Shown here piece after piece: positions 1 to 64,000 of a stretch of 64,000 nucleotides of DNA; position 1 is the first letter of the stretch, and every line of letters begins with the position of its first letter. The stretch comes from Candidatus Gastranaerophilales bacterium (GTDB lineage: Bacteria; Cyanobacteriota; Vampirovibrionia; Gastranaerophilales; Gastranaerophilaceae), in the NCBI GenBank assembly GCA_944323265.1, contig CALURX010000006.1:1-64000 (forward strand), written 5' to 3'. The position numbers and the translations under genes were made by a program. The notes under the pieces were generated by a model. It was not told the origin of the DNA, did no database searches, and was given only the letters and a program-made list of their open reading frames with translations.

Positions 1-924
1 TCCTCAAATTGTATGTACGGCGAGGATGGCTGCAAACAACCTGACCGATTTAAGTTTCTTCTTGCTGCGGATGGGAGGTTGGTCCCTGCCGATCCTGTTG
101 GCGTACATTATATTAACACGAGAAAGAATTTACTCAAGAAGAAATTCGAGGTAGAAGGTAATGTACTAGCGAGTTTGGAAGAACTTGAAGGCGGACACGA
201 TGAAGGAGGCAATGATGAGGACGATAATGATAACGACAATAATGACGAAGACAAAAGTGGAGACGAGGATAATGGAGGTGATAATGGCGGAGAAGAACCG
301 AATCCGGTTAATGCACAACCAGAAATAGTATGGACCCCTAGTTCTTTCTTTATTTTAGTATATAAAAACTTAACAAACTTTACTACTAATAATCTTCTTG
401 CAAGGGTTCCAATTGGACTTTCGATATCTGCCAGGACTAAAAATAATGCAACCTATACGTTTCCGGTGAAAATTTCATTAGATTTAACAATGGATGGCAA
501 GATAAAAACTTATAGTTGTACCATACCTGCCGGTTCTACCACCTGCAATACAAATATTATCAATCCATATTACCTTATAGCTTTATGGGAAGGACGTGCA
601 AAAGTAGGGACTCCATACACTGATGTAGAAAGTATATTAAAACCTTCTTACTCTATTAACGGAGTTTGCAAATTTGATACGGAACAGTTGTTTTATTCAT
701 TTGTGAAATCGGAAATGAGTATATCACAAAATACTAATCTTTCCAATATAAATAAGTGCATATATCTTCAACAATTTAGCGGTTTAAAAATATATCCTAA
801 AGGTGATGGACCAAATTCTAGCTATTATGAAATACAAAACAAAGGCTATGATGAATGGTATTTTGACGGAAGAGGTATATCTTATGTAACGAGTAATGGT
901 ACTCATGTTTATATAGCATATTAA
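1..924 (+). CDS. Surface/secreted-type protein with acidic linker, 5' end missing
   Basis: The reading frame is open to the first base of the window (codons for S-S-N-C precede the first Met at 13), so the N-terminus lies outside and no signal or anchor can be judged. About 60 residues after that Met a stretch of roughly 35 residues is almost only Asp, Glu, Asn and Gly, a flexible acidic linker. It is followed by a roughly 200-residue domain rich in Thr, Ser, Tyr and Asn with three or four Cys, as in exported proteins. The layout (short conserved N part, linker, beta-rich tail) would fit a pseudopilin-like or cell-surface protein, but I recognise no family. A strong hairpin follows the stop codon. 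Confidence 0.6.
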   Translation, partial: SSNCMYGEDGCKQPDRFKFLLAADGRLVPADPVGVHYINTRKNLLKKKFEVEGNVLASLEELEGGHDEGGNDEDDNDNDNNDEDKSGDEDNGGDNGGEEPNPVNAQPEIVWTPSSFFILVYKNLTNFTTNNLLARVPIGLSISARTKNNATYTFPVKISLDLTMDGKIKTYSCTIPAGSTTCNTNIINPYYLIALWEGRAKVGTPYTDVESILKPSYSINGVCKFDTEQLFYSFVKSEMSISQNTNLSNINKCIYLQQFSGLKIYPKGDGPNSSYYEIQNKGYDEWYFDGRGISYVTSNGTHVYIAY

Positions 925-1380
925 AACAATAGGGTACCAGTATAACTATAGGTACAAAAGAAGTAGTAAGTCAGACATTGCCTGACTTACTACTTCTCAC
1001 CTACTCTTCCTATTTTCCACTCTTCAAACCCTTAAAACAAACTATGTAAAAATGTAGAAAAATATGTTCAAAACTCAGAAGTTATTAACAATCTTTTTAC
1101 ATAGTTTTCTACATGAAAAACCGTTAGTTTTAAAGAGTTTTAACCGGTTTTCTACATTTTGACAGAGCTTATTACTATTATTATTAATTATTATATTTAA
1201 ATAATAATAATAGTATTATTATGTTTGTTCAATAAAACTTTTATGAAACATTACTAAATAATAATTCTACCAAAAGGTTATAAGAAATGTAACGATTTTG
1301 TAAGAATATTAAATGTTTTTGATACAATAAATTTAATATGAGAGATTGTACGTTAGTCGAGTATTGAGGAAAAAGTTTTT
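925..1380. other. AT-rich 456-bp intergenic region with nested inverted repeats
   Basis: No coding potential is visible. Besides the hairpin at 959-997 there is an exact 14-nt inverted pair at 1039-1052 and 1094-1107 (AAACTATGTAAAAA). The motif GTAGAAAA occurs once forward (about 1054) and twice reversed (about 1104 and 1148). An imperfect AAAACCG/CGGTTTT pair lies around 1118-1151, and a 14-bp A/T-only palindrome has arms at 1173-1186 and 1202-1215. A TTGTAA...TACAAT promoter-like pair with a long 19-nt spacer (1298-1328) precedes the transporter gene. Role unknown. Confidence 0.5.
959..997 (+). terminator. Perfect 16-bp hairpin after the first gene
   Basis: Arms 959-974 and 982-997 are exact reverse complements (AGAAGTAGTAAGTCAG and its complement) around a 7-nt loop, 34 bases after the stop codon. 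Only a weak, C-interrupted T-rich stretch follows, so this is a terminator-like hairpin rather than a textbook intrinsic terminator. Confidence 0.6.
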
Positions 1381-2886
1381 ATGAAAAGATTTTTAATGAT
1401 GTTATTTACTATGTTTTTAACCCTGCAATCAGCTCAGGCTATGAGTGTTGATGCTTTTATGGACAAGTACGTTGCGCCGGTATCTGATGCTGTTGCAAGA
1501 TTAATCTTTTTCCCTGTCAAAATATGCGGTTATGATGTCCCGATTATTATTTTCTGGATATTAATCGCAGGATTTTTCTTTACTATTTATTATAAAGGAA
1601 TTTCTGTTTGGGGATTTAAACACGCAATTGATGTTATCAGAAAACCGGCAGAAAAAAGTGCTGACGGATGCGGTGAGGTTTCATCTTTCCAAGCACTTGC
1701 AACAGCCTTATCCGGTACTATCGGTATAGGAAGTATAGCCGGCGTTGCAATCTCTATTTCAATTGGCGGTCCTGGTGCCGCATTCTGGATTTTTGCAGGC
1801 GCACTTTTAGGTATGTCTATTAAGTTTGTTGAGGCAACACTTGCAGTTAAATACAGAAGAGTTAACCTTGACGGTTCTATATCAGGCGGGCCTATGCACT
1901 ATATTGCTCATGGGCTTACAAGAAGAAAAATGCGCTGGTTAGGTCAGCCGCTTTCTGTTGTGTACGCTATACTCTGTATCGGAGGCGGTATAACCGGCGG
2001 TAATATGATTCAGATTAACCAAACCGCACATCAAATGGTATTCATTACCGGCGGCGAACACAGCTTTTTGCAAGGTTTTACTTGGGTTGTAGGACTTGTT
2101 GTCGCTATCCTTATCGGTATGGTTATTGTTGGCGGTATTAAGAGCATAGCTAAAGTTACAACTATTCTTACTCCGACAATGTGTATTATGTACATTGTCT
2201 CTGGATTAATCGTTATATTTGCAAATTTTGTTAATATTCCGCACGCTATTATGCTTATTTTAAAAGAAGCGTTCCAACCGACTGCTGTTGCAGGAGGTAT
2301 CTTCGGAACAATTATTATTGGTTTGAGACGTTCCGTTCAATGTAACGAAGCCGGAACAGGGGCTGCTGCAATTGTTTATGCTACAGCTCAGACTAAGGAG
2401 CCTGTTTCTCAAGGGTTTGTTGCACTTATTGAAACTTTCTTAACCGGTGTTCTCTGCTTATTTACATCTTTTGCAATTATATTTTCCGGCGTGCTTGACC
2501 AGTACGAGGTAGGAAAAATTTCGGGCATAGAGCTTGCCTCAAATGCTTTTCAGTCTGTAATTCCTTTCTTCCCGATTATATTATCCGCAATCGCAATTAT
2601 GTTTGCGCTTTCAACTTTAATCTCCTGGGCATATTACGGACAGAAGGCGTGGACATTCTTGTTTGGTGAAGGCAAAAAACGCGTACTTGCATTTAACTTG
2701 ATTTACTGCCTGTTCATTATCGTAGGTTCTGCTATGAACGTTAAATCTGTTATTGATATTACAGACGCGATGATGATTGCACTGTGTGTTCCGAATATTA
2801 TTGTTCTTTATATTCTCGCACCGGAAATCAAGAGGGATTTGAAGGCTTATCTTGAAAAACATAAAATGAATTTTATGCGGTTTTAG
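1381..2886 (+). CDS. Alanine/glycine:cation symporter family protein (AGCS)
   Basis: 501-residue polytopic membrane protein of the AGCS family, which imports small amino acids such as alanine or glycine with Na+ or H+. Family hallmarks are present: GPMHYI near residue 177 and, near 314-335, a segment with QCNEAGTGAAAIVYATAQT followed by EPVSQGF, the usual motif before a long membrane helix. About ten hydrophobic segments are visible. Unusually, the protein opens with a classic cleavable signal-like sequence (basic start, hydrophobic run, AQA near residue 20). GAGG lies about 10 nt before the ATG. The ASKHA-type gene follows after 20 nt. The substrate cannot be fixed from sequence. Confidence 0.9.
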   Translation: MKRFLMMLFTMFLTLQSAQAMSVDAFMDKYVAPVSDAVARLIFFPVKICGYDVPIIIFWILIAGFFFTIYYKGISVWGFKHAIDVIRKPAEKSADGCGEVSSFQALATALSGTIGIGSIAGVAISISIGGPGAAFWIFAGALLGMSIKFVEATLAVKYRRVNLDGSISGGPMHYIAHGLTRRKMRWLGQPLSVVYAILCIGGGITGGNMIQINQTAHQMVFITGGEHSFLQGFTWVVGLVVAILIGMVIVGGIKSIAKVTTILTPTMCIMYIVSGLIVIFANFVNIPHAIMLILKEAFQPTAVAGGIFGTIIIGLRRSVQCNEAGTGAAAIVYATAQTKEPVSQGFVALIETFLTGVLCLFTSFAIIFSGVLDQYEVGKISGIELASNAFQSVIPFFPIILSAIAIMFALSTLISWAYYGQKAWTFLFGEGKKRVLAFNLIYCLFIIVGSAMNVKSVIDITDAMMIALCVPNIIVLYILAPEIKRDLKAYLEKHKMNFMRF

Positions 2887-2906
2887 AAATAATTAAGATA
2901 CTTAAA

Positions 2907-3602
2907 ATGATTTATTTAGACGCAGGGACTACATATTCAAAAATTATTAGTGATAAAAATTGTTTTGAGGAAAAGTTTTTAAAGGATAGCAGGAATGGTA
3001 ATTATTACTATATCCTGCCTTCCTCTATTATCAAATCTTTGAATATAGTTCCTGACCATGCTTGCGGACACATGTCATCTGCGGATGAAAATGAGATAAT
3101 TGCTCTTGCAAATGGTGCAAGGGGGCGTGAGATAGATTCTGATGCTACTATTTTGGATTTGGGAAGCAGGGATGCCAAGTGGATAAAATTCAAGGATGGC
3201 AAGTTTCATGACATGGATTGGAACACTTCCTGCGCAAGTTCTACAGGTGCAACGGTTGAAATGCTTTTGAAGTTTTACGGCGTTAAACCCGAGGAGTTAA
3301 AATTTGATGAGGAGAAGTTTGCAGTAACTTGCGGAATCTTTGGAATGGAAAAGATAATGGATTCCATATCAAATGGGGTTAAGCCCGAGGAGGCGATTTC
3401 AAAGTTTGTTCACGGTATTGCATTTAATGCGTGGAGTTTTTCTAAGAAGCCGGAAAAAATTTATCTTTCTGGAGGTTTTTGCGAAAACGAATGTTTTGTG
3501 GAATCTTTGCGCAGGTACTGCGAGGTTGAACTTTTGGGGCGTTTTGTTTTGTGCGAAGGCTTGATGAATATTTCTACTGTTGATAGGAGGCAAAATTTTT
3601 AG
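2907..3602 (+). CDS. BadF/HgdC-type ASKHA ATPase, minimal form
   Basis: 231-residue protein with the actin-like ATPase layout of activators of 2-hydroxyacyl-CoA dehydratases. Phosphate-1 motif DAGTTYSK is near residue 5, phosphate-2 motif LDLGSRDAK near 83, and the adenosine motif YLSGGF near 190. The two cysteines that hold the bridging [4Fe-4S] cluster in HgdC dimers appear conserved as C109 (SCASSTGA) and C142 (TCGIFG). No dehydratase subunits are nearby, so it may act in another radical or electron-transfer activation. It has no clear SD; TAAGAT lies 7 nt before the ATG. Co-directional with the flanking genes. Confidence 0.7.
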   Translation: MIYLDAGTTYSKIISDKNCFEEKFLKDSRNGNYYYILPSSIIKSLNIVPDHACGHMSSADENEIIALANGARGREIDSDATILDLGSRDAKWIKFKDGKFHDMDWNTSCASSTGATVEMLLKFYGVKPEELKFDEEKFAVTCGIFGMEKIMDSISNGVKPEEAISKFVHGIAFNAWSFSKKPEKIYLSGGFCENECFVESLRRYCEVELLGRFVLCEGLMNISTVDRRQNF

Positions 3603-3608
3603 TATCAT
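3603..3608 (+). promoter_or_regulatory. -10 box 6 nt before GH57 start (leaderless type)
   Basis: TATCAT (5 of 6 consensus) ends 6 nt before the ATG at 3615. Transcription from it would begin at or next to the start codon. The only purine-rich stretch (AGGGA) is too close to the ATG to be a normal SD. Confidence 0.4.
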
Positions 3609-3614
3609 AGGGAT

Positions 3615-5852
3615 ATGAATAATCATAAATTATCTCTTGCAATATACTGGCATATGCACCAGCCGGTGTATGAGCTTGAAGGAACTTATTTAATGCCGTG
3701 GGCGCGGCTGCATGCTGTTAAAGATTATTTGGATATGGTTTTGATTTTGGATAGGTTTCCAAAGTTGAAACTTAATTTTAATATTGTTCCTGCAATTTTG
3801 GATACGATTATTGATTATTCTGAAAACGGATATCACGATATTCATTCCGAACTTACAGCTTCTGAAACATCGGCGCTTACGGAAGAGGAAAAGGCTTTTA
3901 TTTTAAACAACTTTTTCAGCTCCAAATACGAGACGATGATTTATCGAAGTGAAACGTATAAAAATCTTTATCAAAAACGCTTCTCGAGCGATGTACCTGT
4001 GCTGGAAAACTTTTCGGAGCAGGAATTGTCTGATTTAATGGCATTGTTCAATCTGGTTTGGATAGACCCTGTACATTTTGAGAGGTATCCGCGGCTGAAA
4101 GATTTGTGGGAAAAACAGAGCGGATATACTCAGGCAGACAGGCTGGAGATTCTTGATATTCAAAAACAAATTATCAGAGAGATTATTCCTGCTTATAGAA
4201 AATATATTCGGGAAGGCAGAATTGAGTTAACCACAAGCCCTTATTATCATGCAATTTTGCCGATTTTAATTGATGTTAAGGCCGCTGTTAAATCTGTAAT
4301 GACAACGGAAGGTTTGCCGGCTTCTCTGGACATGATTGATGATGCGAGAGAACAGATTACAACGGCGCTTGATAGGATTGAAGAAGTATTTGGGGTTCGC
4401 CCAAAGGGTATGTGGCCGCCGGAATTATGTCTGGGGCCTAAGACACTTAATCTGCTTGCAGATGAGGGGATTAAGTGGACAATATCTGATGAGGGTGTGC
4501 TTTCTAATTCGATAGGATTTGATTTTATCAGGGATTTCAAGGGGAATTTGAATGATCCGTATCACCTTTTGAAGGTTTATAATTACAAGACAAAAGATTC
4601 CGAGATTGACGTAATCTTCCGTGACCGTTCGATTCCGAATCTTATTAACTTTGAGTATGCCGGAATTAATTCTGATATGGCGGCAGGGGATTTGTATGAC
4701 AAGATTAAGGTTATACAAAATAAGCTTGTAGTCTCGCCTGATGACAGCCACCTTCTCACTATTGCGTCGGACTGCGAAAACTGTTGGGAGAATTATCAGA
4801 ACGACGGAAGAGATTTTCTGGAGAGGATTTATTCTTTAATTTGCGATGATGAAACTCTTGAAACCGTCTTAATCAGTGATTATATAGAAAATGACAGACA
4901 CAAAAAGAGCCTTAAGAAAATATACTCTGGCTCCTGGATAGACAAGACATTTCAGTATTGGATTGGCGATCCTGAGAAAAACAAGGCCTGGGCGTATCTT
5001 AAGTCTGCAAAAGATACTTTTGAGAAGTATTCTAAAAAATGTAAGGATAAAGAGAAGATTGAGTTTGCGCACAGAGAACTTTTGATAGCGGAGGGAAGCG
5101 ACTGGTTCTGGTGGTACGGCGAGCCGAATAATTCCGGTCAGGATTTTGTATTTGATTACATGTTCAGAGAGCGGCTCAAAAATATTTACCTGTTTTTGGA
5201 TTTGGAATATCCGGATTATCTTAACAGTACGATTATAACTTCTATGGAAGTTCCGTTCAGACATCCTAAACGTCCGATATCTCCGTCTGTAGACGGCTTA
5301 ATTTCGAGTGCGGATGAGTGGTACAACTCCGGTTCAATAAGTATGCTTGACGGCCCTGTTTACCGCGAAAATAAAATTGTTGATAAGATTAATTTCGGAT
5401 GTGACGGCGAGAATATTTATTTCAGGCTACATGTAAATAAGGGTTCGTCTGAGATAACATTTATGGATAGGATAAACCAGTTTTATATTTACATCAGAAA
5501 TGCCCTTTGTATAAGAGACAGGGCGTTTATAAGACTTATCAGCAAGACGGATAATCCTTACCCTGTTTTGACTGAAAAATTTGAGCACGAATTAACTCTG
5601 ACCATAATTCAGGATACACTTTATCCTCCGAGGCTTGCCACGGTTCTTCATCCTAACATGTGGACGCTTGATAACCCGGAGGGGATAAAGGTTGTGTATA
5701 ATGATGTTATTGATGTTTGTATTCCGTTTGAGAAACTTGGTGTTAACCGCGGTGAGACAGTTGAGTTTTTCATGGCAAATACGGATTCCGGCGTAAAAAA
5801 CACTGCAATTCCGCAGGAAATTCTGCTCAGCATGACAAGAGATAGTATTTAG
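3615..5852 (+). CDS. Glycoside hydrolase family 57 (alpha-glucan active)
   Basis: 745-residue cytoplasmic protein with no signal peptide. GH57 motifs are in order: HMHQP at residue 14, the nucleophile-bearing WPPELC with E270, and an acid/base region SDCENCWENY with D386 (usually DGEN). Trp-rich SDWFWWYGE near 496 is typical of amylopullulanase and 4-alpha-glucanotransferase relatives. A C-terminal beta-rich domain (about 560-740) resembles the extra domain found in long GH57 enzymes. The likely role is turnover of storage alpha-glucan such as glycogen. The Cys in place of Gly in the DGEN-like motif is unusual. Exact specificity (amylase, branching, pullulanase) cannot be told. Confidence 0.88.
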   Translation: MNNHKLSLAIYWHMHQPVYELEGTYLMPWARLHAVKDYLDMVLILDRFPKLKLNFNIVPAILDTIIDYSENGYHDIHSELTASETSALTEEEKAFILNNFFSSKYETMIYRSETYKNLYQKRFSSDVPVLENFSEQELSDLMALFNLVWIDPVHFERYPRLKDLWEKQSGYTQADRLEILDIQKQIIREIIPAYRKYIREGRIELTTSPYYHAILPILIDVKAAVKSVMTTEGLPASLDMIDDAREQITTALDRIEEVFGVRPKGMWPPELCLGPKTLNLLADEGIKWTISDEGVLSNSIGFDFIRDFKGNLNDPYHLLKVYNYKTKDSEIDVIFRDRSIPNLINFEYAGINSDMAAGDLYDKIKVIQNKLVVSPDDSHLLTIASDCENCWENYQNDGRDFLERIYSLICDDETLETVLISDYIENDRHKKSLKKIYSGSWIDKTFQYWIGDPEKNKAWAYLKSAKDTFEKYSKKCKDKEKIEFAHRELLIAEGSDWFWWYGEPNNSGQDFVFDYMFRERLKNIYLFLDLEYPDYLNSTIITSMEVPFRHPKRPISPSVDGLISSADEWYNSGSISMLDGPVYRENKIVDKINFGCDGENIYFRLHVNKGSSEITFMDRINQFYIYIRNALCIRDRAFIRLISKTDNPYPVLTEKFEHELTLTIIQDTLYPPRLATVLHPNMWTLDNPEGIKVVYNDVIDVCIPFEKLGVNRGETVEFFMANTDSGVKNTAIPQEILLSMTRDSI

Positions 5853-5854
5853 TC

Positions 5855-7534
5855 TTAACCCTCAACAGATGCAAGGAGCGTGTTTATCTCTGATATCAAG
5901 TCTTCGTTAGTTGTCTTAACCGCGTTTACAAGCGCTTTTTTAAGCAGAGATTTTGCTTTGTTAGGGCTTTTGAAACTTATCATAATCTCGGCTGCAGATT
6001 TGTAATTCTGCGCAATCTCTTCAACAGAATTTGTCTTTTCATAATTCTTTACAGCCTCTGCATAGTATTTCAAAGCCTTGTCGCTTTTCTTGAACTGAAC
6101 GCAGGCATCAGCAGTGTTACTCAAAACATAACCCTTCATTGAGCTGTCAGTTGTCTGCTCAATTAATCTTCGGGCTATATCGTAATAATCAAACGCATTT
6201 TCATCATATTTGTCGGTGAAAATATTCCCCATTCTTGTGAGAGAATCAGACTGGCCGATTAAGTCGTCGGATTTTCCGGCATAAGATACGGATGTGAAGT
6301 AGTGGTCTAATGCCGGCCCAATCTCGTTTACGTCATCATAAATCTGAGCCATTGAAAAATGTGCTCTTGATTTTACATTAACATCGGTCGTGTATTTCAA
6401 AGACCTGTTGTAACTGTTAAGAGCCTGAACAATGTGGTCATTATCATCATAGATTTTGCCTATTTCAAGACAAATTCTGGACTGTGTTTCGGTGTCCTTA
6501 AGCTCCTCTGCTCTGTTGAACGCTTCCTTAAACATCTGCATGGCTTTTTGCGGATTGTTGGAAAAAGCCTGTTTTTTAGCTTCAACAAACAAAGACTTAA
6601 GTTTGGTGTCCTGCGGAATTATTGTAATATTTGGTTTCTTTGAGATTGTTTCCTGAGCTTTTGTAAACTCTTCTTCCAGCGTAAGTTCTTCTTCTTCCGG
6701 CTCAATTGAAGGCTGATATTCCTCAATCTCAACAGGAGCTTCCTGCTGAACAGCCTGTTGTACAGCGGGTTGAACTTCCTGCTCCGGCTTAGCTTCCTCT
6801 TTTTTTGTACTGTCAGGAAATTTTACCAGAAAATTCGGGTTTATCTCATCTTCGTTATAGCTGTAGTTGATTCTTTGCAAGAATAAAGCATCAAGCCAGT
6901 TTTGAACAACCTTGGAATCCTTGTTTAAGGTCTCAGAGATATATCTGTCAAGAAGTGATGCCGCAATTTTCAAATTGCTCTGTATCAGGTTAACCTGCGG
7001 TTTTGGTTCTCTGACATACTGCTCGACAATCTGCAGGTAGCGGTTAACTTCCTCCTCAATATCCGGAGGAGTCGCGATTGCTTTTATCGTGTTTCTGAAA
7101 TCTTTTAAAATCTGGGCAATATTAACCTTATTGCTTCTTACATTATTACTCCTGGGAGCCGCAGGTGCCTGCTGTTCCTGTATCGGTTGATATCCTGCCT
7201 GCGCAGCCTGATACTGCATAGGATTAACCTGATGCGGCTGAGGAGCGCTGTACCTGATTGGAGGCGGAGTGTGAACCTGATACGTCTGTCTTTGAGGGTA
7301 AGCATTATTTGCAGGTGAATATATTGCCTGTCTTGGCGGAGCGGCCTGAACATCTTCCGCTCTTCCGCGCGCAATTGTCTGCTGCCCTTGACGCTGCTGC
7401 TGTTGCTGCTGCATCTGTTCTTGGGCATTACTGTTGTGACCGTCCTTGTCAGTACCGTCACTGCCTGCGTTATAATTGCCGGTCTCCCTCTGTGGATAAG
7501 GGCGAGGGCGTATTGTGTTCATTGTGTTAAACAA
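5855..7534 (-). CDS. Gln/Pro-rich TPR-repeat protein
   Basis: 559 residues. Residues 1-130 are disordered and rich in Gln, Pro and Ala with a poly-Gln run; 135-230 form a helical region; 240-300 are acidic; from about 310 to 545 there are tandem tetratricopeptide repeats (for example ALNSYNRSLKY, ALDHYFTSVSYAG, ALKYYAEAVKNYEK). It is probably a protein-interaction scaffold with unknown partners. Start choice: a TTG at 7534 has a good SD (GGAAGG, about 9 nt upstream), whereas the first ATG (7522) would be 21 nt from it, so TTG is favoured. It converges on the GH57 gene with 2 nt between the stops. Confidence 0.8.
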   Translation of the reverse strand: MFNTMNTIRPRPYPQRETGNYNAGSDGTDKDGHNSNAQEQMQQQQQQRQGQQTIARGRAEDVQAAPPRQAIYSPANNAYPQRQTYQVHTPPPIRYSAPQPHQVNPMQYQAAQAGYQPIQEQQAPAAPRSNNVRSNKVNIAQILKDFRNTIKAIATPPDIEEEVNRYLQIVEQYVREPKPQVNLIQSNLKIAASLLDRYISETLNKDSKVVQNWLDALFLQRINYSYNEDEINPNFLVKFPDSTKKEEAKPEQEVQPAVQQAVQQEAPVEIEEYQPSIEPEEEELTLEEEFTKAQETISKKPNITIIPQDTKLKSLFVEAKKQAFSNNPQKAMQMFKEAFNRAEELKDTETQSRICLEIGKIYDDNDHIVQALNSYNRSLKYTTDVNVKSRAHFSMAQIYDDVNEIGPALDHYFTSVSYAGKSDDLIGQSDSLTRMGNIFTDKYDENAFDYYDIARRLIEQTTDSSMKGYVLSNTADACVQFKKSDKALKYYAEAVKNYEKTNSVEEIAQNYKSAAEIMISFKSPNKAKSLLKKALVNAVKTTNEDLISEINTLLASVEG

Positions 7535-7650
7535 ATATATACCGTCCTTCCTTTGATAATATCGGATTTATTCTGATATTCTTTACTGTCAGGATAAAAT
7601 TTCATTCATCTGTATGATATTTAATGATTGTCTATGAAAAGTCATGTTTC

Positions 7651-7659
7651 TGGTACAAT
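7651..7659 (+). promoter_or_regulatory. Extended -10 box 6 nt before DUF486 start
   Basis: TGG followed by TACAAT ends 6 nt before the ATG at 7666, with no SD between. This geometry predicts a leaderless transcript. Confidence 0.5.
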
Positions 7660-7665
7660 TTTTGT

Positions 7666-8007
7666 ATGTTTAGACATATTGCACCAATAGTTTTGTTATT
7701 AATATCAAATATTTTTATGACTTTTGCCTGGTACGGCCATTTGAGGTTCAGAAGCCTGCCGCTGATTGTAGTAATTCTTGCAAGCTGGGGTATTGCGTTT
7801 TTCGAATACTGCTTTCAGGTTCCGGCAAACAGGATTGGGTATAATTGCTACAACGCAGTGCAGCTTAAAACTATTCAGGAAGTTATTACGCTCACTGTAT
7901 TTGCATTCTTTTCCGTGCTGTATCTTAAAGAACAATTCAGATGGAATTATCTCATCGGATTTTTATTCATAATCCTTGCGGTATTTTTTATCTTCAAAAA
8001 GTGGTAA
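7666..8007 (+). CDS. DUF486 / DMT-type small membrane protein
   Basis: 113-residue protein with four hydrophobic helices, matching the DUF486 family of small drug/metabolite-transporter-like membrane proteins. Conserved features are visible: FMTFAWYGHL near the start, FEYCFQVPANRIGY in the middle, QLKTIQEVITL and a final FIILAVFFIFKK. The family function is not established. An upstream in-frame ATG at 7624 would add 14 polar residues atypical for the family; the start at 7666 gives the usual length and sits 6 nt after a -10 box. It converges with fliI with a 1-nt gap. Confidence 0.8.
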   Translation: MFRHIAPIVLLLISNIFMTFAWYGHLRFRSLPLIVVILASWGIAFFEYCFQVPANRIGYNCYNAVQLKTIQEVITLTVFAFFSVLYLKEQFRWNYLIGFLFIILAVFFIFKKW

Positions 8008-8008
8008 A

Positions 8009-9328
8009 CTAGCCGGCTCGCAGGCTTAATTGAATCAATTCATTCACAACCGTATCATATTCGATTTTGTCATCGGTTGATTGAATCAGGAATTTGTTAA
8101 TATCATCCATTAACATAATAGCCCTGTCGCAAACCGGATCAGAACCCTTAACATAAGCACCGATGTTAATTAAGTCTTCATTTTTTCTGTGAACGGCAAG
8201 CAGGTTTCTTAAAATCCCGGCGGCGTTTCTGTGTTCTTTTGTAGTCACATCTCCCATAACACGGCTCAAAGACTGTAAAACATCAACAGCCGGATAGTGG
8301 TTTTTGTGCGCCAAATCTCTTGATAAAACGATGTGTCCGTCAAGAATACTTCTTGAAGTATCTGATATTGGTTCATTAAAGTCATCACCTTCAACAAGAA
8401 CTGTATAAAGTCCGGTAATTGTTCCAAATTCATTAGTTCCGGCTCTTTCCATTAGTTTTGGCATAAGAGCGAAAACTGAAGGTGTATACCCTCTTGTTGC
8501 GGGAGGCTCGCCGATTGCAAGTCCGACTTCTCTTTGTGCCATAGCAATACGCGTGACAGAATCCAGCATAAACAATACGTCCATTCCCTTATCACGGAAA
8601 TACTCGGCAATCGATGTTGCAACAAATGCCGCTTTTATCTTAACCAGCGACGGCTGCTCGGATGTTGCCGCAATTACAATAGAGCGTTTCATCCCCTCAG
8701 GTCCGAGAATCTCTTCAATAAATTCCTTAACCTCACGTCCGCGTTCTCCGATTAGTGCAATTACGTTTAAATCTGCCGTGGTATTTTTTGCCATCATGCC
8801 GATTGTCGTACTTTTTCCGACGCCTGAGCCAGCAAATATCCCCATTCTCTGCCCCTTGCCGACTGTAATAAATCCGTCTATAGATTTTATACCCAAAGGA
8901 AGCGCCTCGGTTATTCTTTTACGCTTTAAAGGATTTATGGCTTCTGCACTTGTTGAACGGTATTCCGAAAAACGGATTTCGCCCAATGTATCAATAGGTC
9001 TCCCAAGCCCGTCCAATACCCGGCCGATTAACTGATTCCCGACACCTATCTTCATCGGCGCACCGGTATTAACTACCAAAGCCCCGGGATGGATGCCGTC
9101 AGGAGAACCAAGAGGCATCAAAAGTATCTTGTCTTGCCTGAAACCTACCACTTCCGCCATTGCGGGAGTTCCGTTAAACTCATTGTATATATAACACAAG
9201 TCTCCGATTGATGATTTAGGGCCGTCAGATTCTATTGTAAGACCGATAATTTCGGTTATCTTCCCTATCTCTTTTATTGTGTTGGTATTTTTGATGATGT
9301 TTAAATATTTATCCTTATTCCAGCTCAT
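8009..9328 (-). CDS. fliI: Flagellar export ATPase FliI
   Basis: 439-residue F1-beta-like ATPase that energises unfolding and docking of substrates at the flagellar type III export gate. Walker A GSGVGKST is at 167-174; the Walker B/catalytic region holds LFMLDSVTRIAMAQREVGLAIGE and the family signature PPATRGYTPSVF. Length matches FliI. Its start overlaps the end of fliH by 14 nt, so translation is probably coupled. It is the last gene of the fliF-G-H-I run; no fliJ follows. Confidence 0.96.
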   Translation of the reverse strand: MSWNKDKYLNIIKNTNTIKEIGKITEIIGLTIESDGPKSSIGDLCYIYNEFNGTPAMAEVVGFRQDKILLMPLGSPDGIHPGALVVNTGAPMKIGVGNQLIGRVLDGLGRPIDTLGEIRFSEYRSTSAEAINPLKRKRITEALPLGIKSIDGFITVGKGQRMGIFAGSGVGKSTTIGMMAKNTTADLNVIALIGERGREVKEFIEEILGPEGMKRSIVIAATSEQPSLVKIKAAFVATSIAEYFRDKGMDVLFMLDSVTRIAMAQREVGLAIGEPPATRGYTPSVFALMPKLMERAGTNEFGTITGLYTVLVEGDDFNEPISDTSRSILDGHIVLSRDLAHKNHYPAVDVLQSLSRVMGDVTTKEHRNAAGILRNLLAVHRKNEDLINIGAYVKGSDPVCDRAIMLMDDINKFLIQSTDDKIEYDTVVNELIQLSLRAG

Positions 9329-10067
9329 CTTCGCTTCCTGTCAACATCTTCTCGCTTATTTCCGCTATTTGAGCCGAAACCCGTGAATCCAGCCTTATTG
9401 CAGGTGTCTCTACAATAACGCCGTCTATGGAGATTGAATTATCCTCCAATATCTTTAATGTCTTTAGCTGGGGTATTTCTGCTTTAAAATCGGGAACAAG
9501 CTTATTTATATTTTCTACAAGCCCCGGATTTACTATGATTGTTATACTCTCTTTATCATTTAATTGTTTTATCGCATCAAGTGTAATTTTATAAAGAACT
9601 TCATCGTCAAATGCTTTATGACAGATTTTGTCTGCAATAGCACTGACCAAGTCAACAATATCGCGGGAAGCGGAATCAATAATATTTTTCTTTAATTCAA
9701 ATGAGCTGCCAGATAATGTTTCCAGCGCTTTGAGACTGTCTTTTGAATCCTGATTAAACTTTTCAAGCCCATCCTGCCTGCCTTTTTCAAATCCTTCCTG
9801 ATAAGCCTGATTCTTTATGTTTTCGTATTCCTGCTGCCCTTTTTTTTTGGCATCCTCAATAATTCTTTCAGCCTCGGTATTGGCAGTCTCTGTAATAACC
9901 TGCGCTTTATTTTCGGCACTGCTCAGAATCTGCCTTGCCTTGGCGTCAGTCTCTTCTATAATCTGCTGAACTTTTGCCTGCTGGCGCGTTATATTTGACT
10001 GTTCTATCGGCAGAACAAAATTTTCACCTATTTTTATCTCATCACTTTTAATTCTGTTGCTACTCAA
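9315..10067 (-). CDS. fliH: Flagellar export stator FliH
   Basis: 250 residues. FliH binds FliI and regulates it, linking it to the C ring. The central part is a long charged, Ala/Gln-rich coiled coil containing the family-typical EGFEKGRQDGLEKF, and the C-terminal half resembles the HrpE/YscL/FliH domain (V-ATPase subunit E-like). Eight nucleotides overlap fliG upstream and 14 overlap fliI downstream. Assignment rests on both sequence and operon position. Confidence 0.9.
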   Translation of the reverse strand: MSSNRIKSDEIKIGENFVLPIEQSNITRQQAKVQQIIEETDAKARQILSSAENKAQVITETANTEAERIIEDAKKKGQQEYENIKNQAYQEGFEKGRQDGLEKFNQDSKDSLKALETLSGSSFELKKNIIDSASRDIVDLVSAIADKICHKAFDDEVLYKITLDAIKQLNDKESITIIVNPGLVENINKLVPDFKAEIPQLKTLKILEDNSISIDGVIVETPAIRLDSRVSAQIAEISEKMLTGSEDELE

Positions 10068-11109
10068 TTAATTCGTCCTCAACGCTGGCACGTGTAATAG
10101 TAATTTCGCCTGTTGCTTCAAGATTTCGGATTGAATTAACAATCGCGGTTTGTGCTTCCTGTACTTCTTTTGCCCGAACCGGACCAAGGTATTCCATATC
10201 ATCAATAAGCATCTGTCTTGCTCTTTCTGACATGTTTTTGAACACTTTATCCTTAATTTCGTCTTTTGTTCCCTTGAGCGCAAGTGCAAGCTGCTTGGTA
10301 TCGATTTCTCTGAGAAGTCTCTGAATTGCTCTGTCATCCAGAATAATAATATCTTCAAATACGAACATAAGGTCGCGTACTTCCTGAGCCATTTTTTGAT
10401 TCTCAATATCGAGCCATTCCATGATATTCTTTTCAGTTCCTCTGTCGCAGCAGTTGAGAATATTGGCAAGAGATTCAACACCTCCGGCGTTAGAAAAGTC
10501 TTGAACAAGCAGTGCTGAAAACTTGCGTTCTACAATATCTTCAATCGTAGATAAAATCTCGGGGTTAGTAGGCGTCATATCCGCAATGCGCATTGATACT
10601 ACCGCCTGGACATCAGGAGGAAGAAACGCAAGTACTTGTGCAGAAAGTTCCGGTCTCAAATATGCCAGAATCAGAGCAAGAAGCTGCGGGTTTTCTGATG
10701 CAAAGGTATTCGCGAGCTGGGAAGGGTCTGCTTCGTTTAAGAAATAAAACGGATTTGTGTTAACCATAGAGTTAACTTTTTCAAGCAGTTTTGCGGCCTC
10801 CTGTTCGCCGTAAGTTTGGACAAGCAGCTGTTTTGCGTAGCCTACGCCTCCCTGGGCAAGATAATTCTTTGCTTTAAATACTGTTTTAAATTCATTAAGA
10901 ACATCGTTTAAGTCTTCATCGGAAACTTTGCCCAGATTTGCAATATCAAGAGTAATCTGTTCAAGCAAATCTTCATCTTTTATATTTTTGAGTATTTCGG
11001 AAGCGGTAGTCGGGCCGAGTGCAATAAGAAGCGCCGCAACCTTCTGGCTCGGACGCGTTATTGTCTTTTTGGCTTCTTCTTTTGCTTTTTTTATTTCTTC
11101 TATACCCAT
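10060..11109 (-). CDS. fliG: Flagellar motor switch protein FliG
   Basis: 349 residues, usual length. FliG is the C-ring protein that contacts FliF and, through charged C-terminal residues, the stator. The N-terminal domain (KVAALLIALGPTTASEILKNI), middle domain and C-terminal torque helix region (FEDIIILDDRAIQRLLREID, with conserved charged residues) are all present, as is LGPVRAKEVQEAQ near the end. It lies 8 nt downstream of fliF and overlaps fliH. Confidence 0.96.
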   Translation of the reverse strand: MGIEEIKKAKEEAKKTITRPSQKVAALLIALGPTTASEILKNIKDEDLLEQITLDIANLGKVSDEDLNDVLNEFKTVFKAKNYLAQGGVGYAKQLLVQTYGEQEAAKLLEKVNSMVNTNPFYFLNEADPSQLANTFASENPQLLALILAYLRPELSAQVLAFLPPDVQAVVSMRIADMTPTNPEILSTIEDIVERKFSALLVQDFSNAGGVESLANILNCCDRGTEKNIMEWLDIENQKMAQEVRDLMFVFEDIIILDDRAIQRLLREIDTKQLALALKGTKDEIKDKVFKNMSERARQMLIDDMEYLGPVRAKEVQEAQTAIVNSIRNLEATGEITITRASVEDELIE

Positions 11110-11117
11110 TGATTACC

Positions 11118-12662
11118 TTAATCTTTTATAAATGATGTTATCAGTTTTGCTGCTTCCTCCGGCGCGGCCATAATTGTCTCGTTGAGTTCATTTATACTTT
11201 GTTCTTTTTGTGATTTCAACTCTTTTTTGTTAAATTCAATTTTTGGCATATCTTCTTCCTGCTCAATATCTTCGCCGGCTTTCTCAACTATTTCTTCCGG
11301 AATAATTTTTTCGGCATTTCTGGATGACGGAAGTTTAGAGATAAAGTTTTTCAGGATATAAAGACCGAAGCAGCCGAGTACAAGTACAATTATCAGCGGA
11401 ACAACTGATGACATTATAAAGTAGATAGTTTGCTCTTGTTGATATTGTTTATTAAATTCTTCCTGAGCTTTCTTATCTATTGTAGCACCCTCGAACTGGA
11501 GGCCTGAAACAGAAATTACATCTCCTCTTGAGTAGTCAACCCCTGCGGCGGAAAGAACAAGATTCTTCAACTCTTCTTTTTCTGCTTCGGTCAGAATTTT
11601 ATTGACTGCAACTGCAATGGAGAGGCGTTTTATTGTACCGGGTGCGTAGATGACCTGTTTAACCTCTTTTGAGACACTGTAATTCACGGCAGTCTTTTGT
11701 TTTGAATAATTGAGATTTCTCGGATTAACATTATTCGGGTTTGGAACATTATTCGGATTTTCGTAAGTTTCTACTTCGCTTTGCGAGCTGGTTACAACCC
11801 CTTCTCCTTTATCATTTACGGGAATATAGCTTTCTATGGTCGACTTTGCGGAATTAAAGTCAATATCGGCGTTTACCTGTACGGAGACATTGCCTTTGCC
11901 TACGATTTTTTCCAGAACATCAGAAACTTTTTTAGCAGTTTCTTTCTCAAGATTGCCCTTAAAACTTTCCATATCTGTTGAATTTTTAGAGGTCTCATCT
12001 GATAAGCTGTTGCCGTTTTGGTCTGTAATAAAAACCTGGTCGGGAGTCATTCTCGGAACGGCGTAAGCTACTAAATTTTTAATAGCTTTTACTTGAGAGG
12101 ATTTTATTTTATACCCCGGCTCTAATACCAAAACAACCGAAGCGGTAGGTTTGTCATCATTATCATCAAAAATAGACCGTTCAGGTTCTGCAAGCTGGAC
12201 GCGGGCGTATTTAACCCCTTGAATTTTTTCTATCGAGCGTGTGAGTTCGCCCTGAAAGATTCTTTGTTTTGTCAGTTTATTCTTGAAATCTGTTGAGCCG
12301 AGCTGCATGTCATCAAGGAGTTCAAAACCTGTATCTGAATTTTTGATAAGGTCATTTTCCGCGACAAAGACGCGCATTTCGTCTCTTACATTAGAAGGTA
12401 CCAGAATTGTTTTGTGGTCTTCTGAGACCTTGTACTGGTAACCGTTCTTTTTCATATTTTCAACTATGCTTATTGCATTTACTTCGTTTAAGTCAGTATA
12501 TAATACAACCCAATCCGGCTCCATGGCTTTTGACAGGAAAAATGTAGCTGCCGCAATTGTTATAACAATCAGGACAAGCATACCGAGTTTCTGGTTGCCG
12601 TCTAAGCCGTTCCAGAGTTTTTTTACGTCATTTGACAGTAGTGCAAAATAATTATTTTCCAT
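11118..12662 (-). CDS. fliF: Flagellar MS-ring protein FliF
   Basis: 514 residues from the ATG at 12662. A first membrane helix near residue 30 (LGMLVLIVITIAAATFFLS), periplasmic ring-building domains with typical AVPRMTPDQVFITDQNG and RLSIAVAVNK motifs, a second helix near residue 425-450 and an acidic cytoplasmic tail that would bind FliG are visible. GGGGAG precedes the ATG by 3 nt; a GTG 15 nt further upstream is possible but lies only about 8 nt from the predicted transcription start. First gene of the operon, with its own promoter. Confidence 0.95.
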   Translation of the reverse strand: MENNYFALLSNDVKKLWNGLDGNQKLGMLVLIVITIAAATFFLSKAMEPDWVVLYTDLNEVNAISIVENMKKNGYQYKVSEDHKTILVPSNVRDEMRVFVAENDLIKNSDTGFELLDDMQLGSTDFKNKLTKQRIFQGELTRSIEKIQGVKYARVQLAEPERSIFDDNDDKPTASVVLVLEPGYKIKSSQVKAIKNLVAYAVPRMTPDQVFITDQNGNSLSDETSKNSTDMESFKGNLEKETAKKVSDVLEKIVGKGNVSVQVNADIDFNSAKSTIESYIPVNDKGEGVVTSSQSEVETYENPNNVPNPNNVNPRNLNYSKQKTAVNYSVSKEVKQVIYAPGTIKRLSIAVAVNKILTEAEKEELKNLVLSAAGVDYSRGDVISVSGLQFEGATIDKKAQEEFNKQYQQEQTIYFIMSSVVPLIIVLVLGCFGLYILKNFISKLPSSRNAEKIIPEEIVEKAGEDIEQEEDMPKIEFNKKELKSQKEQSINELNETIMAAPEEAAKLITSFIKD

Positions 12663-12691
12663 GTACTCCCCGCGCACAATTATTCACTATT

Positions 12692-12720
12692 ATTCTATCC
12701 TAACAGAAAAATCTTTTCAA
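12692..12720 (-). promoter_or_regulatory. Sigma70-type promoter of the fliFGHI operon
   Basis: On the minus strand TTGAAA (12715-12720) and TAGAAT (12692-12697) are separated by exactly 17 nt. The predicted start lies about 23 nt before the fliF ATG. It looks like a housekeeping promoter rather than a sigma28 or sigma54 flagellar promoter. Confidence 0.65.
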
Positions 12721-13221
12721 ATTGTAAATATTTATGACGGAATAAGCTTTGGAGTTTGTTGAATTATTTTTGACAAATATTGCAACAAAATTATTAATAT
12801 GTTGCAATTATTTTCCCCTCCCTTATGAGGGAGGCTGGGTGGGTGCTATTTGGGTGAAGTGTGAGGCGTGAGGAGTGAAGGGTGCATTTTAGTGATTAGT
12901 GAATAGATTTTAAATATTTTGAGCCTTAACGGAATGAGCCAATAATATTTGCGAGAGAACAACAGAGGCAAGCACTGTTTGAGCGTAAGCGAGTTTGCTT
13001 GCCTTAGCTCGAGCAATTTATATTATTGAGCGAATGAAGTTCCGGCTCAAGAGGTTCTTTCTGCCCCTTTCTTGCCGGTACAAGAAAGGGGCGTATAAAT
13101 TATACTTGGATTATTTTAATATTTATGATATTATCTACACAACTTATTATTAATGGTGTTGTAGACATAGTCTTTAATTTTTGTATAAGAATTATTTCTT
13201 TGTCCTCTTATTTATTTCTTA
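12721..13221. repeat. Palindromic repeat island between fliF and the AsmA-like gene
   Basis: About 500 bp without a credible gene. It holds, in order, a CCTCCCT/AGGGAGG hairpin followed by GGGTGGGTGCT (12815-12847); a large imperfect inverted region around 12919-13050 in which TGAGCC...GGAATGAGC, AATAATAT and GGCAAGC each recur as reverse complements; and a perfect 12-bp hairpin GCCCCTTTCTTG (arms 13063-13074 and 13081-13092, loop CCGGTA). The first module recurs at 24.3 and 35.5 kb in the same orientation, so this is a dispersed intergenic repeat family. Confidence 0.65.
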
Positions 13222-13230
13222 TGCTATAAT
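13222..13230 (+). promoter_or_regulatory. Extended -10 box 6 nt before AsmA-like gene
   Basis: TGC followed by a perfect TATAAT (13225-13230) ends 6 nt before the ATG at 13237; no SD is present. A leaderless start is predicted. Confidence 0.6.
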
Positions 13231-13236
13231 CTTTTT

Positions 13237-16026
13237 ATGAAGAGCTTAACCAAAAAAATATTAGTCGGAAGCATAATTACCGTATTTTTATTCTGCTCGG
13301 CAGGGATTGCGTCATATATGTGGCTTTTGCCGTCTCTGGTGTCAAGTTCGTGGATTCAGGGACAGGTCGAAAAATCCGTTCAAAAATATCTTAATGCGGA
13401 TTTGGATTTGGAAGGCGCAAAGCTCGCAACAGGCTGGAGACCGGAGCTTGGGTTTAAGCTTGACAAATTGTCTCTGAAAAAAGAGGATAAAGAACTTCTT
13501 AATCTCTCCGGGATTGATACGGAAGTTTCGTTTGAAGATATTTTTCAAAAAAGACTTATTATAAACAGAGTTCTTGCAGAAAATGTGTATGTGGATTCTG
13601 CAGGAATTATTGAACTGCTTCCGAAGACGGAAGAGAAAAAAGAACAAAAACCGTCTGATTTTACTATTGATATTTTTTCTGCTCTTCTAGGCGTTAAAAA
13701 ATGTCTGATAACTTATGATAATCCTGATATTGCAATAAAATTTGATGCAAGAGATTTGGTTCTTGACAGAACTAAGGCTAAAAAATACCTGCATTTCGAT
13801 TTTGATTTTGAAATGGCAAAGGGGCAGGATAAAATTGTTGTCTCAGCAGACGATCAGAACAGAATTTATATGGGGAACGGCGAGCTGCATGTTGACAGCT
13901 TCCCGATTGAGATTGATAAATCAAAAATCGTTATTGACGCTTTTGCCTCCAGAAAAACAGGCATGGAGATAAATATTTCTTCTAAAAACTTCAAGGCAAG
14001 AGATATTTATAACATGCTGACATCAAATATCATTATCCCTAACGGCAAAGAGCTTCTTGCTCCGATTGTTGATGTCAACGGAAGTGTGGATTTCAATCTT
14101 CACCTTGCAAAAAACAGTATCAGAGGGGATGTAAACGTAAACGAATCCGAGTTTAAAGTTAAAGATTTACTGAATATGCCTGTTAAGATTACACAGGGTA
14201 TTGTTGAGATTGGAAATAAAGATATAACTTTAAAGGATTTTAAAGGCTTTTACAATAACAAAAAAGAAAACAGTATTGTTATGTCCGGTGATGTTAAGGA
14301 TTACTGGAAGACTTGCGATACAACAGTTGTTTCCGATATTTTTGTAAACAATGACTTTTTCAAAAATTATGTATCAAAACTTCTGGGAGCTCCTATCGGG
14401 CTTGTGGGTGATGCCGGCTCAAGGCTTACTTTAACCTCCAAAAACGGTTCTTGTGACCTTGTATGGTACTTCTTGTTAAACGAGGGAGAAGGATTTGAAC
14501 TCGGCGATCAGTCAATGGTACTTAAGCAATACAAAACTCTTTTTAAAGTCGATTTGAGCGTTGTAAAAAATATTCTTAAAATTAATACGATTGATTATTA
14601 TATAACAGATAAGCTTCAAAAAGACATGACACCTGTTCTTGCAATCAAGGGAAATCTTGATATGGCGGATAATATGAAGCTTCTGGATATTAACCTTAAT
14701 ATTCCGCGTCCGCTTCCGAGTGAATTTTTGAACTTCCTTGCCTGCCAGAAGATTTTCAGAAAAGGTACAATATCAGGTGATTTAAGTATTGATAACACAG
14801 GCGAGTTTCCGAAAATGGACGGTGTAATCTCGTTTGATAAAGTTTTTGTACCTGCTCAGAGATTGTTTATCAAGTCTGCAAAAATCGGAGCTAAAGGCGA
14901 TAAATTAGGCGCTATAGCAAGCGGCAGATATAAAAGGTCTAAATATGACTTTAACGGATATATTGTTAACGATTTAAGACTTCCGATAGTGGTTAAGAGT
15001 GTTAATTTAACCGTTGATGATATTGATTTGGAAAAAATGCTTGCGGCAAACAATTCCAATACTCATAACACTGAACCTGCTAAGCAGGCGCTTGAAGAAA
15101 CTAACAATCAGGCAACAGAAGAAATCACAGAGGAAACACTTGCAAGCAGCGAAAGCGTTCCTACATTTACAAAAGGATTGATTATTGTTGAAAAATGTAT
15201 GCTTCATCTCGGTAAGGGTAAATATAAGCAGGTAGATTTCGGCAATCTGCACGCTAATCTGACGCTTGATAAGGATGGCGTTTTGAATGTTCAATCCAAC
15301 AAATTTGATATAGCGGAAGGGATTTCAACCCTTAAGGTTAATGCTGATTTAATTAAGAAAAAATACTACTTAAGATTGGGCGTAAAAGATGTTAATTCTG
15401 ATGTTATGGCAGGAGCAGTTCTTGGGCTTCCGAGAGAAATTTCAGGTAAGGCAAGCGGATTAATTGAAATTAACGCTGATGAAAGCCTTAAGCTTAATGG
15501 TATAATCAGATTCTTGATTCAGAACGGAACGATTGAAAAAGTCGGCTATGTTGAATATATCTTGAAAGTTGCGTCATTGTTCAGGAATCCTCTTGCGATG
15601 ATTACACCTGCAACGTTTGGTGATTTGGTAACTATTCCGGACGGAAGTTTCGACAGTATTTCCGGGGATTTAATTCTGAAAGATAACGTGATTGAACTTA
15701 TCAAAATTAAATCCAGAGCGTCTATGTTGAGTTCGTTCATTGTCGGAAGGTATGAGCTTGAAACCGGTGACGCTACGTTGAGAATTTATACTAAGATGTC
15801 AAATAAGGGTGAAGGTTTTGCCGGATTTTTAAGAGGACTTTCTCTCAACAGCCTTGCAAACAAGATTACGGCAAGCGGAAGAAACGACAGTAATTATTAC
15901 GCATCTGAACTTGCGCAGCTGCCGCCAATTGACGCGGATGAAAAAGACTGTCAGGTGTTCTTGACTAAAGTTGATGGGGATGTTATTAACTTTAACTTCT
16001 TATCATCGCTTAGAAGGATTAAGTAG
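13237..16026 (+). CDS. AsmA-like envelope protein
   Basis: 929 residues with a single N-terminal membrane helix (residues about 8-32), then a very long beta-rich region with repeated short segments of the AsmA/YhdP/TamB type and a C-terminal block (about 760-900) with the AsmA-like pattern GTIEKVGYVEYILKVASLF followed by FDSISGDL and a hydrophobic beta tail. Such proteins form periplasmic bridges thought to carry phospholipid or help outer-membrane assembly; that role here is inferred from family. A Gln/Glu/Thr-rich, low-complexity patch lies near residue 610-650. Its 3' end overlaps the convergent acyltransferase gene by 8 nt. Confidence 0.75.
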   Translation: MKSLTKKILVGSIITVFLFCSAGIASYMWLLPSLVSSSWIQGQVEKSVQKYLNADLDLEGAKLATGWRPELGFKLDKLSLKKEDKELLNLSGIDTEVSFEDIFQKRLIINRVLAENVYVDSAGIIELLPKTEEKKEQKPSDFTIDIFSALLGVKKCLITYDNPDIAIKFDARDLVLDRTKAKKYLHFDFDFEMAKGQDKIVVSADDQNRIYMGNGELHVDSFPIEIDKSKIVIDAFASRKTGMEINISSKNFKARDIYNMLTSNIIIPNGKELLAPIVDVNGSVDFNLHLAKNSIRGDVNVNESEFKVKDLLNMPVKITQGIVEIGNKDITLKDFKGFYNNKKENSIVMSGDVKDYWKTCDTTVVSDIFVNNDFFKNYVSKLLGAPIGLVGDAGSRLTLTSKNGSCDLVWYFLLNEGEGFELGDQSMVLKQYKTLFKVDLSVVKNILKINTIDYYITDKLQKDMTPVLAIKGNLDMADNMKLLDINLNIPRPLPSEFLNFLACQKIFRKGTISGDLSIDNTGEFPKMDGVISFDKVFVPAQRLFIKSAKIGAKGDKLGAIASGRYKRSKYDFNGYIVNDLRLPIVVKSVNLTVDDIDLEKMLAANNSNTHNTEPAKQALEETNNQATEEITEETLASSESVPTFTKGLIIVEKCMLHLGKGKYKQVDFGNLHANLTLDKDGVLNVQSNKFDIAEGISTLKVNADLIKKKYYLRLGVKDVNSDVMAGAVLGLPREISGKASGLIEINADESLKLNGIIRFLIQNGTIEKVGYVEYILKVASLFRNPLAMITPATFGDLVTIPDGSFDSISGDLILKDNVIELIKIKSRASMLSSFIVGRYELETGDATLRIYTKMSNKGEGFAGFLRGLSLNSLANKITASGRNDSNYYASELAQLPPIDADEKDCQVFLTKVDGDVINFNFLSSLRRIK

Positions 16027-17023
16027 GAAAGTTTTTATTATTCCGCCTGTCCCAGTTTATGTTTTGTTTAACAACTCGTGCGGGGTTGCCGGCTATTATA
16101 CAGTTTTGTTCGTCAAAAGCTTTGGTGACAATCGAGCTTGTTCCGACAACGCAGTTGGATGGAATAATAGAGCCTTTCAGGATTTTACAGTCGGAAGCTA
16201 TCCAGACATGATTGCCGATTTTAACATCCTGAGGGGGATTTATTGCCTGCTTTGTTGTCGTGTCATAAATTGTGTGGCCATCATAGGTTCTTATAAAGAT
16301 TCCGTAACTTAGCATACAATTTTTGCCTATAATAACTTTTTGGCCCTGCTCATATTGCAGGCTTATTATAACATCTTCTGCTGTTGTGTTGTTTCCGATT
16401 TCTACTATGTTATTGCTTCCTGCATAAATTTTCATCTTTTTATATTGGTTGTGGCTGTTGATTATTATTTTTGAATTATTTGTGCAGGAAATGTAGGTTT
16501 GTTCTTTAACAATAATCGGCTCATGAATTTCAACATAATTATTGCTGCCGTAGAATTTAACTTTTAAGTTTCTGATTCTTGGGTTGTAAATTTTTTTCCC
16601 ATTTAATTTTATGTAAACAAAAGTGTTGTTTTTTCTGCCGGAAAATTTTTTTAGTCTTTCTTCCATTTTTTGAAGAAAGGATATTTTTATCACAGGAACA
16701 ACATTGAAGTTTAGTCTCTGCAATTCATTTATTAAAGCCAATGGTTTCTGGACTGCTGCAATGATATAATCTGGTCTGAAAGAGGCAAGATTTTCAATAG
16801 AAATGATATTATATCCGGATTCTTGTCCGGCTTCATCTTCCTGCAGATATTTTTTGTCGCAGATTCCGATAACGTTCAAATCAGAAAACACTCCTTTAGA
16901 GTTGAGAAGTCGGAAGAATTTGCCGGCACCATAGATTATTACTTTTTTATCCTTGAGCCTCTCTTTTAGTTTTTTGATATACTCTTCATTTTGAGCAAAA
17001 ATTCGATTCAAATCATCTGTCAT
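16019..17023 (-). CDS. Two-domain sugar O-acyltransferase (Rossmann-like + left-handed beta helix)
   Basis: 334 residues. Residues 1-110 form a Rossmann-like module with KVIIYGAGKFFRLL near 28 and a predicted nucleotide- or sugar-binding fold. From about 130 to 320 hexapeptide repeats form a left-handed beta helix ending in the acetyltransferase signature (GNHVWIASDCKILKG, SNCVVGTSSIVTKAF, IIAGNPARVVK). The likely role is O-acetylation or similar of a surface sugar. AAGGAT serves as SD with TATAAT about 20 nt further upstream. The two following plus-strand genes carry a related N-terminal module. Confidence 0.8.
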   Translation of the reverse strand: MTDDLNRIFAQNEEYIKKLKERLKDKKVIIYGAGKFFRLLNSKGVFSDLNVIGICDKKYLQEDEAGQESGYNIISIENLASFRPDYIIAAVQKPLALINELQRLNFNVVPVIKISFLQKMEERLKKFSGRKNNTFVYIKLNGKKIYNPRIRNLKVKFYGSNNYVEIHEPIIVKEQTYISCTNNSKIIINSHNQYKKMKIYAGSNNIVEIGNNTTAEDVIISLQYEQGQKVIIGKNCMLSYGIFIRTYDGHTIYDTTTKQAINPPQDVKIGNHVWIASDCKILKGSIIPSNCVVGTSSIVTKAFDEQNCIIAGNPARVVKQNINWDRRNNKNFPT

Positions 17024-17115
17024 AAAAATTATCCTTGAAATTAATTATATCCTAAAATCTGAAATTGACACATTATTTTAAGTTTGTTACCATATTGGAA
17101 GAGAGCGGGGAGTTT

Positions 17116-18231
17116 ATGACAGAATTAACGCAAGAAGAGAAGGATTTTTTATCAAATATACCCCAAAACGCAGTTGTTTGTATTTGGGGCGCTGCAAATG
17201 CAGGGATGTCTATAAAAGAAAGGCTTGAAGAATACAGAAAAGATGTTAAAATTGCTGCTTACATCGATTCTTCCAAACAGGGTGAGATTGATTCTGTAAG
17301 AATTTATCGTCCTGATGACCTTGGAAAAATTAGGGATAAATTTGATTATATGATAGTGTCAACACGCTCTGACAGTACGGTTATTGACGCTGTTTTATTC
17401 TATTATGATATAAATAATTACATCAGGATTTCTAAAAGTCTTTTGAAGAAATATCAGTTTATTCCGTCGAAGGTTTCTGAAATATTGGGCTTCCTTGATA
17501 CAGAGGCTGACAGGGAATTATACAAAGACCTTATTGAGGCAAGGATTAGCGGAAATACGGAAAAACTGCAGCAGTATGTTTTGAGGGAGCATAATATAAC
17601 GCCGGATAGGAAGAGGACAATTAAACATTATACTTCTTATATTAACTATGACGCGATTGAGGTTATCATAGAAGGCGGAATGTTTAATGGCTTGAATACT
17701 GTTATATTCAAAAAACTGTTTAAAAACTTAAAAAAGGTTTATGCGTTTGAACTTCTTTATGAGAAAGTGAAAAACAAGTCGCTTGCGCATATTATAGATT
17801 CTATGAAGGAGCTTGAAATTATACCTTATGCAATGTGGGATAAAAAGGATACGCTTGTATTTACTCAGAATGTGGCGGCTCCTTATTCATCAGGTATAAA
17901 TCCGACTTTTAACAAAAACGGCTCTGAAAGAAATTTTGAGGTCGATGCTCTTTCTATAGATGAATTTGTTGAAAATAGAAAAATTGATAAAGTTGATTTT
18001 ATCAAAATGGATATAGAAGGCGCTGAGATGCGGGCACTGAAAGGCGGAGAAAAAACTCTTCTAAAATTCAGGCCTCAAATGGCGATTTCAATTTATCATT
18101 CGGATAATGATATGCAGGATATTCCAATCTATCTTCATGGGCTGCTTAAAGATTATGTATTCAAAATAGGACAATATTCGCCTGATAATGACGAAACTAT
18201 TTTATACGCGATTCCAAAAGAGTTAGTTTAG
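17116..18231 (+). CDS. FkbM-family methyltransferase with N-terminal Rossmann-like module
   Basis: 371 residues from the ATG at 17116, chosen because GGGGAG precedes it; a TTG further upstream lacks an SD. Residues 1-110 hold a module with VVCIWGAANAG and AAYIDS, similar to the neighbours. The C-terminal 200 residues match FkbM methyltransferases: IEGGMFNGLNTVIFKKLF (SAM binding), YAFEL, then the hallmark DFIKMDIEGAEMRALKGG and a late ISIYH. It probably O-methylates a glycan or flagellin sugar. It precedes the CDP-glycerol transferase-like gene by 12 nt. Confidence 0.85.
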   Translation: MTELTQEEKDFLSNIPQNAVVCIWGAANAGMSIKERLEEYRKDVKIAAYIDSSKQGEIDSVRIYRPDDLGKIRDKFDYMIVSTRSDSTVIDAVLFYYDINNYIRISKSLLKKYQFIPSKVSEILGFLDTEADRELYKDLIEARISGNTEKLQQYVLREHNITPDRKRTIKHYTSYINYDAIEVIIEGGMFNGLNTVIFKKLFKNLKKVYAFELLYEKVKNKSLAHIIDSMKELEIIPYAMWDKKDTLVFTQNVAAPYSSGINPTFNKNGSERNFEVDALSIDEFVENRKIDKVDFIKMDIEGAEMRALKGGEKTLLKFRPQMAISIYHSDNDMQDIPIYLHGLLKDYVFKIGQYSPDNDETILYAIPKELV

Positions 18232-18243
18232 CGAGGCGTTTTT

Positions 18244-19941
18244 ATGAATTCTATTTATGAGAGCTACCTTAAGGAGCATAATTTTGAATCCAAATTGGAA
18301 CAATGGGCAAAGCTTTATAAGAATAAAAAAGTTATTCTCTACGGCTGCGGGCTGTTGTTCGATAAAATTGTAGAGCTCTATGATATAAAAAGTAAGTTAA
18401 ATGTTGCTGCGGTATGTGATGTTAAGTATGAGAAAAACAAACCGGATTCTTATTTGGGGTTTGATACAATAAGACCGTCAGAGCTAAACAGCACGGATTA
18501 TGATGTTTTGATTTTTACGGTGTTTGACCATCTTACCTGCCTGAATTATCTCAATACATTCGACTTTTTCCATGAAAATAAAGAATACAGATATATTAAT
18601 GAGTTATCATTCAAAAATAAAATACATGCACTTGCGATAAAAACACGGATTGCACTAAAGTATTTGAAATCTACAAAAAATCCTGTTAAAACTATCAAAT
18701 ACTTTTTTGCCTGCAATAATATCGAATACAACTCAAAATATAATTACATGCAGGTTTTAAAACGTTTGAGGAGCAAAGAAGGCAAGATAAAGGTTATATT
18801 TATTGTAGAAAGTAACCAGAAATGGGGCTGGCAGTCTGTTTATGATGAACTTAAAAAAGACGAAAGGTTTGAACTTCTTCTTGTCACTCTTCCTTTAACA
18901 ACCAGGTTTAAGGACAAAATATATCCGCAAAAAGAAGATATTGAATTTTTCTCCAAACGCAATATGCCTATAATTGATGGGTACGATTACAAAAGAGAAG
19001 TGTGTATCAATCTCAAAGAATTAGGCGCGGATGTAATTTTCTACACTCATCCGTGGTTTGTTGATGTGCACAAAATTCCGCCTTCCATAACATCAGAGTT
19101 TGCTCTGACTTGTGCTATATCTTACGGCTTCAATATGGTAGAGAGCAAGTGCTGGGGAACAACAACTCCAAGAAACTTCTGTTCGAATCTATGGACGATG
19201 TTTGCAGAAAGCAAATGGCACAAACCTTTTTATGAAAACGGAACAAATTTGAAAAACAAAGATATTCTCTATGTTACAGGGTATCCTAAAATGGATGCGT
19301 ACCTTGAGCCTGTGAATCCTGAAATTGAAAAACTCTGGAAGGATGATAAGCACGAAAAACCCAGGATAATATATGCGCCTCATCATTCAATAGAGCGTGA
19401 TGGCGGGTTTGGAATGTCTAATTTTGTTGAGCATGCAGGATTCTTTTTGGAGTTTGCAAAGAATCATCCTCAGTATGAATTTCTTATAAAGCCGCACCCG
19501 GTTTTGAAATCAAAATGCGAGGCAGTGGGCTTTATGACGCCTGATGAGTATGACGAATACATAGAAAAATGGCGTGAGCTTCCGAATGGCAACGCTTATA
19601 CGCTCGGAAATTATTATGATGTTTTCAAAACTTCGGATATTTTGGTTACGGACTGCTCGTCATTTCTGGGAGAATACTTTGTAAGCTCAAAACCAATAAT
19701 TCTCTTGGAGAGCAAAAGCAGAATGCCGTTTAATGATTTCGGTCTTGAGCTTAAGAAAGGAATGTATGTTCCTCAAAAAGTTGAAGAGATTGAAGGAATT
19801 TTGGAAAATATCTTTGTGAATAAAAATGATGTTCTGGAAGCCAGACGCAAAAAGATTATCAAAGACTACTTTTTCCTGCCGGAAGGCGGAAGCGGAAAGT
19901 ACATTGTCTCTTATCTGAAATCACAGTTGAGAATGGACTAA
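18244..19941 (+). CDS. CDP-glycerol:glycerophosphotransferase-like enzyme with N-terminal Rossmann-like module
   Basis: 565 residues. Residues 1-120 repeat the module of the two neighbours (KKVILYGCGLLFDKIVELY, VAAVCDVKY). The C-terminal part has GT-B features of the CDP-glycerol glycerophosphotransferase/TagB-TagF family: IIYAPHHSIERDGG near 378, FLIKPHP near 418, and TDCSSFLGEYFVSSKPIILLE near 471, the acidic nucleotide-binding region. It may transfer glycerol phosphate or a sugar alcohol phosphate to a surface polymer. GAGG lies 8 nt before the ATG. Ends 2 nt from the convergent gene. Confidence 0.8.
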   Translation: MNSIYESYLKEHNFESKLEQWAKLYKNKKVILYGCGLLFDKIVELYDIKSKLNVAAVCDVKYEKNKPDSYLGFDTIRPSELNSTDYDVLIFTVFDHLTCLNYLNTFDFFHENKEYRYINELSFKNKIHALAIKTRIALKYLKSTKNPVKTIKYFFACNNIEYNSKYNYMQVLKRLRSKEGKIKVIFIVESNQKWGWQSVYDELKKDERFELLLVTLPLTTRFKDKIYPQKEDIEFFSKRNMPIIDGYDYKREVCINLKELGADVIFYTHPWFVDVHKIPPSITSEFALTCAISYGFNMVESKCWGTTTPRNFCSNLWTMFAESKWHKPFYENGTNLKNKDILYVTGYPKMDAYLEPVNPEIEKLWKDDKHEKPRIIYAPHHSIERDGGFGMSNFVEHAGFFLEFAKNHPQYEFLIKPHPVLKSKCEAVGFMTPDEYDEYIEKWRELPNGNAYTLGNYYDVFKTSDILVTDCSSFLGEYFVSSKPIILLESKSRMPFNDFGLELKKGMYVPQKVEEIEGILENIFVNKNDVLEARRKKIIKDYFFLPEGGSGKYIVSYLKSQLRMD

Positions 19942-19943
19942 AT

Positions 19944-21131
19944 CTATAAATCTGCTGTTTTATCTCTTTTTTTCAGAACCTTTGCCTGATATTCAGGGTC
20001 ATACTGGAACTTGTATCCGTTTATAAAGCTCTTAACAACAGCCTTGGAAAAAGTTCCCCTTGCACTCCAGTACGAAGTGTGGGCAAATGGGAACAGACGT
20101 TTGCTCCAAACGCTTGAATCATCGTAGATTACACCGCTTGGATTCTCTATGGTCATTCCGATTCTGTCTTGAAGCTCGTTTACGGTTATATTCTTGCTTG
20201 AAGGAAATCCGAGCGGGTCTTCTTTGAAGTTTACCGTAATCCAGAAGATTCCGTTTTCATAAATATATTTGGCCATTAATTTGTTGCAGTAATTAAGTTC
20301 GTATTCAGGGTCTGCAATGTCTGAATAGAACAATACCAGAGGGCTTGCAAAATTAACTATTCCTCTTAATCTCCTATCAGGAGCGCAGGCAGTTTCTGTA
20401 ATCTCATCCATTTTGAGATAGCTTTCTTTCAGATGTTCTTTATCTTGATTGAAAATCACCTGACCGGAATTGGATATAGAGGCGATTCCTGCGTTTTCAT
20501 AAGAGATTGCTGAAAGGCAGGTCGGCTTTCTCGGATTTTCTCTTACAAAAGTAAGAAAATCTTCATCCATATTGAAAGCCTCAAACATTTTTTCAAGGTT
20601 TATGTATCTGAGCTTGTTGAATAAGTATTCGTAGGTAACAAAAGTTCCTGCTGAATAGCCGTACAGAATGACATCATTCCCTTCTTGGGTTTCCTTTTTA
20701 ACATAACCGTTAAGTTCGTCAAGAATCGGCAGTACATTGTGAGTTTTCTGAACCCAGATTGCATCGTGAAGATATTGCGCAATCAAGCTTCTTACAATAT
20801 AAGCTCCGGTTGAACTTATTGCCTTTGAAATATCAAGCTGGCTTCTTACAAAATCCAAATCGTTTTTGCTCTTGTCTCCCCAGAAAAAAATCACCGGTTC
20901 TTCCTGAACATTTAATCCGCCGTTTGCAGAATAATATTTCTTGATGGTGGAATTACTCACAAATTTTTTTCTGAGTACAGGGTGGAGTTTTTTCACTCCC
21001 TCTTCATACCAGCTCTTCATCTTCTCATCATTGTTGTTAGAGCCGTTAATATAAATAAAGCTTACGTTATTTGATGCAAATGCCGTGTTGAACAATAACA
21101 GGCACGTCAGAACTAATAAAAACTTTCTCAT
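19944..21131 (-). CDS. Secreted alpha/beta-hydrolase-like protein
   Basis: 395 residues with a clear signal peptide (basic MRKF, hydrophobic LLVLTCLLLFNTAF, cleavage near AFAS at 20). A nucleophile-elbow motif GYSAG follows a beta strand (VILYGYSAG, near residue 160), as in lipases and esterases; YINGSN near residue 28 could form the oxyanion strand. The acid and His of a triad cannot be assigned with confidence. Family unknown to me. A -10 box ends 7 nt before the ATG. Confidence 0.6.
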   Translation of the reverse strand: MRKFLLVLTCLLLFNTAFASNNVSFIYINGSNNNDEKMKSWYEEGVKKLHPVLRKKFVSNSTIKKYYSANGGLNVQEEPVIFFWGDKSKNDLDFVRSQLDISKAISSTGAYIVRSLIAQYLHDAIWVQKTHNVLPILDELNGYVKKETQEGNDVILYGYSAGTFVTYEYLFNKLRYINLEKMFEAFNMDEDFLTFVRENPRKPTCLSAISYENAGIASISNSGQVIFNQDKEHLKESYLKMDEITETACAPDRRLRGIVNFASPLVLFYSDIADPEYELNYCNKLMAKYIYENGIFWITVNFKEDPLGFPSSKNITVNELQDRIGMTIENPSGVIYDDSSVWSKRLFPFAHTSYWSARGTFSKAVVKSFINGYKFQYDPEYQAKVLKKRDKTADL

Positions 21132-21138
21132 AATAGTT

Positions 21139-21147
21139 AGTTTAGCA
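21139..21147 (-). promoter_or_regulatory. Extended -10 box 7 nt before hydrolase-like gene
   Basis: On the minus strand TGC plus TAAACT (21139-21144) ends 7 nt before the ATG at 21131 with no SD. Confidence 0.4.
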
Positions 21148-21185
21148 TTTATATGTTAATCATTCAAGTTCAGTCAAAATCGGAT

Positions 21186-21815
21186 TCAGGAATATACAAA
21201 CTCTTCACTTCCATCTTCGTTAAGAATTAGTGCACACAAATGTGCATTAGGGTATTTTCCGCATCCAAGGTCAATACAGATTTTATCGTCATCAATATAT
21301 GGCTCATCAAATTCTGTGTGACCGAATATTATTTTCTGCGGCAGATTGTGTTTAGAATAAATAAACTTGCCTCTTATATAGACCAAATCGGTTTCGTCCT
21401 GGTCTTCCAGAGGATAATCAGGATTAATTCCTGCATGAACAAAAAGATACTTGTCTGTAAGGTAGTAAAACTTTAGGCTCCTGAAAAAATCGCCATGGAT
21501 TCTAAAAATATTATTAAAACTTCCATAACTCCTGATTGTGGCAGGCCCGCCGTAGTTATCAAACAGGTATCTGTAGTAATCGTCAGAAGGCGAGTGCAAA
21601 AGCGCATATTCATGTGAGCCTATCAGATAAATACATTTATTAGTTTCGCCCTGCTTTATTATTCGGTCTACAACGCCCCTGGAATCTGGCCCGCGGTCAA
21701 TATAGTCTCCCATGAATACAAAAACATCATCAGCACGTGTTTCTATTTGAGATAACACGCTTTCAAGTTTTTTTAACTCTCCGTGAATGTCTGTTATTGC
21801 AATATATCTCGGCAT
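21186..21815 (-). CDS. PPP-family serine/threonine-type phosphatase
   Basis: 209 residues, the size of bacterial PrpA/ApaH-like phosphatases. Metal-site motifs in order: TDIHGE at residue 7 (GDxHG), GDYIDRGPDSRG near 36 (GDxxDRG), GSHEY near 67 where GNHE is expected, FVHAGI near 125 and FGHTEF near 165. The Asn of GNHE, a metal ligand in characterised members, is Ser here, so activity may be altered. Substrate unknown. Confidence 0.85.
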   Translation of the reverse strand: MPRYIAITDIHGELKKLESVLSQIETRADDVFVFMGDYIDRGPDSRGVVDRIIKQGETNKCIYLIGSHEYALLHSPSDDYYRYLFDNYGGPATIRSYGSFNNIFRIHGDFFRSLKFYYLTDKYLFVHAGINPDYPLEDQDETDLVYIRGKFIYSKHNLPQKIIFGHTEFDEPYIDDDKICIDLGCGKYPNAHLCALILNEDGSEEFVYS

Positions 21816-21821
21816 GATTTT

Positions 21822-21830
21822 ATTATATCA
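21822..21830 (-). promoter_or_regulatory. Extended -10 box 6 nt before phosphatase gene
   Basis: On the minus strand TGA plus a perfect TATAAT (21822-21827) ends 6 nt before the ATG at 21815; no SD. Confidence 0.55.
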
Positions 21831-21897
21831 CAGCTTTTTTTTGCCAGATATTAAAATTCAATCATCTACCCTTTTTAGAAATGCCTCAACAAGTAAC

Positions 21898-21927
21898 TTG
21901 CTAATATGACTAAATAAATGCTATAAT
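21898..21927 (+). promoter_or_regulatory. Promoter of small secreted-protein gene
   Basis: TTGCTA (21898-21903), 18-nt spacer and a perfect TATAAT (21922-21927). The leader that follows contains AAGGG before the ATG at 21949, an SD-led gene for contrast with the leaderless ones. Confidence 0.5.
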
Positions 21928-21948
21928 TGTCAAAAAGGGATGATATTT

Positions 21949-22371
21949 ATGAAAAAGTTTTTAGTATTAATAGCCTTACTTGCACCTCTCGGGGTAATCG
22001 CAGATGACGTTGACGGAATAACAGAACCTCAATGGAAAGACTTTGTACCTCCGGCATTTGTTGATGTAGAAGAACCCAAAGGGCTCGGCAAACTTAATGA
22101 AACCGCATCTTACTGGTACAAAAGAAGAGTTGAGTTTGATGAAGCAATCGAAAAATGCCGTGTAATTGAATCTCCGGATGACAAATTTACCTGTTATCAG
22201 GATGTAAAAGTTAAGCAGTACCAAAAAAACAGCGACTACAATGCTCGTATAGAAGCACAAGAGCAAGCCAGAATGGGCCCGCAGGAAATGTACGACAGGA
22301 CAGACACCATGCTTCCGATAGGCGGCTACTTAAATACTTTTACACGTTTTCAGCCAAACGAACTGCGTTAG
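21949..22371 (+). CDS. Small secreted protein of unknown function
   Basis: 140 residues from the ATG at 21949; another ATG 9 nt upstream overlaps the AAGGG SD and is less likely. A signal peptide is evident (MKKFLVLIALLAPLGVIAD). The mature part is polar, with two Cys (EKCRVIESPDDKFTCYQDVK), possibly a disulfide, and a helical charged segment. No family recognised. The 3' end overlaps convergent rdgB by 4 nt. Confidence 0.65.
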   Translation: MKKFLVLIALLAPLGVIADDVDGITEPQWKDFVPPAFVDVEEPKGLGKLNETASYWYKRRVEFDEAIEKCRVIESPDDKFTCYQDVKVKQYQKNSDYNARIEAQEQARMGPQEMYDRTDTMLPIGGYLNTFTRFQPNELR

Positions 22372-22946
22372 GCTGAATATCTTAAATCAATAAGGTATCC
22401 TAATACGGCTCTTAAGGCGTTTGCGCGGTGAGAAATCTGGTTTTTCTCATCTTCGCTTAATTCTGCCATGGTTTTATCTCTGCCCTCAACAAGGAATATC
22501 GGGTCATATCCAAAACCGTTCGTTCCGCGCGCTTTGTCCGTAATCGTTCCCTTGCAGAGACCTGTGTATGAAAAGTCTACCTCGCCTTTCGGGTTAATCA
22601 ATGTCATGCAGCAAGAAAAATGCGCTTTTCTGTCAGAAATACCTTCCATTTCTTTCAATACCTTATCGATACGTTTCTGCGGGGTTTCTGCGTATCTTGC
22701 CGAATGAATGCCCGGCTTTCCTCCAAGTGCGTCTATACAAAGCCCGGAATCGTCCGCAAGCGACCAGGTTTGTGATAACTCCCAGGCTGCCTTTGCTTTC
22801 TTTAGTGAATTTTCTTCAAACGTCTCGCCGTCCTCTATCGGGTCAAAGCCCTTGGGCGGAAGAACAAACTCCAAACCGCTTCCTTTTACAATGTCGTTAA
22901 TCTCTTTTACCTTGTGTTCGTTTGATGATGCCAAAACAATTTTCAT
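22368..22946 (-). CDS. rdgB: XTP/dITP diphosphatase (Ham1/RdgB)
   Basis: 192 residues. It hydrolyses deaminated purine nucleotides (dITP, XTP) to monophosphates, cleaning the nucleotide pool. Family motifs: ASSNEHKVKEI at the start, EDGETFEENSLKKAKAA near 40, and ADDSGLCIDALGGKPGIHSARYA near 67, plus GTNGFGYDPIF near 145. A strong SD (GGGAGGA) precedes the ATG. The glycosyltransferase gene lies upstream on the same strand. Confidence 0.95.
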   Translation of the reverse strand: MKIVLASSNEHKVKEINDIVKGSGLEFVLPPKGFDPIEDGETFEENSLKKAKAAWELSQTWSLADDSGLCIDALGGKPGIHSARYAETPQKRIDKVLKEMEGISDRKAHFSCCMTLINPKGEVDFSYTGLCKGTITDKARGTNGFGYDPIFLVEGRDKTMAELSEDEKNQISHRANALRAVLGYLIDLRYSA

Positions 22947-22970
22947 ACTTTCCTCCCACTTTTTGCCGGG

Positions 22971-23762
22971 TTAACGGCATTTATTATAATAATTTAACTC
23001 TTTTTCCAGATCTAACACTCTACACTTTTTGTTGAATAAAGCCATTGGAAACCCCATTTTTGCAAGTCTGTATTTCAAACTCACAAGCAGGACTTCCAGT
23101 CCGTATTTGCAAGAGCGCGAAAAATTAATCGACGAAGCCTCTGCAAAATACTTGGTGGGGCAAGAAATTTCGCCTATCTTGAATCCGTTGTACAGAATCA
23201 AGGCTAACATTTGGTTGTCAAATATAAAATCATCACTGCAGTCTTCAAGCGGAAGCGTTTCCAGAATTTTCCTCGTAAACCCTCGAAAACCGGTATGATA
23301 CTCTGATAATTTCTCTCCTATGACGATATTTTCAAACTCTGTTAAAAACCTGTTTGAAATATATTTATACAAAGGCATGCCGCCTTTTAGCGCTGAATTA
23401 CCGAGCATGCGGGACGCAATAACGGCATCATATTCCTCAAACGCCATCATAGAGGCTATTGCAGGAATCAGTTTGGGGGTATATTGATAATCCGGATGAA
23501 GCATTATAACAATATCCGCTCCGGCTTTCAGCGCGGCCCTGTAGCAGGACTTCTGGTTCCCGCCGTAACCCTTGTTCTTTTCGTGAACAATTGTTGTTAT
23601 ATTGAGCCTTTTGGCAATCTCTTTTGTCTCATCAGAAGAGAAATCGTCGACAAGAATAATCTCATCGACGAAATTTTGATAAATCTCATTGTATGTTTTC
23701 TCTAAAGTTTTTTCTGCATTGTAAGCGGGCATTATTACTGCGACTTTTTTGCTGTTAATCAT
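22971..23762 (-). CDS. Family 2 glycosyltransferase, dolichyl/polyprenyl-phosphate type
   Basis: 263 residues. GT-A fold start VAVIMPAYNAEKTLEKT, then EIILVDDFSSDET, EKNKGYGGNQKSCYRAAL and IVIMLHPDYQYTP (DxD-like region), typical of polyprenyl-phosphate-sugar synthases. Later HTGFRGFTRKILETLP and FDNQMLALILYNGFKIGEI match the same group. No C-terminal membrane helices. It probably loads a sugar onto a lipid carrier for envelope glycans. No clear SD. Confidence 0.85.
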   Translation of the reverse strand: MINSKKVAVIMPAYNAEKTLEKTYNEIYQNFVDEIILVDDFSSDETKEIAKRLNITTIVHEKNKGYGGNQKSCYRAALKAGADIVIMLHPDYQYTPKLIPAIASMMAFEEYDAVIASRMLGNSALKGGMPLYKYISNRFLTEFENIVIGEKLSEYHTGFRGFTRKILETLPLEDCSDDFIFDNQMLALILYNGFKIGEISCPTKYFAEASSINFSRSCKYGLEVLLVSLKYRLAKMGFPMALFNKKCRVLDLEKELNYYNKCR

Positions 23763-23851
23763 ACTTCAATCTGTTTCACTTTCCAATTTATCTAAAACCC
23801 TTATACAGCTGCATATTAGTCGGTGCACCCTCTTTTTTTCTGCAAAATTCC

Positions 23852-24214
23852 TTAGCTTTCCAAAGCCGTTTCTTGAGATTCGGCGGCATCTGTGTTTCTG
23901 ATGCTTGCCTTGTCAGAAGATAATGCCTTGTCTTTGAACTTCTTAACCTGCCTGTCAAGCTTGTCTGCCAACAAATCAATGCTTGCATACATAGATTCTG
24001 CAGATTCTTCGCAGTGAACAGCGCCGGTGTTCATTTTGCAGGATACTTCTGCCACGTGTTTGCCGGTTGCTGCAGGGTTTTTGATTACCGATAGAATAAC
24101 ATCAATACCGACTATTTGGTCGTAATGATTTGCTACCCTGCCGATTTTTTCTTTTACATAAGCTTTGATAGCGTCTGTAATCTCAATGTTCTTACCGTTT
24201 ACGTGTATATGCAT
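23852..24214 (-). CDS. hpf: Ribosome hibernation-promoting factor, short form
   Basis: 120 residues. Residues 1-95 match the HPF/RaiA domain that sits at the decoding centre of idle ribosomes: MHIHVNGKNIEITDAIKAYV at the start, then a conserved basic helix (LLADKLDRQVKKFKDK). The C-terminal 25 residues are polar and do not resemble the dimerising domain of long HPF, so this is a short form. A perfect AGGAGGTG SD lies just before the ATG. Confidence 0.93.
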   Translation of the reverse strand: MHIHVNGKNIEITDAIKAYVKEKIGRVANHYDQIVGIDVILSVIKNPAATGKHVAEVSCKMNTGAVHCEESAESMYASIDLLADKLDRQVKKFKDKALSSDKASIRNTDAAESQETALES

Positions 24215-24277
24215 TTACACCTCCTAATGTTACCCTTCTATTGTACAACATTTTTTCCCTTTTTTAAAGGGGGGGGA

Positions 24278-24533
24278 GGGTAAATATATTTTGAGCCGGT
24301 TGGTGGAAACTACAAGTCTGAATGTCTCCCTCCCTTTTGAGGGAGGGAGTAAGGGTGGGTGCTAGTATAGTAAGAGCTACAGGTCTGGCGTCCTACGGAG
24401 GGAGTGGGTAAATATATTTTGAGCCGGTTGGTGGAAACTACAAGTCTGAATGTCTCCCTCCCTTTTGAGGGAGGGAGTAAGGGTGGGTGCTAGTATAGTA
24501 AGAACTACAGTTCTGGCGTCCTACGAAGGGAGG
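24278..24533. repeat. Two tandem copies of a 128-bp intergenic repeat
   Basis: Copies at 24278-24405 and 24406-24533 differ at only a few positions near their ends. Each begins GGGTAAATATATTTTGAGCC, contains a CTCCCTC/GAGGGAG hairpin, then GGGTGGGTGCT, and ends near GGCGTCCTACG. The hairpin plus GGGTGGGTGCT module also occurs singly at 12815-12847 and 35481-35517. No coding capacity. The rest of the 464-bp gap (24215-24678) holds G-rich sequence before the repeat and a terminator hairpin after it. Confidence 0.9.
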
Positions 24534-24613
24534 GTGGTCTTTGTGTGAGCTTTCACTTATTTTTCCTCTCACAAGATTGAAGTTTCTACTCTAACCTATA
24601 GCGTAATAAAGCC

Positions 24614-24658
24614 AAAAAGTTGAGAAGAAATCAATTTATAATTTCCCCTCAACTTTTT
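24614..24658 (-). terminator. Hairpin after Cys-rich small protein gene
   Basis: An exact 11-bp inverted repeat AAAAAGTTGAG (24614-24624) and CTCAACTTTTT (24648-24658) with a 23-nt loop, 20 nt downstream of the minus-strand stop. The terminal T-run on either strand fits a bidirectional terminator, though the loop is long. Confidence 0.55.
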
Positions 24659-24678
24659 ACTGCATAAAATTTCTAAAC

Positions 24679-24894
24679 TTATTCTAAAATCTGTGGTAAC
24701 TCCACATTAGGAGTGCCGATTGTTCTTACAAGCTCTAAAACAGCAGCCTTCATCTGGCATTTTTGTGCTGTTGCACTAAAAAAATCACTATAAAAGCAGC
24801 CTTCACACACACATCCGCGTTTATAACACTCTAATGCCGTAGGCGTCCATCTCTTTACGGCAATAGCTCTTCCCATATCACGACTCTTAAACAC
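24679..24894 (-). CDS. Cys-rich 71-residue protein of unknown function
   Basis: Starts at a GTG with GGAGG 5 nt upstream; a later ATG (residue 7) lacks an SD. Five cysteines at residues 23, 28, 30, 33 and 46 (ECYKRGCVCEGCFY, QKCQMK) suggest a metal- or cluster-binding knuckle. The C-terminal half (AAVLELVRTIGTP) looks like a helix-turn pair. I do not recognise a named family. It has its own promoter, an 85-nt leader with a perfect palindrome and a downstream hairpin, so it is an independently regulated unit. Confidence 0.65.
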   Translation of the reverse strand: MFKSRDMGRAIAVKRWTPTALECYKRGCVCEGCFYSDFFSATAQKCQMKAAVLELVRTIGTPNVELPQILE

Positions 24895-24928
24895 TTATTC
24901 CTCCAAATTTTATTTTCTGTTTACTATT

Positions 24929-24948
24929 GATAATACGTTAGTATTATC
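24929..24948 (-). promoter_or_regulatory. Perfect palindrome in the leader of the Cys-rich gene
   Basis: GATAATAC-GTTA-GTATTATC: 8-bp arms exact, 4-nt centre, about 30 nt downstream of the predicted transcription start and 35 nt before the GTG. It could be an operator for a dimeric regulator or an RNA hairpin. Confidence 0.45.
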
Positions 24949-24985
24949 TCCTCTTCCCCAGTAGAAATTTTCTAACTATATTCTT

Positions 24986-25013
24986 ATTATATGGCTTAAG
25001 CGAGCTTTTACAA
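24986..25013 (-). promoter_or_regulatory. Sigma70-type promoter of the Cys-rich gene
   Basis: On the minus strand TTGTAA (25008-25013), a 16-nt spacer and TATAAT (24986-24991). Confidence 0.6.
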
Positions 25014-25048
25014 CCCATAAAATCTAAATTGTAACGTTTTTGTAATAA

Positions 25049-25165
25049 AAGAAAATCGCCCAAGTTTATTGACCTTGCCTATTTCGGCGCATGCTTTTCC
25101 CCGATAATCACATGGTTACAGGGATTTTTTTGGGGCGAAAACCATGCCACCGGCATGTTTTCATG
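25049..25165. other. Structured intergenic segment, possible small RNA
   Basis: Between murF and the promoter of the Cys-rich gene. An 11-bp hairpin with one bulge (GAAAAC/GTTTTC plus ATGCC/GGCAT, 25137-25162) sits beside a TTTTCCCC...GGGGCGAAAA pair (about 25094-25141) and short complementary pieces. It lacks a coding frame. Strand and function are undetermined; no known riboswitch core was recognised. Nothing else is visible in the 320-bp gap apart from the promoter and palindrome listed. Confidence 0.35.
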
Positions 25166-25214
25166 GAATTTTATGAGGTAAAGTTTTGTAAAGAAGTTGG
25201 CATGTCCCACAAAA

Positions 25215-26504
25215 TCAGCTAAGATTTTCTATAATTTTCTCAAATTTCATGCTTCGGGAAGCCTTCAAGAAAATCAATTCCGGTTTTACATTTTCTCTGA
25301 TATACGGAGCTGCCTCTTCAATCGTGTCAAAATGCTTTGTTCTAAATTTGTTAATCGCATCCGTAATGTTTTTGGAAAGCTTGCCGATTGATATAATCTC
25401 CGTATTATCAGCAAGTTTTTGGGTATTAATATATTCTCCAAGCTCCCTGTGGTAATCGGCTTCTTTCTCTCCGAGTTCGCCCATGTCTCCGAGAATTATT
25501 GTGTAATTTTTATAAAGCTCCGCGATTGTATCAATAAACGCACGCATTGATTCCGGATTGGCATTATAGCTGTCATTGATAATCTTAAACCTTCCGGCAT
25601 TTACGCTCTCCCAGCGCTTTTCAATAGGTTTGTATTTTTTTAAGCCTTCTTTAATTTCATCAGGTGTCATTTTTAATACAATCCCTGCATTGATTGACGC
25701 AAGCGAATTTTCAATGTTGTAATCCCCGCCGATATTGAGTTCGTAGAGATTATTTTTGTACTCAAATTTTGAATACGCAGCGGTTTTTTCCAGAATTTTA
25801 ACATCTTTTATTGAGTAATAAATTTTCTCGCCGCTAAATTGAACCGTTTTTTTGATTAATTCATCATCATGCGCAATAAAAACATTTCCGCGCTGATGTT
25901 TAACAATTTCACACTTGGCTTTTGCAATATTGTCTCTTGAGCCCAAACGCCCTATATGCGCCGTGCCGACGTTTGCTATTATAGTAATATCCGGCTCCGC
26001 GTATTTTGACAAAAGTTCAATCTCGCCCAATCCGCGCATTCCCATCTCAAGTATCAAAACCTCCGTATCGTCAGGCATTTCAAATATTGTCTGGCAAAGA
26101 CCAACTTCGTTATTGTGATTGAGCGGAGTTTTGAAGGTTTTAAATTTTTCGCCGAGAACAGACGCAGTTAATTCTTTGGTTGTCGTTTTCCCGGAACTTC
26201 CCGTGATTGCAACTACAGTCGGGTTAATCTTTTTGCGCCTGTAGTTTGCAAGCTCAAGGTAGGCTATAAGGGTATCTTTAACCTTGAGGTGTCCTGCATC
26301 TCCTGTGCAAAACGCGCCAGCGGCGCCTTTTTCAAGCGCAGAGGGGATAAACTTTTCGCCGTCAAAGTTTGCACCTTTGAGCGGAAGATAAAAATCGCCC
26401 TCGCTTATTGTGCGCGTATCTGTAGATATTTTTACTTCCTTATCCAAATCAACAGGTTTAATTATTTCTGCCCCTGTTGCTTCAATTAACTCTCTTATTT
26501 TCAT
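25215..26504 (-). CDS. murF: UDP-N-acetylmuramoyl-tripeptide--D-alanyl-D-alanine ligase MurF
   Basis: 429 residues, close to the family norm of about 450. It adds D-Ala-D-Ala to UDP-MurNAc-tripeptide in the last cytoplasmic step of the peptidoglycan precursor. Mur ligase motifs: STDTRTISEGDFYLPLKGANFDG near 27, P-loop AITGSSGKTTTKE near 100, NHNNEVGL near 125, ILEMGMRGLGEI near 150, NDSYNANPESM near 310 and LGDMGELG near 337. No other mur genes are nearby. A -10 box ends 6 nt before the ATG. Confidence 0.95.
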   Translation of the reverse strand: MKIRELIEATGAEIIKPVDLDKEVKISTDTRTISEGDFYLPLKGANFDGEKFIPSALEKGAAGAFCTGDAGHLKVKDTLIAYLELANYRRKKINPTVVAITGSSGKTTTKELTASVLGEKFKTFKTPLNHNNEVGLCQTIFEMPDDTEVLILEMGMRGLGEIELLSKYAEPDITIIANVGTAHIGRLGSRDNIAKAKCEIVKHQRGNVFIAHDDELIKKTVQFSGEKIYYSIKDVKILEKTAAYSKFEYKNNLYELNIGGDYNIENSLASINAGIVLKMTPDEIKEGLKKYKPIEKRWESVNAGRFKIINDSYNANPESMRAFIDTIAELYKNYTIILGDMGELGEKEADYHRELGEYINTQKLADNTEIISIGKLSKNITDAINKFRTKHFDTIEEAAPYIRENVKPELIFLKASRSMKFEKIIENLS

Positions 26505-26510
26505 ATATTT

Positions 26511-26516
26511 AGTATA
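26511..26516 (-). promoter_or_regulatory. -10 box 6 nt before murF
   Basis: TATACT on the minus strand ends 6 nt before the murF ATG at 26504; no SD. Faces the divergent -10 box at 26566-26574. Confidence 0.5.
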
Positions 26517-26565
26517 ACTCTAAAAATTTATAAAGGGGAATTCTCTTCTCAACTTCACATTTCCA

Positions 26566-26574
26566 TGTTAGATT
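26566..26574 (+). promoter_or_regulatory. Extended -10 box 6 nt before P-loop kinase gene
   Basis: TGT plus TAGATT (26569-26574) ends 6 nt before the ATG at 26581; no SD. Divergent to the murF promoter. Confidence 0.45.
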
Positions 26575-26580
26575 TTAATT

Positions 26581-27096
26581 ATGGCAGATAGAATAATTAT
26601 TTTTTCAGGCAAACAGTATTCCGGCAAAGATACGGCTGCAAAAATCCTTATGGAAGCCATGCCGGAATTTAGGCGCTTTGCGATGGGTGATATTATTAAG
26701 ATTGAATATGCAAAGCTGAATGATTTAACATTTGACGAGATTGAAAATAATAAATCTAAATACCGTCAGGGTTTAATTGACCTCGGGAATTGGGGACGAA
26801 GCCGGAGCCCGGATTATTGGCTTGAAAAAATTATTTCGCAGGAAGGTAATATCGTTGTAACAGATGTCAGGATAAAACACGAATACGAGGTTTTTAAAGC
26901 AGCAGGCGCCGTATCCATAAGAGTTGAAGCTTCACGCGAGGTAAGAGAAGCAAGAGGCGGCAAGCTTGTTGGGGAAAACGACATTACTGAAGTTGATTTA
27001 GATGATATTCAAGACTGGGATTTTCTACTCGACAATAACAAGGATTACGAAACATTGAAACAAAATGTTCTAAAAATTGTTGAAAAATTACGTTAA
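26581..27096 (+). CDS. P-loop nucleotide/metabolite kinase
   Basis: 171 residues with Walker A GKQYSGKDT at 10-18 and a fold like deoxynucleoside monophosphate kinases, dephospho-CoA kinase and animal-type phosphomevalonate kinase. RQGLIDLGNWGRSRSPDYW (about 62-80) and VVTDVRIKHEYE (about 91-102) resemble the substrate loops of that group. ispG in this window indicates the MEP pathway, so a phosphomevalonate role is unlikely; a nucleotide substrate is more plausible. Overlaps the convergent gene by 4 nt. Confidence 0.65.
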   Translation: MADRIIIFSGKQYSGKDTAAKILMEAMPEFRRFAMGDIIKIEYAKLNDLTFDEIENNKSKYRQGLIDLGNWGRSRSPDYWLEKIISQEGNIVVTDVRIKHEYEVFKAAGAVSIRVEASREVREARGGKLVGENDITEVDLDDIQDWDFLLDNNKDYETLKQNVLKIVEKLR

Positions 27097-28574
27097 GCAT
27101 TGGCTATAACCTCCGTTGTTTGGGCAAGTTGTATATCAGGTTTTTTAGGTGTCAAATATTTATCAGCGACGCTTCCGATTTTACTCAGAGCCACGCCTGC
27201 AAGAGAACCGTAAATCATGCCCTGAACTCCTGAGAATAACATAGCTGTCAGGGTTAATGAAGCGCCGATACCTGCGACTGCCGGAAATCCTAATGTAAGC
27301 GCACGCGAAATTCTGTCCTCTTTGCTGTGAGCTGTGCCGACTGCAATTCCGCTAAGACCGACCATGCCAAGCCCGGTCAGAATATCTGTCGGAGCACCGC
27401 CTAGCATTAGGTCACGTTTTTTATCAAAATATTCTACACTTTCACTGTGGTTTGCTTTTCTTAATTTCTTTCCTGCTTTATGCAAACTGCTTTCAAGTAC
27501 ATGTTTTTCATCTGCACTAAGATGAGGTGCAAGGATTTCAAGAATCTCTTCATATTTTCCTTTTTGAGCCTTTGCACCGCCCATAATACTGTTTACGACA
27601 ACCTGTCCTTCCTGTTCAAGTTTGTTACGCTCGGGCATAAGCATATCTTCTGCCCAGTAAGACATGTTATCTTTTATGTTATCAACATTGTGTTTTAATT
27701 TTTCTTTGAATGTGCCATGAGATTTCGGCCCCTGAAAATTACCCGCGAAATCTTTTAATTTAGCAGTAAAATCATGTTCAAGGTTAGACATTATTTTCTC
27801 TTGATTTTTCAGCCGCGCTCCTGTTTGTGAGGCAGAGAAGTATTCTCTTGCAGATATGATTTCCTGAAGTTTTGCATCAACCTTCATCCGTTCTTCTGGA
27901 GTCAGTTTATTTCTGTAACTTCTTATCAAATCGTCAAGCGAATCCATTTTTTTTCTGGCCTGTTTATATTTTCCTTGAACTGTGTGTTTACTTACGCTGT
28001 CAAACCAGTTTGTAATAGAGTTATGAACTTTTGACATTACTTTTCTAAAACCCTTATCGCAGGTTTGCAAAACACTTCTCGTTGTCTTGTCTTTAACTCC
28101 GCCAAATTTTTCAGCTGTGCATAACCACTTGAACCCAACATCCTTTGCTGCGTTCATACTGTTTGTAAATTGGAAAGCATCTACAACATTCTTTAATGTT
28201 TTAGAAACTCCTGCGTAAAATTTGCTTTTCAAAAAATCATTTTTGTTCTTATCAACCTTTGCACCGGTCTTTGTTGACCAGTTTTTCAAACGATTAATAA
28301 ATTTGCCTGAAAACTTTGGGTTCAATAAAGCTACAAGCCCGGAAAGCACAAGTACGCTGCTGCCTACGGCAATTGCAGTTCTGTTTGATTGTTTTTTCTC
28401 TTCATTCTCGCTAGTTTTAACAAAACTATCAACAGTGTTATTGATGGCGGTTTCAACTTTTTCCAAGGGCTTTGCCAGAGCTGGCGTTTCTCCTTCAGCC
28501 TGTTGTGTATTTTTAAAACCGGGGTTTTTAAAATACATCTGATTATTCATGCTGTAATAGTTACCCATAGACAT
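27093..28574 (-). CDS. Large membrane-associated protein of unknown function
   Basis: 493 residues. A polar Asn/Tyr-rich start without a signal peptide is followed by one hydrophobic helix at about 68-86 (AIAVGSSVLVLSGLVALL). A long, Lys-rich helical and coiled region spans about 90-390 (for example RQKKMDSLDDLIRSYRNKL-type segments), and a C-terminal cluster of three hydrophobic Gly/Ala-rich segments spans about 400-475. AAGGTGAT serves as SD. I recognise no family; the layout suggests a membrane-tethered helical protein, perhaps lineage-specific. Confidence 0.6.
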   Translation of the reverse strand: MSMGNYYSMNNQMYFKNPGFKNTQQAEGETPALAKPLEKVETAINNTVDSFVKTSENEEKKQSNRTAIAVGSSVLVLSGLVALLNPKFSGKFINRLKNWSTKTGAKVDKNKNDFLKSKFYAGVSKTLKNVVDAFQFTNSMNAAKDVGFKWLCTAEKFGGVKDKTTRSVLQTCDKGFRKVMSKVHNSITNWFDSVSKHTVQGKYKQARKKMDSLDDLIRSYRNKLTPEERMKVDAKLQEIISAREYFSASQTGARLKNQEKIMSNLEHDFTAKLKDFAGNFQGPKSHGTFKEKLKHNVDNIKDNMSYWAEDMLMPERNKLEQEGQVVVNSIMGGAKAQKGKYEEILEILAPHLSADEKHVLESSLHKAGKKLRKANHSESVEYFDKKRDLMLGGAPTDILTGLGMVGLSGIAVGTAHSKEDRISRALTLGFPAVAGIGASLTLTAMLFSGVQGMIYGSLAGVALSKIGSVADKYLTPKKPDIQLAQTTEVIANA

Positions 28575-28702
28575 AACAATATCACCTTTAACCTGCTACA
28601 TGAATATAAAGTATATTTTATAAAAAAAATTGCTTAAGAATCTATTTTTATTAAGACATGTTACAGAGTAAGGATACAAAAAAAATTTTGCAAACTTAAG
28701 AG

Positions 28703-28708
28703 TATAAT
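28703..28708 (+). promoter_or_regulatory. -10 box 6 nt before DUF1653 gene
   Basis: A perfect TATAAT ends 6 nt before the ATG at 28715; no SD. Confidence 0.55.
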
Positions 28709-28714
28709 AATTAT

Positions 28715-28927
28715 ATGGAACAGATTATAGAAGTCGGAAGAATCTACAGACATTATAAAGGCAACATTTATAAAATTATTGCCCTTGCCAGACATTCTGA
28801 GACAGGAGAAGATATGATTGTGTATAAGTCTGTCAAAAACGGTGATGTTTGGGTGCGACCGCAATATATGTGGAATGAAGAAGTTGAAGTTAACGGCACA
28901 AAAGTTTTGAGGTTTACTCTGGTATGA
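28715..28927 (+). CDS. DUF1653 protein
   Basis: 70 residues that match DUF1653 almost end to end: GRIYRHYKGNIYKIIALARHSETGEDMIVYKS, then VWVRPQYMWNEEVEVNG. These small cytoplasmic proteins have an SH3-like barrel and no defined function. It overlaps the next small gene by ATGA, so the two are probably co-translated. Confidence 0.88.
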   Translation: MEQIIEVGRIYRHYKGNIYKIIALARHSETGEDMIVYKSVKNGDVWVRPQYMWNEEVEVNGTKVLRFTLV

Positions 28928-29088
28928 TGACAAAAGAGGTTAGAGAATGGCTGCAGAAAGTCGAAAGAAGGCAGTATTCTTACGAAGACGCTATGTATGA
29001 GTTTATGAGATTTTCATCTTTTCTTACAAGAGAAGAGATGAAAATGATTAAATCAAAGCTGGAGCACTCATACAGCAAAGGTCTCTAA
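28924..29088 (+). CDS. 54-residue protein coupled to DUF1653
   Basis: The start codon overlaps the DUF1653 stop (ATGA at 28924-28927). The protein is charged and helical (MMTKEVREWLQKVERRQYS, then MRFSSFLTREEMKMIKSKLE). GAGG-like sequence is lacking; re-initiation from the upstream gene is likely. It ends with a 4-nt overlap into the convergent mutS stop. Filling the whole gap between two genes with ATGA coupling makes a real gene likely, though it is too short to assign. Confidence 0.6.
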   Translation: MMTKEVREWLQKVERRQYSYEDAMYEFMRFSSFLTREEMKMIKSKLEHSYSKGL

Positions 29089-31652
29089 AACAGATTAAGC
29101 TGCGGAGCCTCGATTTCCGGTTCTGTACTTTTTTTGCGTCCCGCAAGGTTTTTAGAGAAATCTCTCTGCATTTTGCTCATTAGTTCTTCTGAGCGTTTAA
29201 CTACAGAATTCGGAAGCCCTGCCATCTTTGCAACCTGGATACCATAACTCTTGCTTGCGCCCCCGGGAACAATTTTCCTCAAAAATTCGATTTCGCCGTT
29301 TTCTTCGCTTACTGTAATCCTGTAATTCTTTATCTGCGGAAAAGTCTTTGTCATTACGTTGAGTTCATGATAGTGTGTTGCAAAAATACACCTTGCTCCG
29401 ATTTTTCCTGCTATATATTCCGCAACTGACCAGGCAATCGCAACACCATCATAAGTGCTTGTTCCGCGCCCGATTTCATCTATTAGAATAAGGCTTCTGT
29501 CTGTTGCGCTGTTTAAAATATAAGCTGTCTCGGTCATTTCAACCATAAACGTTGATTTCCCGAGTGTCAAATCATCGCTTGCACCAACGCGGGTAAAGAT
29601 TTTGTCAACAATTCCTATTTCAGCGTAATCCGCAGGAATAAAAGAACCTATCTGGGCAAGAATTGCAATCAAAGCATTCTGGCGCATATAAGTTGATTTA
29701 CCTGCCATGTTAGGCCCTGTCAAAATCATAAACTGGGTTTTTGTCTTATCAGAACTTGATAGTTCAATATCGTTAGGAACATAAGTCCCGAGAGGAAGAA
29801 TCTTTTCAAGAACCGGATGTCGTCCGTTTCTTACGATAAAATCTCCGCTTTCATTAAGTTCTGGGCAAACATAATTCTGTTCAACCGCTGTTAATGCAAA
29901 AGAGGTGAATACGTCTAATTCCGCAATACATTCAGCCGTATCGCGAATTAGAGTAACAAATTCTTTTGAATAATTTCTAAAATCACAGAACAGTTTGTAT
30001 TCAAGCTCAAAAGCTTTAACTTGAGCGTTTAAAACTTCATCTTCATGTCTTTTAAGTTCGTCTGTAATAAACCTTTCACCGGTTGTCAGCGTCTGTTTTC
30101 TTACATAATCCGCGGGTGCTTTATCAAGGTTGGAATTTGAAATTTCAATATAGTAGCCGAAAACTTTGTTGTATCCGACTTTAAGAAAATTGATTCCTGT
30201 CCGGTCTTTTTCTCTTTGTTCAAACTCTTTAAGCCAGGCTTCGCCGTTGTACATCAAGTCTTTCAAGTAATCGAGCTCTGTATTTACTCCGGATTTTATT
30301 ATTCCGCCTTCTTTAATTACAATACCCGCATCATCGCGAATCGTTTGTTCAATAAGTTCTGCGTAATCAGAAATACTTTCAAGCGACTCCTCAATCTTTG
30401 CAAAAGTCGTAAGCCCGGCATCTTTTGCGGTTTTTACCAAATCAGGAAGTGCCTGCAGGGAAACCTTAAGCCCGAGAAAATCTCTTGGCATTGCACTTCC
30501 GTTGCTCAGGCGAGTTGAAAGGCGCTGTATATCATATATCCCGCGCAGTTGTTTTTCAAGTTCAAATCTTGCAGAAGAATTCTCAACAAGTTTTTTTACA
30601 ATTTCCTGACGTTTTAAAATTTTATTTAAATCCTTAAGAGGCTGGCATATCCAGGATTTAAGAAGTCTTGCTCCCATATTTGTAGTCGTTTTATCTATTG
30701 CCCACAAAAGCGAGCCGTATTTATTTTTTTCTCTTAAAGTTTCCGTAAGTTCAAGATTTTTTCTTGTGTTAGCATCTATTGCCACAAACTCTGAAAGTTC
30801 ATAAGTTTCGATTTTTTCGAATTTCGGAAATCCGTCTTTAAGATTCTCCCAGATGTATGCGAGCAGTCCGGCAGCAGCACGGAATCCGAGTTTACATGTG
30901 CCGTATCCAATTGCGTCCAAATCATTTATTTTAAAAACCTGTTTAAGATTGTTTTGCGCAAAACTCTCCTCAAATACTTTAGAAGGGACTTTTGAGCAGT
31001 TATAATTATTCAAAATTTCATCAGGCAGATCAACCGTCTCTTCCGGAACAATCTGGAACGGCTGGAGTTTCATTTTTTTAGTTTGTGCAATAACCTCTGC
31101 CGGTTGAATCCTTGCAAGCTCTGTTAATAATGTGTCATAATCAACCTCTGTTGCTTTAAACTCGCCTGTAGAAATATCTGTGTACGCAAAACCCCATTTT
31201 TTGTCGCTTTTAAACAAGGCGCACATATAGTTATTGCTGTTCTGGTTCAGAAAATTACTTTCAAGAATTGTTCCTGCGGTAATAATTCTTACAACCCCGC
31301 GTTTTACGATTCCTTTAGCAAATTTCGGGTCTTCAAGCTGTTCGCATATTGCAACTTTTATATCTTTTGCAACAAGCTTTTCCAGATATCCCTCAAGCGC
31401 CTTTACAGGAATCCCGGCAAGCGGAATTCTGCCGAGCTTTGCACCGCAGTCTCGACCTGTGAGGGTTAATTCAAGTTCGCGTGAGAGAACAACTGCATCC
31501 TCAAAAAAAGTCTCGTAAAAGTCTCCCATTCTATAGAGAAGCAGGCAATCAGGATTCTCCCTCTTTATTTCCAGATACCTCTGCATTGCTGGTGTTGCGT
31601 CTTCAATTACTACATCTGATGTATTAACAAGATTGATTTCAGGCTTTGACAT
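29085..31652 (-). CDS. mutS: DNA mismatch repair protein MutS
   Basis: 855 residues, full length. It recognises mismatches and small loops. The N-terminal mismatch-binding domain has the Phe-x-Glu motif region (YRMGDFYETFFEDA near 41), followed by connector, lever and clamp domains; the ATPase has Walker A TGPNMAGKSTYMRQ near 620, Walker B LILIDEIGRGTSTYDG near 690 and ATHYHEL near 725. The protein ends in QLNLF, a beta-clamp-binding type motif. mutL is not in the window. A -10 box ends 7 nt before the ATG. Confidence 0.97.
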   Translation of the reverse strand: MSKPEINLVNTSDVVIEDATPAMQRYLEIKRENPDCLLLYRMGDFYETFFEDAVVLSRELELTLTGRDCGAKLGRIPLAGIPVKALEGYLEKLVAKDIKVAICEQLEDPKFAKGIVKRGVVRIITAGTILESNFLNQNSNNYMCALFKSDKKWGFAYTDISTGEFKATEVDYDTLLTELARIQPAEVIAQTKKMKLQPFQIVPEETVDLPDEILNNYNCSKVPSKVFEESFAQNNLKQVFKINDLDAIGYGTCKLGFRAAAGLLAYIWENLKDGFPKFEKIETYELSEFVAIDANTRKNLELTETLREKNKYGSLLWAIDKTTTNMGARLLKSWICQPLKDLNKILKRQEIVKKLVENSSARFELEKQLRGIYDIQRLSTRLSNGSAMPRDFLGLKVSLQALPDLVKTAKDAGLTTFAKIEESLESISDYAELIEQTIRDDAGIVIKEGGIIKSGVNTELDYLKDLMYNGEAWLKEFEQREKDRTGINFLKVGYNKVFGYYIEISNSNLDKAPADYVRKQTLTTGERFITDELKRHEDEVLNAQVKAFELEYKLFCDFRNYSKEFVTLIRDTAECIAELDVFTSFALTAVEQNYVCPELNESGDFIVRNGRHPVLEKILPLGTYVPNDIELSSSDKTKTQFMILTGPNMAGKSTYMRQNALIAILAQIGSFIPADYAEIGIVDKIFTRVGASDDLTLGKSTFMVEMTETAYILNSATDRSLILIDEIGRGTSTYDGVAIAWSVAEYIAGKIGARCIFATHYHELNVMTKTFPQIKNYRITVSEENGEIEFLRKIVPGGASKSYGIQVAKMAGLPNSVVKRSEELMSKMQRDFSKNLAGRKKSTEPEIEAPQLNLF

Positions 31653-31659
31653 AGTTATA

Positions 31660-31665
31660 ATTGTA
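31660..31665 (-). promoter_or_regulatory. -10 box 7 nt before mutS
   Basis: TACAAT on the minus strand ends 7 nt before the ATG at 31652; no SD. The same short region must also drive the divergent operon starting at 31692. Confidence 0.45.
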
Positions 31666-31691
31666 CATAAGATTTAAAATGGGTGCAAGTA

Positions 31692-32306
31692 ATGTTTAAA
31701 TTAATAAAGATAATTTTTAACGCTTTTCTTCTTGTTCTCGCATTTATCGGGTTTAATGCAATCGGCGGACAGAAGTATGTTGAGGCTGTAAAAGTTAGCG
31801 TTACAAACTTTATTCAGGAACATGCGTTCGAAAGTGCAAAGAAAATCGGGAATTTTTCTAATCTAAATGAGGAGTTTCAGATTGATAACGCTGTTAACCT
31901 TGCAGGATACAAGGCCGTGCTTGCGGAACATAAAGCTTCCGGGCAGAAAATGCTTATTGTTGATTCCGGCAAAAAACCGCTGCTCACTCAGTCTGATATA
32001 AAAAGCAGCGAAGTTGATAAAAAACTTAAGGATTTAGCAGACAAATTTAAATATCAGGCAATAACCGTTCAGGATATCAAGATTACTGACAGAGGAACAA
32101 TGCTTGTGTACGGCAAAGATGTTCCTTATGCCAAATTTGAGGCAAAGGTTACAAAGCTTCCGTTTTCTGATGTATCAGGCGTAGTATCAAGTGTTACAAC
32201 GTCTGACGGAGCGGAAAAACTGGCGCTTTCTATCGGTGAAAAGAAAAAATACTCCCAAATTATTACGGATGAATTCTTTAAGGGAGTTCAGGAAAACACA
32301 AATTAA
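31692..32306 (+). CDS. Membrane-anchored protein of unknown function
   Basis: 204 residues from the ATG at 31692; an in-frame GTG 9 nt upstream is possible. One N-terminal hydrophobic helix (FKLIKIIFNAFLLVLAFIGFNAIGG) probably anchors or exports it, followed by a soluble Lys-rich domain. No family recognised. First gene of a tightly spaced plus-strand run that continues to 35214 with DUF2993-like, GerMN, HicB-like, rimI and BioY-like genes. Confidence 0.55.
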   Translation: MFKLIKIIFNAFLLVLAFIGFNAIGGQKYVEAVKVSVTNFIQEHAFESAKKIGNFSNLNEEFQIDNAVNLAGYKAVLAEHKASGQKMLIVDSGKKPLLTQSDIKSSEVDKKLKDLADKFKYQAITVQDIKITDRGTMLVYGKDVPYAKFEAKVTKLPFSDVSGVVSSVTTSDGAEKLALSIGEKKKYSQIITDEFFKGVQENTN

Positions 32307-32320
32307 ATAGGAATTAGGAT

Positions 32321-33142
32321 ATGAAAAAGATTTTATTATTACTCCTTACATTAGGGGTTATGACATCAGGTATGGTGTTTGCTCAGGATAAATACTCGCA
32401 GGAATATTTGAAGAATCACAAGCATTTTGCGATTATGAATCCGATTGCAGAGAGTATGGCGGAAAGAGTTATCAAAAAATCTTTGAAAAAAGATACAGGC
32501 GCTGATTTTGATGTGAAGTTTACCGGATATACTCTATCAAGTATGAAGAAAGGTATTTTTAAATACCTTGAAATCACCGGAAGCGATGTCGTAATTGAGG
32601 AGATACCGCTTGATTATATAGAGCTTAGGACTCTGAGCGATTATAACTATATTGACTACACCCAAGACCCTCCGGCGTTTAAGTCTGATATGAAGTTTGC
32701 TTATGAACTCAAGTTTTCGGAAGAGGCTATGAATGTTGCTCTCAAGCACAGTGATTACCAGAAAGTTTTGAACAAAGTTAATGATATAGCGTATCCGCTC
32801 TTCCAGATTACCGATGTAAGCACAAGAATCAGAAACAACAGGATTTATATTCTGACCGAGTATAATTTCCCGATAGCACCGTCTTCTAAAAACAGGGTTT
32901 TTGTATCATCATCTGATTTCAAGGTTCAGGATGGGCAAATTCAAGCTGCAAACGTAAAAGTTGACAGTGTGTACGGAAACCTGTCTACCAGCAAGGTTGC
33001 AAATTTGATTAACCTGCTGAACCCGCTTGATTTTACCTTAAAACTGCTTGATACAAAGAAATGTAACGCTAAACTCGAAAATGTAAATATTGTTGATAAC
33101 AAAGTGCAAATTAATGGTAAAATATTTGTAGAAGGAGACTAA
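32321..33142 (+). CDS. Secreted LmeA/DUF2993-like lipid-binding protein
   Basis: 273 residues with a signal peptide (MKKILLLLLTLGVMTSGMVFA). The mature domain has the run of alternating beta strands and the pattern GIFKYLEITGSDVVIEEIPLDYIELRTL seen in DUF2993/LmeA proteins, which bind phospholipid in the periplasm and are common in Cyanobacteria. The match is from memory and moderate. It sits 14 nt downstream of the preceding membrane protein and 3 nt before the GerMN gene. Confidence 0.5.
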   Translation: MKKILLLLLTLGVMTSGMVFAQDKYSQEYLKNHKHFAIMNPIAESMAERVIKKSLKKDTGADFDVKFTGYTLSSMKKGIFKYLEITGSDVVIEEIPLDYIELRTLSDYNYIDYTQDPPAFKSDMKFAYELKFSEEAMNVALKHSDYQKVLNKVNDIAYPLFQITDVSTRIRNNRIYILTEYNFPIAPSSKNRVFVSSSDFKVQDGQIQAANVKVDSVYGNLSTSKVANLINLLNPLDFTLKLLDTKKCNAKLENVNIVDNKVQINGKIFVEGD

Positions 33143-33145
33143 ACT

Positions 33146-33748
33146 ATGAATTTTTCCCAAAAGCTTGGTTTGTTCATTCTGATTGTAATATCGGTTGCTT
33201 ACGTTTACTTTTCGTTTTTTAACAAAGACGGATTTAGTTTTGATTTTACAAATAAAACGCCTGATTCTGAGATACAGGAGCTTCCGCCGCTTGTTGAGGA
33301 GCCGCAGCCTCCTGTTGATAATGAAAAACACGAAGTTAAGACAGTTAAGATTTTTGTGTCTGACTCAAACGGCAAGCTGCGTTCTGTTAACAGGCAGTGT
33401 GACACGGCTGTGGAAAAATCTTGTTTTGAATTTGCGATAAAAGAACTTATAAAAGCTCCTTCTAATTGGGAAAAATCAAAAGGGTTCACGTCGGAAATTC
33501 CGCCGGGAACAAAAATCCTTTCAATAAGGGATGGCGAAGGAAGTGTTTTGATTGACCTTTCTTCTGCATTTGAAGGCGGTGGCGGAGCTGAAAGCCTGTA
33601 TGTAAGATTAGGACAGCTTATTAAGACTGTAAAGGCTAATACAAACGAGCCTGCATACTTGTATATAAACGGAAAACAGGCAAATGTGATAGGCGGAGAA
33701 GGTATTATGATAAAGCAGCCGCTAAGTGAGAGGTCTTTAGATGACTAA
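33146..33748 (+). CDS. GerMN-domain membrane-anchored protein
   Basis: 200 residues: N-terminal membrane helix (FSQKLGLFILIVISVAYVYFSFF), a Pro/Glu-rich linker (about 40-65), then a GerMN domain from about 70 (TVKIFVSDSNGKL, CFEFAIKELIKAP, EIPPGTKILSIRDGEGSVLIDLSSAF, LGQLIKTV, AYLYINGKQ). GerMN is named for spore germination proteins but is also found in Cyanobacteria and other non-spore formers with envelope roles. GGAG precedes the ATG. Overlaps the next gene by 8 nt. Confidence 0.85.
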   Translation: MNFSQKLGLFILIVISVAYVYFSFFNKDGFSFDFTNKTPDSEIQELPPLVEEPQPPVDNEKHEVKTVKIFVSDSNGKLRSVNRQCDTAVEKSCFEFAIKELIKAPSNWEKSKGFTSEIPPGTKILSIRDGEGSVLIDLSSAFEGGGGAESLYVRLGQLIKTVKANTNEPAYLYINGKQANVIGGEGIMIKQPLSERSLDD

Positions 33749-34013
33749 AAAAGATTTAGATTATTATATGAATCTTGATTGGACTTTGATTGAGGGTACT
33801 GATTTGGATTTTAACGGTAACCCTTATCATTATATTGAAATTAAGGAGATTCCTAGTTTTGCTTTTTGCGCAAAAACAAGGGAAAAGGCGCTTGAAAATT
33901 ACAAAAAACAGCTTCGTTTATCCCTTATGTTAATGCTGGAGGACGGCGACCATATAGTTGAGCCGGGCGAAGAAACAGAAGACGATATTGATTGGGAAAG
34001 TTTATGTCCTTAG
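33741..34013 (+). CDS. HicB/UPF0150-like protein
   Basis: 90 residues. The pattern HYIEIKEIPSFAFCAKTREKALENYKKQLRLSLMLMLEDGDHI followed by PGEE resembles the partial RNase-H fold of HicB antitoxins (substrate-like strand, then helix). It lacks the C-terminal DNA-binding domain and has no HicA toxin beside it, so an orphan domain with another role is likely. Embedded between GerMN and rimI with overlaps on both sides. Confidence 0.55.
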   Translation: MTKKDLDYYMNLDWTLIEGTDLDFNGNPYHYIEIKEIPSFAFCAKTREKALENYKKQLRLSLMLMLEDGDHIVEPGEETEDDIDWESLCP

Positions 34014-34540
34014 TAAAAGTTTCAGAAATCTATATTACGAAAATGCGCAGTGAAGATATTGACAAGGTCGTCGAGATTGAGGAAGAGGCCTATGGTAAGC
34101 ATCACTGGGCAAAATCGTCTTTTTATGACGAGATGTCAAATAATCTTGCAAAATATTATGTCGCAAAAACTCCGGAAGGGGAACTTGCGGGATATGCCGG
34201 AACCTGGCATATTATTGATGAAGGGCATATAACTACTATTGCTGTGAAGAAAAAGTTTTTGCGTAACCATATCGGGGAAGCAATTATTCACAGGATGATA
34301 GAAGATTGTTACAAAGATGGGGTGAAGTATTTAACTCTGGAGGTCAGAGTATCTAATACTCCTGCAATAAAGTTATACGAAAAATACGGATTCCAGTCTC
34401 TCGGAACCAGAAAAGGGTATTATCAGGACAATAATGAAGATGCGCTTATTATGTGGACTGAAAATATTTTTTATGACAAATTTAAACTTAAGTATCAGGA
34501 AAACATAGAGAAATTACAAAAATTAATTGAAATAAAATGA
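34004..34540 (+). CDS. rimI: Ribosomal-protein-alanine N-acetyltransferase RimI
   Basis: 178 residues from the ATG at 34004, which overlaps the previous stop. GNAT fold: YITKMRSEDIDKVVEIEEEAY start, HITTIAVKKKFLRNHIGEAII (acetyl-CoA binding), LTLEVRVSNTPAIKLYEKYGFQSLGTRKGYYQDNNEDALIM, the hallmark end of RimI. It acetylates the N-terminal Ala of a ribosomal protein. The C-terminal tail of about 25 residues is extra. ATGA overlap with the next gene. Confidence 0.88.
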   Translation: MSLVKVSEIYITKMRSEDIDKVVEIEEEAYGKHHWAKSSFYDEMSNNLAKYYVAKTPEGELAGYAGTWHIIDEGHITTIAVKKKFLRNHIGEAIIHRMIEDCYKDGVKYLTLEVRVSNTPAIKLYEKYGFQSLGTRKGYYQDNNEDALIMWTENIFYDKFKLKYQENIEKLQKLIEIK

Positions 34541-35214
34541 GTAAAAGGGTTGCAAAACAGATAGACAGTTTTAAATACAAAGGCGAGCCTATTAAAGTTA
34601 CTTTAGGTACGCTTATTTTAACCTGCCTTTGTGTTTTGTTTATTATAGTTGCAACGTTTACACAGGTTACGATAATTCATCCTTACATTCCTCTGGATAC
34701 CTTGACTTTCCTCTCCGGGGATGTAAGCGACCATGAGATTCTGCATCATTTTATAAAATCATACAAGTATATTCCTCAAATCCCTGTAGTATTTTTTATC
34801 GTTGCTCTTTTAGGCAGAAAATTCGGGATACTTTCGATATTAATGTATATTATTCTGGGCTTGTTCTTCCCGATTTTTGCGCTCGGAGGCGGAATTGATT
34901 ATATGTTTGAATATGGATTCGGATATATTCTGGCATTTATTCCCGCGATATTCTTTGCGGGCACACTCTTGAAGGGCAAAACCGATTTTTTGAGGATATT
35001 CCTAATTGCGATTATGGGGGTTGTGACTATTCACATATTGGGAATCCTTTATATGCTCTTTGTTGCAACGCTTCGTCATGCTCCGATGTATTTGATTACA
35101 AGCTGGATTTCTTCTCAAAGCGGGGTTCAGGTTTTATATGATATATTCTTTTCAATGATTGGGATATATTTTGGCAGGCTTTCAAGAAGCCTGCTCTGGA
35201 TTGTTATGTGTTAA
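34537..35214 (+). CDS. BioY-like membrane protein (biotin uptake S component)
   Basis: 225 residues with about six hydrophobic helices. PQIPVVFFIVALLGRKFGILSILMYIILGLFFPIFALGGG followed by YGFGYILAFIPAIFFAG matches the core of BioY, the biotin-binding component of ECF transporters; the first 70 residues are an extra N-terminal extension as seen in cyanobacterial relatives. No EcfA/EcfT genes are nearby. Last gene of the run, followed by an 18-bp hairpin. Confidence 0.7.
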   Translation: MSKRVAKQIDSFKYKGEPIKVTLGTLILTCLCVLFIIVATFTQVTIIHPYIPLDTLTFLSGDVSDHEILHHFIKSYKYIPQIPVVFFIVALLGRKFGILSILMYIILGLFFPIFALGGGIDYMFEYGFGYILAFIPAIFFAGTLLKGKTDFLRIFLIAIMGVVTIHILGILYMLFVATLRHAPMYLITSWISSQSGVQVLYDIFFSMIGIYFGRLSRSLLWIVMC

Positions 35215-35787
35215 TATATTGTTTTTATTTTGCAATATTGCAAAATGTGTATTTTGTTGTATTTATATAAATTATTTTTTTGTATGAGATATTTTTGTTT
35301 GTACTTTTCTTTCTCTTTTATTGCGATGTAAAGAGAAAGAAAAGTACGAAAAGAAAGAGAAACACGCACTGTTCCTACGCCCTTACGGGCGTGAATTAAA
35401 CCTTTAGCGGGCATGGCCCGCACTCTTTTGCTCGCTATCGCGACTTCGTCGCACGCTCGCTTTTATGTTTTGAGCATGTTCCCCTCCCCTGTAAGGCAGG
35501 GATTAAGGGTGGGTGCTGTTCCTCGCACGCGTGTGAGCAAAGCGAACCATAGCGTGCGTGAAAGATTGGGCAAAGCCCAATGGCAAACCACATTTGAGCG
35601 ATAGCGAAAATGTAGAAAACAACAGCTTTTTTCTTCTCTTTTGGTTCTGTTTTCTCTTCTTTTTTTTGCCTAAAAAGAAGAGAAAATGAACAAGCCAAAA
35701 TGATGAATAAGAGACATAGAAAGGTATTTCATACCCTCAAAGACTCTACTAAATACAACAAAATACGCATTTTGCTGTGTTTATGCT
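35215..35787. repeat. Palindrome-rich intergenic island
   Basis: 573 bp with no credible gene. It holds an exact 18-bp inverted repeat (35301-35318/35330-35347, ends GTAC), small nested palindromes (CGCCCTTACGGGCG, GCGGGCATGGCCCGC, ATTGGGCAAAGCCCAAT and GCGATAGCG-type units), the shared module CCCCTCCC...GGGTGGGTGCT (35481-35517), and an exact 15-bp pair TTTTCTCTTCTTTTT (35650-35664/35672-35686). The outer two can act as terminators for the flanking convergent genes. The rest resembles the island at 12.8 kb. Confidence 0.7.
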
Positions 35788-36468
35788 TTACCAAAAAGCC
35801 TTGGGCATCATACGTCTGTATACCCAAACATCCACTCCGTCATAAGTTAAATCAAAATCCGATGCAAGTTTTTCGTCTACCCCGATGGCACGTATCGGAA
35901 GATTCAAAATCTCAGCGGCTTGTTTAAGCTTGGTGTAGCCGTTGATTATATCTTCTTTTGTTGTCTCATCACCAAAATGTGTGTTGGAAATAAATCCCGA
36001 GAACTTTTTCCAAGGGCGCAGTTCCATTCCTTTTGCGAAATCTACGTATTCCAGAATATTGTCTACGCTTGAAGTTTCAAATTTGGAGGTGTTTACTACA
36101 AGATATATCTGAATATTTTTTTCTTCATCAATATTATTAATAATATCTAAAATATCCAGTCCGCCTGCGCCGTACCCGACATCAATAATGATATCACCTT
36201 CCGCTGCCAGGCAATTTGTCTGGGCTGCAGTAACGTAACTTGCAGCTTCGCCGAGTCCGAAATTATCAGGCTGTGTGATAACGTTTATTCCCAAGTTTTG
36301 CAATTCACCGGCAATAGGACGCAGAGTATACGCAGGTTCAACTGTATCAAGGTCAACAAGAGTTATGTTTTTCCCTGCGGCTGCAAATTGTCTTGCTCGA
36401 TTTATTGCGGTTTCTGACTTTCCGCTTGCGTAAGCCCCGGCGTATACTTCAATAATTCTCTCCTGCAT
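35788..36468 (-). CDS. ParA/MinD-type P-loop ATPase
   Basis: 226 residues. N-terminal P-loop AGAYASGKSE near 10, then TLVDLDTVEPAY (a Walker A' region as in SIMIBI NTPases), GDIIIDVGYG (Walker B) and YLVVNTSKFE. These place it with CobQ/MinD/ParA-type proteins, but there is no deviant KGG start, so partitioning is not implied. Acts downstream of aroB on the same strand with a 12-nt gap. Function unknown. AGAGG serves as SD. Confidence 0.65.
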   Translation of the reverse strand: MQERIIEVYAGAYASGKSETAINRARQFAAAGKNITLVDLDTVEPAYTLRPIAGELQNLGINVITQPDNFGLGEAASYVTAAQTNCLAAEGDIIIDVGYGAGGLDILDIINNIDEEKNIQIYLVVNTSKFETSSVDNILEYVDFAKGMELRPWKKFSGFISNTHFGDETTKEDIINGYTKLKQAAEILNLPIRAIGVDEKLASDFDLTYDGVDVWVYRRMMPKAFW

Positions 36469-36480
36469 AAAAAACCTCTG

Positions 36481-37563
36481 TTAACCAAACATATATTCAA
36501 CTTCCTGAGGAAGAAGCTTTATCTCTTTAACTTTTTTCTTGTCGCAAGGAACAATGAAAGTAATTTTGTCGGCTGTTGCCTTTTTGTCTTTTTTCATAAT
36601 TTCAATCAACTTATCGACAGGATATTTTCTACTAAGCGGTTTAAACCCGTATTTTCCTAAAAGTTCTGTCGACAAGCGGTAATATGAATAGCTGATATAC
36701 TGTTTTTCATACGCCCATTTGAGCATAAAATACATGCCGTAAACAACAGCTTCTCCGTGTGTGTATTTTTTATACTTAGTTATGGTTTCTAAAGCGTGCG
36801 CAAGAGTATGCCCGAAATTCAGAATTTTTCTCAAATTCCCTTCTTTTTCGTCCTGATTAACAACGCTGATTTTTAGATTAAGACAGTATTCAATCATTCT
36901 GACAAGCGTTAGCGGTTCTTTTTGCATAATCTTTTCGCACCCGAGCGTTAAAAATTCAAACAGAAACAGCGAATGTTTGTACCCGCAGTTTTCTTCTATA
37001 AATGCGTATTTTAACACTTCTCCCATTCCTGAAAGGAACTGGCGCTTATCGAGAGATTTAAGGAAATTTATATTAATAAAAACAGCTTTTGGCTGATAAA
37101 ATGTTCCCATTATATTCTTTGCCTCATCCAGATCAATGGCAGTTTTGCCTCCGACAGACGAATCTACCGCGGCAAGGAGTGTTGTCGGAATCTGGATAAA
37201 ATCAATTCCTCTCATATAAGTTGAGGCGGCAAATCCTGTTATATCACCGACAACTCCGCCTCCAAGAGCTATCATTACATCCCCTCTTGTCAAACCGACT
37301 TCTGAGGCGCGTTTCATGATTTTTAGATAATTCTTAAAGTTTTTTTCACGTTCTCCGTCTTTCAGGATAAGAATTTCATCCTCTGAAAAATTAAAATAGC
37401 AATAATAGAGTTCGTAAACTTTTTTTGAAATTACAAAAAGCCGTTTCTGATTTTTCGTAGCCTCATCAATCTGCTGTTTTAATTTTTCAAAACTGCAGTC
37501 AGAAATTTCAATGTTATATTCTCTGTTTTTTTCACTAATCTGAACTTTTAGCGTCTGCCTCAT
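36481..37563 (-). CDS. aroB: 3-dehydroquinate synthase AroB
   Basis: 360 residues, full length. Second step of the shikimate pathway, NAD- and metal-dependent. Motifs: KDGEREKN near 79, ALGGGVVGDITGFAASTYMRGIDFIQIPTTLLAAVDSSVGGKTAIDL (residues about 98-145), the metal ligand region HTLAHALE near 245 and HGEAVVYGM near 262. Overlaps aroK by 29 nt. Confidence 0.96.
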   Translation of the reverse strand: MRQTLKVQISEKNREYNIEISDCSFEKLKQQIDEATKNQKRLFVISKKVYELYYCYFNFSEDEILILKDGEREKNFKNYLKIMKRASEVGLTRGDVMIALGGGVVGDITGFAASTYMRGIDFIQIPTTLLAAVDSSVGGKTAIDLDEAKNIMGTFYQPKAVFININFLKSLDKRQFLSGMGEVLKYAFIEENCGYKHSLFLFEFLTLGCEKIMQKEPLTLVRMIEYCLNLKISVVNQDEKEGNLRKILNFGHTLAHALETITKYKKYTHGEAVVYGMYFMLKWAYEKQYISYSYYRLSTELLGKYGFKPLSRKYPVDKLIEIMKKDKKATADKITFIVPCDKKKVKEIKLLPQEVEYMFG

Positions 37564-38056
37564 TGATTATAAACCTTACAATTTCATCTTCGCTTAAAGA
37601 GCTTGTATCTACAGTATAATGCGCTTTCTTAAAATTTTCTTCTCTTCTTAAGAGCATATTTTCCAGTATTTTTCTTGGATTTTCTTTTTGCAAAAGCGGT
37701 CTTGTTGAATCGCTTGATATTCTATAATATAGTACATCAAGGTCAGATTTCAAATAAAACACCTTTCCGAATTTGAGCAAAGTCGCTCTGTTATCCGGAT
37801 TCTCAAACGCGCCGCCGCCGATTGAAATTATTTTATTTTTCCCTGTGCAAACCATCTTGATTGTGTCATATTCAAGCTTTCGGAAATAATCCTCAGAAAA
37901 TTGCTTAAAAATTTCGCTAATTGTCATGCCGTTTGTTTTTTCGATAATACTGTCTGTATCAAAAAGCGTATACCCATCAAGCTCCTTTCCAAGCAGAGTT
38001 CCAATAGTTGTCTTTCCGCTTGCAGGCATGCCGATTAAAACAATATTAGAGCCCAT
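37535..38056 (-). CDS. aroK: Shikimate kinase AroK
   Basis: 173 residues. P-loop GMPASGKTTIG near 8-18, shikimate-binding FDTDSIIEK near 33, GGGAFENPDNR near 80 and the lid RISSDSTRPLLQKENP near 108. It phosphorylates shikimate. Overlaps aroC by 11 nt upstream and aroB by 29 nt downstream; the trio is a compact aromatic-biosynthesis operon. Confidence 0.96.
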   Translation of the reverse strand: MGSNIVLIGMPASGKTTIGTLLGKELDGYTLFDTDSIIEKTNGMTISEIFKQFSEDYFRKLEYDTIKMVCTGKNKIISIGGGAFENPDNRATLLKFGKVFYLKSDLDVLYYRISSDSTRPLLQKENPRKILENMLLRREENFKKAHYTVDTSSLSEDEIVRFIINEADAKSSD

Positions 38057-39209
38057 AGTGCTCCTTCATTTCAACAAAATTATCTCCGCCGATTTTTGTC
38101 AGAAGCTCATCTGCAAGTATTATCGCAACTCTTGCCTCTGCAACAACCGCGCAAGCAGGAACAGCACAGGTATCAGAGCGCTCAAAATGCGCACTTGCAG
38201 GTTTCATATCCTTAATATCAACGGTAGAAAGCGCCTTACGCATAGTAGGAATCGCCTTCATTGTTCCTCTGACAACAATAGCTTCTCCATTTGTCATGCC
38301 GCCTTCAATACCGCCGGCGTTATTTGTTTGTCTGTAGATGGTTTTGTTTTTAACAAAAATTTCATCGTGCATTTGAGACCCTCTTAAAGATGCGGCCTCA
38401 ACACCTGCGCCGACTTCCACAGCCTTAACCGCAGGAATACTCATCACTGCTTGCGCCAGCCTTCCGTCAAGCATCCTGTCCCAGTGAACGTATGAGCCTA
38501 AGCCGACAGGAAGATTCCCGAATATTACCTCGAACTTTCCGCCTAATGTGTCGCCTGCCTGAGCAGCTTCATCTATCGCATTTCGCATTCTATCCGCAGT
38601 CAAGTCATCCGCACAGCGTACGTCGGATTTTTCGGCCTTTTCCTTAATCAGCGTATAAGTTTTCGGGTAAAAATCAAGTTTTACATTTCCAATCTGAATG
38701 ACATGAGAAAATCCCATTATGCCAAATTCTTTCAGAATCTGTTTTGCAACCGAGCCAACGGCGACCTCAATTGCGGTCTTTCTTGCGCTTGAGCGTTCAA
38801 GCACGTCTCGTAAGTCCGTAAAATTATACTTAACAGAGCCGGCATAATCGGCATGCCCGGGACGCACTGTTGTGAAGGCCTTTTCTTCAATCTTCTTTAA
38901 AGTTTCCTGTGCAGGGTAATCCTGATGTTCAACATTCATAACATCCTGCCAGTTTTCAAAATCTTTATTTTTTATCTCAAGACAAATCGGCGCACCTGTG
39001 GTTTTCCCAAATCTTACGCCGGATTTAATCTCAACGGTATCCTGCTCAATCTTCATCCTGCCGCCTCTGCCGTAGCCGACCTGACGACGCGCAAGGTCTT
39101 CATTTATAACAGAAGCCTTGATTCTAATCCCCGCAGGAATTCCCTCGATTATGGCATTAAGACATTTGCCGTGGCTTTCACCTGATGTTAAAAATCTAAA
39201 TCTGTTCAT
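38046..39209 (-). CDS. aroC: Chorismate synthase AroC
   Basis: 387 residues. Last shared aromatic step; needs reduced FMN. Signatures: GESHGKCLNAIIEGIPAG at 11-28, YGRGGRMKIEQD near 50, RPGHADYAGSVKYN near 117, RSSARKTAIEVAVG near 138 and GGIEGGMTNGE (FMN binding) near 300. First gene of the operon; its -10 box ends 7 nt before the ATG and abuts the terminator of the ispG unit. Confidence 0.97.
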   Translation of the reverse strand: MNRFRFLTSGESHGKCLNAIIEGIPAGIRIKASVINEDLARRQVGYGRGGRMKIEQDTVEIKSGVRFGKTTGAPICLEIKNKDFENWQDVMNVEHQDYPAQETLKKIEEKAFTTVRPGHADYAGSVKYNFTDLRDVLERSSARKTAIEVAVGSVAKQILKEFGIMGFSHVIQIGNVKLDFYPKTYTLIKEKAEKSDVRCADDLTADRMRNAIDEAAQAGDTLGGKFEVIFGNLPVGLGSYVHWDRMLDGRLAQAVMSIPAVKAVEVGAGVEAASLRGSQMHDEIFVKNKTIYRQTNNAGGIEGGMTNGEAIVVRGTMKAIPTMRKALSTVDIKDMKPASAHFERSDTCAVPACAVVAEARVAIILADELLTKIGGDNFVEMKEHYGL

Positions 39210-39216
39210 GCCAAAT

Positions 39217-39222
39217 ATTATA
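39217..39222 (-). promoter_or_regulatory. -10 box 7 nt before aroC
   Basis: A perfect TATAAT on the minus strand ends 7 nt before the aroC ATG; no SD. Its -35 region would fall inside the upstream terminator hairpin. Confidence 0.55.
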
Positions 39223-39225
39223 CTA

Positions 39226-39257
39226 CAAAAAAAGCGCCTCCAGATGGGGCGCTTTTT
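39226..39257 (-). terminator. Intrinsic terminator of the ispG unit
   Basis: GCGCC-type stem (AAAGCGCC/GGCGCTTT, arms about 39231-39238 and 39248-39255, 9-nt loop) followed on the minus strand by seven T. Good intrinsic terminator; A-runs on both sides make it potentially bidirectional. Confidence 0.85.
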
Positions 39258-39260
39258 CGA

Positions 39261-39584
39261 TTACAAATCTGTATAGTGCGGTGACATTTTGATATCGTGG
39301 TGAAGTCTTTCTTCACTGTCTACTGCAGGGTCAAGGTATGAATAGAATCTCTTGCAGGCTCTTACAAACTTGTTTTGAGATTTTTCATACAATGGCTCGC
39401 AAGGCTGGCCACTTACACGATTCTTAAGTAAAAATACTTCTTCAGCAGTAGCTTCTGAGTAACCGTTATTAATAATATACTCAGGATCTGTTAATTGCTG
39501 CGGTGTAACTTCCGCACGTACATTGATACATAAAGCTGTAAATAAAGCTAATAATAAAAATAAATTTCTTCTCATAACACCCAT
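39261..39584 (-). CDS. Small secreted protein of unknown function
   Basis: 107 residues with signal peptide (MRRNLFLLLALFTALCINVRA; either the first ATG or the one 9 nt downstream could start it). The mature part has two Cys (QPCEPLY, RACKRFYSYLD), possibly disulfide-bonded. It begins 2 nt after the ispG stop and is closed by a strong terminator, so it is co-transcribed with ispG. No family recognised. Confidence 0.7.
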   Translation of the reverse strand: MGVMRRNLFLLLALFTALCINVRAEVTPQQLTDPEYIINNGYSEATAEEVFLLKNRVSGQPCEPLYEKSQNKFVRACKRFYSYLDPAVDSEERLHHDIKMSPHYTDL

Positions 39585-39586
39585 TC

Positions 39587-40651
39587 TTATTTAACTGAAC
39601 TATATGATTCCATTATAATATTTTCTAAAGAATTAATCAAGTCGGATTCGGGAACTCTTGCAATAATTTCTCCTTTTTTGAAAATATATCCTTCCTTTAT
39701 TGCTCCTGCAATTCCAAAATCCGCGTGTCTTGCCTCTCCCGGGCCGTTTACAGGACATCCCATGACCGCAATTGTTATAGGCAAATCCAGATTTTTGAAT
39801 CTTTCTTCTACCTGCTTTGCAAGCCCGATGAGGTCGATTTGGGTTCTCCCGCAGGTTGGGCATGAAATAAAATTCACCCCTTTTTGTCTCAAATTAAGCG
39901 CTTTTAAGATACCGAATCCGGCGTGAACTTCCTCAACAGGATTTTCGGTTAATGAAACCCTTATAGTGTCGCCGATTCCTTCGCTTAAAAGTGTACCAAG
40001 ACCGATTGAGGATTTTATTAATCCGGACTTTAACGTTCCTGCCTCTGTCACTCCAAGGTGGAGCGGATAATCTACTTTTGCAGCTATGGATTTATACGCG
40101 TCTATTGTTGTGAGGACATCAGAAGATTTAAGTGAGATTTTTGTATCGTAAAAGTTTAAATCTTCTAAAATTTCTACATGCCTCAGGGCGCTCAAAACCA
40201 TTTTTTCTGAAAGCGGAATATCCATTTGAGCAAATTCTTTTTCCAGAGAACCCGCGTTAATTCCGATTCTAATCGGTACATTATGGCTTTTGGCAGCCTC
40301 GACAACTTTTATTGTGTGTTCCCTTTTACCGATATTTCCTGGGTTAATCCTCAAGGCATGGATTCCGTTTTCAATACAGGTCAGCGCAAGGCGGTAATCA
40401 AAATGAATATCCGCAACAAGAGGAACCGGAGATTTTTTAACAATGTCTTTAATCGCAGCTGCCGCGTCCTTATTCAGAACCGCAAGGCGTACAATCTCAC
40501 ATCCGGCGGACGCCAACTCGCTAATCTGGTCAAGAGTTGTGGCAACGTCTCTGGTATCTGTGTTACACATAGATTGAACAGAAATCGGTGCATCCCCTCC
40601 GATTTTTATATTACCAATAGAAATTTGTCTGCTTTTTCTTCTGTTTATCAT
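39587..40651 (-). CDS. ispG: HMB-PP synthase IspG (GcpE)
   Basis: 354 residues, the short bacterial form. It reduces MEcPP to HMB-PP in the MEP isoprenoid pathway using a [4Fe-4S] cluster. Motifs: VQSMCNTDTRD near 25, LVADIHFDYRLAL near 79, LRINPGNIG near 98, and the cluster cysteines in SCPTCGRTQIDL near 262 and MGCPVNGPGEA near 297. A -10-like box ends 6 nt before the ATG. Confidence 0.97.
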   Translation of the reverse strand: MINRRKSRQISIGNIKIGGDAPISVQSMCNTDTRDVATTLDQISELASAGCEIVRLAVLNKDAAAAIKDIVKKSPVPLVADIHFDYRLALTCIENGIHALRINPGNIGKREHTIKVVEAAKSHNVPIRIGINAGSLEKEFAQMDIPLSEKMVLSALRHVEILEDLNFYDTKISLKSSDVLTTIDAYKSIAAKVDYPLHLGVTEAGTLKSGLIKSSIGLGTLLSEGIGDTIRVSLTENPVEEVHAGFGILKALNLRQKGVNFISCPTCGRTQIDLIGLAKQVEERFKNLDLPITIAVMGCPVNGPGEARHADFGIAGAIKEGYIFKKGEIIARVPESDLINSLENIIMESYSSVK

Positions 40652-40657
40652 AATTCA

Positions 40658-40666
40658 ATTTTATCA
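40658..40666 (-). promoter_or_regulatory. Extended -10 box 6 nt before ispG
   Basis: On the minus strand TGA plus TAAAAT (40658-40663) ends 6 nt before the ATG at 40651; no SD. Confidence 0.45.
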
Positions 40667-40840
40667 TAACTTAATTTTGGCTGGCAATAATAATATTGAC
40701 AAAGTATAATCAACAAAGTAGGCTTAATATATAAACACATTATCGATGTTTATGGTATTTATGCCGTTTTCTCAAATATAGTGTGGTTAACACCCCTTCT
40801 CCACCAAGGAGACGGAATAAAAATTAAAAGGAGTATATGA

Positions 40841-41584
40841 ATGAAAATAGCGGTTATGTCAGATATACACGGAAATATGGAAGCACTTGAAGCTGTTATC
40901 AAAGATATCAACAAGCAGGGCTGCGATAAAATATTTGTACTCGGTGATTACGCTATGGCAGGGCCTGAGCCGGTGGATGCAATCGAATATTTTATGAGAA
41001 GATTAGATGACCCGAAATTTGTTATGATTCAAGGCAATACTGACCTTATGATTGCGGATTACACAGAAGATCTCTATAACTCTATGAAAGAGCGAGCTCC
41101 TATTATGTCAGAGGCTTTAAAAAACGATGCTGAGATTATTAATCCTGCTCAAAAAGCCTTCTTGAAAAATCTTCCGATTCAGCTTGAAGTGGAAGAAGAA
41201 GGGGTTAAATTCCTCCTTGTACACGGCTCTCCAAGAAAAAATAATGAAGATATTATGCCGGATACGCCGATTGAAGAAGTGGAAAAAATGATTGAGAATG
41301 TTGATGCTGATGTAATTCTCTGCGGACATACGCACATTCCTTGCGGATTCCAGACCTCGACAAGAAAAACCGTAGTGAATGACGGAAGTGTTGGAAGACC
41401 TTTCACGCCGGAGCCTAAATCCTGCTATTTGATTGTTAATGTTGAAAACGGAAAATGCGTTTTTCAGCACCAGTTTGTTGAATATGACAAAACTAAAGCG
41501 TCTGAAAAGTTAAGAAAACGCGAATTTAAATGGTCCGATAAACTTGCAGATATGCTTCTTGACCCCAAGGCAAGACACTTCTAG
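40841..41584 (+). CDS. YfcE/MJ0936-type metallophosphoesterase
   Basis: 247 residues with all calcineurin-like metal motifs intact: SDIHGN at 7, LGDYAMAGP near 34, IQGNTD near 65, LLVHGSPR near 127 and CGHTHIP near 163. A small cytoplasmic phosphodiesterase or protein phosphatase; substrate unknown. AAGGAG lies 7 nt before the ATG, with a TTGACA at about 40698 far upstream. Stop abuts the convergent gene. Confidence 0.88.
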   Translation: MKIAVMSDIHGNMEALEAVIKDINKQGCDKIFVLGDYAMAGPEPVDAIEYFMRRLDDPKFVMIQGNTDLMIADYTEDLYNSMKERAPIMSEALKNDAEIINPAQKAFLKNLPIQLEVEEEGVKFLLVHGSPRKNNEDIMPDTPIEEVEKMIENVDADVILCGHTHIPCGFQTSTRKTVVNDGSVGRPFTPEPKSCYLIVNVENGKCVFQHQFVEYDKTKASEKLRKREFKWSDKLADMLLDPKARHF

Positions 41585-42250
41585 TTATTCTTCAATAACT
41601 ATCGGTTCTGTTTTGCCGGCTTCTGTAGGCTGTGACTGCTCTTCCCCTTCCTCATCATCATCGTATTTGAATACGAGGTAGAAATCATCGCCGACTTTAA
41701 TATCAAGCTGCTGGCCTTCTTCAACATAAGATAGCGGGGAAGCTTCGTACGCGTTCACAACACCGGATTTCAGGCGGTTGTCTTTTTCATTTTTAACAAC
41801 ACCTTCTACAAAAGATACTCCGATTGAAAGTCCCTTGACAAAATAGTTTCCGACAGTAAGCGCCGCGCCTTTGATAACTTTACCCGGCTCTATTTCTTTG
41901 AGTTCTTCTTTAGATAATACATGTTTTGAATATTTTCCGTAAAATTCTTCTCTGATTCTAACTATGTCATTGTCAGGAGTTGTGTACGAAACAGGTCTCA
42001 CATAAAAACTTGCGCTTCTTTTTAACCTTTTAGGGTCTACTATTTTAAGCACTTGGCAATGCAGGACATAGTTCTCTTTTAACTCGTATTTTCCAAGAGG
42101 AGATGCCTTAAGAACTTTTACATCAATGGTTTCGGAAGGTTCTGTGGTTTTAAACTCTTCTATTGCAACAACTTTTATCTGGTCTGCAGCCATTGCCGTA
42201 TGAATTGATATAAATGTTAACAGGATTGTGAGTAAAATCTTTTTTACCAT
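41585..42250 (-). CDS. Secreted protein of unknown function at end of the maf operon
   Basis: 221 residues with a signal peptide (MVKKILLTILLTFISIHTAMAAD). The mature region has beta-rich segments (DVKVLKASPLG, LHCQVLKI), a glycine/valine-rich middle helix (ALTVGNYFVKGLSIGVSFVEGVV) and an acidic tail. A strong SD (GGGAGGG) precedes the ATG, 10 nt after the maf stop. No family recognised. Confidence 0.65.
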   Translation of the reverse strand: MVKKILLTILLTFISIHTAMAADQIKVVAIEEFKTTEPSETIDVKVLKASPLGKYELKENYVLHCQVLKIVDPKRLKRSASFYVRPVSYTTPDNDIVRIREEFYGKYSKHVLSKEELKEIEPGKVIKGAALTVGNYFVKGLSIGVSFVEGVVKNEKDNRLKSGVVNAYEASPLSYVEEGQQLDIKVGDDFYLVFKYDDDEEGEEQSQPTEAGKTEPIVIEE

Positions 42251-42260
42251 AGTCCCTCCC

Positions 42261-43937
42261 CTAGATTAGTCTGTTTTTTTGTAAAAGGTCAATAACGTCT
42301 TTAATTGCAGTTTTTGCGTTTTCAATAAATCCTTCTGCGTTGTCGGTTGAAAATCTTGACTGCATAACTTTTAGAATATCGGCCTGCATATATTGATAAA
42401 GAAGTGAAGATTTTACGATAGCTGATACCAATGCCGGAGAGAACATTCCTCTTGAAAGAATAGAAATCACATTATTTATTAAAAGAAGCTCTTCTTGGCT
42501 CCATGCTTTGATTTCAAAAGTAAACGGAGACGCTTCTCCGAGAATTATCGGCGTACCGTTAGAAAGTGTGCCCAGAGGAATTGTCTCGAAGCTCTGGTTT
42601 TTCATTCCTTCGATTTTGGCACCAAAAGATGTTGTGTTATAGATTTCGCTGTAGTTTAAATCCTTAATCAGCATTGCAAAATGTTGTATGAATGCAGCAT
42701 AATCATCTCTTGTTTCAACCATAGTTCCGTTTACTGATTCAACTTGTACGATATTTTTTCTTGCGTTGCTGACCGTAATTTGTGTGTCGGAGATTTTGTT
42801 CATTTTTTCTCCGGTTGAATATATTACTCCGTCTTTGAATGCCATATCAAGGCCGGAGAATATAACTTTTGCAAATCCCATCTTTACTGCGGCAACAAGA
42901 GCCATTGTGGTTGCAGAACCCCCAAACTCGTACGGTTTGATAAATTTGTTGTAGTCAGAAAGTTTTTTAACGACAAAATCATCTTCCGAAAAAGCAATAA
43001 AGTAACGCTTAAATCCTTTGTCGAACAGTGTGAAGTCGGATTTTAAATCCATTATACAATTCATTTTTTTGCAGAAGTCTTCAAGCCCGGTAAGAGTTGC
43101 GTTGATTCCGCCGGCGTCAAGGCATACCGCAAAGTCCGGAGTTACACCGTTGGCTTCCAGAAATCTTAAAACTTTATTCACTGCAAATATAACATATTTT
43201 TCTCTGTTTGCTTTAATTTTTTCAATATTTTCAGCTAAAGAAGGGCCTGCCGCGAGGATTAATGCCGTCTGGCCGGAAAATTTCCCTTCAAGGTCACTAA
43301 GCTTATACCCGATTGAATTATTGATTGTACTGATATTTTTCAGTGTGTTAATAAGCCATTTTTTCGAGTATCGTTTTATTGTGTTAACGTCGACAATTTT
43401 ACTTTTGCAGGTTTCATAAACTTTTTGAGTCAGCACAAGTAATTCTTGATTTTTTATGACTGCATAGTTTTTCAGATAAACGATTTCGACTTTGTCTTTT
43501 GTAATATAAACAGATGCAAGTTTTCTGATAAGTTCGCTTATGTCGTTATATATGAAAACCCTGCCGCTTGCTAGGTGTTCAGAGATATCGACATTTGCTA
43601 AAACAAATCTAAGAAGCTGAACATCAGGTTCATAGATAAATATTCTTGAAGGGTATGTATTAAACACTTCGTCAAGCATATATCCAAGCCCGATTCCGAA
43701 AGTGATTATAATATCGTTTGTTTCCATCGGGTGTTTAATATTTGTTCGGAGCATATCCTTGACAGCCTGGCGAGGGTTGCTTAAATCATCTAATGGAATA
43801 TCATTTTTGAGAAGAACATAGTCATTTGATGTTGACATACAGTAGGACATATGCCGGCTTGCTTCTTCTTGCGAAATTCTTTCCAGCCTGTCTTTAAGCT
43901 CTGTATTAGCTAACTGTTCTAAGTTCTTCCTAAACAT
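42261..43937 (-). CDS. Motility accessory factor-type protein (Maf, DUF115)
   Basis: 558 residues. The central DUF115/MptE-like domain is evident: ALILAAGPSLAENIEKI near 223, YVIFAVNKVLRFLEANGVTPDFAVCLDAGG and FGGSATTMALVAAVKMGFAKVIFSGLDMAF near 350. Maf proteins are glycosyltransferases that attach nonulosonic acids to flagellin; here it fits with the fliFGHI operon, though no nonulosonic-acid synthesis genes are present. SD AAGGAAG. Third gene of a four-gene minus-strand run. Confidence 0.82.
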   Translation of the reverse strand: MFRKNLEQLANTELKDRLERISQEEASRHMSYCMSTSNDYVLLKNDIPLDDLSNPRQAVKDMLRTNIKHPMETNDIIITFGIGLGYMLDEVFNTYPSRIFIYEPDVQLLRFVLANVDISEHLASGRVFIYNDISELIRKLASVYITKDKVEIVYLKNYAVIKNQELLVLTQKVYETCKSKIVDVNTIKRYSKKWLINTLKNISTINNSIGYKLSDLEGKFSGQTALILAAGPSLAENIEKIKANREKYVIFAVNKVLRFLEANGVTPDFAVCLDAGGINATLTGLEDFCKKMNCIMDLKSDFTLFDKGFKRYFIAFSEDDFVVKKLSDYNKFIKPYEFGGSATTMALVAAVKMGFAKVIFSGLDMAFKDGVIYSTGEKMNKISDTQITVSNARKNIVQVESVNGTMVETRDDYAAFIQHFAMLIKDLNYSEIYNTTSFGAKIEGMKNQSFETIPLGTLSNGTPIILGEASPFTFEIKAWSQEELLLINNVISILSRGMFSPALVSAIVKSSLLYQYMQADILKVMQSRFSTDNAEGFIENAKTAIKDVIDLLQKNRLI

Positions 43938-43994
43938 AACACTTCCTTACTCTCTTATTCCTAAGATACCACATATTTTGAATCTAAACAAGGG

Positions 43995-44885
43995 CTAATC
44001 TTCAATGCTTTTGCCGTCTCTTTCATTTACTCTGGATTCAAACTGGTGAAATATATCACTTCCGACAAGTTGTTCAAGGCGTGAACGTTTTTCAAAAAAG
44101 TTTCCCCTTGCCTTAATTTGTTCGTCCATGGCTTCACGATAAAAGGTATCCGTGATTAAAACGACTTCTTTTGAACGGTTTTGGGCATTTTGATAGTTCT
44201 TATTTCTCTGGTTAACCATTTCTGTTGTCATATCATACAGTTGTTTTGCTGTCATATAGTCATAATACATGTCAACAACTTTTTGCTGCAAATCCTCGAC
44301 TTTTCTTACAAGAATAATCATATCTGCATCTGTGACTTGTGAGTATTTGTAATTAAGCGCTTTTGTGTCCTGAGACATTATGCCGAGCGTGTTGCCGCCG
44401 ATTAGCGCTGCACTTGCAAGAACAGGGTTCCCCATTCCGGCGCCTAAGAAAGTTGACATTCCGGCGATTGTTGTAAGCACTTTTTTTACAGCGCTGGAAT
44501 CTGGCTTGTCTTTATCCGGATTAGATAATTTATATATTGCGAATTTGATTGTGTCACTTTTCATTGCGGCACCCTGCCATAGTAACGACAAGTCTTCCAT
44601 CATTTCGTTATAATCAGAATCTACTGATTGAGAAACTTCCGTTGACATTTTTTTTATGCTCAAATCAGCATAAGTAAGTCCTGTATTGAATTTTTCTTCT
44701 TTAGAAACTGTTGGTTTTACTTCGATTTTCCCATTAACATCAATTTTGTTTTCAGGAATATCAGTTGTTCCAAGCCGAAAGAACGGCTCTTTGACCGTTG
44801 TTACATCATCCAGCTGGATTTTTGCAAACGCAGGTTGAGAGAGCAGGACTAACAAAAGAAAAAGTGCGAGTTTATTTTTTGCCAC
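43995..44885 (-). CDS. Secreted helical protein, paralogue B of a tandem pair
   Basis: 296 residues from a GTG at 44885, chosen because GGAGG lies 5 nt upstream and a signal peptide follows directly (VAKNKLALFLLLVLLSQPAFA). The mature part shares with the upstream gene a DLSLLWQGAAMKSDTIKFAIYKLSNPD block, a Gly/Ala-rich hydrophobic segment and a long helix (EDLQQKVVDMYYDYMTAKQLYDM). Its start overlaps the upstream gene's end by 14 nt. It is probably a periplasmic coiled-coil protein; function unknown. Confidence 0.7.
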   Translation of the reverse strand: MAKNKLALFLLLVLLSQPAFAKIQLDDVTTVKEPFFRLGTTDIPENKIDVNGKIEVKPTVSKEEKFNTGLTYADLSIKKMSTEVSQSVDSDYNEMMEDLSLLWQGAAMKSDTIKFAIYKLSNPDKDKPDSSAVKKVLTTIAGMSTFLGAGMGNPVLASAALIGGNTLGIMSQDTKALNYKYSQVTDADMIILVRKVEDLQQKVVDMYYDYMTAKQLYDMTTEMVNQRNKNYQNAQNRSKEVVLITDTFYREAMDEQIKARGNFFEKRSRLEQLVGSDIFHQFESRVNERDGKSIED

Positions 44886-45738
44886 CTGAACCTCCCTTCT
44901 TATCGTCTTTTTTATTTCCCGGAGCTTTATACAAAACAGAATTGAAGTCATATTGATAAAGCTCAAGCGAATCTACAGTCTTTTTACCGGCAAGCCTCTG
45001 GAGCTGGATATGGTATTTTTTTGCTGCCTGTTCAAGGTTAAACTCCTGAATCCTCATTGAATCATAAAGAGAAGATGAGATTGCTATTTCCAAAACGTTT
45101 GTACTTTCAAGAGCTTTGGAATAATTTCTGCTGTATAAAATCATTCTTGAGCGAGTATCTTTGAGCTGTGTGAGCGTATTTTTATAGTTATAATAGGAGC
45201 TTATCAAAGTATCTTGCAGCTCTTCAATCATGCTTGCAAGTTCAATAAGCTCGGTATCAGTGAGCGGAGTTTCCTGAGGAACATTTTTTCTGTTCAGAAG
45301 CCCCTGTGCAAGTCTTCCTGCTGAAAAAGCAGAGGTCTGAATTGCATAATCCGCTCCCATAAGGCTCGGTACAAAAGATGCTCCGGCAACAATTGCAGAT
45401 AAAGTTTTTGCCATCAAAGATGAATGAATTCTGCGTTGAGATTCCGGAGTGGCAAGCTTTTTGAGCGCAAAGCCGATTACCTGATTATTTTCAACAGTAC
45501 CTTTCCAGAGCGCTTCCAGATCTTTGATATCATGGTCTTTCTGCTCTTCAATGATTTGGGCTAAATCTTCCGAATCATTGACAAGAAGAGAACCCTGCAA
45601 GGGTTTGGTTGTTTTATTTATTTCCAGTGCAGGTTTTTCGACGCTGTTTTTGTCCAGTGTCACAATGTCGTCATTTGCTGCCAGAACCGGCGGCAGGCAC
45701 AATGATACAGCTATTATTCCCAAAAGAATCCTCTTCAT
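44872..45738 (-). CDS. Secreted helical protein, paralogue A of a tandem pair
   Basis: 288 residues from the ATG at 45738, which gives a clean signal peptide (MKRILLGIIAVSLCLPPVLAAND); an earlier in-frame ATG would add 12 residues that disrupt it. It shares with the downstream gene the DLEALWKGTVENNQVIGFALKKLATPE block, a hydrophobic Gly/Ala-rich segment (about 115-150) and a helix with ELQDTLISSYYNYKNTLTQLKD. The C-terminus is Lys/Gly-rich. It heads the operon that includes maf. Confidence 0.7.
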   Translation of the reverse strand: MKRILLGIIAVSLCLPPVLAANDDIVTLDKNSVEKPALEINKTTKPLQGSLLVNDSEDLAQIIEEQKDHDIKDLEALWKGTVENNQVIGFALKKLATPESQRRIHSSLMAKTLSAIVAGASFVPSLMGADYAIQTSAFSAGRLAQGLLNRKNVPQETPLTDTELIELASMIEELQDTLISSYYNYKNTLTQLKDTRSRMILYSRNYSKALESTNVLEIAISSSLYDSMRIQEFNLEQAAKKYHIQLQRLAGKKTVDSLELYQYDFNSVLYKAPGNKKDDKKGGSGGKK

Positions 45739-45744
45739 AATAAA

Positions 45745-45750
45745 TTTATA
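45745..45750 (-). promoter_or_regulatory. -10 box 6 nt before paralogue A
   Basis: TATAAA on the minus strand ends 6 nt before the ATG at 45738; no SD. It supports the shorter start. Confidence 0.45.
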
Positions 45751-45911
45751 CCCCAAATGGAGGAGAAAAATCAACTTAAGAATATATCAAAGCTTGTGAA
45801 AATCGAATATTAGTAAGAGCCATTACCCACCTGGGGAATTGTTATTTTTTTAATTTACTACATAATGTGTTTAGAAGTGTATGAGTTAGTTATTAAGTAA
45901 AAGAAGGGCGT

Positions 45912-46733
45912 ATGATAAAGGATATAAATATAAAAGATTTAGAGCTTGGATACCGCAAGATAACTACTATGAGAAAACTGCTCGCAGTAGAAGGCGTTGA
46001 CTGCACTGCAGAAGATTTGCAAAAAATGGTCGACTTTCACTCGAAAATAAATCTTATATGGCTTCTTAACCTTATTTATTACATAAGAAATATGCCTAAA
46101 CCGATTAAAACGTATCTGGATAAGTTTGATTGGGAAAAAGACTTTCCAAAACAAATTCAGAAGTTCAAGCAAAAGCTCCAGGATAATGATATTTTCAATC
46201 GCTATGACCATTTTATATTTTTTGATATAGGAATTGAGGCGACTAAAAATATCAGCAGAGAAGCCTGGTACGAAAACGCAGATGACATTAGAACCCAGAT
46301 GGTCTCAATAAGACAGACAATGCAGATTTTGATTTATAACATTACTCAGGATTTTTATAATCAGAACATAAGTTTTCAGCACGAAGATATAATCTATAAT
46401 CTTCCGCTATTATACCGCTGGATACAAGAGAATTTATCTAAGCCTATAGAAACGCTTACGGATGATGAGTGTGAACTTATTGCGTGTTATATGTCAGGCT
46501 CCGGTGATGAATTGGAGATTGCACAAAGTTATATCAAGGCAAAGGAATCCCCGATACTTGATTCTGTTTTTGAGACGATTGCCCAAAAATTTCACGTCAA
46601 AAATATTCTGCAGGTTATATTCAGAATTCTTTTATTAAAACCTTACCTGCTTGCAAATATAAGCTTTCCTGATATTGCAAAAGAAATAAAAGAGACAAAA
46701 TACGACGAGGCTAACAGCAAGGTTTTAGTTTAG
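45912..46733 (+). CDS. Cytoplasmic helical protein of unknown function
   Basis: 273 residues, no signal or membrane segment, strongly helical and rich in Lys, Ile, Asn and aromatic residues (FNRYDHFIFFDIGIEAT, MQILIYNITQDFYNQ). AAGGG lies just before the ATG. Its stop touches that of the convergent TPR gene. I recognise no family. Confidence 0.6.
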   Translation: MIKDINIKDLELGYRKITTMRKLLAVEGVDCTAEDLQKMVDFHSKINLIWLLNLIYYIRNMPKPIKTYLDKFDWEKDFPKQIQKFKQKLQDNDIFNRYDHFIFFDIGIEATKNISREAWYENADDIRTQMVSIRQTMQILIYNITQDFYNQNISFQHEDIIYNLPLLYRWIQENLSKPIETLTDDECELIACYMSGSGDELEIAQSYIKAKESPILDSVFETIAQKFHVKNILQVIFRILLLKPYLLANISFPDIAKEIKETKYDEANSKVLV

Positions 46734-47666
46734 CTATTTAATATATTTCTGCTGTATTAGTTTTTTTAAAGCTTTTGCGTTAACTGCCTGTGGTTCAAGC
46801 TCTATTATCTTATCGAGATTCTTGATAGCATTTTCGTACTGACCTAAATCCTTTTGAATTACGGCTATAGCAAAATAAGCATCAATGAATTCTGAATCCA
46901 ATGCAACTGCTGCGACAAAATCATCTAATGCGTGTTTTTTGTCTGTTTTTAATAATAGCTGGCCGCGGTTGTAGTAAGCATCAATCATATTCTTGTCGCA
47001 CTCGATTGCTTTTGTGTAGTTATCAAATGCCTTATCTGTATTTCCCAGGTTGTGATAGGCGATTCCAAGGTAAAAATAAGCAAGCGCTGATTTGTCATTA
47101 AATTTCAAGACTTCGTTAAGACTTCTTACGCCGTCGCAGAAGTTACCTTGGTTAATGTCTGTGATACCGAGGCTAAGGTAAAATTTTTCACTGAAATCTT
47201 TGTCGTCTTCAAGACATACATCAAGAAACAGTCTGGCTTTATTGTCGATTGCCATCTGGAATTTAGGGTTCAAAAGAATTGCCTTGTTGTAATCCTTGAG
47301 CGCACCTTCGTAATCCTGTTTTTTATACTTAGTATATCCGCGGTTGTTGTAAGCTAAGGCGCATTTTGAATCAAGCTCAATCGCCCTGTCATAATCTTCC
47401 AATGAGCCGTCGTAATCTTGAAGCTCATTTTTTACAAGACCGCGGTTAATGTAAGCGTCCAAAAATTCCGGATTGTACTCCAGAGCCTTTGTATAAAGCT
47501 CCTCTTTCTGCTCCAGATTCTCTGTTATCAAAGCCAGATAAAAATAATATTCATCACGGCAGTTGAGACGCTTTAAGTCGTTTTCTATATACTTTCTTGC
47601 TGAATCATAATCATTGGCGTTCAGACAGTTGGAAATCTTTTTAATTACTTTGTTCTTATCTTTCAT
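46734..47666 (-). CDS. TPR-repeat protein
   Basis: 310 residues made almost wholly of 34-residue tetratricopeptide repeats (DAYINRGLVKNELQDYDGSLEDYDRAIELD, ALAYNNRGYTKYKKQDYEGALKDYNKAI and five or more others, the later ones with AYFYLGIAYHNLGNTDKAF). No signal peptide. Protein-interaction scaffold with unknown partner. A -10 box ends 6 nt before its ATG. Confidence 0.9.
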   Translation of the reverse strand: MKDKNKVIKKISNCLNANDYDSARKYIENDLKRLNCRDEYYFYLALITENLEQKEELYTKALEYNPEFLDAYINRGLVKNELQDYDGSLEDYDRAIELDSKCALAYNNRGYTKYKKQDYEGALKDYNKAILLNPKFQMAIDNKARLFLDVCLEDDKDFSEKFYLSLGITDINQGNFCDGVRSLNEVLKFNDKSALAYFYLGIAYHNLGNTDKAFDNYTKAIECDKNMIDAYYNRGQLLLKTDKKHALDDFVAAVALDSEFIDAYFAIAVIQKDLGQYENAIKNLDKIIELEPQAVNAKALKKLIQQKYIK

Positions 47667-47672
47667 AAACCT

Positions 47673-47681
47673 ATTTTAACA
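47673..47681 (-). promoter_or_regulatory. Extended -10 box 6 nt before TPR gene
   Basis: On the minus strand TGT plus TAAAAT (47673-47678) ends 6 nt before the ATG at 47666; no SD. Confidence 0.45.
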
Positions 47682-47723
47682 TATCCTTGAGAATTTTATT
47701 ATTCTGCTTAAAGGTTAAATTGA

Positions 47724-47745
47724 GGGCGGGAATTTATTCCCGCCC
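47724..47745 (-). terminator. Terminator hairpin of the SIMPL gene
   Basis: A perfect 9-bp GC-rich hairpin GGGCGGGAA/TTCCCGCCC with a 4-nt loop, 7 nt after the minus-strand stop; the T-run downstream is weak. Confidence 0.65.
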
Positions 47746-47751
47746 GATAAT

Positions 47752-48498
47752 TTATTTTACAAAAAAGCTTGCATTTACATTTGCATTAATTTTTACAACG
47801 CCTTTTGAAATCGTTGTCGGAGAAGACCCTGCAGCGTCTTCCGCAACAGCGCTCAACATATTTTTGGCCATATACATTCTTGGTACTCCGTAGTTGTTTG
47901 CACTACAGCTTACGTCAAAGCTTCTTACGCCGTCAACAGATGTAGAAAGAGTTTTGGCAATAACTCCCGCTCTTGTCTGTGCCTTTTTAGCTGCAATCCC
48001 TATTAAGTCATTACATTGAGATTCGTAGTTAGAAACTGAGAATGTCAAATTGTCTACATTAGTAGCTCCTGCAGCGATTGCCTTATCTATCATATCGCCG
48101 ACTTTATCAATAGATTTTGTATGAACGATTACTCTGTTTGAAACTTCATACTTATCAAGATTTCTCTTGCTTCCTGAATATGTATAAATCGGAGATGCGC
48201 TGTAATCAGCTGTCTTGATGTAATCTCCGTTTACAGGGGAAATCATTGATTTTAATGCGCCGTAAACTTTATCTGATGCTTCTTTGTTCATCTGAGTTGC
48301 CTTTTGCATTGATTTAGTATCGGAAGTTTGTACTGCAAAAGAAATTTCTGCAACATCAGGAGCAATCTCTGTGTTAGCAGATGTGTTTACAGAGATGTAT
48401 CCTCTTTCAGGACTTGTTTGAACTACTGCCTGTGATGAGAGCGACGCGCATCCTGCAAACAAGCTTAATACTGTAATTGCGATTAATGTTTTTTTCAT
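47752..48498 (-). CDS. SIMPL-domain (DUF541) lipoprotein
   Basis: 248 residues. The signal peptide ends in a lipobox (LSLFAGC, Cys17), so it is a predicted lipoprotein. The rest is a SIMPL domain: GYISVNTSANTEIAPDVAEISFAVQTSD at the start, then the pattern MNKEASDKVYGALKSM, YEVSNRVIVHTKSIDKVGDMIDKAIAAGATNVDNLTFSVSN. Family members sit in the periplasm with poorly known, stress-related roles. A strong AGGAGGA SD. Confidence 0.88.
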   Translation of the reverse strand: MKKTLIAITVLSLFAGCASLSSQAVVQTSPERGYISVNTSANTEIAPDVAEISFAVQTSDTKSMQKATQMNKEASDKVYGALKSMISPVNGDYIKTADYSASPIYTYSGSKRNLDKYEVSNRVIVHTKSIDKVGDMIDKAIAAGATNVDNLTFSVSNYESQCNDLIGIAAKKAQTRAGVIAKTLSTSVDGVRSFDVSCSANNYGVPRMYMAKNMLSAVAEDAAGSSPTTISKGVVKINANVNASFFVK

Positions 48499-48570
48499 AT
48501 TTCCTCCTACAAATTACCTTTCTCATTATACTACATAATATAAACGATTCTGATTTTAAATTGTTCATTT

Positions 48571-48576
48571 TATAAT
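48571..48576 (+). promoter_or_regulatory. -10 box 5 nt before alcohol dehydrogenase gene
   Basis: A perfect TATAAT ends 5 nt before the ATG at 48582 (8 nt before a second ATG at 48585); no SD. Confidence 0.5.
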
Positions 48577-48581
48577 AAAAA

Positions 48582-49685
48582 ATGATGAAAGCTCTTATTT
48601 GGAACAAAAGTAAAATAGAATTAACAGAGCGTGAATATCCTGCCTTACAGGATTCAAGAGACGCGATTGTAAAGGTCAAACTTTCATCAATTTGCACGAG
48701 TGATTTGCATATTATAAAAGGTTTTGTGCCGAATGCAAAGGAAGGTACTGTTTTAGGCCACGAGTTTGTTGGAGAAATTGTCGAGCTCGGAGACGGTGTT
48801 AAGAATCTGAAAGTCGGCGACAGAGTCAGCGCAAACTGCGAAACCTTCTGCGGAGAATGTTATTTTTGCAGGCATGGGTTTATTAATAATTGCGAAAAAG
48901 GCGGCTGGAAGCTCGGATGTTCGATTGACGGATGTCAGGCAGAATACGTAAGGGTACCCTTTGCGGACTGCGGGCTGACCAAAATTCCCGATAATGTGAC
49001 TTATGAAAATGCACTGTTTGTCGGTGATATTCTATCAAGCGGGTATTTTGGGGTTGAACTCTGTGAACTTAAAGCGGGGGAAACTCTTGCCGTAATAGGG
49101 GCTGGGCCTGTCGGTCTGTGTTCAATGGCTTGTGCTAAACTCTTTTCGCCCTCAAAGATTATTGCAATAGATACTGACAAATTCAGGCTGGATTTGGCAA
49201 AAAGGCTCGGTCTTGCTGATTACACACTCAACCCTGCCGAATGTGATATTGAAAAAGAGGTTAAGTCTCTCACCCAAACCCGCGGGGCAGACAAGGTCAT
49301 CGACGCCGGCGGGGGTAAATGTATTGGGCTGGATGGCGGGACTACTGGTTTGGCTTTTTCAAAGTCTATAGATTATGCCACACAGACAGGTTCTTTTGAG
49401 ATGGCGTGGAGAATTGCGCGCCCTAATGCAATTATTGCCTTGGTTGCGATGTATGAAGAAGACCAGATTCTTCCGCTTCCTAAAATGTATGGTAAAAATC
49501 TTATCTTCAAAACAGGGGGAGTTGATGCTGTTCACTGCAGGGAATTACTAAACCTGATTAGCGAGGGTAAACTAAACACAGACTTTTTAATTACGCACAA
49601 ATTCCCGCTCGAAGATATTCTTGAAGCGTATAACACTTTTGAAAATAAATCCGATAATTGCCTTAAAATTGCAGTTACTTATTAG
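48582..49685 (+). CDS. Zinc-dependent alcohol dehydrogenase (MDR family)
   Basis: 367 residues. Catalytic zinc residues: Cys38 (SSICTSDLH) and GHEFVGEI near 62; structural zinc cysteines in CETFCGECYFCRHGFINNC near 90-108; NAD(P)-binding GAGPVGLCSMACAKLF near 172 and the acidic end AIDTD. The middle YATQTGSFEMAWRIARPNAII pattern resembles secondary alcohol or sorbitol-type dehydrogenases. Substrate unknown. Confidence 0.9.
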   Translation: MMKALIWNKSKIELTEREYPALQDSRDAIVKVKLSSICTSDLHIIKGFVPNAKEGTVLGHEFVGEIVELGDGVKNLKVGDRVSANCETFCGECYFCRHGFINNCEKGGWKLGCSIDGCQAEYVRVPFADCGLTKIPDNVTYENALFVGDILSSGYFGVELCELKAGETLAVIGAGPVGLCSMACAKLFSPSKIIAIDTDKFRLDLAKRLGLADYTLNPAECDIEKEVKSLTQTRGADKVIDAGGGKCIGLDGGTTGLAFSKSIDYATQTGSFEMAWRIARPNAIIALVAMYEEDQILPLPKMYGKNLIFKTGGVDAVHCRELLNLISEGKLNTDFLITHKFPLEDILEAYNTFENKSDNCLKIAVTY

Positions 49686-49712
49686 TATTTCTTTATGATA
49701 AAATTTTAAATT

Positions 49713-51014
49713 ATGAAGAAGCTGCTTTGTTTGGGAATATTTTTCGCCGTTATTCAAGCCTCGGCATTCGGAATTGAGAATGTAAAAAAGGTTTATTTGA
49801 ACGAGGCAATTGATGCGGCTTTAAAGAACAATATTGACCTGCAGGCAGCGCAAATTGAGATTAATATCGCAAAAAATAATATCAAAGCAGCAAACCGCCT
49901 TCAAAACCCATCTCTTGATGTGTATTATTTTATGGGAGCCGCGGGGAGAGGCGAGCCGCGCCAGATTGGAGCAAGCCAGAATATTGAGATTGCAAAAAGA
50001 AGCGCGAGAAAAAAGCTTGCGGAATCTAACTTAGAGCTTGTGGAAAAAAATGTCGATTATACAACATTTGATTTGAAAATGGATGTAAGAGAAGCGTATA
50101 TAAATCTTGTTGCTGCAAAATCTATTCTTGAAACCTTGAGCCAGCAGCAGGAATTGCAGGAGGAGCTTCTTGAAATTGCAAAAAACAGGGTTAAATCTCA
50201 TCAGGCGCCGGATATTGACGTAATACAGGCGGAAATTGCTCTTAACCAGATTATCACGCAGGTTAATACCGCAAGGGTTAACGTTAAAAGTGCGCTTACT
50301 AATTTTAATAAGATGATAAATGACCCGAATGATATAGTATATGACAGTAAGGATAATATTTTTTCGGAGGAAAACAACTTTGCGGAGATGATGACACCGC
50401 CTCCTGATTTTCAGTTTCCGCCGTTTTCTCTTATTCTGAAAAGTGCTTTAAATAATCGTTATGACATAAAAATCGTGAAGCAGGAAATTGATTTGGCAGA
50501 GAAAAATCTGACTGTTGTTGCGCGTCAAAGAATTCCCGATATAGAACTTATGGGAGGATACGGCTACATACCAGGCTCTTATGCTGATAACGGGAATTTT
50601 AATAACGGAGCTTACGCAGGAGCAAGCCTTGTAAACATTCCGCTTTTTTACAACTACTCGCCTGAAATTCAAAACGCGGCTTTAAAACTTAAGCAGGCGG
50701 AATTAAAGTATGCTTCCGTAAAAAATAAAGCCGTAAAAGACGTAAGTGCAGCCTACGAAAGATTTTTAACAGCTGCAGAAAACCTTAACCACTATGAATC
50801 CAAAATTGTTAAGGGCTCAGAGGAGTTGATTAATACTTCAAAAGACAGCTACGAAGCGGGAAAATCGGACATTACCGCTTTGATTGTTATGAAACAATCT
50901 TATAAATCTATAATTATCGGCTATGCTCAGGCGCTTGCCGAGTATTATAACAGCTGGACAAACTTTTTGAGGGAAGTTAACGACGAAGAATTTGACCTTG
51001 TAGAGGATATATAA
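49713..51014 (+). CDS. TolC-type outer-membrane efflux channel protein
   Basis: 433 residues with a signal peptide (MKKLLCLGIFFAVIQASAFG). Two OEP repeats are visible, each starting with a long coiled helix (AIDAALKNNIDLQAAQIEINIAKNNIKAANRLQNPSLDV; then SALNNRYDIKIVKQEIDLAEKNLTVVARQRIPDIELMGGYGY) and ending with a second helix. This is the RND/TolC family CusC-like type. No membrane-fusion or pump subunit is adjacent. The next gene starts 1 nt after its stop. Confidence 0.88.
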   Translation: MKKLLCLGIFFAVIQASAFGIENVKKVYLNEAIDAALKNNIDLQAAQIEINIAKNNIKAANRLQNPSLDVYYFMGAAGRGEPRQIGASQNIEIAKRSARKKLAESNLELVEKNVDYTTFDLKMDVREAYINLVAAKSILETLSQQQELQEELLEIAKNRVKSHQAPDIDVIQAEIALNQIITQVNTARVNVKSALTNFNKMINDPNDIVYDSKDNIFSEENNFAEMMTPPPDFQFPPFSLILKSALNNRYDIKIVKQEIDLAEKNLTVVARQRIPDIELMGGYGYIPGSYADNGNFNNGAYAGASLVNIPLFYNYSPEIQNAALKLKQAELKYASVKNKAVKDVSAAYERFLTAAENLNHYESKIVKGSEELINTSKDSYEAGKSDITALIVMKQSYKSIIIGYAQALAEYYNSWTNFLREVNDEEFDLVEDI

Positions 51015-53867
51015 ATGTTTTTTGCTGATTTACACATACATTCTAAGTATTCACGCGCGACGAGCAAGAACTGCAACCTTGAAGAACTTGCATTCTGGGC
51101 GCAGAGAAAGGGCTTGAGTGTAATCGGAACAGGAGATTTTACTCATCCTGCGTGGTTTGCAGAGATAAAGAACAAGCTTGTTCCGGAAGGAAACGGCGCA
51201 TTCAGGCTTAAGCCAGAGCTTGAAAAACAAATTCTTAAAGGCGGTGAGCCTGTAAGATTTCTTCTTTCGGTTGAAATTTCAACTATTTATAAAAAATGGG
51301 ATAAGACAAGAAAAGTTCATCATGTCATTTTTGCCCCTGATATAGAAGCTGCGGGAAGATTCCGGGACAAACTCGGTGCAATCGGCAATATTGTATCAGA
51401 CGGCCGTCCGATTTTAGGTTTGGACTCCAGAAATCTTTTGGAAACGGCATTGGAATCCGGAGAAGGAACATTTCTTATTCCTGCGCATATCTGGACGCCA
51501 TGGTTCTCTGTCTTAGGCTCAAAATCCGGGTTTGACTCTATAGAGGACTGCTACGGCGACCTTGCGGAACATATTTTTGCGGTAGAAACAGGACTTTCTT
51601 CTGACCCTGAGATGAATTGGAGAGTTTCAAAGCTCGATAAGTTCAGACTCGTATCTAATTCCGATGCGCATTCCCCTGCGAAGCTCGCAAGAGAAGCGAC
51701 TGTATTTGATACCGAGCCGGATTATTTCAGTATAATGAATGCTTTAAAAACAGGTGAGGGTTATGTCGGGACAGTCGAATTTTTCCCGGAAGAAGGTAAA
51801 TACCACGAAGACGGACACAGAAAATGTAATGTCTGTTTGAATCCGGAAGAAACAAAAAAACTAAACGGAATTTGCCCGGTCTGCGGAAAACCTCTCACCA
51901 TAGGTGTTCTAAACCGTGTATGTGAACTCGCTGACAGGCCTGCAGGAAATCTCATTGTTCCCGAAACTGCAGGAAAAGTTTTCAGTCTTGTTCCTCTGCC
52001 GGAGATTTTGTCGGAAATCATGCAGGTCGGAACTTCCAGCAAATCCGTTGCTTTAGAATATGAAAAACTGCTTCATAAATTCGGTTCAGAATTATCTATT
52101 CTGCAAGATATACCCACAGAGGATATTTCCAAATCCTCCCCGCTTCTTGCGGAAGGCATTCAGCGCCTCAGAGAGGGAAAAGTTATTAAACAGCCCGGAT
52201 ATGACGGAGAATACGGGATTATAAAACTTTTTGAAAAAGATGAACTTATACAGAAAAAGTATATGAACCTGAAATTGGATATAGACCTTCCCAAGGAAGA
52301 AATTAGCTCACCCAAATACACTCCTCCGACAGAGCACAAAGACGCGCCGTCTTTTGAAGAAGTAAAAACAACGGAACTTGATGAGTTTCAAAAATCAGCC
52401 GTAGAGAGTTCTGCGGATAAACTACTTATAACAGCCGGCCCCGGCTCGGGCAAAACAACAGTACTGACTAAAAGAACCGCTTATTTGATAAAAGAAAATA
52501 AAATCAAGCCGGAAAAATGCCTTGCAATAACCTTTACGCGGAAAGCCTCCGAAGAGCTCAGAGACAGGCTTAAGAAGCTTCTTGCAGATGAGGCGGAATT
52601 TATTAATATACATACATTCCATTCATTCTGCTGTAAGATATTGAAAGAAAATTCAGCTCTGGCGGGATTGGACCAAGATTTTAAAGTTATAAGTGCTCAG
52701 GAAAAAGCCTTATATAAAATTCTCCCCGAAAATACCATAGAATTTGATGATTTGATAACGCTTACCGTGAAACTTTTTGAAGAATATCCCGAAACAATAC
52801 CGCATTACGTCTATATGTCGGTAGATGAGTATCAGGATATTGACGAAAATCAATACAAGCTGATAAAACTTCTTGCACCGGAAAAAATCTGTATAATAGG
52901 CGACCCGAATCAGGCAATATACGGATTTAGGGGCGGAAATCCAAAATTTTTCAACAGTTTTCTTGATGATTACAAAGATGCCAGGGTTATTCATCTTGCC
53001 AATAATTACCGCTCATGCGGAAATATAGTAAATGCGTCAAATCAGGTTATTCAATCATTCAATCTGATATCACAGTGTAATATACCTCAAGAAAAAATAA
53101 CAATTCACACAGCGCCGACTGATAAGGCTGAAGCAGAATTTATCGTAAGTACAATAGAAAGTCTTATAGGGGGTAACAGCTTATTTTCATTGGATTCCAG
53201 ACGTTCGGAAGGAATAAATGAAAATTTGGGATTTTCTGATTTTGCAATATTGTTTCGAACCGCAGCTCAGCTGAAACCGATAACAGAAGCTTTGGATCGT
53301 TCCGGCATGCCGTACGTGAAACTCTCCGATGATCTTCTTTGCGATAACAAAACCGTCAGAGAATTTTTGAAAAATCTAAATAGAGAAGAGACAATCATTG
53401 AGCAGCTGGAAAAGTATGGCAAGTTTGAAGATTATATGCAGAAATTTCTTGTAAAAATTGCCTCGGAGAATCCAAATCCGGATGATTTCATCCATCAGGC
53501 CGCACTTCTGCGCGAATCTGACGCTTTGGACGAAAGAGCGGACAGAATAACCCTGATGACGCTTCATTCATCTAAGGGGCTGGAGTTTAAATGTGTTTTT
53601 ATCGCGGGTCTTGAAAACGGTATTATGCCTCTTTACCGGGCAGAAACGGAAGAAGAGACTGAAGAAGAACGAAGGCTTCTTTATGTCGGCATGACAAGAG
53701 CAAAGCAAAGACTGTTTCTTTCACGTGCAATAAAAAGACTTTGGATGGGACAGTACAAAAATTTTGAAATATCCCCGTTTCTTGCCAAAATTGAAAATGA
53801 TTTATTGAGCCTTACAAAATTTGAGGCCAAACCAAAGGACAATTCACAGCAGTTGAGTTTATTCTGA
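51015..53867 (+). CDS. EndoQ-like PHP nuclease fused to a UvrD-type helicase
   Basis: 950 residues. Residues 1-430 match endonuclease Q, which nicks DNA 5' of deaminated bases: PHP metal motifs DLHIHSKYS (5-13), GTGDFTHP (38-45), VEIS (86), PAHIWTPW (156), NSDAHSP (215), and a zinc knuckle CNVC/CPVC (281-300). From about 455 a superfamily 1A helicase: Walker A AGPGSGKTT, VDEYQDIDENQ, IGDPNQAIYGFRG, LANNYRS, MTLHSSKGLEFK and GMTRAKQRL. The protein ends in QLSLF, a beta-clamp-binding type motif. Likely role: coupled nicking and unwinding in repair of deaminated DNA. GAGG precedes the ATG. Confidence 0.88.
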   Translation: MFFADLHIHSKYSRATSKNCNLEELAFWAQRKGLSVIGTGDFTHPAWFAEIKNKLVPEGNGAFRLKPELEKQILKGGEPVRFLLSVEISTIYKKWDKTRKVHHVIFAPDIEAAGRFRDKLGAIGNIVSDGRPILGLDSRNLLETALESGEGTFLIPAHIWTPWFSVLGSKSGFDSIEDCYGDLAEHIFAVETGLSSDPEMNWRVSKLDKFRLVSNSDAHSPAKLAREATVFDTEPDYFSIMNALKTGEGYVGTVEFFPEEGKYHEDGHRKCNVCLNPEETKKLNGICPVCGKPLTIGVLNRVCELADRPAGNLIVPETAGKVFSLVPLPEILSEIMQVGTSSKSVALEYEKLLHKFGSELSILQDIPTEDISKSSPLLAEGIQRLREGKVIKQPGYDGEYGIIKLFEKDELIQKKYMNLKLDIDLPKEEISSPKYTPPTEHKDAPSFEEVKTTELDEFQKSAVESSADKLLITAGPGSGKTTVLTKRTAYLIKENKIKPEKCLAITFTRKASEELRDRLKKLLADEAEFINIHTFHSFCCKILKENSALAGLDQDFKVISAQEKALYKILPENTIEFDDLITLTVKLFEEYPETIPHYVYMSVDEYQDIDENQYKLIKLLAPEKICIIGDPNQAIYGFRGGNPKFFNSFLDDYKDARVIHLANNYRSCGNIVNASNQVIQSFNLISQCNIPQEKITIHTAPTDKAEAEFIVSTIESLIGGNSLFSLDSRRSEGINENLGFSDFAILFRTAAQLKPITEALDRSGMPYVKLSDDLLCDNKTVREFLKNLNREETIIEQLEKYGKFEDYMQKFLVKIASENPNPDDFIHQAALLRESDALDERADRITLMTLHSSKGLEFKCVFIAGLENGIMPLYRAETEEETEEERRLLYVGMTRAKQRLFLSRAIKRLWMGQYKNFEISPFLAKIENDLLSLTKFEAKPKDNSQQLSLF

Positions 53868-53880
53868 AAGGGAAGTATCT

Positions 53881-54288
53881 ATGACAAATTTTAAATGGGA
53901 TGACAGTCTGGATGTCGGTATCCAAAAGTTTAACGAACAGCATAAACAGCTTTTTAAATGTTTAGAAAATCTTTATGACGCAATGGAAAATAAAAATGAC
54001 AAGCTGGCATTGGCGCAGATAATTAATGATTTGCTTAGATATGCAAAGGAACATTTAACGGAAGAGGAAACCTGCCTTTTGCTCTATGATTATCCGGGGT
54101 ACGATGAACAGCGAAAGCAGCATAAAATTTTTATTGAAAAAATGACACAATTTGCAAACGATTTTAATGAAGACAAGAAGCTTATACATGTGGAAATGGC
54201 AATTTTTATCAAAAACTGGATAATAAATCATGTTAAAGGGATTGATAAAAAGTATACGGAATTTTTAAACTCAAAAGGAGTTTATTAA
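53881..54288 (+). CDS. Bacteriohemerythrin with one altered iron ligand
   Basis: 135 residues, the single-domain length. Diiron ligands by position: H21, H58, E62, H81, H117 and D122 are present, but the residue expected to be His four before H81 is Gln77 (DEQRKQH rather than EHxxxH). Hemerythrins bind O2 reversibly or sense O2 or NO. SD AAGGGAAG. It lies 13 nt after the helicase fusion and 15 nt before the CoA-disulfide reductase, hinting at an oxidative-stress unit. Confidence 0.88.
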   Translation: MTNFKWDDSLDVGIQKFNEQHKQLFKCLENLYDAMENKNDKLALAQIINDLLRYAKEHLTEEETCLLLYDYPGYDEQRKQHKIFIEKMTQFANDFNEDKKLIHVEMAIFIKNWIINHVKGIDKKYTEFLNSKGVY

Positions 54289-54303
54289 AGAGAAGGAGGC
54301 TTA

Positions 54304-55926
54304 ATGAAAGTTATTATAATAGGCGGCGGTGCGTCAGGTGCAAGCTGTGCGGCAAGACTCCGGAGGCTGGATGAAAAAGCGGAGATTACAATTCTTGAAA
54401 AGACAAACGAAATCTCTATAGCAAATTGCGGACTTCCCTACTATGTTTCAGATGTAATTAATGACAGAAATAATATGTTTGTATCAACGGCAGAAAAGTT
54501 TAAAAGCTGGTTTAATATTGATATCCGTTTTAATGCCGAAGCGGTAAAAATTGAAAGAGAATCAAAACGGGTTATTTTATCATCAGGCGAAACGCTTAAC
54601 TATGACAAACTTGTGCTTGCCCCCGGTGCAAGCCCTATTGTGCCACCGTTTGAGGGAATGGACAGAGAAAAGGTTTTTACAATAAGAACACTTTCTGATG
54701 CAGACAGAGTAAAAAATTTTATAAAAACGCATAATTCAACAAAAGCAGTAGTTATAGGCGGCGGGTTTATCGGGGTAGAGATGGCGGAAAACCTTGCTGA
54801 ACTCGGGCTTAAGACAACGCTTATAGAACTTCAAAACCAGATTCTTGCGCCTGTTGATTATGAGATTGCTGCTTTTGCTCAAAACGAAATGCGCAATAAC
54901 GGCGTAGAATTAATCCTCTCTGACGGAGTTAATCATTTTAGCGGAAATAAGATTGTTTTAAATTCCGGAAAAGAAATTGAATATGATATCGTGATTATGG
55001 CAATCGGTGTTAAGCCGGAAACAGCACTTGCCAAAGACGCCGGGCTGGAAGTACGGTGCGGAGTTGTAGTTAATGAATTTATGCAGACCTCCGATGAAAA
55101 TATTTATTCAGCCGGCGACAGCGTGGAAGCAGAAGATTTTGTAACATCCGCAAAAACTCTCATTCCGCTTGCCGGCCCTGCAAACAGGCAGGGAAGGATT
55201 ATCGCGGATAATATTGCAGGTCTGAATTCTCAATACAAAAAATCTCAAGGGACTTCCGTTCTTAAGGTATTTAACCTTACAATTGCAAGCGTCGGAAACA
55301 GTGAAAAACAGCTTAAGAAAAAAGAGATTCCTTATTGTAAAACCTTTATTTACGGCCGCTCTCACGCCGGATATTATCCTGATTCCACGCAGATAGCTAT
55401 TAAGTTATTATTTAATAGAGAAGGTAAAATCCTCGGCGCACAAGCAGCAGGCGAAGATGGTGTTGAAAAAAGGATTGATGTAATAAGTTCTGTGATGCGC
55501 CAAAACGGAACCGTTCAGGATTTGCTGGATAGCGAACTATGTTATGCGCCGCCATATTCTTCCGCCAAAGACCCCGTAAATATTCTGGGTATGAATGCGG
55601 ACAATATTTTGAGAGGGCTGTTTAAACCTGCGTTTTATGAAGATATTGAAAACTCTTACCTGATTGATGTCAGACCCCAAGCCGTATTCAATCGCGAAAC
55701 AATACAAGGCGCGGTTAATATCCCGATAAGCGAAATCAGAAGCAGGCTCAATGAAATTCCAAAAGACAGAAAAGTGCTCCTATTTTGTAACACAGGCCAT
55801 ACGAGCTATGTGGCTTCAAGGATTCTGGAACAGGAAGGGTTTAATAATATTTACTCCCTTGTCGGAGGAATTGAACTATATAAAGAGATTACAAAAGATT
55901 CGTTAAGCCTCGTTAAAAATCATTGA
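54304..55926 (+). CDS. CoA-disulfide reductase-type flavoprotein with C-terminal rhodanese domain
   Basis: 540 residues. FAD motif IIIGGGASGASCAARLRRL at 4, single redox Cys42 in IANCGLPYYVSD (CoADR/NADH oxidase type), NAD motif VIGGGFIGVEMAENLAELG near 157, FAD end motif YSAGDSVEAEDF near 265, and the C-terminal YAPPYSSAKDP near 417. From about 445 a rhodanese domain has the active Cys near 495 in LFCNTGHTSY. Such fusions reduce CoA disulfide, persulfides or polysulfide with NAD(P)H. A strong GGAGG SD. Its 3' end overlaps the convergent EF-hand gene by 24 nt. Confidence 0.92.
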   Translation: MKVIIIGGGASGASCAARLRRLDEKAEITILEKTNEISIANCGLPYYVSDVINDRNNMFVSTAEKFKSWFNIDIRFNAEAVKIERESKRVILSSGETLNYDKLVLAPGASPIVPPFEGMDREKVFTIRTLSDADRVKNFIKTHNSTKAVVIGGGFIGVEMAENLAELGLKTTLIELQNQILAPVDYEIAAFAQNEMRNNGVELILSDGVNHFSGNKIVLNSGKEIEYDIVIMAIGVKPETALAKDAGLEVRCGVVVNEFMQTSDENIYSAGDSVEAEDFVTSAKTLIPLAGPANRQGRIIADNIAGLNSQYKKSQGTSVLKVFNLTIASVGNSEKQLKKKEIPYCKTFIYGRSHAGYYPDSTQIAIKLLFNREGKILGAQAAGEDGVEKRIDVISSVMRQNGTVQDLLDSELCYAPPYSSAKDPVNILGMNADNILRGLFKPAFYEDIENSYLIDVRPQAVFNRETIQGAVNIPISEIRSRLNEIPKDRKVLLFCNTGHTSYVASRILEQEGFNNIYSLVGGIELYKEITKDSLSLVKNH

Positions 55927-56283
55927 TTGCGGAAGCCCTGAGGCTTCTGCTCTAGCGTATGTTTCAAAAGCTCTGCCGACCTGTAGGGGTCTGATTGTCT
56001 CTGCATCCCTTTGTACTACCGTTCTTCCGGATTCACTATTATTGTTTGATACTGCGTTCTGTTTGCAGTATTCCATATATTCATCATAAGTTATTGTGCC
56101 GTCACCGTCGGCGTCCATTTCTTCGACATAAGCATCGTCGCCTTTGACCGCATAATGAGGCTGGGCCGCTGGAGGATTTACAGCTTGTTTTGGTGCCATT
56201 TCGCTAATTCTGGCGCCGGTATCTAAAGATTGCTGCAAAAGCTGACTGTTCAACGACAATTGATTCATCATTATATCACTCAT
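55903..56283 (-). CDS. Small EF-hand protein
   Basis: 126 residues, no signal peptide. One canonical EF-hand loop DADGDGTITYDE (residues about 57-68) with all calcium ligand positions filled, flanked by helices (AYVEEM before, YMEYCKQN after). The N-terminal 40 residues are Gln/Leu-rich and the C-terminal part is polar. A single loop suggests dimerisation or a structural calcium site. Function unknown. Confidence 0.7.
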   Translation of the reverse strand: MSDIMMNQLSLNSQLLQQSLDTGARISEMAPKQAVNPPAAQPHYAVKGDDAYVEEMDADGDGTITYDEYMEYCKQNAVSNNNSESGRTVVQRDAETIRPLQVGRAFETYARAEASGLPQSMIFNEA

Positions 56284-56350
56284 GTTGGGGCCCTCATTAT
56301 ATTTTGTTGGTAGACTATATTATAACATTATAACTCATTTTTCAGATTTT

Positions 56351-57358
56351 TCAAGTGGTTAAAATACACTTTATGAGTAAATCAGAACCTATTTTTTTTA
56401 TGTCGTAAAATTTTAATCTTTGCGCCTCGGAAATCTCTGAAACATTGCTTCCGTTAAAACAGCTTAAGCCGGAATTGTCGTTTAAAATCTTGGGCGCAAT
56501 AAACTGATAAACCTCATCAATAAGACCTTCTCTTAACATGGCTCCGGCAAGAGTTCCTCCACATTCCACAAATACGGTGTAAATGCCCTGCTTGTATAAT
56601 TCTCGGAGCACATATTCAACATCCAGATGACCGCTTTTTAATGGGGTGTTTTCTCTTGATGCCACATAAATTTTGCCCTGTTTGAAAATTTCTGCATCCC
56701 TTTGAACCCTTAAGTCTTTATCAAGAATACATTTAAATTGGTGTTCCATCCTCGGATTGTCAGCAAGAACAGTATTTGAGCTTGTTAATATACAGTCAAA
56801 CTCTCTTCGCATTCTATAAACCTCTGCCCTTGCCTCTTCGGATGTTATCCACTTTGATGAACCGGTGTTTGCAGCTATTTTACCGTCCATTGTGGAGGCG
56901 GTTTTAAGTACAACGTAAGGCGTTTGTCGTGTCATATTTTTTATGAAAACTCTGTTTAAGAATCTGGCTTCGTCTTCCAAGACTGTACAGACTTCAATTC
57001 CTGCTTCAAGAAGTTTTGAGATTCCGTCAACTTTGGGGTTAACATCCTTCATCCCGATAACAACTCTTTTGAGTTTTCTTTCAAGAATTAAATCAACACA
57101 AGGCGGTGTCTTGCCGTAATGGGAGCATGGCTCGAGATTAACATATAGAGTTCCGCCTTCTGCCTCATTATTTTTCAATTTAAGCAAAGCGTCTCTTTCT
57201 GCATGGTTTTCGCCATACTTTTTGTGGTATCCTTTAGAAACCACCTTCCCATTTCTATCTAAAACCACACATCCAACCATTGGATTCGGCAAAACTTTGC
57301 CAAACCCTTTTTTTGCGAGCCTGAAACACTCGCGCATATATTTCTCATCAGTATTCAT
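56351..57358 (-). CDS. ribD: Bifunctional riboflavin deaminase/reductase RibD
   Basis: 335 residues, slightly short of the usual 360. N-terminal deaminase with zinc site NHAERDALLKL near 49 and GGTLYVNLEPCSHYGKTPPC near 69-88; C-terminal reductase with STMDGKIAANTGSSKWITSEEAR near 159 and FVECGGTLAGAMLREGLIDEVYQFIAP near 268. Second and third steps of riboflavin synthesis. No other rib genes are adjacent. A -10 box ends 7 nt before the ATG. Confidence 0.96.
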   Translation of the reverse strand: MNTDEKYMRECFRLAKKGFGKVLPNPMVGCVVLDRNGKVVSKGYHKKYGENHAERDALLKLKNNEAEGGTLYVNLEPCSHYGKTPPCVDLILERKLKRVVIGMKDVNPKVDGISKLLEAGIEVCTVLEDEARFLNRVFIKNMTRQTPYVVLKTASTMDGKIAANTGSSKWITSEEARAEVYRMRREFDCILTSSNTVLADNPRMEHQFKCILDKDLRVQRDAEIFKQGKIYVASRENTPLKSGHLDVEYVLRELYKQGIYTVFVECGGTLAGAMLREGLIDEVYQFIAPKILNDNSGLSCFNGSNVSEISEAQRLKFYDIKKIGSDLLIKCILTT

Positions 57359-57365
57359 ACTAAAT

Positions 57366-57374
57366 ATTATATCA
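57366..57374 (-). promoter_or_regulatory. Extended -10 box 7 nt before ribD
   Basis: On the minus strand TGA plus a perfect TATAAT (57366-57371) ends 7 nt before the ATG; no SD. It sits in the 24-nt gap behind the upstream gene. Confidence 0.55.
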
Positions 57375-57382
57375 GATTAGGT

Positions 57383-57610
57383 TTATACCGATACTGTTTC
57401 TTCAAAAACATCTCCGCCCTGAGCATCAAGCTTTGCCAACAAGGCGTCGTGCTTTGTTCTGATAATATCAAGCATTACTAAAATGCTTCCTGAGATATCA
57501 GGTTCCCCAATGTTAAATTCTGTATATCCGTACAATATTTCTATCAAACTACCAATTTCTTGTGCGGATTCTTGTAATTCATTTAACAGTACACGTAACT
57601 CTTCGTTCAT
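57383..57610 (-). CDS. Small helical protein of unknown function
   Basis: 75 residues, acidic and helical (ELRVLLNELQESAQEIGSLIEILYGYTEF, VMLDIIRTKHDALLAKLD). AAAGGGG lies about 11 nt before the ATG. It sits between the secreted phosphoesterase and ribD on the same strand. No family recognised. Confidence 0.6.
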   Translation of the reverse strand: MNEELRVLLNELQESAQEIGSLIEILYGYTEFNIGEPDISGSILVMLDIIRTKHDALLAKLDAQGGDVFEETVSV

Positions 57611-57655
57611 TAATTTAACCCCTTTACATTATTTTTTATACACCAAAAATAAAAT

Positions 57656-58435
57656 TTATTTAACTTCTTTTAACTGAGCCCAGATAGTCGGGTTTTTCGT
57701 ATCAGCATCCAGAATATCGATAATCCTGTAATAAGGAGCCGGTGCGGTCGATATATGCAGAACTCCATTCACCGTCTCTTCTTTGTTTACACCGAAGTGA
57801 CCTGCAATTACTGCTCTAACATTACTGTGTTTAGCAATAACTTTCAGGTAATTTTCGGGTTTGTAAGTATAGTACGTTTCTTTTTCCTCCGGCGGCACTA
57901 CCGGAAAGTGCTGCAGGATAATAACATTATTGTCCGGATAGAGGCTGAGTTCAGAATCCAGCCAGGTTAAGACATCTTCTTTAAAGTATCCCATTGTTCC
58001 GGGGATTACGTCTTTTGAGCCGTCTGCAACAATGAAAATAACGCCCTCTTTTTCAAAGGCATAATTAGGTGTTTCCGGCTTATATTTCCGAACCTGTTTT
58101 CTTATTGCTTTAATGTATTCTTTTTTGCTTAAATCCTTGTGTTTATTAACATCGTGGTCGCCTATAACCATATAAAACGGACAGTTAAGTCTTTTTGCCT
58201 CTGACAAAAATGCACTCAGCTCTTTTTTATCAGGTTTGTTTATATTATCTCCGGTAAAAACAACGAATTTTACATCTTTTTGTTTGTTAATATCATTGAT
58301 AACCTTTTCAAGTATATTATTTTCCGCCTGTTCGGAAAATCTCACGTCTGTAACCTGTACAAATCTCACGTCTTTTGCAAGAGCAGCAGATATGCAAAGA
58401 AAATAAGCCAAAAAAATACTTAAGAATTTTTTCAT
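57656..58435 (-). CDS. Secreted calcineurin-like phosphoesterase with degenerate metal site
   Basis: 259 residues with a signal peptide (MKKFLSIFLAYFLCISAALA). The fold order is clear (VQVTDVRF, FVVFTGDNINKP, MVIGDHDVNKH, ILQHFPVVPP, VIAGHFGVN), but several metal ligands are changed: the first His is Arg/Phe (TDVRF for SDxHF), GNHD is GDHD and GHxH is GHFG. It may bind metals differently or be a pseudo-enzyme. GAGGT precedes the ATG. Confidence 0.8.
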   Translation of the reverse strand: MKKFLSIFLAYFLCISAALAKDVRFVQVTDVRFSEQAENNILEKVINDINKQKDVKFVVFTGDNINKPDKKELSAFLSEAKRLNCPFYMVIGDHDVNKHKDLSKKEYIKAIRKQVRKYKPETPNYAFEKEGVIFIVADGSKDVIPGTMGYFKEDVLTWLDSELSLYPDNNVIILQHFPVVPPEEKETYYTYKPENYLKVIAKHSNVRAVIAGHFGVNKEETVNGVLHISTAPAPYYRIIDILDADTKNPTIWAQLKEVK

Positions 58436-58530
58436 CTATACCTCAACAGAATGATTTTAGCACAAAAACACTGGAAAAAGTTCAAAAATAGGTTATAATA
58501 AACATGCAATGTATAATTCAAGGCTTAATA

Positions 58531-58788
58531 ATGTCTTTCGATTTTAACAATATCAACCCAATCAAAGCTCAATCAGTGTACAAAGACGGCGGCGGCTTAG
58601 GCGGCGGCGGAATGTATATGCGTCAGGGCAAAAAGCGTAAGGATGAAGAAGAAGAGGATATGTTTGAACGCAGAGAAGAAAAAGATGAGCATGAAATTGA
58701 GCTTGATCCTGAGATAAAAGAAGAGGATATTCCAGGAAGCACACTATTTAACAAATTTGTGAACTGGTTCCGTATAGGACATGACTAG
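58531..58788 (+). CDS. Small charged protein of unknown function
   Basis: 85 residues from the ATG at 58531, chosen because AAGG lies 7 nt upstream; an earlier in-frame ATG at 58504 has TATAAT only 4 nt before it. MSFDFNNINPIKAQSVYK start, a Gly-rich patch, then a long Lys/Glu-rich charged stretch and an amphipathic end (TLFNKFVNWFRIG). No family recognised. Confidence 0.55.
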   Translation: MSFDFNNINPIKAQSVYKDGGGLGGGGMYMRQGKKRKDEEEEDMFERREEKDEHEIELDPEIKEEDIPGSTLFNKFVNWFRIGHD

Positions 58789-58845
58789 GTATATTCACAA
58801 GCAGACCGGCTTATGTTATTATTATATTAAATAAGGAGTTGGAGA

Positions 58846-59541
58846 ATGGAAGATAATAATAAGCCGGTAGTACATTTGATTTCTAAGCCGGAGAATATGC
58901 TAAAGACAATATACACTGCTTGCCGCACCTGTTACAGTGCGCTAAGTCCGTACGAAATTTATAACAGCACTGACGATGAAGAGAAAATGCTGAATCTGAT
59001 TGAAAGAGTAATTTCTTCAGGCCATTATTCAACAATAGAACATATTCAGGTAACGTTTGCAATCTCAAATGTTTCACGTGCCTGCACTCATCAGCTTGTC
59101 AGACACAGACACATGTCTTTTTCTCAAAAATCACAAAGATATGTTAAAGAAAAGGGCCAGTTTGATTACATAATCCCTCCGACGATTGCGCGAAATGAAG
59201 AATTAAAGTCAAAATTTATTAACTTTATGGGTGAAATATCCAAACTCTATTCAGAGTTTACGGAGGCAGGAATTCCGGCCGAAGACGCGCGTGCGGTTCT
59301 TCCGAATGCTGCTGCAAGCTCAATTGTTGCAAGCTTGAATCTTCGGGAAATGATTCACCTTGCAAACTTGCGTCTGTGCACTCGCGCGCAGTACGAAATA
59401 AGAACAATGATTAAGATGATGTGTGATGAGTTGATAAAAGAAGAGCCGTGGCTTAAGCCTTATCTTGTACCGAAATGTGAACGCCTCGGGTACTGTGATG
59501 AAGACAAATCTTGCGGAAGGATGCCCCAGCTGAAAAAATGA
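58846..59541 (+). CDS. thyX: Flavin-dependent thymidylate synthase ThyX
   Basis: 231 residues. It makes dTMP from dUMP with FAD and methylene-THF. The ThyX signature RHRHMSFSQKSQRY lies near 85-98; the preceding STIEHIQVTFAISNVSRACTHQLVRHR and later NLREMIHLANLRLCTRAQYEIR are also family-typical. AGGAG lies upstream of the ATG. Its last codons overlap the next gene by ATGA. Presence of ThyX without DHFR-linked ThyA fits many anaerobes. Confidence 0.97.
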   Translation: MEDNNKPVVHLISKPENMLKTIYTACRTCYSALSPYEIYNSTDDEEKMLNLIERVISSGHYSTIEHIQVTFAISNVSRACTHQLVRHRHMSFSQKSQRYVKEKGQFDYIIPPTIARNEELKSKFINFMGEISKLYSEFTEAGIPAEDARAVLPNAAASSIVASLNLREMIHLANLRLCTRAQYEIRTMIKMMCDELIKEEPWLKPYLVPKCERLGYCDEDKSCGRMPQLKK

Positions 59542-60332
59542 AGAATCTTGCAATACTCTTAACCGTTATATTTATAATAATGGCAGGTATATATTTCTTC
59601 CTTTTTGCGCCGGAGAAATATCATCAGCCTGATTTGTATGACGAAATAATGCAAAGAGGTACAATAAAAGTCGGGATTAACATCGATTCCAAACCTTTCG
59701 GATTTGTTGATGAAAAAGGTGAAATTCAGGGTTATGATGCGGATTTAGCAAGATATATTGCGCATTATCTTGTAAAAAGTCCGAATGCTGTAAAATTTGT
59801 TCCTGTAACACCGGCAAACAGGATGCTTAAGGCATCTACCGGCGAGGTGGATATCGTAATTGCAACTATGACAATTACTCCTCAAAGACAGGAAATTCTG
59901 GATTTTTCAATCCCTTATGATTCAGCAGGACAGGCACTTCTCGTTAAAACCGGAAGCAGGATTACATCAATAAACGATCTTGCAGGGCAGAATGTCGGAG
60001 TAATCTTTGGTACAACGGCTGAAAAGAATATGCAGAATCTTGTACCTTCCGCCAATATTTTAGGATTCAAGACGTATCACGATGCATATGAGGCGTTAAA
60101 AAGCGGGGCAATAAACGCAATCACCTCTGATGATACAATTTTAAGCGGATTTGCTCTTGAAGATAAGAGTGTAACACTGCTTCCCAAAAGATATTCAAGA
60201 GAACCTTACGGAATCGGATTCAAACAGGGACAGTGCTCTGTTAAGCTTAAGCAGAACATTGATTTTGCAATCACTGACTTAAGACAGAAAAATGTTATTA
60301 ACAGACTTCGTAAAAAGTGGGGTTTGGGCTAA
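59538..60332 (+). CDS. Family 3 amino-acid-type solute-binding protein
   Basis: 264 residues from the ATG that overlaps the thyX stop. An N-terminal hydrophobic helix (LAILLTVIFIIMAGIYFFLF) without a lipobox acts as uncleaved anchor or signal. The periplasmic domain matches SBP family 3: IKVGINIDSKPFGFVDEKGEIQGYDADLARYIA, DIVIATMTITPQRQEILDFSIPY and LAGQNVGVIFGTTAEKN. No permease or ATPase genes follow, so an orphan binding protein or one serving a distant ABC transporter. Confidence 0.88.
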   Translation: MKNLAILLTVIFIIMAGIYFFLFAPEKYHQPDLYDEIMQRGTIKVGINIDSKPFGFVDEKGEIQGYDADLARYIAHYLVKSPNAVKFVPVTPANRMLKASTGEVDIVIATMTITPQRQEILDFSIPYDSAGQALLVKTGSRITSINDLAGQNVGVIFGTTAEKNMQNLVPSANILGFKTYHDAYEALKSGAINAITSDDTILSGFALEDKSVTLLPKRYSREPYGIGFKQGQCSVKLKQNIDFAITDLRQKNVINRLRKKWGLG

Positions 60333-60349
60333 ACTCCGCGCGAGATTTC

Positions 60350-60685
60350 TTACATAGCGCCTGTTGCAAAGCTTGCTGCTTCTTCGTAAGGATTTTCAAG
60401 CCCTGCGGTTTGTGCAGCTTTGAATGCGGTTTCAAAAGCCTTGTCAGAATTTTCTGCAATCTGCGGGTTTTCAACAAGTGCTCTCAGGTCTGCTTTAGTG
60501 CTGTCTTCGCCTTTGAATAACATAGAACGTCCGATAACTTCAGCCTTTGGATCAGAAAAATCGTTAAGCTTTGGAGTTTCGGCTTCTGCAGGCTGTTCAG
60601 GCGGAACGGCTTCCGGGGTTGGTTTTTGAATGCCGCTGAAATTTATTTGATTAACACTAAATTTTGGACCATTAATTTCACTCAT
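60350..60685 (-). CDS. Small protein of unknown function
   Basis: 111 residues without a signal or membrane segment: a polar start (MSEINGPKFSVNQINFSGIQ), a Pro/Glu-rich linker (about 22-40) and a helical Ala/Glu-rich second half. GAGGTG serves as SD, 6 nt from the ATG. No family recognised. Confidence 0.6.
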   Translation of the reverse strand: MSEINGPKFSVNQINFSGIQKPTPEAVPPEQPAEAETPKLNDFSDPKAEVIGRSMLFKGEDSTKADLRALVENPQIAENSDKAFETAFKAAQTAGLENPYEEAASFATGAM

Positions 60686-60821
60686 TTTACACCTCGCTTT
60701 ATTTATTCAATTATATCATATCTTTTTGATTATCAACTATCCATTAGTTCTAAACCGGGAAATTAATTTTTTTTGCTAGTTGAGATAAAAATTTTTACAA
60801 AAATTTACTTTTATCAATCGG

Positions 60822-60850
60822 TTGACAAACGGTGAAATATAGTAAATAAT
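60822..60850 (+). promoter_or_regulatory. Plus-strand promoter of the putative antisense RNA
   Basis: A perfect TTGACA (60822-60827), 17-nt spacer and AATAAT (60845-60850). Transcription would start near 60857, exactly at GTAGGGC. Confidence 0.6.
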
Positions 60851-60856
60851 ATAAAT

Positions 60857-60985
60857 GTAGGGCGAGAGCCTAACAACCTTACCAACCTGTTAAGCTCTGC
60901 TTCGCACCCTACGATTTCAAAAGTAATTTTAGTGCTACTAAGAGTAAGTCGAATGCTGTTAGTAGCATTATTACTTTGTCGACCA
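60857..60985 (+). ncRNA. Putative antisense RNA against the small hydrophobic peptide gene
   Basis: A transcript starting at 60857 would fold into hairpin 1 (GTAGGG/CCCTAC, AGAGC/GCTCT and TAACA/TGTTA helices, 60857-60912) and hairpin 2 (AAAGTAAT/ATTACTTT and TGCTACTAA/TTAGTAGCA, 60920-60977), and would be complementary to the peptide gene's 3' half and 3' UTR. The 3' end is not defined by the sequence; 60985 is a guess, and it might extend over the peptide gene's SD. An alternative is a single structured ncRNA of about 200 nt from the same start. Confidence 0.4.
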
Positions 60986-60986
60986 C
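60909..60986 (-). CDS. 25-residue hydrophobic peptide, type I toxin-like
   Basis: GTG start with a strong SD (AAAGGAGG, 60993-61000) exactly 6 nt upstream. Residues 5-23 form one hydrophobic helix (VIMLLTAFDLLLVALKLLL) with Asp and Lys before it and Lys after, like TxpA/BsrE-type holin-like toxins of type I systems (LM-rich helix, short basic tail). Its mRNA would begin at GTAGGGC near 61055 and end near GCCCTAC at 60857, so the two ends can pair. An overlapping 64-codon frame (60814-61008) lacks an SD and is not favoured. The antisense promoter lies downstream. Confidence 0.5.
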   Translation of the reverse strand: MVDKVIMLLTAFDLLLVALKLLLKS

Positions 60987-60987
60987 A

Positions 60988-61050
60988 GCTTGCCTCCTTT
61001 CCGTTCAATTTCTTCGAGAATTGTGTGTAACGGAAGCTGCATGTGCAAGC
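60988..61050 (-). promoter_or_regulatory. 5' UTR hairpin that can mask the peptide gene's SD
   Basis: In the minus-strand RNA GCTTGC/GCAAGC (61045-61050 and 60988-60993) encloses TTCCGTT/AACGGAA and CAATT/AATTG helices, leaving AAAGGAGG partly inside the stem and bulge. Such SD occlusion is a feature of type I toxin mRNAs. Confidence 0.45.
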
Positions 61051-61062
61051 CCTACAAGCGTT

Positions 61063-61091
61063 ATCTTAGCATAATCACAGAGGAGTGTCTA
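61063..61091 (-). promoter_or_regulatory. Minus-strand promoter of the hydrophobic peptide mRNA
   Basis: TAGACA (61086-61091, 5 of 6), exactly 17 nt spacer, TAAGAT (61063-61068, 4 of 6). The predicted start is 7 nt on, near 61055, again at GTAGGGC. Confidence 0.5.
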
Positions 61092-61187
61092 AAATTGTTT
61101 ATAGTGCAACGCTGTTTAACGGTTAATACCGGCGGTTGAGCTATCTTAGCTAAAGCTTTTTATACGCTTGTTGAACTTATATTACTT

Positions 61188-61196
61188 TGCTATAAT
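61188..61196 (+). promoter_or_regulatory. Extended -10 box 6 nt before TPR gene
   Basis: TGC plus a perfect TATAAT (61191-61196) with TTGTTG 17 nt upstream (61168-61173) ends 6 nt before the ATG at 61203; no SD. Confidence 0.6.
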
Positions 61197-61202
61197 CATC
61201 TT

Positions 61203-62351
61203 ATGGATAATGATATTGAATCACTTCAAAATATTTTAAAGGGGGATCCGTCTAATTTTCAGGCAAGAAGGGAGCTGTCCATTCTTCTTGTTAATAACGG
61301 CTTTAATGAAGAAGCGGAAGGAAATTTGCGGTATTTGCTTAAATATTTTCCCGATGATGCGGAGATTTATTATAATTTAGGCATTGTATACGAAAAGCTG
61401 AAAAAGTTTACGGAAGCAGAGAAGTGCTACAAAAAAGCAGTAGAAATTTCACCCCAGGAAGATTTTTATTATAATCTCGGAGATGTACTTGTAGAACTTA
61501 AAGAATGGGATGAAGCTATAGCCGCTTTTAAAAAAGTGCTTGAAACAGACCCCAACGATGGAAATTGTTATTTTAACTTAGGTGTCTGCTATTTTAACAA
61601 AGAAGAAAAAAACCTTGCGCTTGATAACTTTCAAAAAGCAGTATCGATTAATCCTCAGGATGTTTTTGCGTACTTTTACCTTGGATACATCTATCAAAAT
61701 GACGGTCTGACAAACTTTGCAACAGAAAGTTATGAGAAAGTGCTCTCCATCTCTCCGGACTATAGCTGGGCATATTTCAATTTAGGTTCAATCGCTTTTA
61801 AAAACGGCAATATCGAAGAGGCCAAAATGTATCTTAAAAAAACGATAGAATACAACCCGCGGGATATTGAGGCCTATAAGCTTTTGACTCAAATATGCCT
61901 TCAGGAAGGCGAAACCGAAGAAATATCGGAAATCTTAAATACAGCACTTGCAGAAGAAGCAAACGGCGATTTGTATTATTTTCTTGCGCGTGTATATAAA
62001 TATATAGGAAGCCTTGACGATTACTGCAGGGCTCTTGGTGAAGCACTTAAGAATCCTTATACACTTACTTTTCCGCAGGATGCTGTGAAAAAAGAATACG
62101 CGGCGGCTCAGGAAAAATCCGGCTTAGGATTAGAATTAGAGCCGGAAAATGAAATTGATGAGTATAATGAAGAGCCGGAAGAAAAAGTGACAGAGGAAGA
62201 ATCTCAGGATATCCCGGAAGAAACATTTGAGGATGAAGAAATTCCGGATGAGGAAACGGAAGAAGAATTAGAGGAAGAAGACATCTCTGACGAAGAGTTT
62301 GAAGAAGAGGATTATGATTCGGAAGAATCAGAAGAAGACACCGACGGGTAA
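61203..62351 (+). CDS. TPR-repeat protein with acidic tail
   Basis: 382 residues. Residues 1-280 are tetratricopeptide repeats (AEIYYNLGIVYEKLKKFTEAEKCYKKAVEISP, FYYNLGDVLVELKEWDEAIAAFKKVLETDP, CYFNLGVCYFNKEEKNLALDNFQKAVSINP and more). Residues about 315-382 are nearly all Glu and Asp, with some Ser and Thr. No signal peptide. Scaffold with unknown partner. recN starts 6 nt after its stop. Confidence 0.9.
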   Translation: MDNDIESLQNILKGDPSNFQARRELSILLVNNGFNEEAEGNLRYLLKYFPDDAEIYYNLGIVYEKLKKFTEAEKCYKKAVEISPQEDFYYNLGDVLVELKEWDEAIAAFKKVLETDPNDGNCYFNLGVCYFNKEEKNLALDNFQKAVSINPQDVFAYFYLGYIYQNDGLTNFATESYEKVLSISPDYSWAYFNLGSIAFKNGNIEEAKMYLKKTIEYNPRDIEAYKLLTQICLQEGETEEISEILNTALAEEANGDLYYFLARVYKYIGSLDDYCRALGEALKNPYTLTFPQDAVKKEYAAAQEKSGLGLELEPENEIDEYNEEPEEKVTEEESQDIPEETFEDEEIPDEETEEELEEEDISDEEFEEEDYDSEESEEDTDG

Positions 62352-62357
62352 TGGGTT

Positions 62358-64000
62358 ATGTTATCAAAGATTTTTATAAAAAATTATATATTAATAGATG
62401 AACTTGAACTTGATTTGGCAGAAGGATTAAATATTATTACAGGCGAGACTGGTGCCGGTAAAAGTATCTTAATAAACGCGATTGATATCGCATTCGGCGC
62501 AAAAGCCGGAAAAGAGGTTATTAAGACCGGCGCGGATAAGGCGGTTATTGAGCTTACTATACTCAATAAAAAACAGGATTTATCCGGGCTTTTTGAAGAA
62601 TACGGGATTGATAATACCGGAGAAGAGATTGTTCTCTCCCGAGAAATAACTCAAACCGGCTCACGCTCAAGAGTTAACGGGTGTCTTGTAAATCAGGAGT
62701 TTATGAAGAATTTCCGCGAGCTTTTTCTGGATATTCACTCACAGCATCAGACATATTCATTTTTACAGCCTAAATACCACATTGTGCTTCTGGATTCATA
62801 TACCAAAAATACGCTCGGAGAGAGGCTTGATGAATACAGAAAAGGATTTGCGAAGTATAAAGAATTAACATCACGGCTCGAAGAGTTGAAAAACTCTGCA
62901 GACAAAACCGAAGAGCAGATAGATTTTCTAAAGTTTCAGGTTAATGAAATTGAGGAGGCCTCACTTTCATCTCCTAATGAGGATGAGGAACTTAACAACG
63001 AACTTGCGGTTCTGGAAAATGTCGAGAAGCTAAAAGATTTAACCGGTTCATCTTACTGGTCAATTTCAGGAGATGACGGCTCTGTTCTTGACGGGCTTTT
63101 GCAGATAAAAACAAATCTTTCAAAAGCCGCCGGCATGGACAGCTCGCTTGAAGAGGTTGAAGGAGAGCTTATTGAGGCAATTGAGACATTGAAAAATGTC
63201 TCTTCAACACTCAGAGAATACTCAAGTTCTCTTGAAAACGACGAAGAGCGTATAAATTCAATTCAGGAACGTTTGTTTTTGCTGGATAAATTAAAGCGCA
63301 AGTACGGCGGAACACTGGAAAAAGTAATGGTACAGGGAGAAGCATTGAGAAAAGAGCTTGAGGGAATTGAGTTTTCCACTCAAAATATTGAAGAGCTGGA
63401 AGGCGAGATTGCGGATTTATACAAACAGCTTGAAGCTATGGCAGAAGAACTTTCTAAAGAAAGGCAGAATTACGCGCAGGTACTTTCTTCCCTTATTGTT
63501 GAAAAGCTTGAGAAATTGGAACTCCCGAAAGTCAGATTTGAGATTAATTTTGAAAAATGTCCTCTCGGCCCTAACGGATGTGATAAGGTGGAATTTTTGA
63601 TTTCAACAAATATCTCCGAAGGCCTTAAGCCGTTGGCCAAAGTTGCCTCCGGCGGCGAAATTTCGCGTGTAATGCTTGCAATCAAAACAATATTTGCTCA
63701 AAGTGACAACATTGATACGGTTATTTTCGATGAAATCGATACCGGAATCTCCGGCAAGACTTCGCAGTCGGTTGCGGACGAGGTTAAGGAACTTGCAAAA
63801 TACATGCAGATAATTATGATAACCCATCAGGCAATCATCGCCTCCAAGTCCGACAGACATTTCTATGTAAAGAAAACACAGAATGATAAAACAAGCGTCA
63901 ATATCTCAATACTTGAAGGAGAAGCCAAGCTTAAAGCAATAGCCGAACTCGCCGGCGGGGAAATCACTGATGAGTCATTGAAATTTGCCCGCACTCTAAT
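62358..64000 (+). CDS. recN: DNA repair protein RecN, 3' end beyond window
   Basis: An open frame of 547 codons from the ATG at 62358 runs off the window; RecN is usually about 550-560 residues, so little is missing. SMC-like: Walker A TGETGAGKSILINAIDIAFG at residues 28-47, DIHSQHQTYSFLQ near 126, a central coiled coil (about 150-370), the ABC signature KVASGGEISRVMLAIK near 430 and Walker B TVIFDEIDTGISGKTSQSV near 454, then MITHQAIIA. It acts in double-strand break repair. Confidence 0.95.
   Translation, partial: MLSKIFIKNYILIDELELDLAEGLNIITGETGAGKSILINAIDIAFGAKAGKEVIKTGADKAVIELTILNKKQDLSGLFEEYGIDNTGEEIVLSREITQTGSRSRVNGCLVNQEFMKNFRELFLDIHSQHQTYSFLQPKYHIVLLDSYTKNTLGERLDEYRKGFAKYKELTSRLEELKNSADKTEEQIDFLKFQVNEIEEASLSSPNEDEELNNELAVLENVEKLKDLTGSSYWSISGDDGSVLDGLLQIKTNLSKAAGMDSSLEEVEGELIEAIETLKNVSSTLREYSSSLENDEERINSIQERLFLLDKLKRKYGGTLEKVMVQGEALRKELEGIEFSTQNIEELEGEIADLYKQLEAMAEELSKERQNYAQVLSSLIVEKLEKLELPKVRFEINFEKCPLGPNGCDKVEFLISTNISEGLKPLAKVASGGEISRVMLAIKTIFAQSDNIDTVIFDEIDTGISGKTSQSVADEVKELAKYMQIIMITHQAIIASKSDRHFYVKKTQNDKTSVNISILEGEAKLKAIAELAGGEITDESLKFARTL

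Follow-up and report, generated by a model that had tools for sequence, protein, structure and literature searches.

An unnamed Rossmann-type module opens two of three neighbouring surface-modification genes in a Candidatus Gastranaerophilales bacterium

Two of three neighbouring surface-modification genes of a Candidatus Gastranaerophilales bacterium, which lie in a window of 64,000 nucleotides (contig CALURX010000006.1, positions 1 to 64,000), begin with a real, widespread and unnamed accessory module; the third begins with a remoter relative of it. The two are a hexapeptide acyltransferase (P0001) and a CDP-glycerol-transferase-like protein (P0003), and the third is an FkbM methyltransferase (P0002).

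The three genes and the relationship of their N-termini

The initial annotation had placed the three genes and their N-terminal motifs correctly (Table 1). P0002 and P0003 follow each other on the plus strand with a gap of 12 bases, and P0001 is divergent. The start of P0002 is more likely the ATG at 17116, judged by the match to the start of its orthologue in another locus (L060). The FkbM domain of P0002 exceeds the cut-offs of both PF05050 and TIGR01444, and P0003 scores 45.7 bits against PF04464 (gathering cut-off 22.1). The catalytic part of P0001 resembles NCBIfam maltose/WbbJ-type acetyltransferases (best E 3.7e-14) and Pfam Hexapep (E 4.4e-5), in each case below the model cut-offs. None of the three N-termini was covered by any family above cut-off in the Pfam and NCBIfam scan. 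The L060 locus holds the same three genes in unchanged order, with identities for N-terminal and catalytic parts of 93% and 86% in P0003, 87% and 92% in P0002, and 56% and 74.5% in P0001.

Table 1. Genes and domains, with coordinates in the window.
Feature	Position	Strand	Evidence
P0001, hexapeptide acyltransferase	16019-17023	minus	
P0001, N-terminal module, type A, residues 1-115	16679..17023	minus	BLASTP to P0003 N-terminus, alignments, AlphaFold2 pLDDT 88
P0001, left-handed beta-helix (hexapeptide) acyltransferase domain, approximate bounds	16046..16636	minus	sub-cut-off family matches
P0002, FkbM methyltransferase	17065-18231	plus	
P0002, N-terminal Rossmann domain, type C	17116..17454	plus	AlphaFold2 pLDDT 88; hhalign and HMM with controls
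P0002, FkbM methyltransferase domain	17677..18135	plus	PF05050 E=2.8e-17, TIGR01444 E=1.2e-20
P0003, CDP-glycerol-transferase-like protein	18244-19941	plus	
P0003, N-terminal module, type A, residues 1-115	18244..18588	plus	BLASTP, alignment, module HMM
P0003, CDP-glycerol glycerophosphotransferase-like region	19201..19704	plus	PF04464 E=5.6e-12

All three proteins had been proposed to share one N-terminal module. This holds for P0001 and P0003, whose N-termini match by BLASTP at E=2e-8 with 31% identity over 95 residues and are, on this sequence evidence, homologous; the P0002 N-terminus had no BLASTP match to either. We refer to P0001, P0003 and their kin as type A, to a sister group that is mostly C-terminal as type B, and to the N-termini of FkbM proteins, P0002 included, as type C. 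Profile comparison gave E values of 1.5e-16 to 1.9e-19 for A with B, 5.5e-10 to 2.3e-7 for A with C, depending on the alignment, and 2.8e-7 to 6.4e-7 for B with C. Control families were taken from the same genomes. The closest were two Rossmann families, Gfo/Idh (E=4.7e-7 against C and 2.9e-5 against A) and Rex (E=7e-7 against B and 6.2e-5 against A), and nine others (SDR, FAD, SAM-methyltransferase, Fe-ADH and so on, named by reading except for clusters 4, 7 and 17) gave E of 0.0048 or more against A, B and C. Cluster 15 was rejected as a control: it reached E 2.3e-26 against A, but two of its nine members carry the module. Judged by these profiles, the relationship of A to B is firmly placed about ten or more orders beyond the Rossmann controls; the similarity of A to C at worst roughly equals that of the nearest control and at best exceeds it by three orders.

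An HMM of 54 module copies, built without any of the six type C proteins then known, scored the P0002 N-terminus at 20.7 bits, the best type C protein at 27.0 and the best Rex at 17.8. P0001 and P0003 reach the threshold that we set for membership of types A and B (at least 35 bits with this HMM); P0002 falls below it and is absent from the carriers counted below. In the P0002 glycine loop the third glycine place is occupied by A or G in place of F. Because this loop differs and the similarity lies near that of other Rossmann families, the P0002 N-terminal domain is treated as a fold-level or very remote relative of the module and excluded from membership, and the lower end of the A-C range, near the controls, only strengthens this exclusion. 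A broader iterative HMM recruited P0002 at round 5, but its later rounds also admitted a Rex repressor (L088:1184-1801), and its count of 196 was therefore discarded.

It is highly improbable that the three N-termini are nothing but look-alike generic Rossmann folds. For P0002 such a description is true or nearly so, given its narrow lead over Rex and the fact that type C stands as close to Gfo/Idh as to type B; it is refuted for P0001 and P0003 by their BLASTP match, and the A-B relationship also stands against it. Three neighbouring N-termini of the 'VIIYGAG' kind need not be copies of a single module, and Rossmann likeness at the level of the fold has to be weighed against Rossmann controls.

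Distribution, conservation and age of the module

Matches to the type A profile, B copies included, were present in at least 50 of the 57 genomes searched, and a free-standing or tandem module in at least 31 of the 57. When a collection of 84,980 species was scanned, the best 80 of 90 relatives were kept, which gave 79 loci: 57 from Ca. Gastranaerophilales, four labelled cyanobacterium or Caenarcanum, 16 from other bacteria and two from Clostridia or Clostridium (L126, L135). The search for further carriers that had been suggested for this locus returned 159 distinct proteins at 35 bits or more, a count that covers the fetched loci, which came mostly from module-directed searches and mostly from Ca. 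Gastranaerophilales and relatives. The module is free-standing in 72 of them (typically about 131 aa), N-terminal in 36, C-terminal in 33, tandem in 15 (about 255 aa) and internal in three. Pfam has no family dedicated to it, and a partial literature search found no paper describing it.

The idea that one module had been joined to different catalytic domains is borne out by P0001, P0003 and about ten kinds of partner in relatives, and fails for P0002. The partners include GT2, GT8, pyruvyl transferase, P0003-like transferases, LicD-cluster proteins, hexapeptide acyltransferases, GNAT, sulfotransferase, Stealth, methyltransferases and radical SAM proteins. Single linkage was used to group the genes, and a Pfam scan was run on one representative from each of ten clusters; L114, the sole protein of the P0003-like cluster 3 scanned besides P0003, had no Pfam family match. 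Several carriers can also share a gene cluster, with at least five in one gene cluster (G030:C56), at least four in another (G007:C11), and three neighbouring genes with C-terminal type B copies (GT2, GT8 and pyruvyl transferase) on contig C2 of the same genome as the window.

Every one of 71 type A copies has Y31 and G32, and nearly all have G34 (70/71), D56 (70/71), D85 (67/71) and N50 (65/71). Position 37, the third glycine place, is F in 58, L in five, S in four, T in three and C in one, and never G; in type B it is L or I in 15 of 15 copies. Position 57 holds K, R or M in 53 copies out of the 71 (K or R in 43). The set of G32, G or S at 34 and D56 is intact in all 73 copies of the free-standing group (the 72 free-standing proteins plus a 181-aa ORF), in 17/17 copies fused to acyltransferases, in 12/13 first and 15/16 second tandem copies, and in seven of nine copies fused to P0003-like (cluster 3/10) transferases, the other two being without G32. 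The loop is missing from the first tandem copy in L054 and L138.

We placed 174 copies on a FastTree tree and took for each the closest copy that belongs to a different protein. That copy shared the partner type in 141 cases (37.6 expected from label frequencies) and lay in the same locus in one. When close relatives were ignored, at the widest cut, the figures were 123 (34.2 expected) and four. A recent local duplication of the module is ruled out by these numbers, and since nearest copies share partner type and rarely locus, the fusions look old, as read from the tree, and do not resemble a recent local shuffle. After the L060 orthologue, the next three copies to the P0001 module are free-standing modules, as is the next copy to that of P0003. 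Partner type covaries with subtype and protein end, so the tree is no test of function.

These observations bear on a possible, if doubtful, alternative in which the module serves mainly to dock or assemble proteins, with free-standing and tandem copies as adaptors and nucleotide binding secondary or lost. The free-standing and tandem proteins consist of little else than the module, fusion occurs at both ends of enzymes, several carriers may share a cluster, and the loop is lost in two first tandem copies. The complete retention of loop and acid in the free-standing group is more than a pure docking surface needs, and modules of the same locus are almost never nearest relatives, a result that nonetheless remains compatible with docking. 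A comparable behaviour is known from WbaP, in which most inter-chain contacts are made by the DUF, according to the consulted part of PMC10942596.

Fold and comparison with known systems

The AlphaFold2 model of P0001 residues 1-130 (pLDDT 88, 71 sequences) is Rossmann-like with two extra N-terminal helices; the model of the P0002 N-domain had the same pLDDT from 12 sequences. With the type A model, the best structural match was residues 1-93 of 2g6t (Z 10.3, rmsd 2.2 A over 84 residues), and other matches included the C-terminal domains of KijD1, TcaB9 and MtmC (Z 8.7-9.8), CoA ligases (8.3-8.9), the N-domains of PerB and Pcryo_0637 (8.0-8.2), 3nkl (8.1), Rex (7.1-7.7) and the DUF of WbaP, residues 146-243 (7.4). 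These Z values are middling, since CoA ligases and Rex match too, and TM-scores over the query were 0.34-0.54 in the 50 matches listed. The P0002 model matched 3nkl (Z 11.7), Rex (9.7-11.2), WbaP (10.5) and 2g6t (10.0). Foldseek matches with both models were mostly generic Rossmann proteins.

Searched by sequence against the PDB, type A found 2g1u (TrkA-like) best at E 0.0032 and 3nkl at E 0.059, type B found 3nkl at E=9.1e-6, and type C found the FSP1 flavoprotein best at E 0.00082 and 3nkl at E 0.0016. Pfam matches of single members were counted at E of 1 or less for 27 A and 15 B members. Methyltransf_14 was matched by more members than any other family (12/27 A, 8/15 B). PglD_N (best E 0.00051) and C2185-like_N (best E 3.1e-5) were each matched by 7/27 A members, 2-Hacid_dh_C, an NAD-binding family, by 8/27 (best E 0.00018), Shikimate_DH by 4/27 A members and CoA_binding by 5/15 B members.

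The module seems to form an unnamed branch within the nucleotide-binding accessory folds represented by PglD_N, Methyltransf_14, C2185-like_N and the WbaP DUF, and the weak NAD-type Pfam matches are the main result against this grouping. They would suit a domain that senses redox state by binding NAD(P), as Rex does, a reading to which the Rex fold matches and the profile match between Rex and type B also point. We consider a sensor of this kind very unlikely: F, L or I at the third place of the GxGxxG motif suits a dinucleotide poorly, and no dehydrogenase stands among the identified partners, which do not comprise all partners.

PglD_N (PF17836; NeuD, PglD and Pcryo_0637) shares the layout of P0001, as a Rossmann module there also precedes a left-handed beta-helix acyltransferase, an arrangement absent from P0002 and P0003. 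The likeness extends to the fold, the glycine loop and the acidic residue after strand 2. The whole P0001 and P0003 proteins nevertheless had no match to PglD_N up to E 10, and so did not reach its gathering cut-off. The module differs in its added N-terminal helices and in being also free-standing, tandem, C-terminal and attached to many other enzymes. In the consulted part of PMC8040287, the N-domain of Pcryo_0637 is a UDP platform in which Ser11 and Asp40 lie close to the ribose and the uracil is bound by Asp41. Position 34 and D56 of the module would correspond to UDP-site residues of Pcryo_0637, judging by the aligned structure ranges. The Asp pair of the PglD type is not conserved, as the first Asp is kept (D56) and the second, which reads the base, is mostly replaced by K, R or M.

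Methyltransf_14 (PF08484), which is C-terminal in the dTDP-sugar C-3' methyltransferases KijD1 and TcaB9, resembles the module in structure (Z 8.8-9.8) and type B in its C-terminal placement; the module, however, sits on other catalytic domains. The P0001 module matched it at E=0.031 (14.5 bits against a gathering cut-off of 23.5), and the first B member exceeded the cut-off at 28.9 bits. The uncharacterised Clostridium acetobutylicum protein 2g6t, the best structural match of type A, presumably belongs to C2185-like_N (PF22674), a family to which the whole P0001 and P0003 proteins had no match. The DUF of WbaP (PF13727) is likewise an accessory fold of nucleotide-binding type on a glycan enzyme, but WbaP is a membrane enzyme and its DUF dimerises through a beta-hairpin swap. 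PF13727 had no match to P0001, P0002 or P0003 up to E 10, nor was it among the 25 families listed for the members of set A1 or the 16 listed for those of set A2. The consulted part of PMC10942596 describes that the DUF dimerises, that UMP, UDP and UTP stabilise it, and that UMP inhibits WbaP, for which its authors propose regulation by a by-product. A myxobacterial relative lacks the hairpin, and in models of it the DUF dimer is stabilised by a partner protein (PMC12802240, consulted in part). That several of the nearest solved relatives bind nucleotides would support, by analogy, the ligand-binding role first suggested for the module (PMC8040287 and PMC10942596, in the parts consulted).

Gene neighbourhood and a proposed role in surface-glycan synthesis

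Linkage of type A to PF04464 was examined in 67 copies (the first 72 matches listed, minus five second tandem copies; the cut was our choice) and that of type B in the first 50 matches listed. Within 6 kb of a PF04464 match lay 12 of 34 free-standing or tandem A copies (0.16 expected) and 12 of 33 fused copies, six of the latter having PF04464 in the same ORF, compared with 2/50 for type B, all among the matches listed. As 18 of the 34 free-standing or tandem A copies and only 15 of the 50 B copies come from genomes with a PF04464 match, the comparison within such genomes is 12/18 against 2/15. The type B control goes some way to allay the concern that glycan genes cluster in general. Among the loci from the species scan, a CDP-alcohol gene was found within 6 kb in 36 of 59 with a free-standing or tandem copy, and in 30 of 59 when the P0003-like cluster 3 was left out.

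Some free-standing copies head same-strand rows that include an IspD-like cytidylyltransferase, an SDR and PF04464, and others precede a P0003-like transferase and GT2. The latter are, in some genomes, divergent from a set of genes for a PEP mutase-cytidylyltransferase fusion, a TPP enzyme and an Fe-ADH. This set resembles a pathway to CMP-hydroxyethylphosphonate; the putative product is suggested by analogy with Fom1 (PMC6697681, consulted in part). The genome of the window also has two TagD-like genes (cluster 22, so called by reading; PF01467 matches), one of them beside LicD.

We propose, with belief and doubt about equally balanced, that this is a nucleotide-binding and probably pairing accessory module that positions or regulates glycan enzymes in Ca. 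Gastranaerophilales. P0001 and P0003 each open with a mobile Rossmann-type module of about 110 residues, which would serve surface-glycan enzymes as a plug-in or as a free subunit. It would bind a nucleotide at the glycine loop and the conserved acidic residue, pair with another copy, and thereby position or regulate the attached or neighbouring transferase; we infer binding, pairing and effect alike. Enzymes of the PF04464 and LicD families release CMP. This release, the UDP site of Pcryo_0637 and the behaviour of the WbaP DUF are the reasons for favouring nucleotide binding and pairing. More speculatively, the ligand of type A may be a cytidine nucleotide, namely a CDP-alcohol or the CMP left after phosphotransfer, a choice favoured by the linkage to CDP-alcohol genes. 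The suggestion that the joined modules recognise one and the same substrate is conjectural.

The homologous modules, the predicted fold, occurrence at both ends of enzymes and free-standing, the CDP-alcohol linkage and the conservation of loop and acid speak for the nucleotide-binding proposal. Several observations speak against it. The replacement at position 57 may fit another base, but also no base recognition or a difference in binding itself; the acetyl-, sulfo- and methyltransferase and radical SAM partners use no CDP-alcohol; and it is not obvious what a nucleotide-binding domain would do in catalysis when free-standing. The 2-Hacid_dh_C and Shikimate_DH matches, 2g1u as best PDB match, the fold matches to CoA ligases and Rex, the two copies on cluster 3/10 transferases without G32 and the absence of a Pfam match in L114 weigh in the same direction.

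An unlikely extension of the proposal gives the free-standing module a role of its own, as a shared trans-acting regulatory subunit that senses CMP, pairs with module-bearing transferases and throttles a whole surface-polymer pathway. The CMP would be the by-product of CDP-alcohol phosphotransfer, the pathway in Gastranaerophilales would make a teichoic-acid-like or phosphonate-decorated surface polymer, and the fusion in P0003 would be a one-piece version of the pair. It is mainly for its free-standing form that the module is of interest, and it could be a general handle coupling nucleotide state to surface-polymer synthesis in bacteria.

Modules in other genes

The L007 trio from the organism's own genome has the same arrangement as the P0001 and P0003 glycan genes of the window, with a module on neighbouring genes, but the module is the sister type B and lies at the opposite, C-terminal, end of the proteins (see table). 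In Clostridium sp. chh4-2 a single protein of 895 aa (L135 245-2932) combines LicD and a metallophosphatase with, between them, a module-like stretch that scores under the strict cut (35 bits).

Fetched loci with module-bearing proteins or possible CDP-glycerol context
Locus	Position	Feature	Module
L007 (own genome, contig C2)	6964-11989	Adjoining genes: GT8, GT2 and a pyruvyl transferase that also has a ferredoxin/FrhB portion	Type B at each C-terminus
L054	4675-5472	Tandem module protein	First copy without glycine loop, second retains it
L138	5536-6306	Tandem module protein	First copy without glycine loop, second retains it
L203 (own genome)	1477-2769	TagD-like cytidylyltransferase immediately adjoining LicD gene	

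Start of P0002 and surrounding sequence

The FkbM methyltransferase P0002 probably starts at ATG 17116 in place of TTG 17065; its orthologue in L060 begins with MSELTQEEKDF. Upstream of the glycan genes lies a putative flagellar block (candidate fliI, fliH, fliG and fliF, window 8009-12677). At the 3' end of the fetched stretch L205 an ORF terminates in a long RE repeat, which may be an assembly artefact.

Possible phosphonate and CDP-glycerol gene context

A free-standing module is divergent from genes for a PEP mutase-cytidylyltransferase fusion, a phosphonopyruvate-decarboxylase-like TPP enzyme and an Fe-ADH (L064, L080, L085, L131, L072), and this set suggests surface phosphonates in Gastranaerophilales. 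Because the TagD-like gene of L203 neighbours LicD, CDP-glycerol synthesis is plausible in the organism's own genome.
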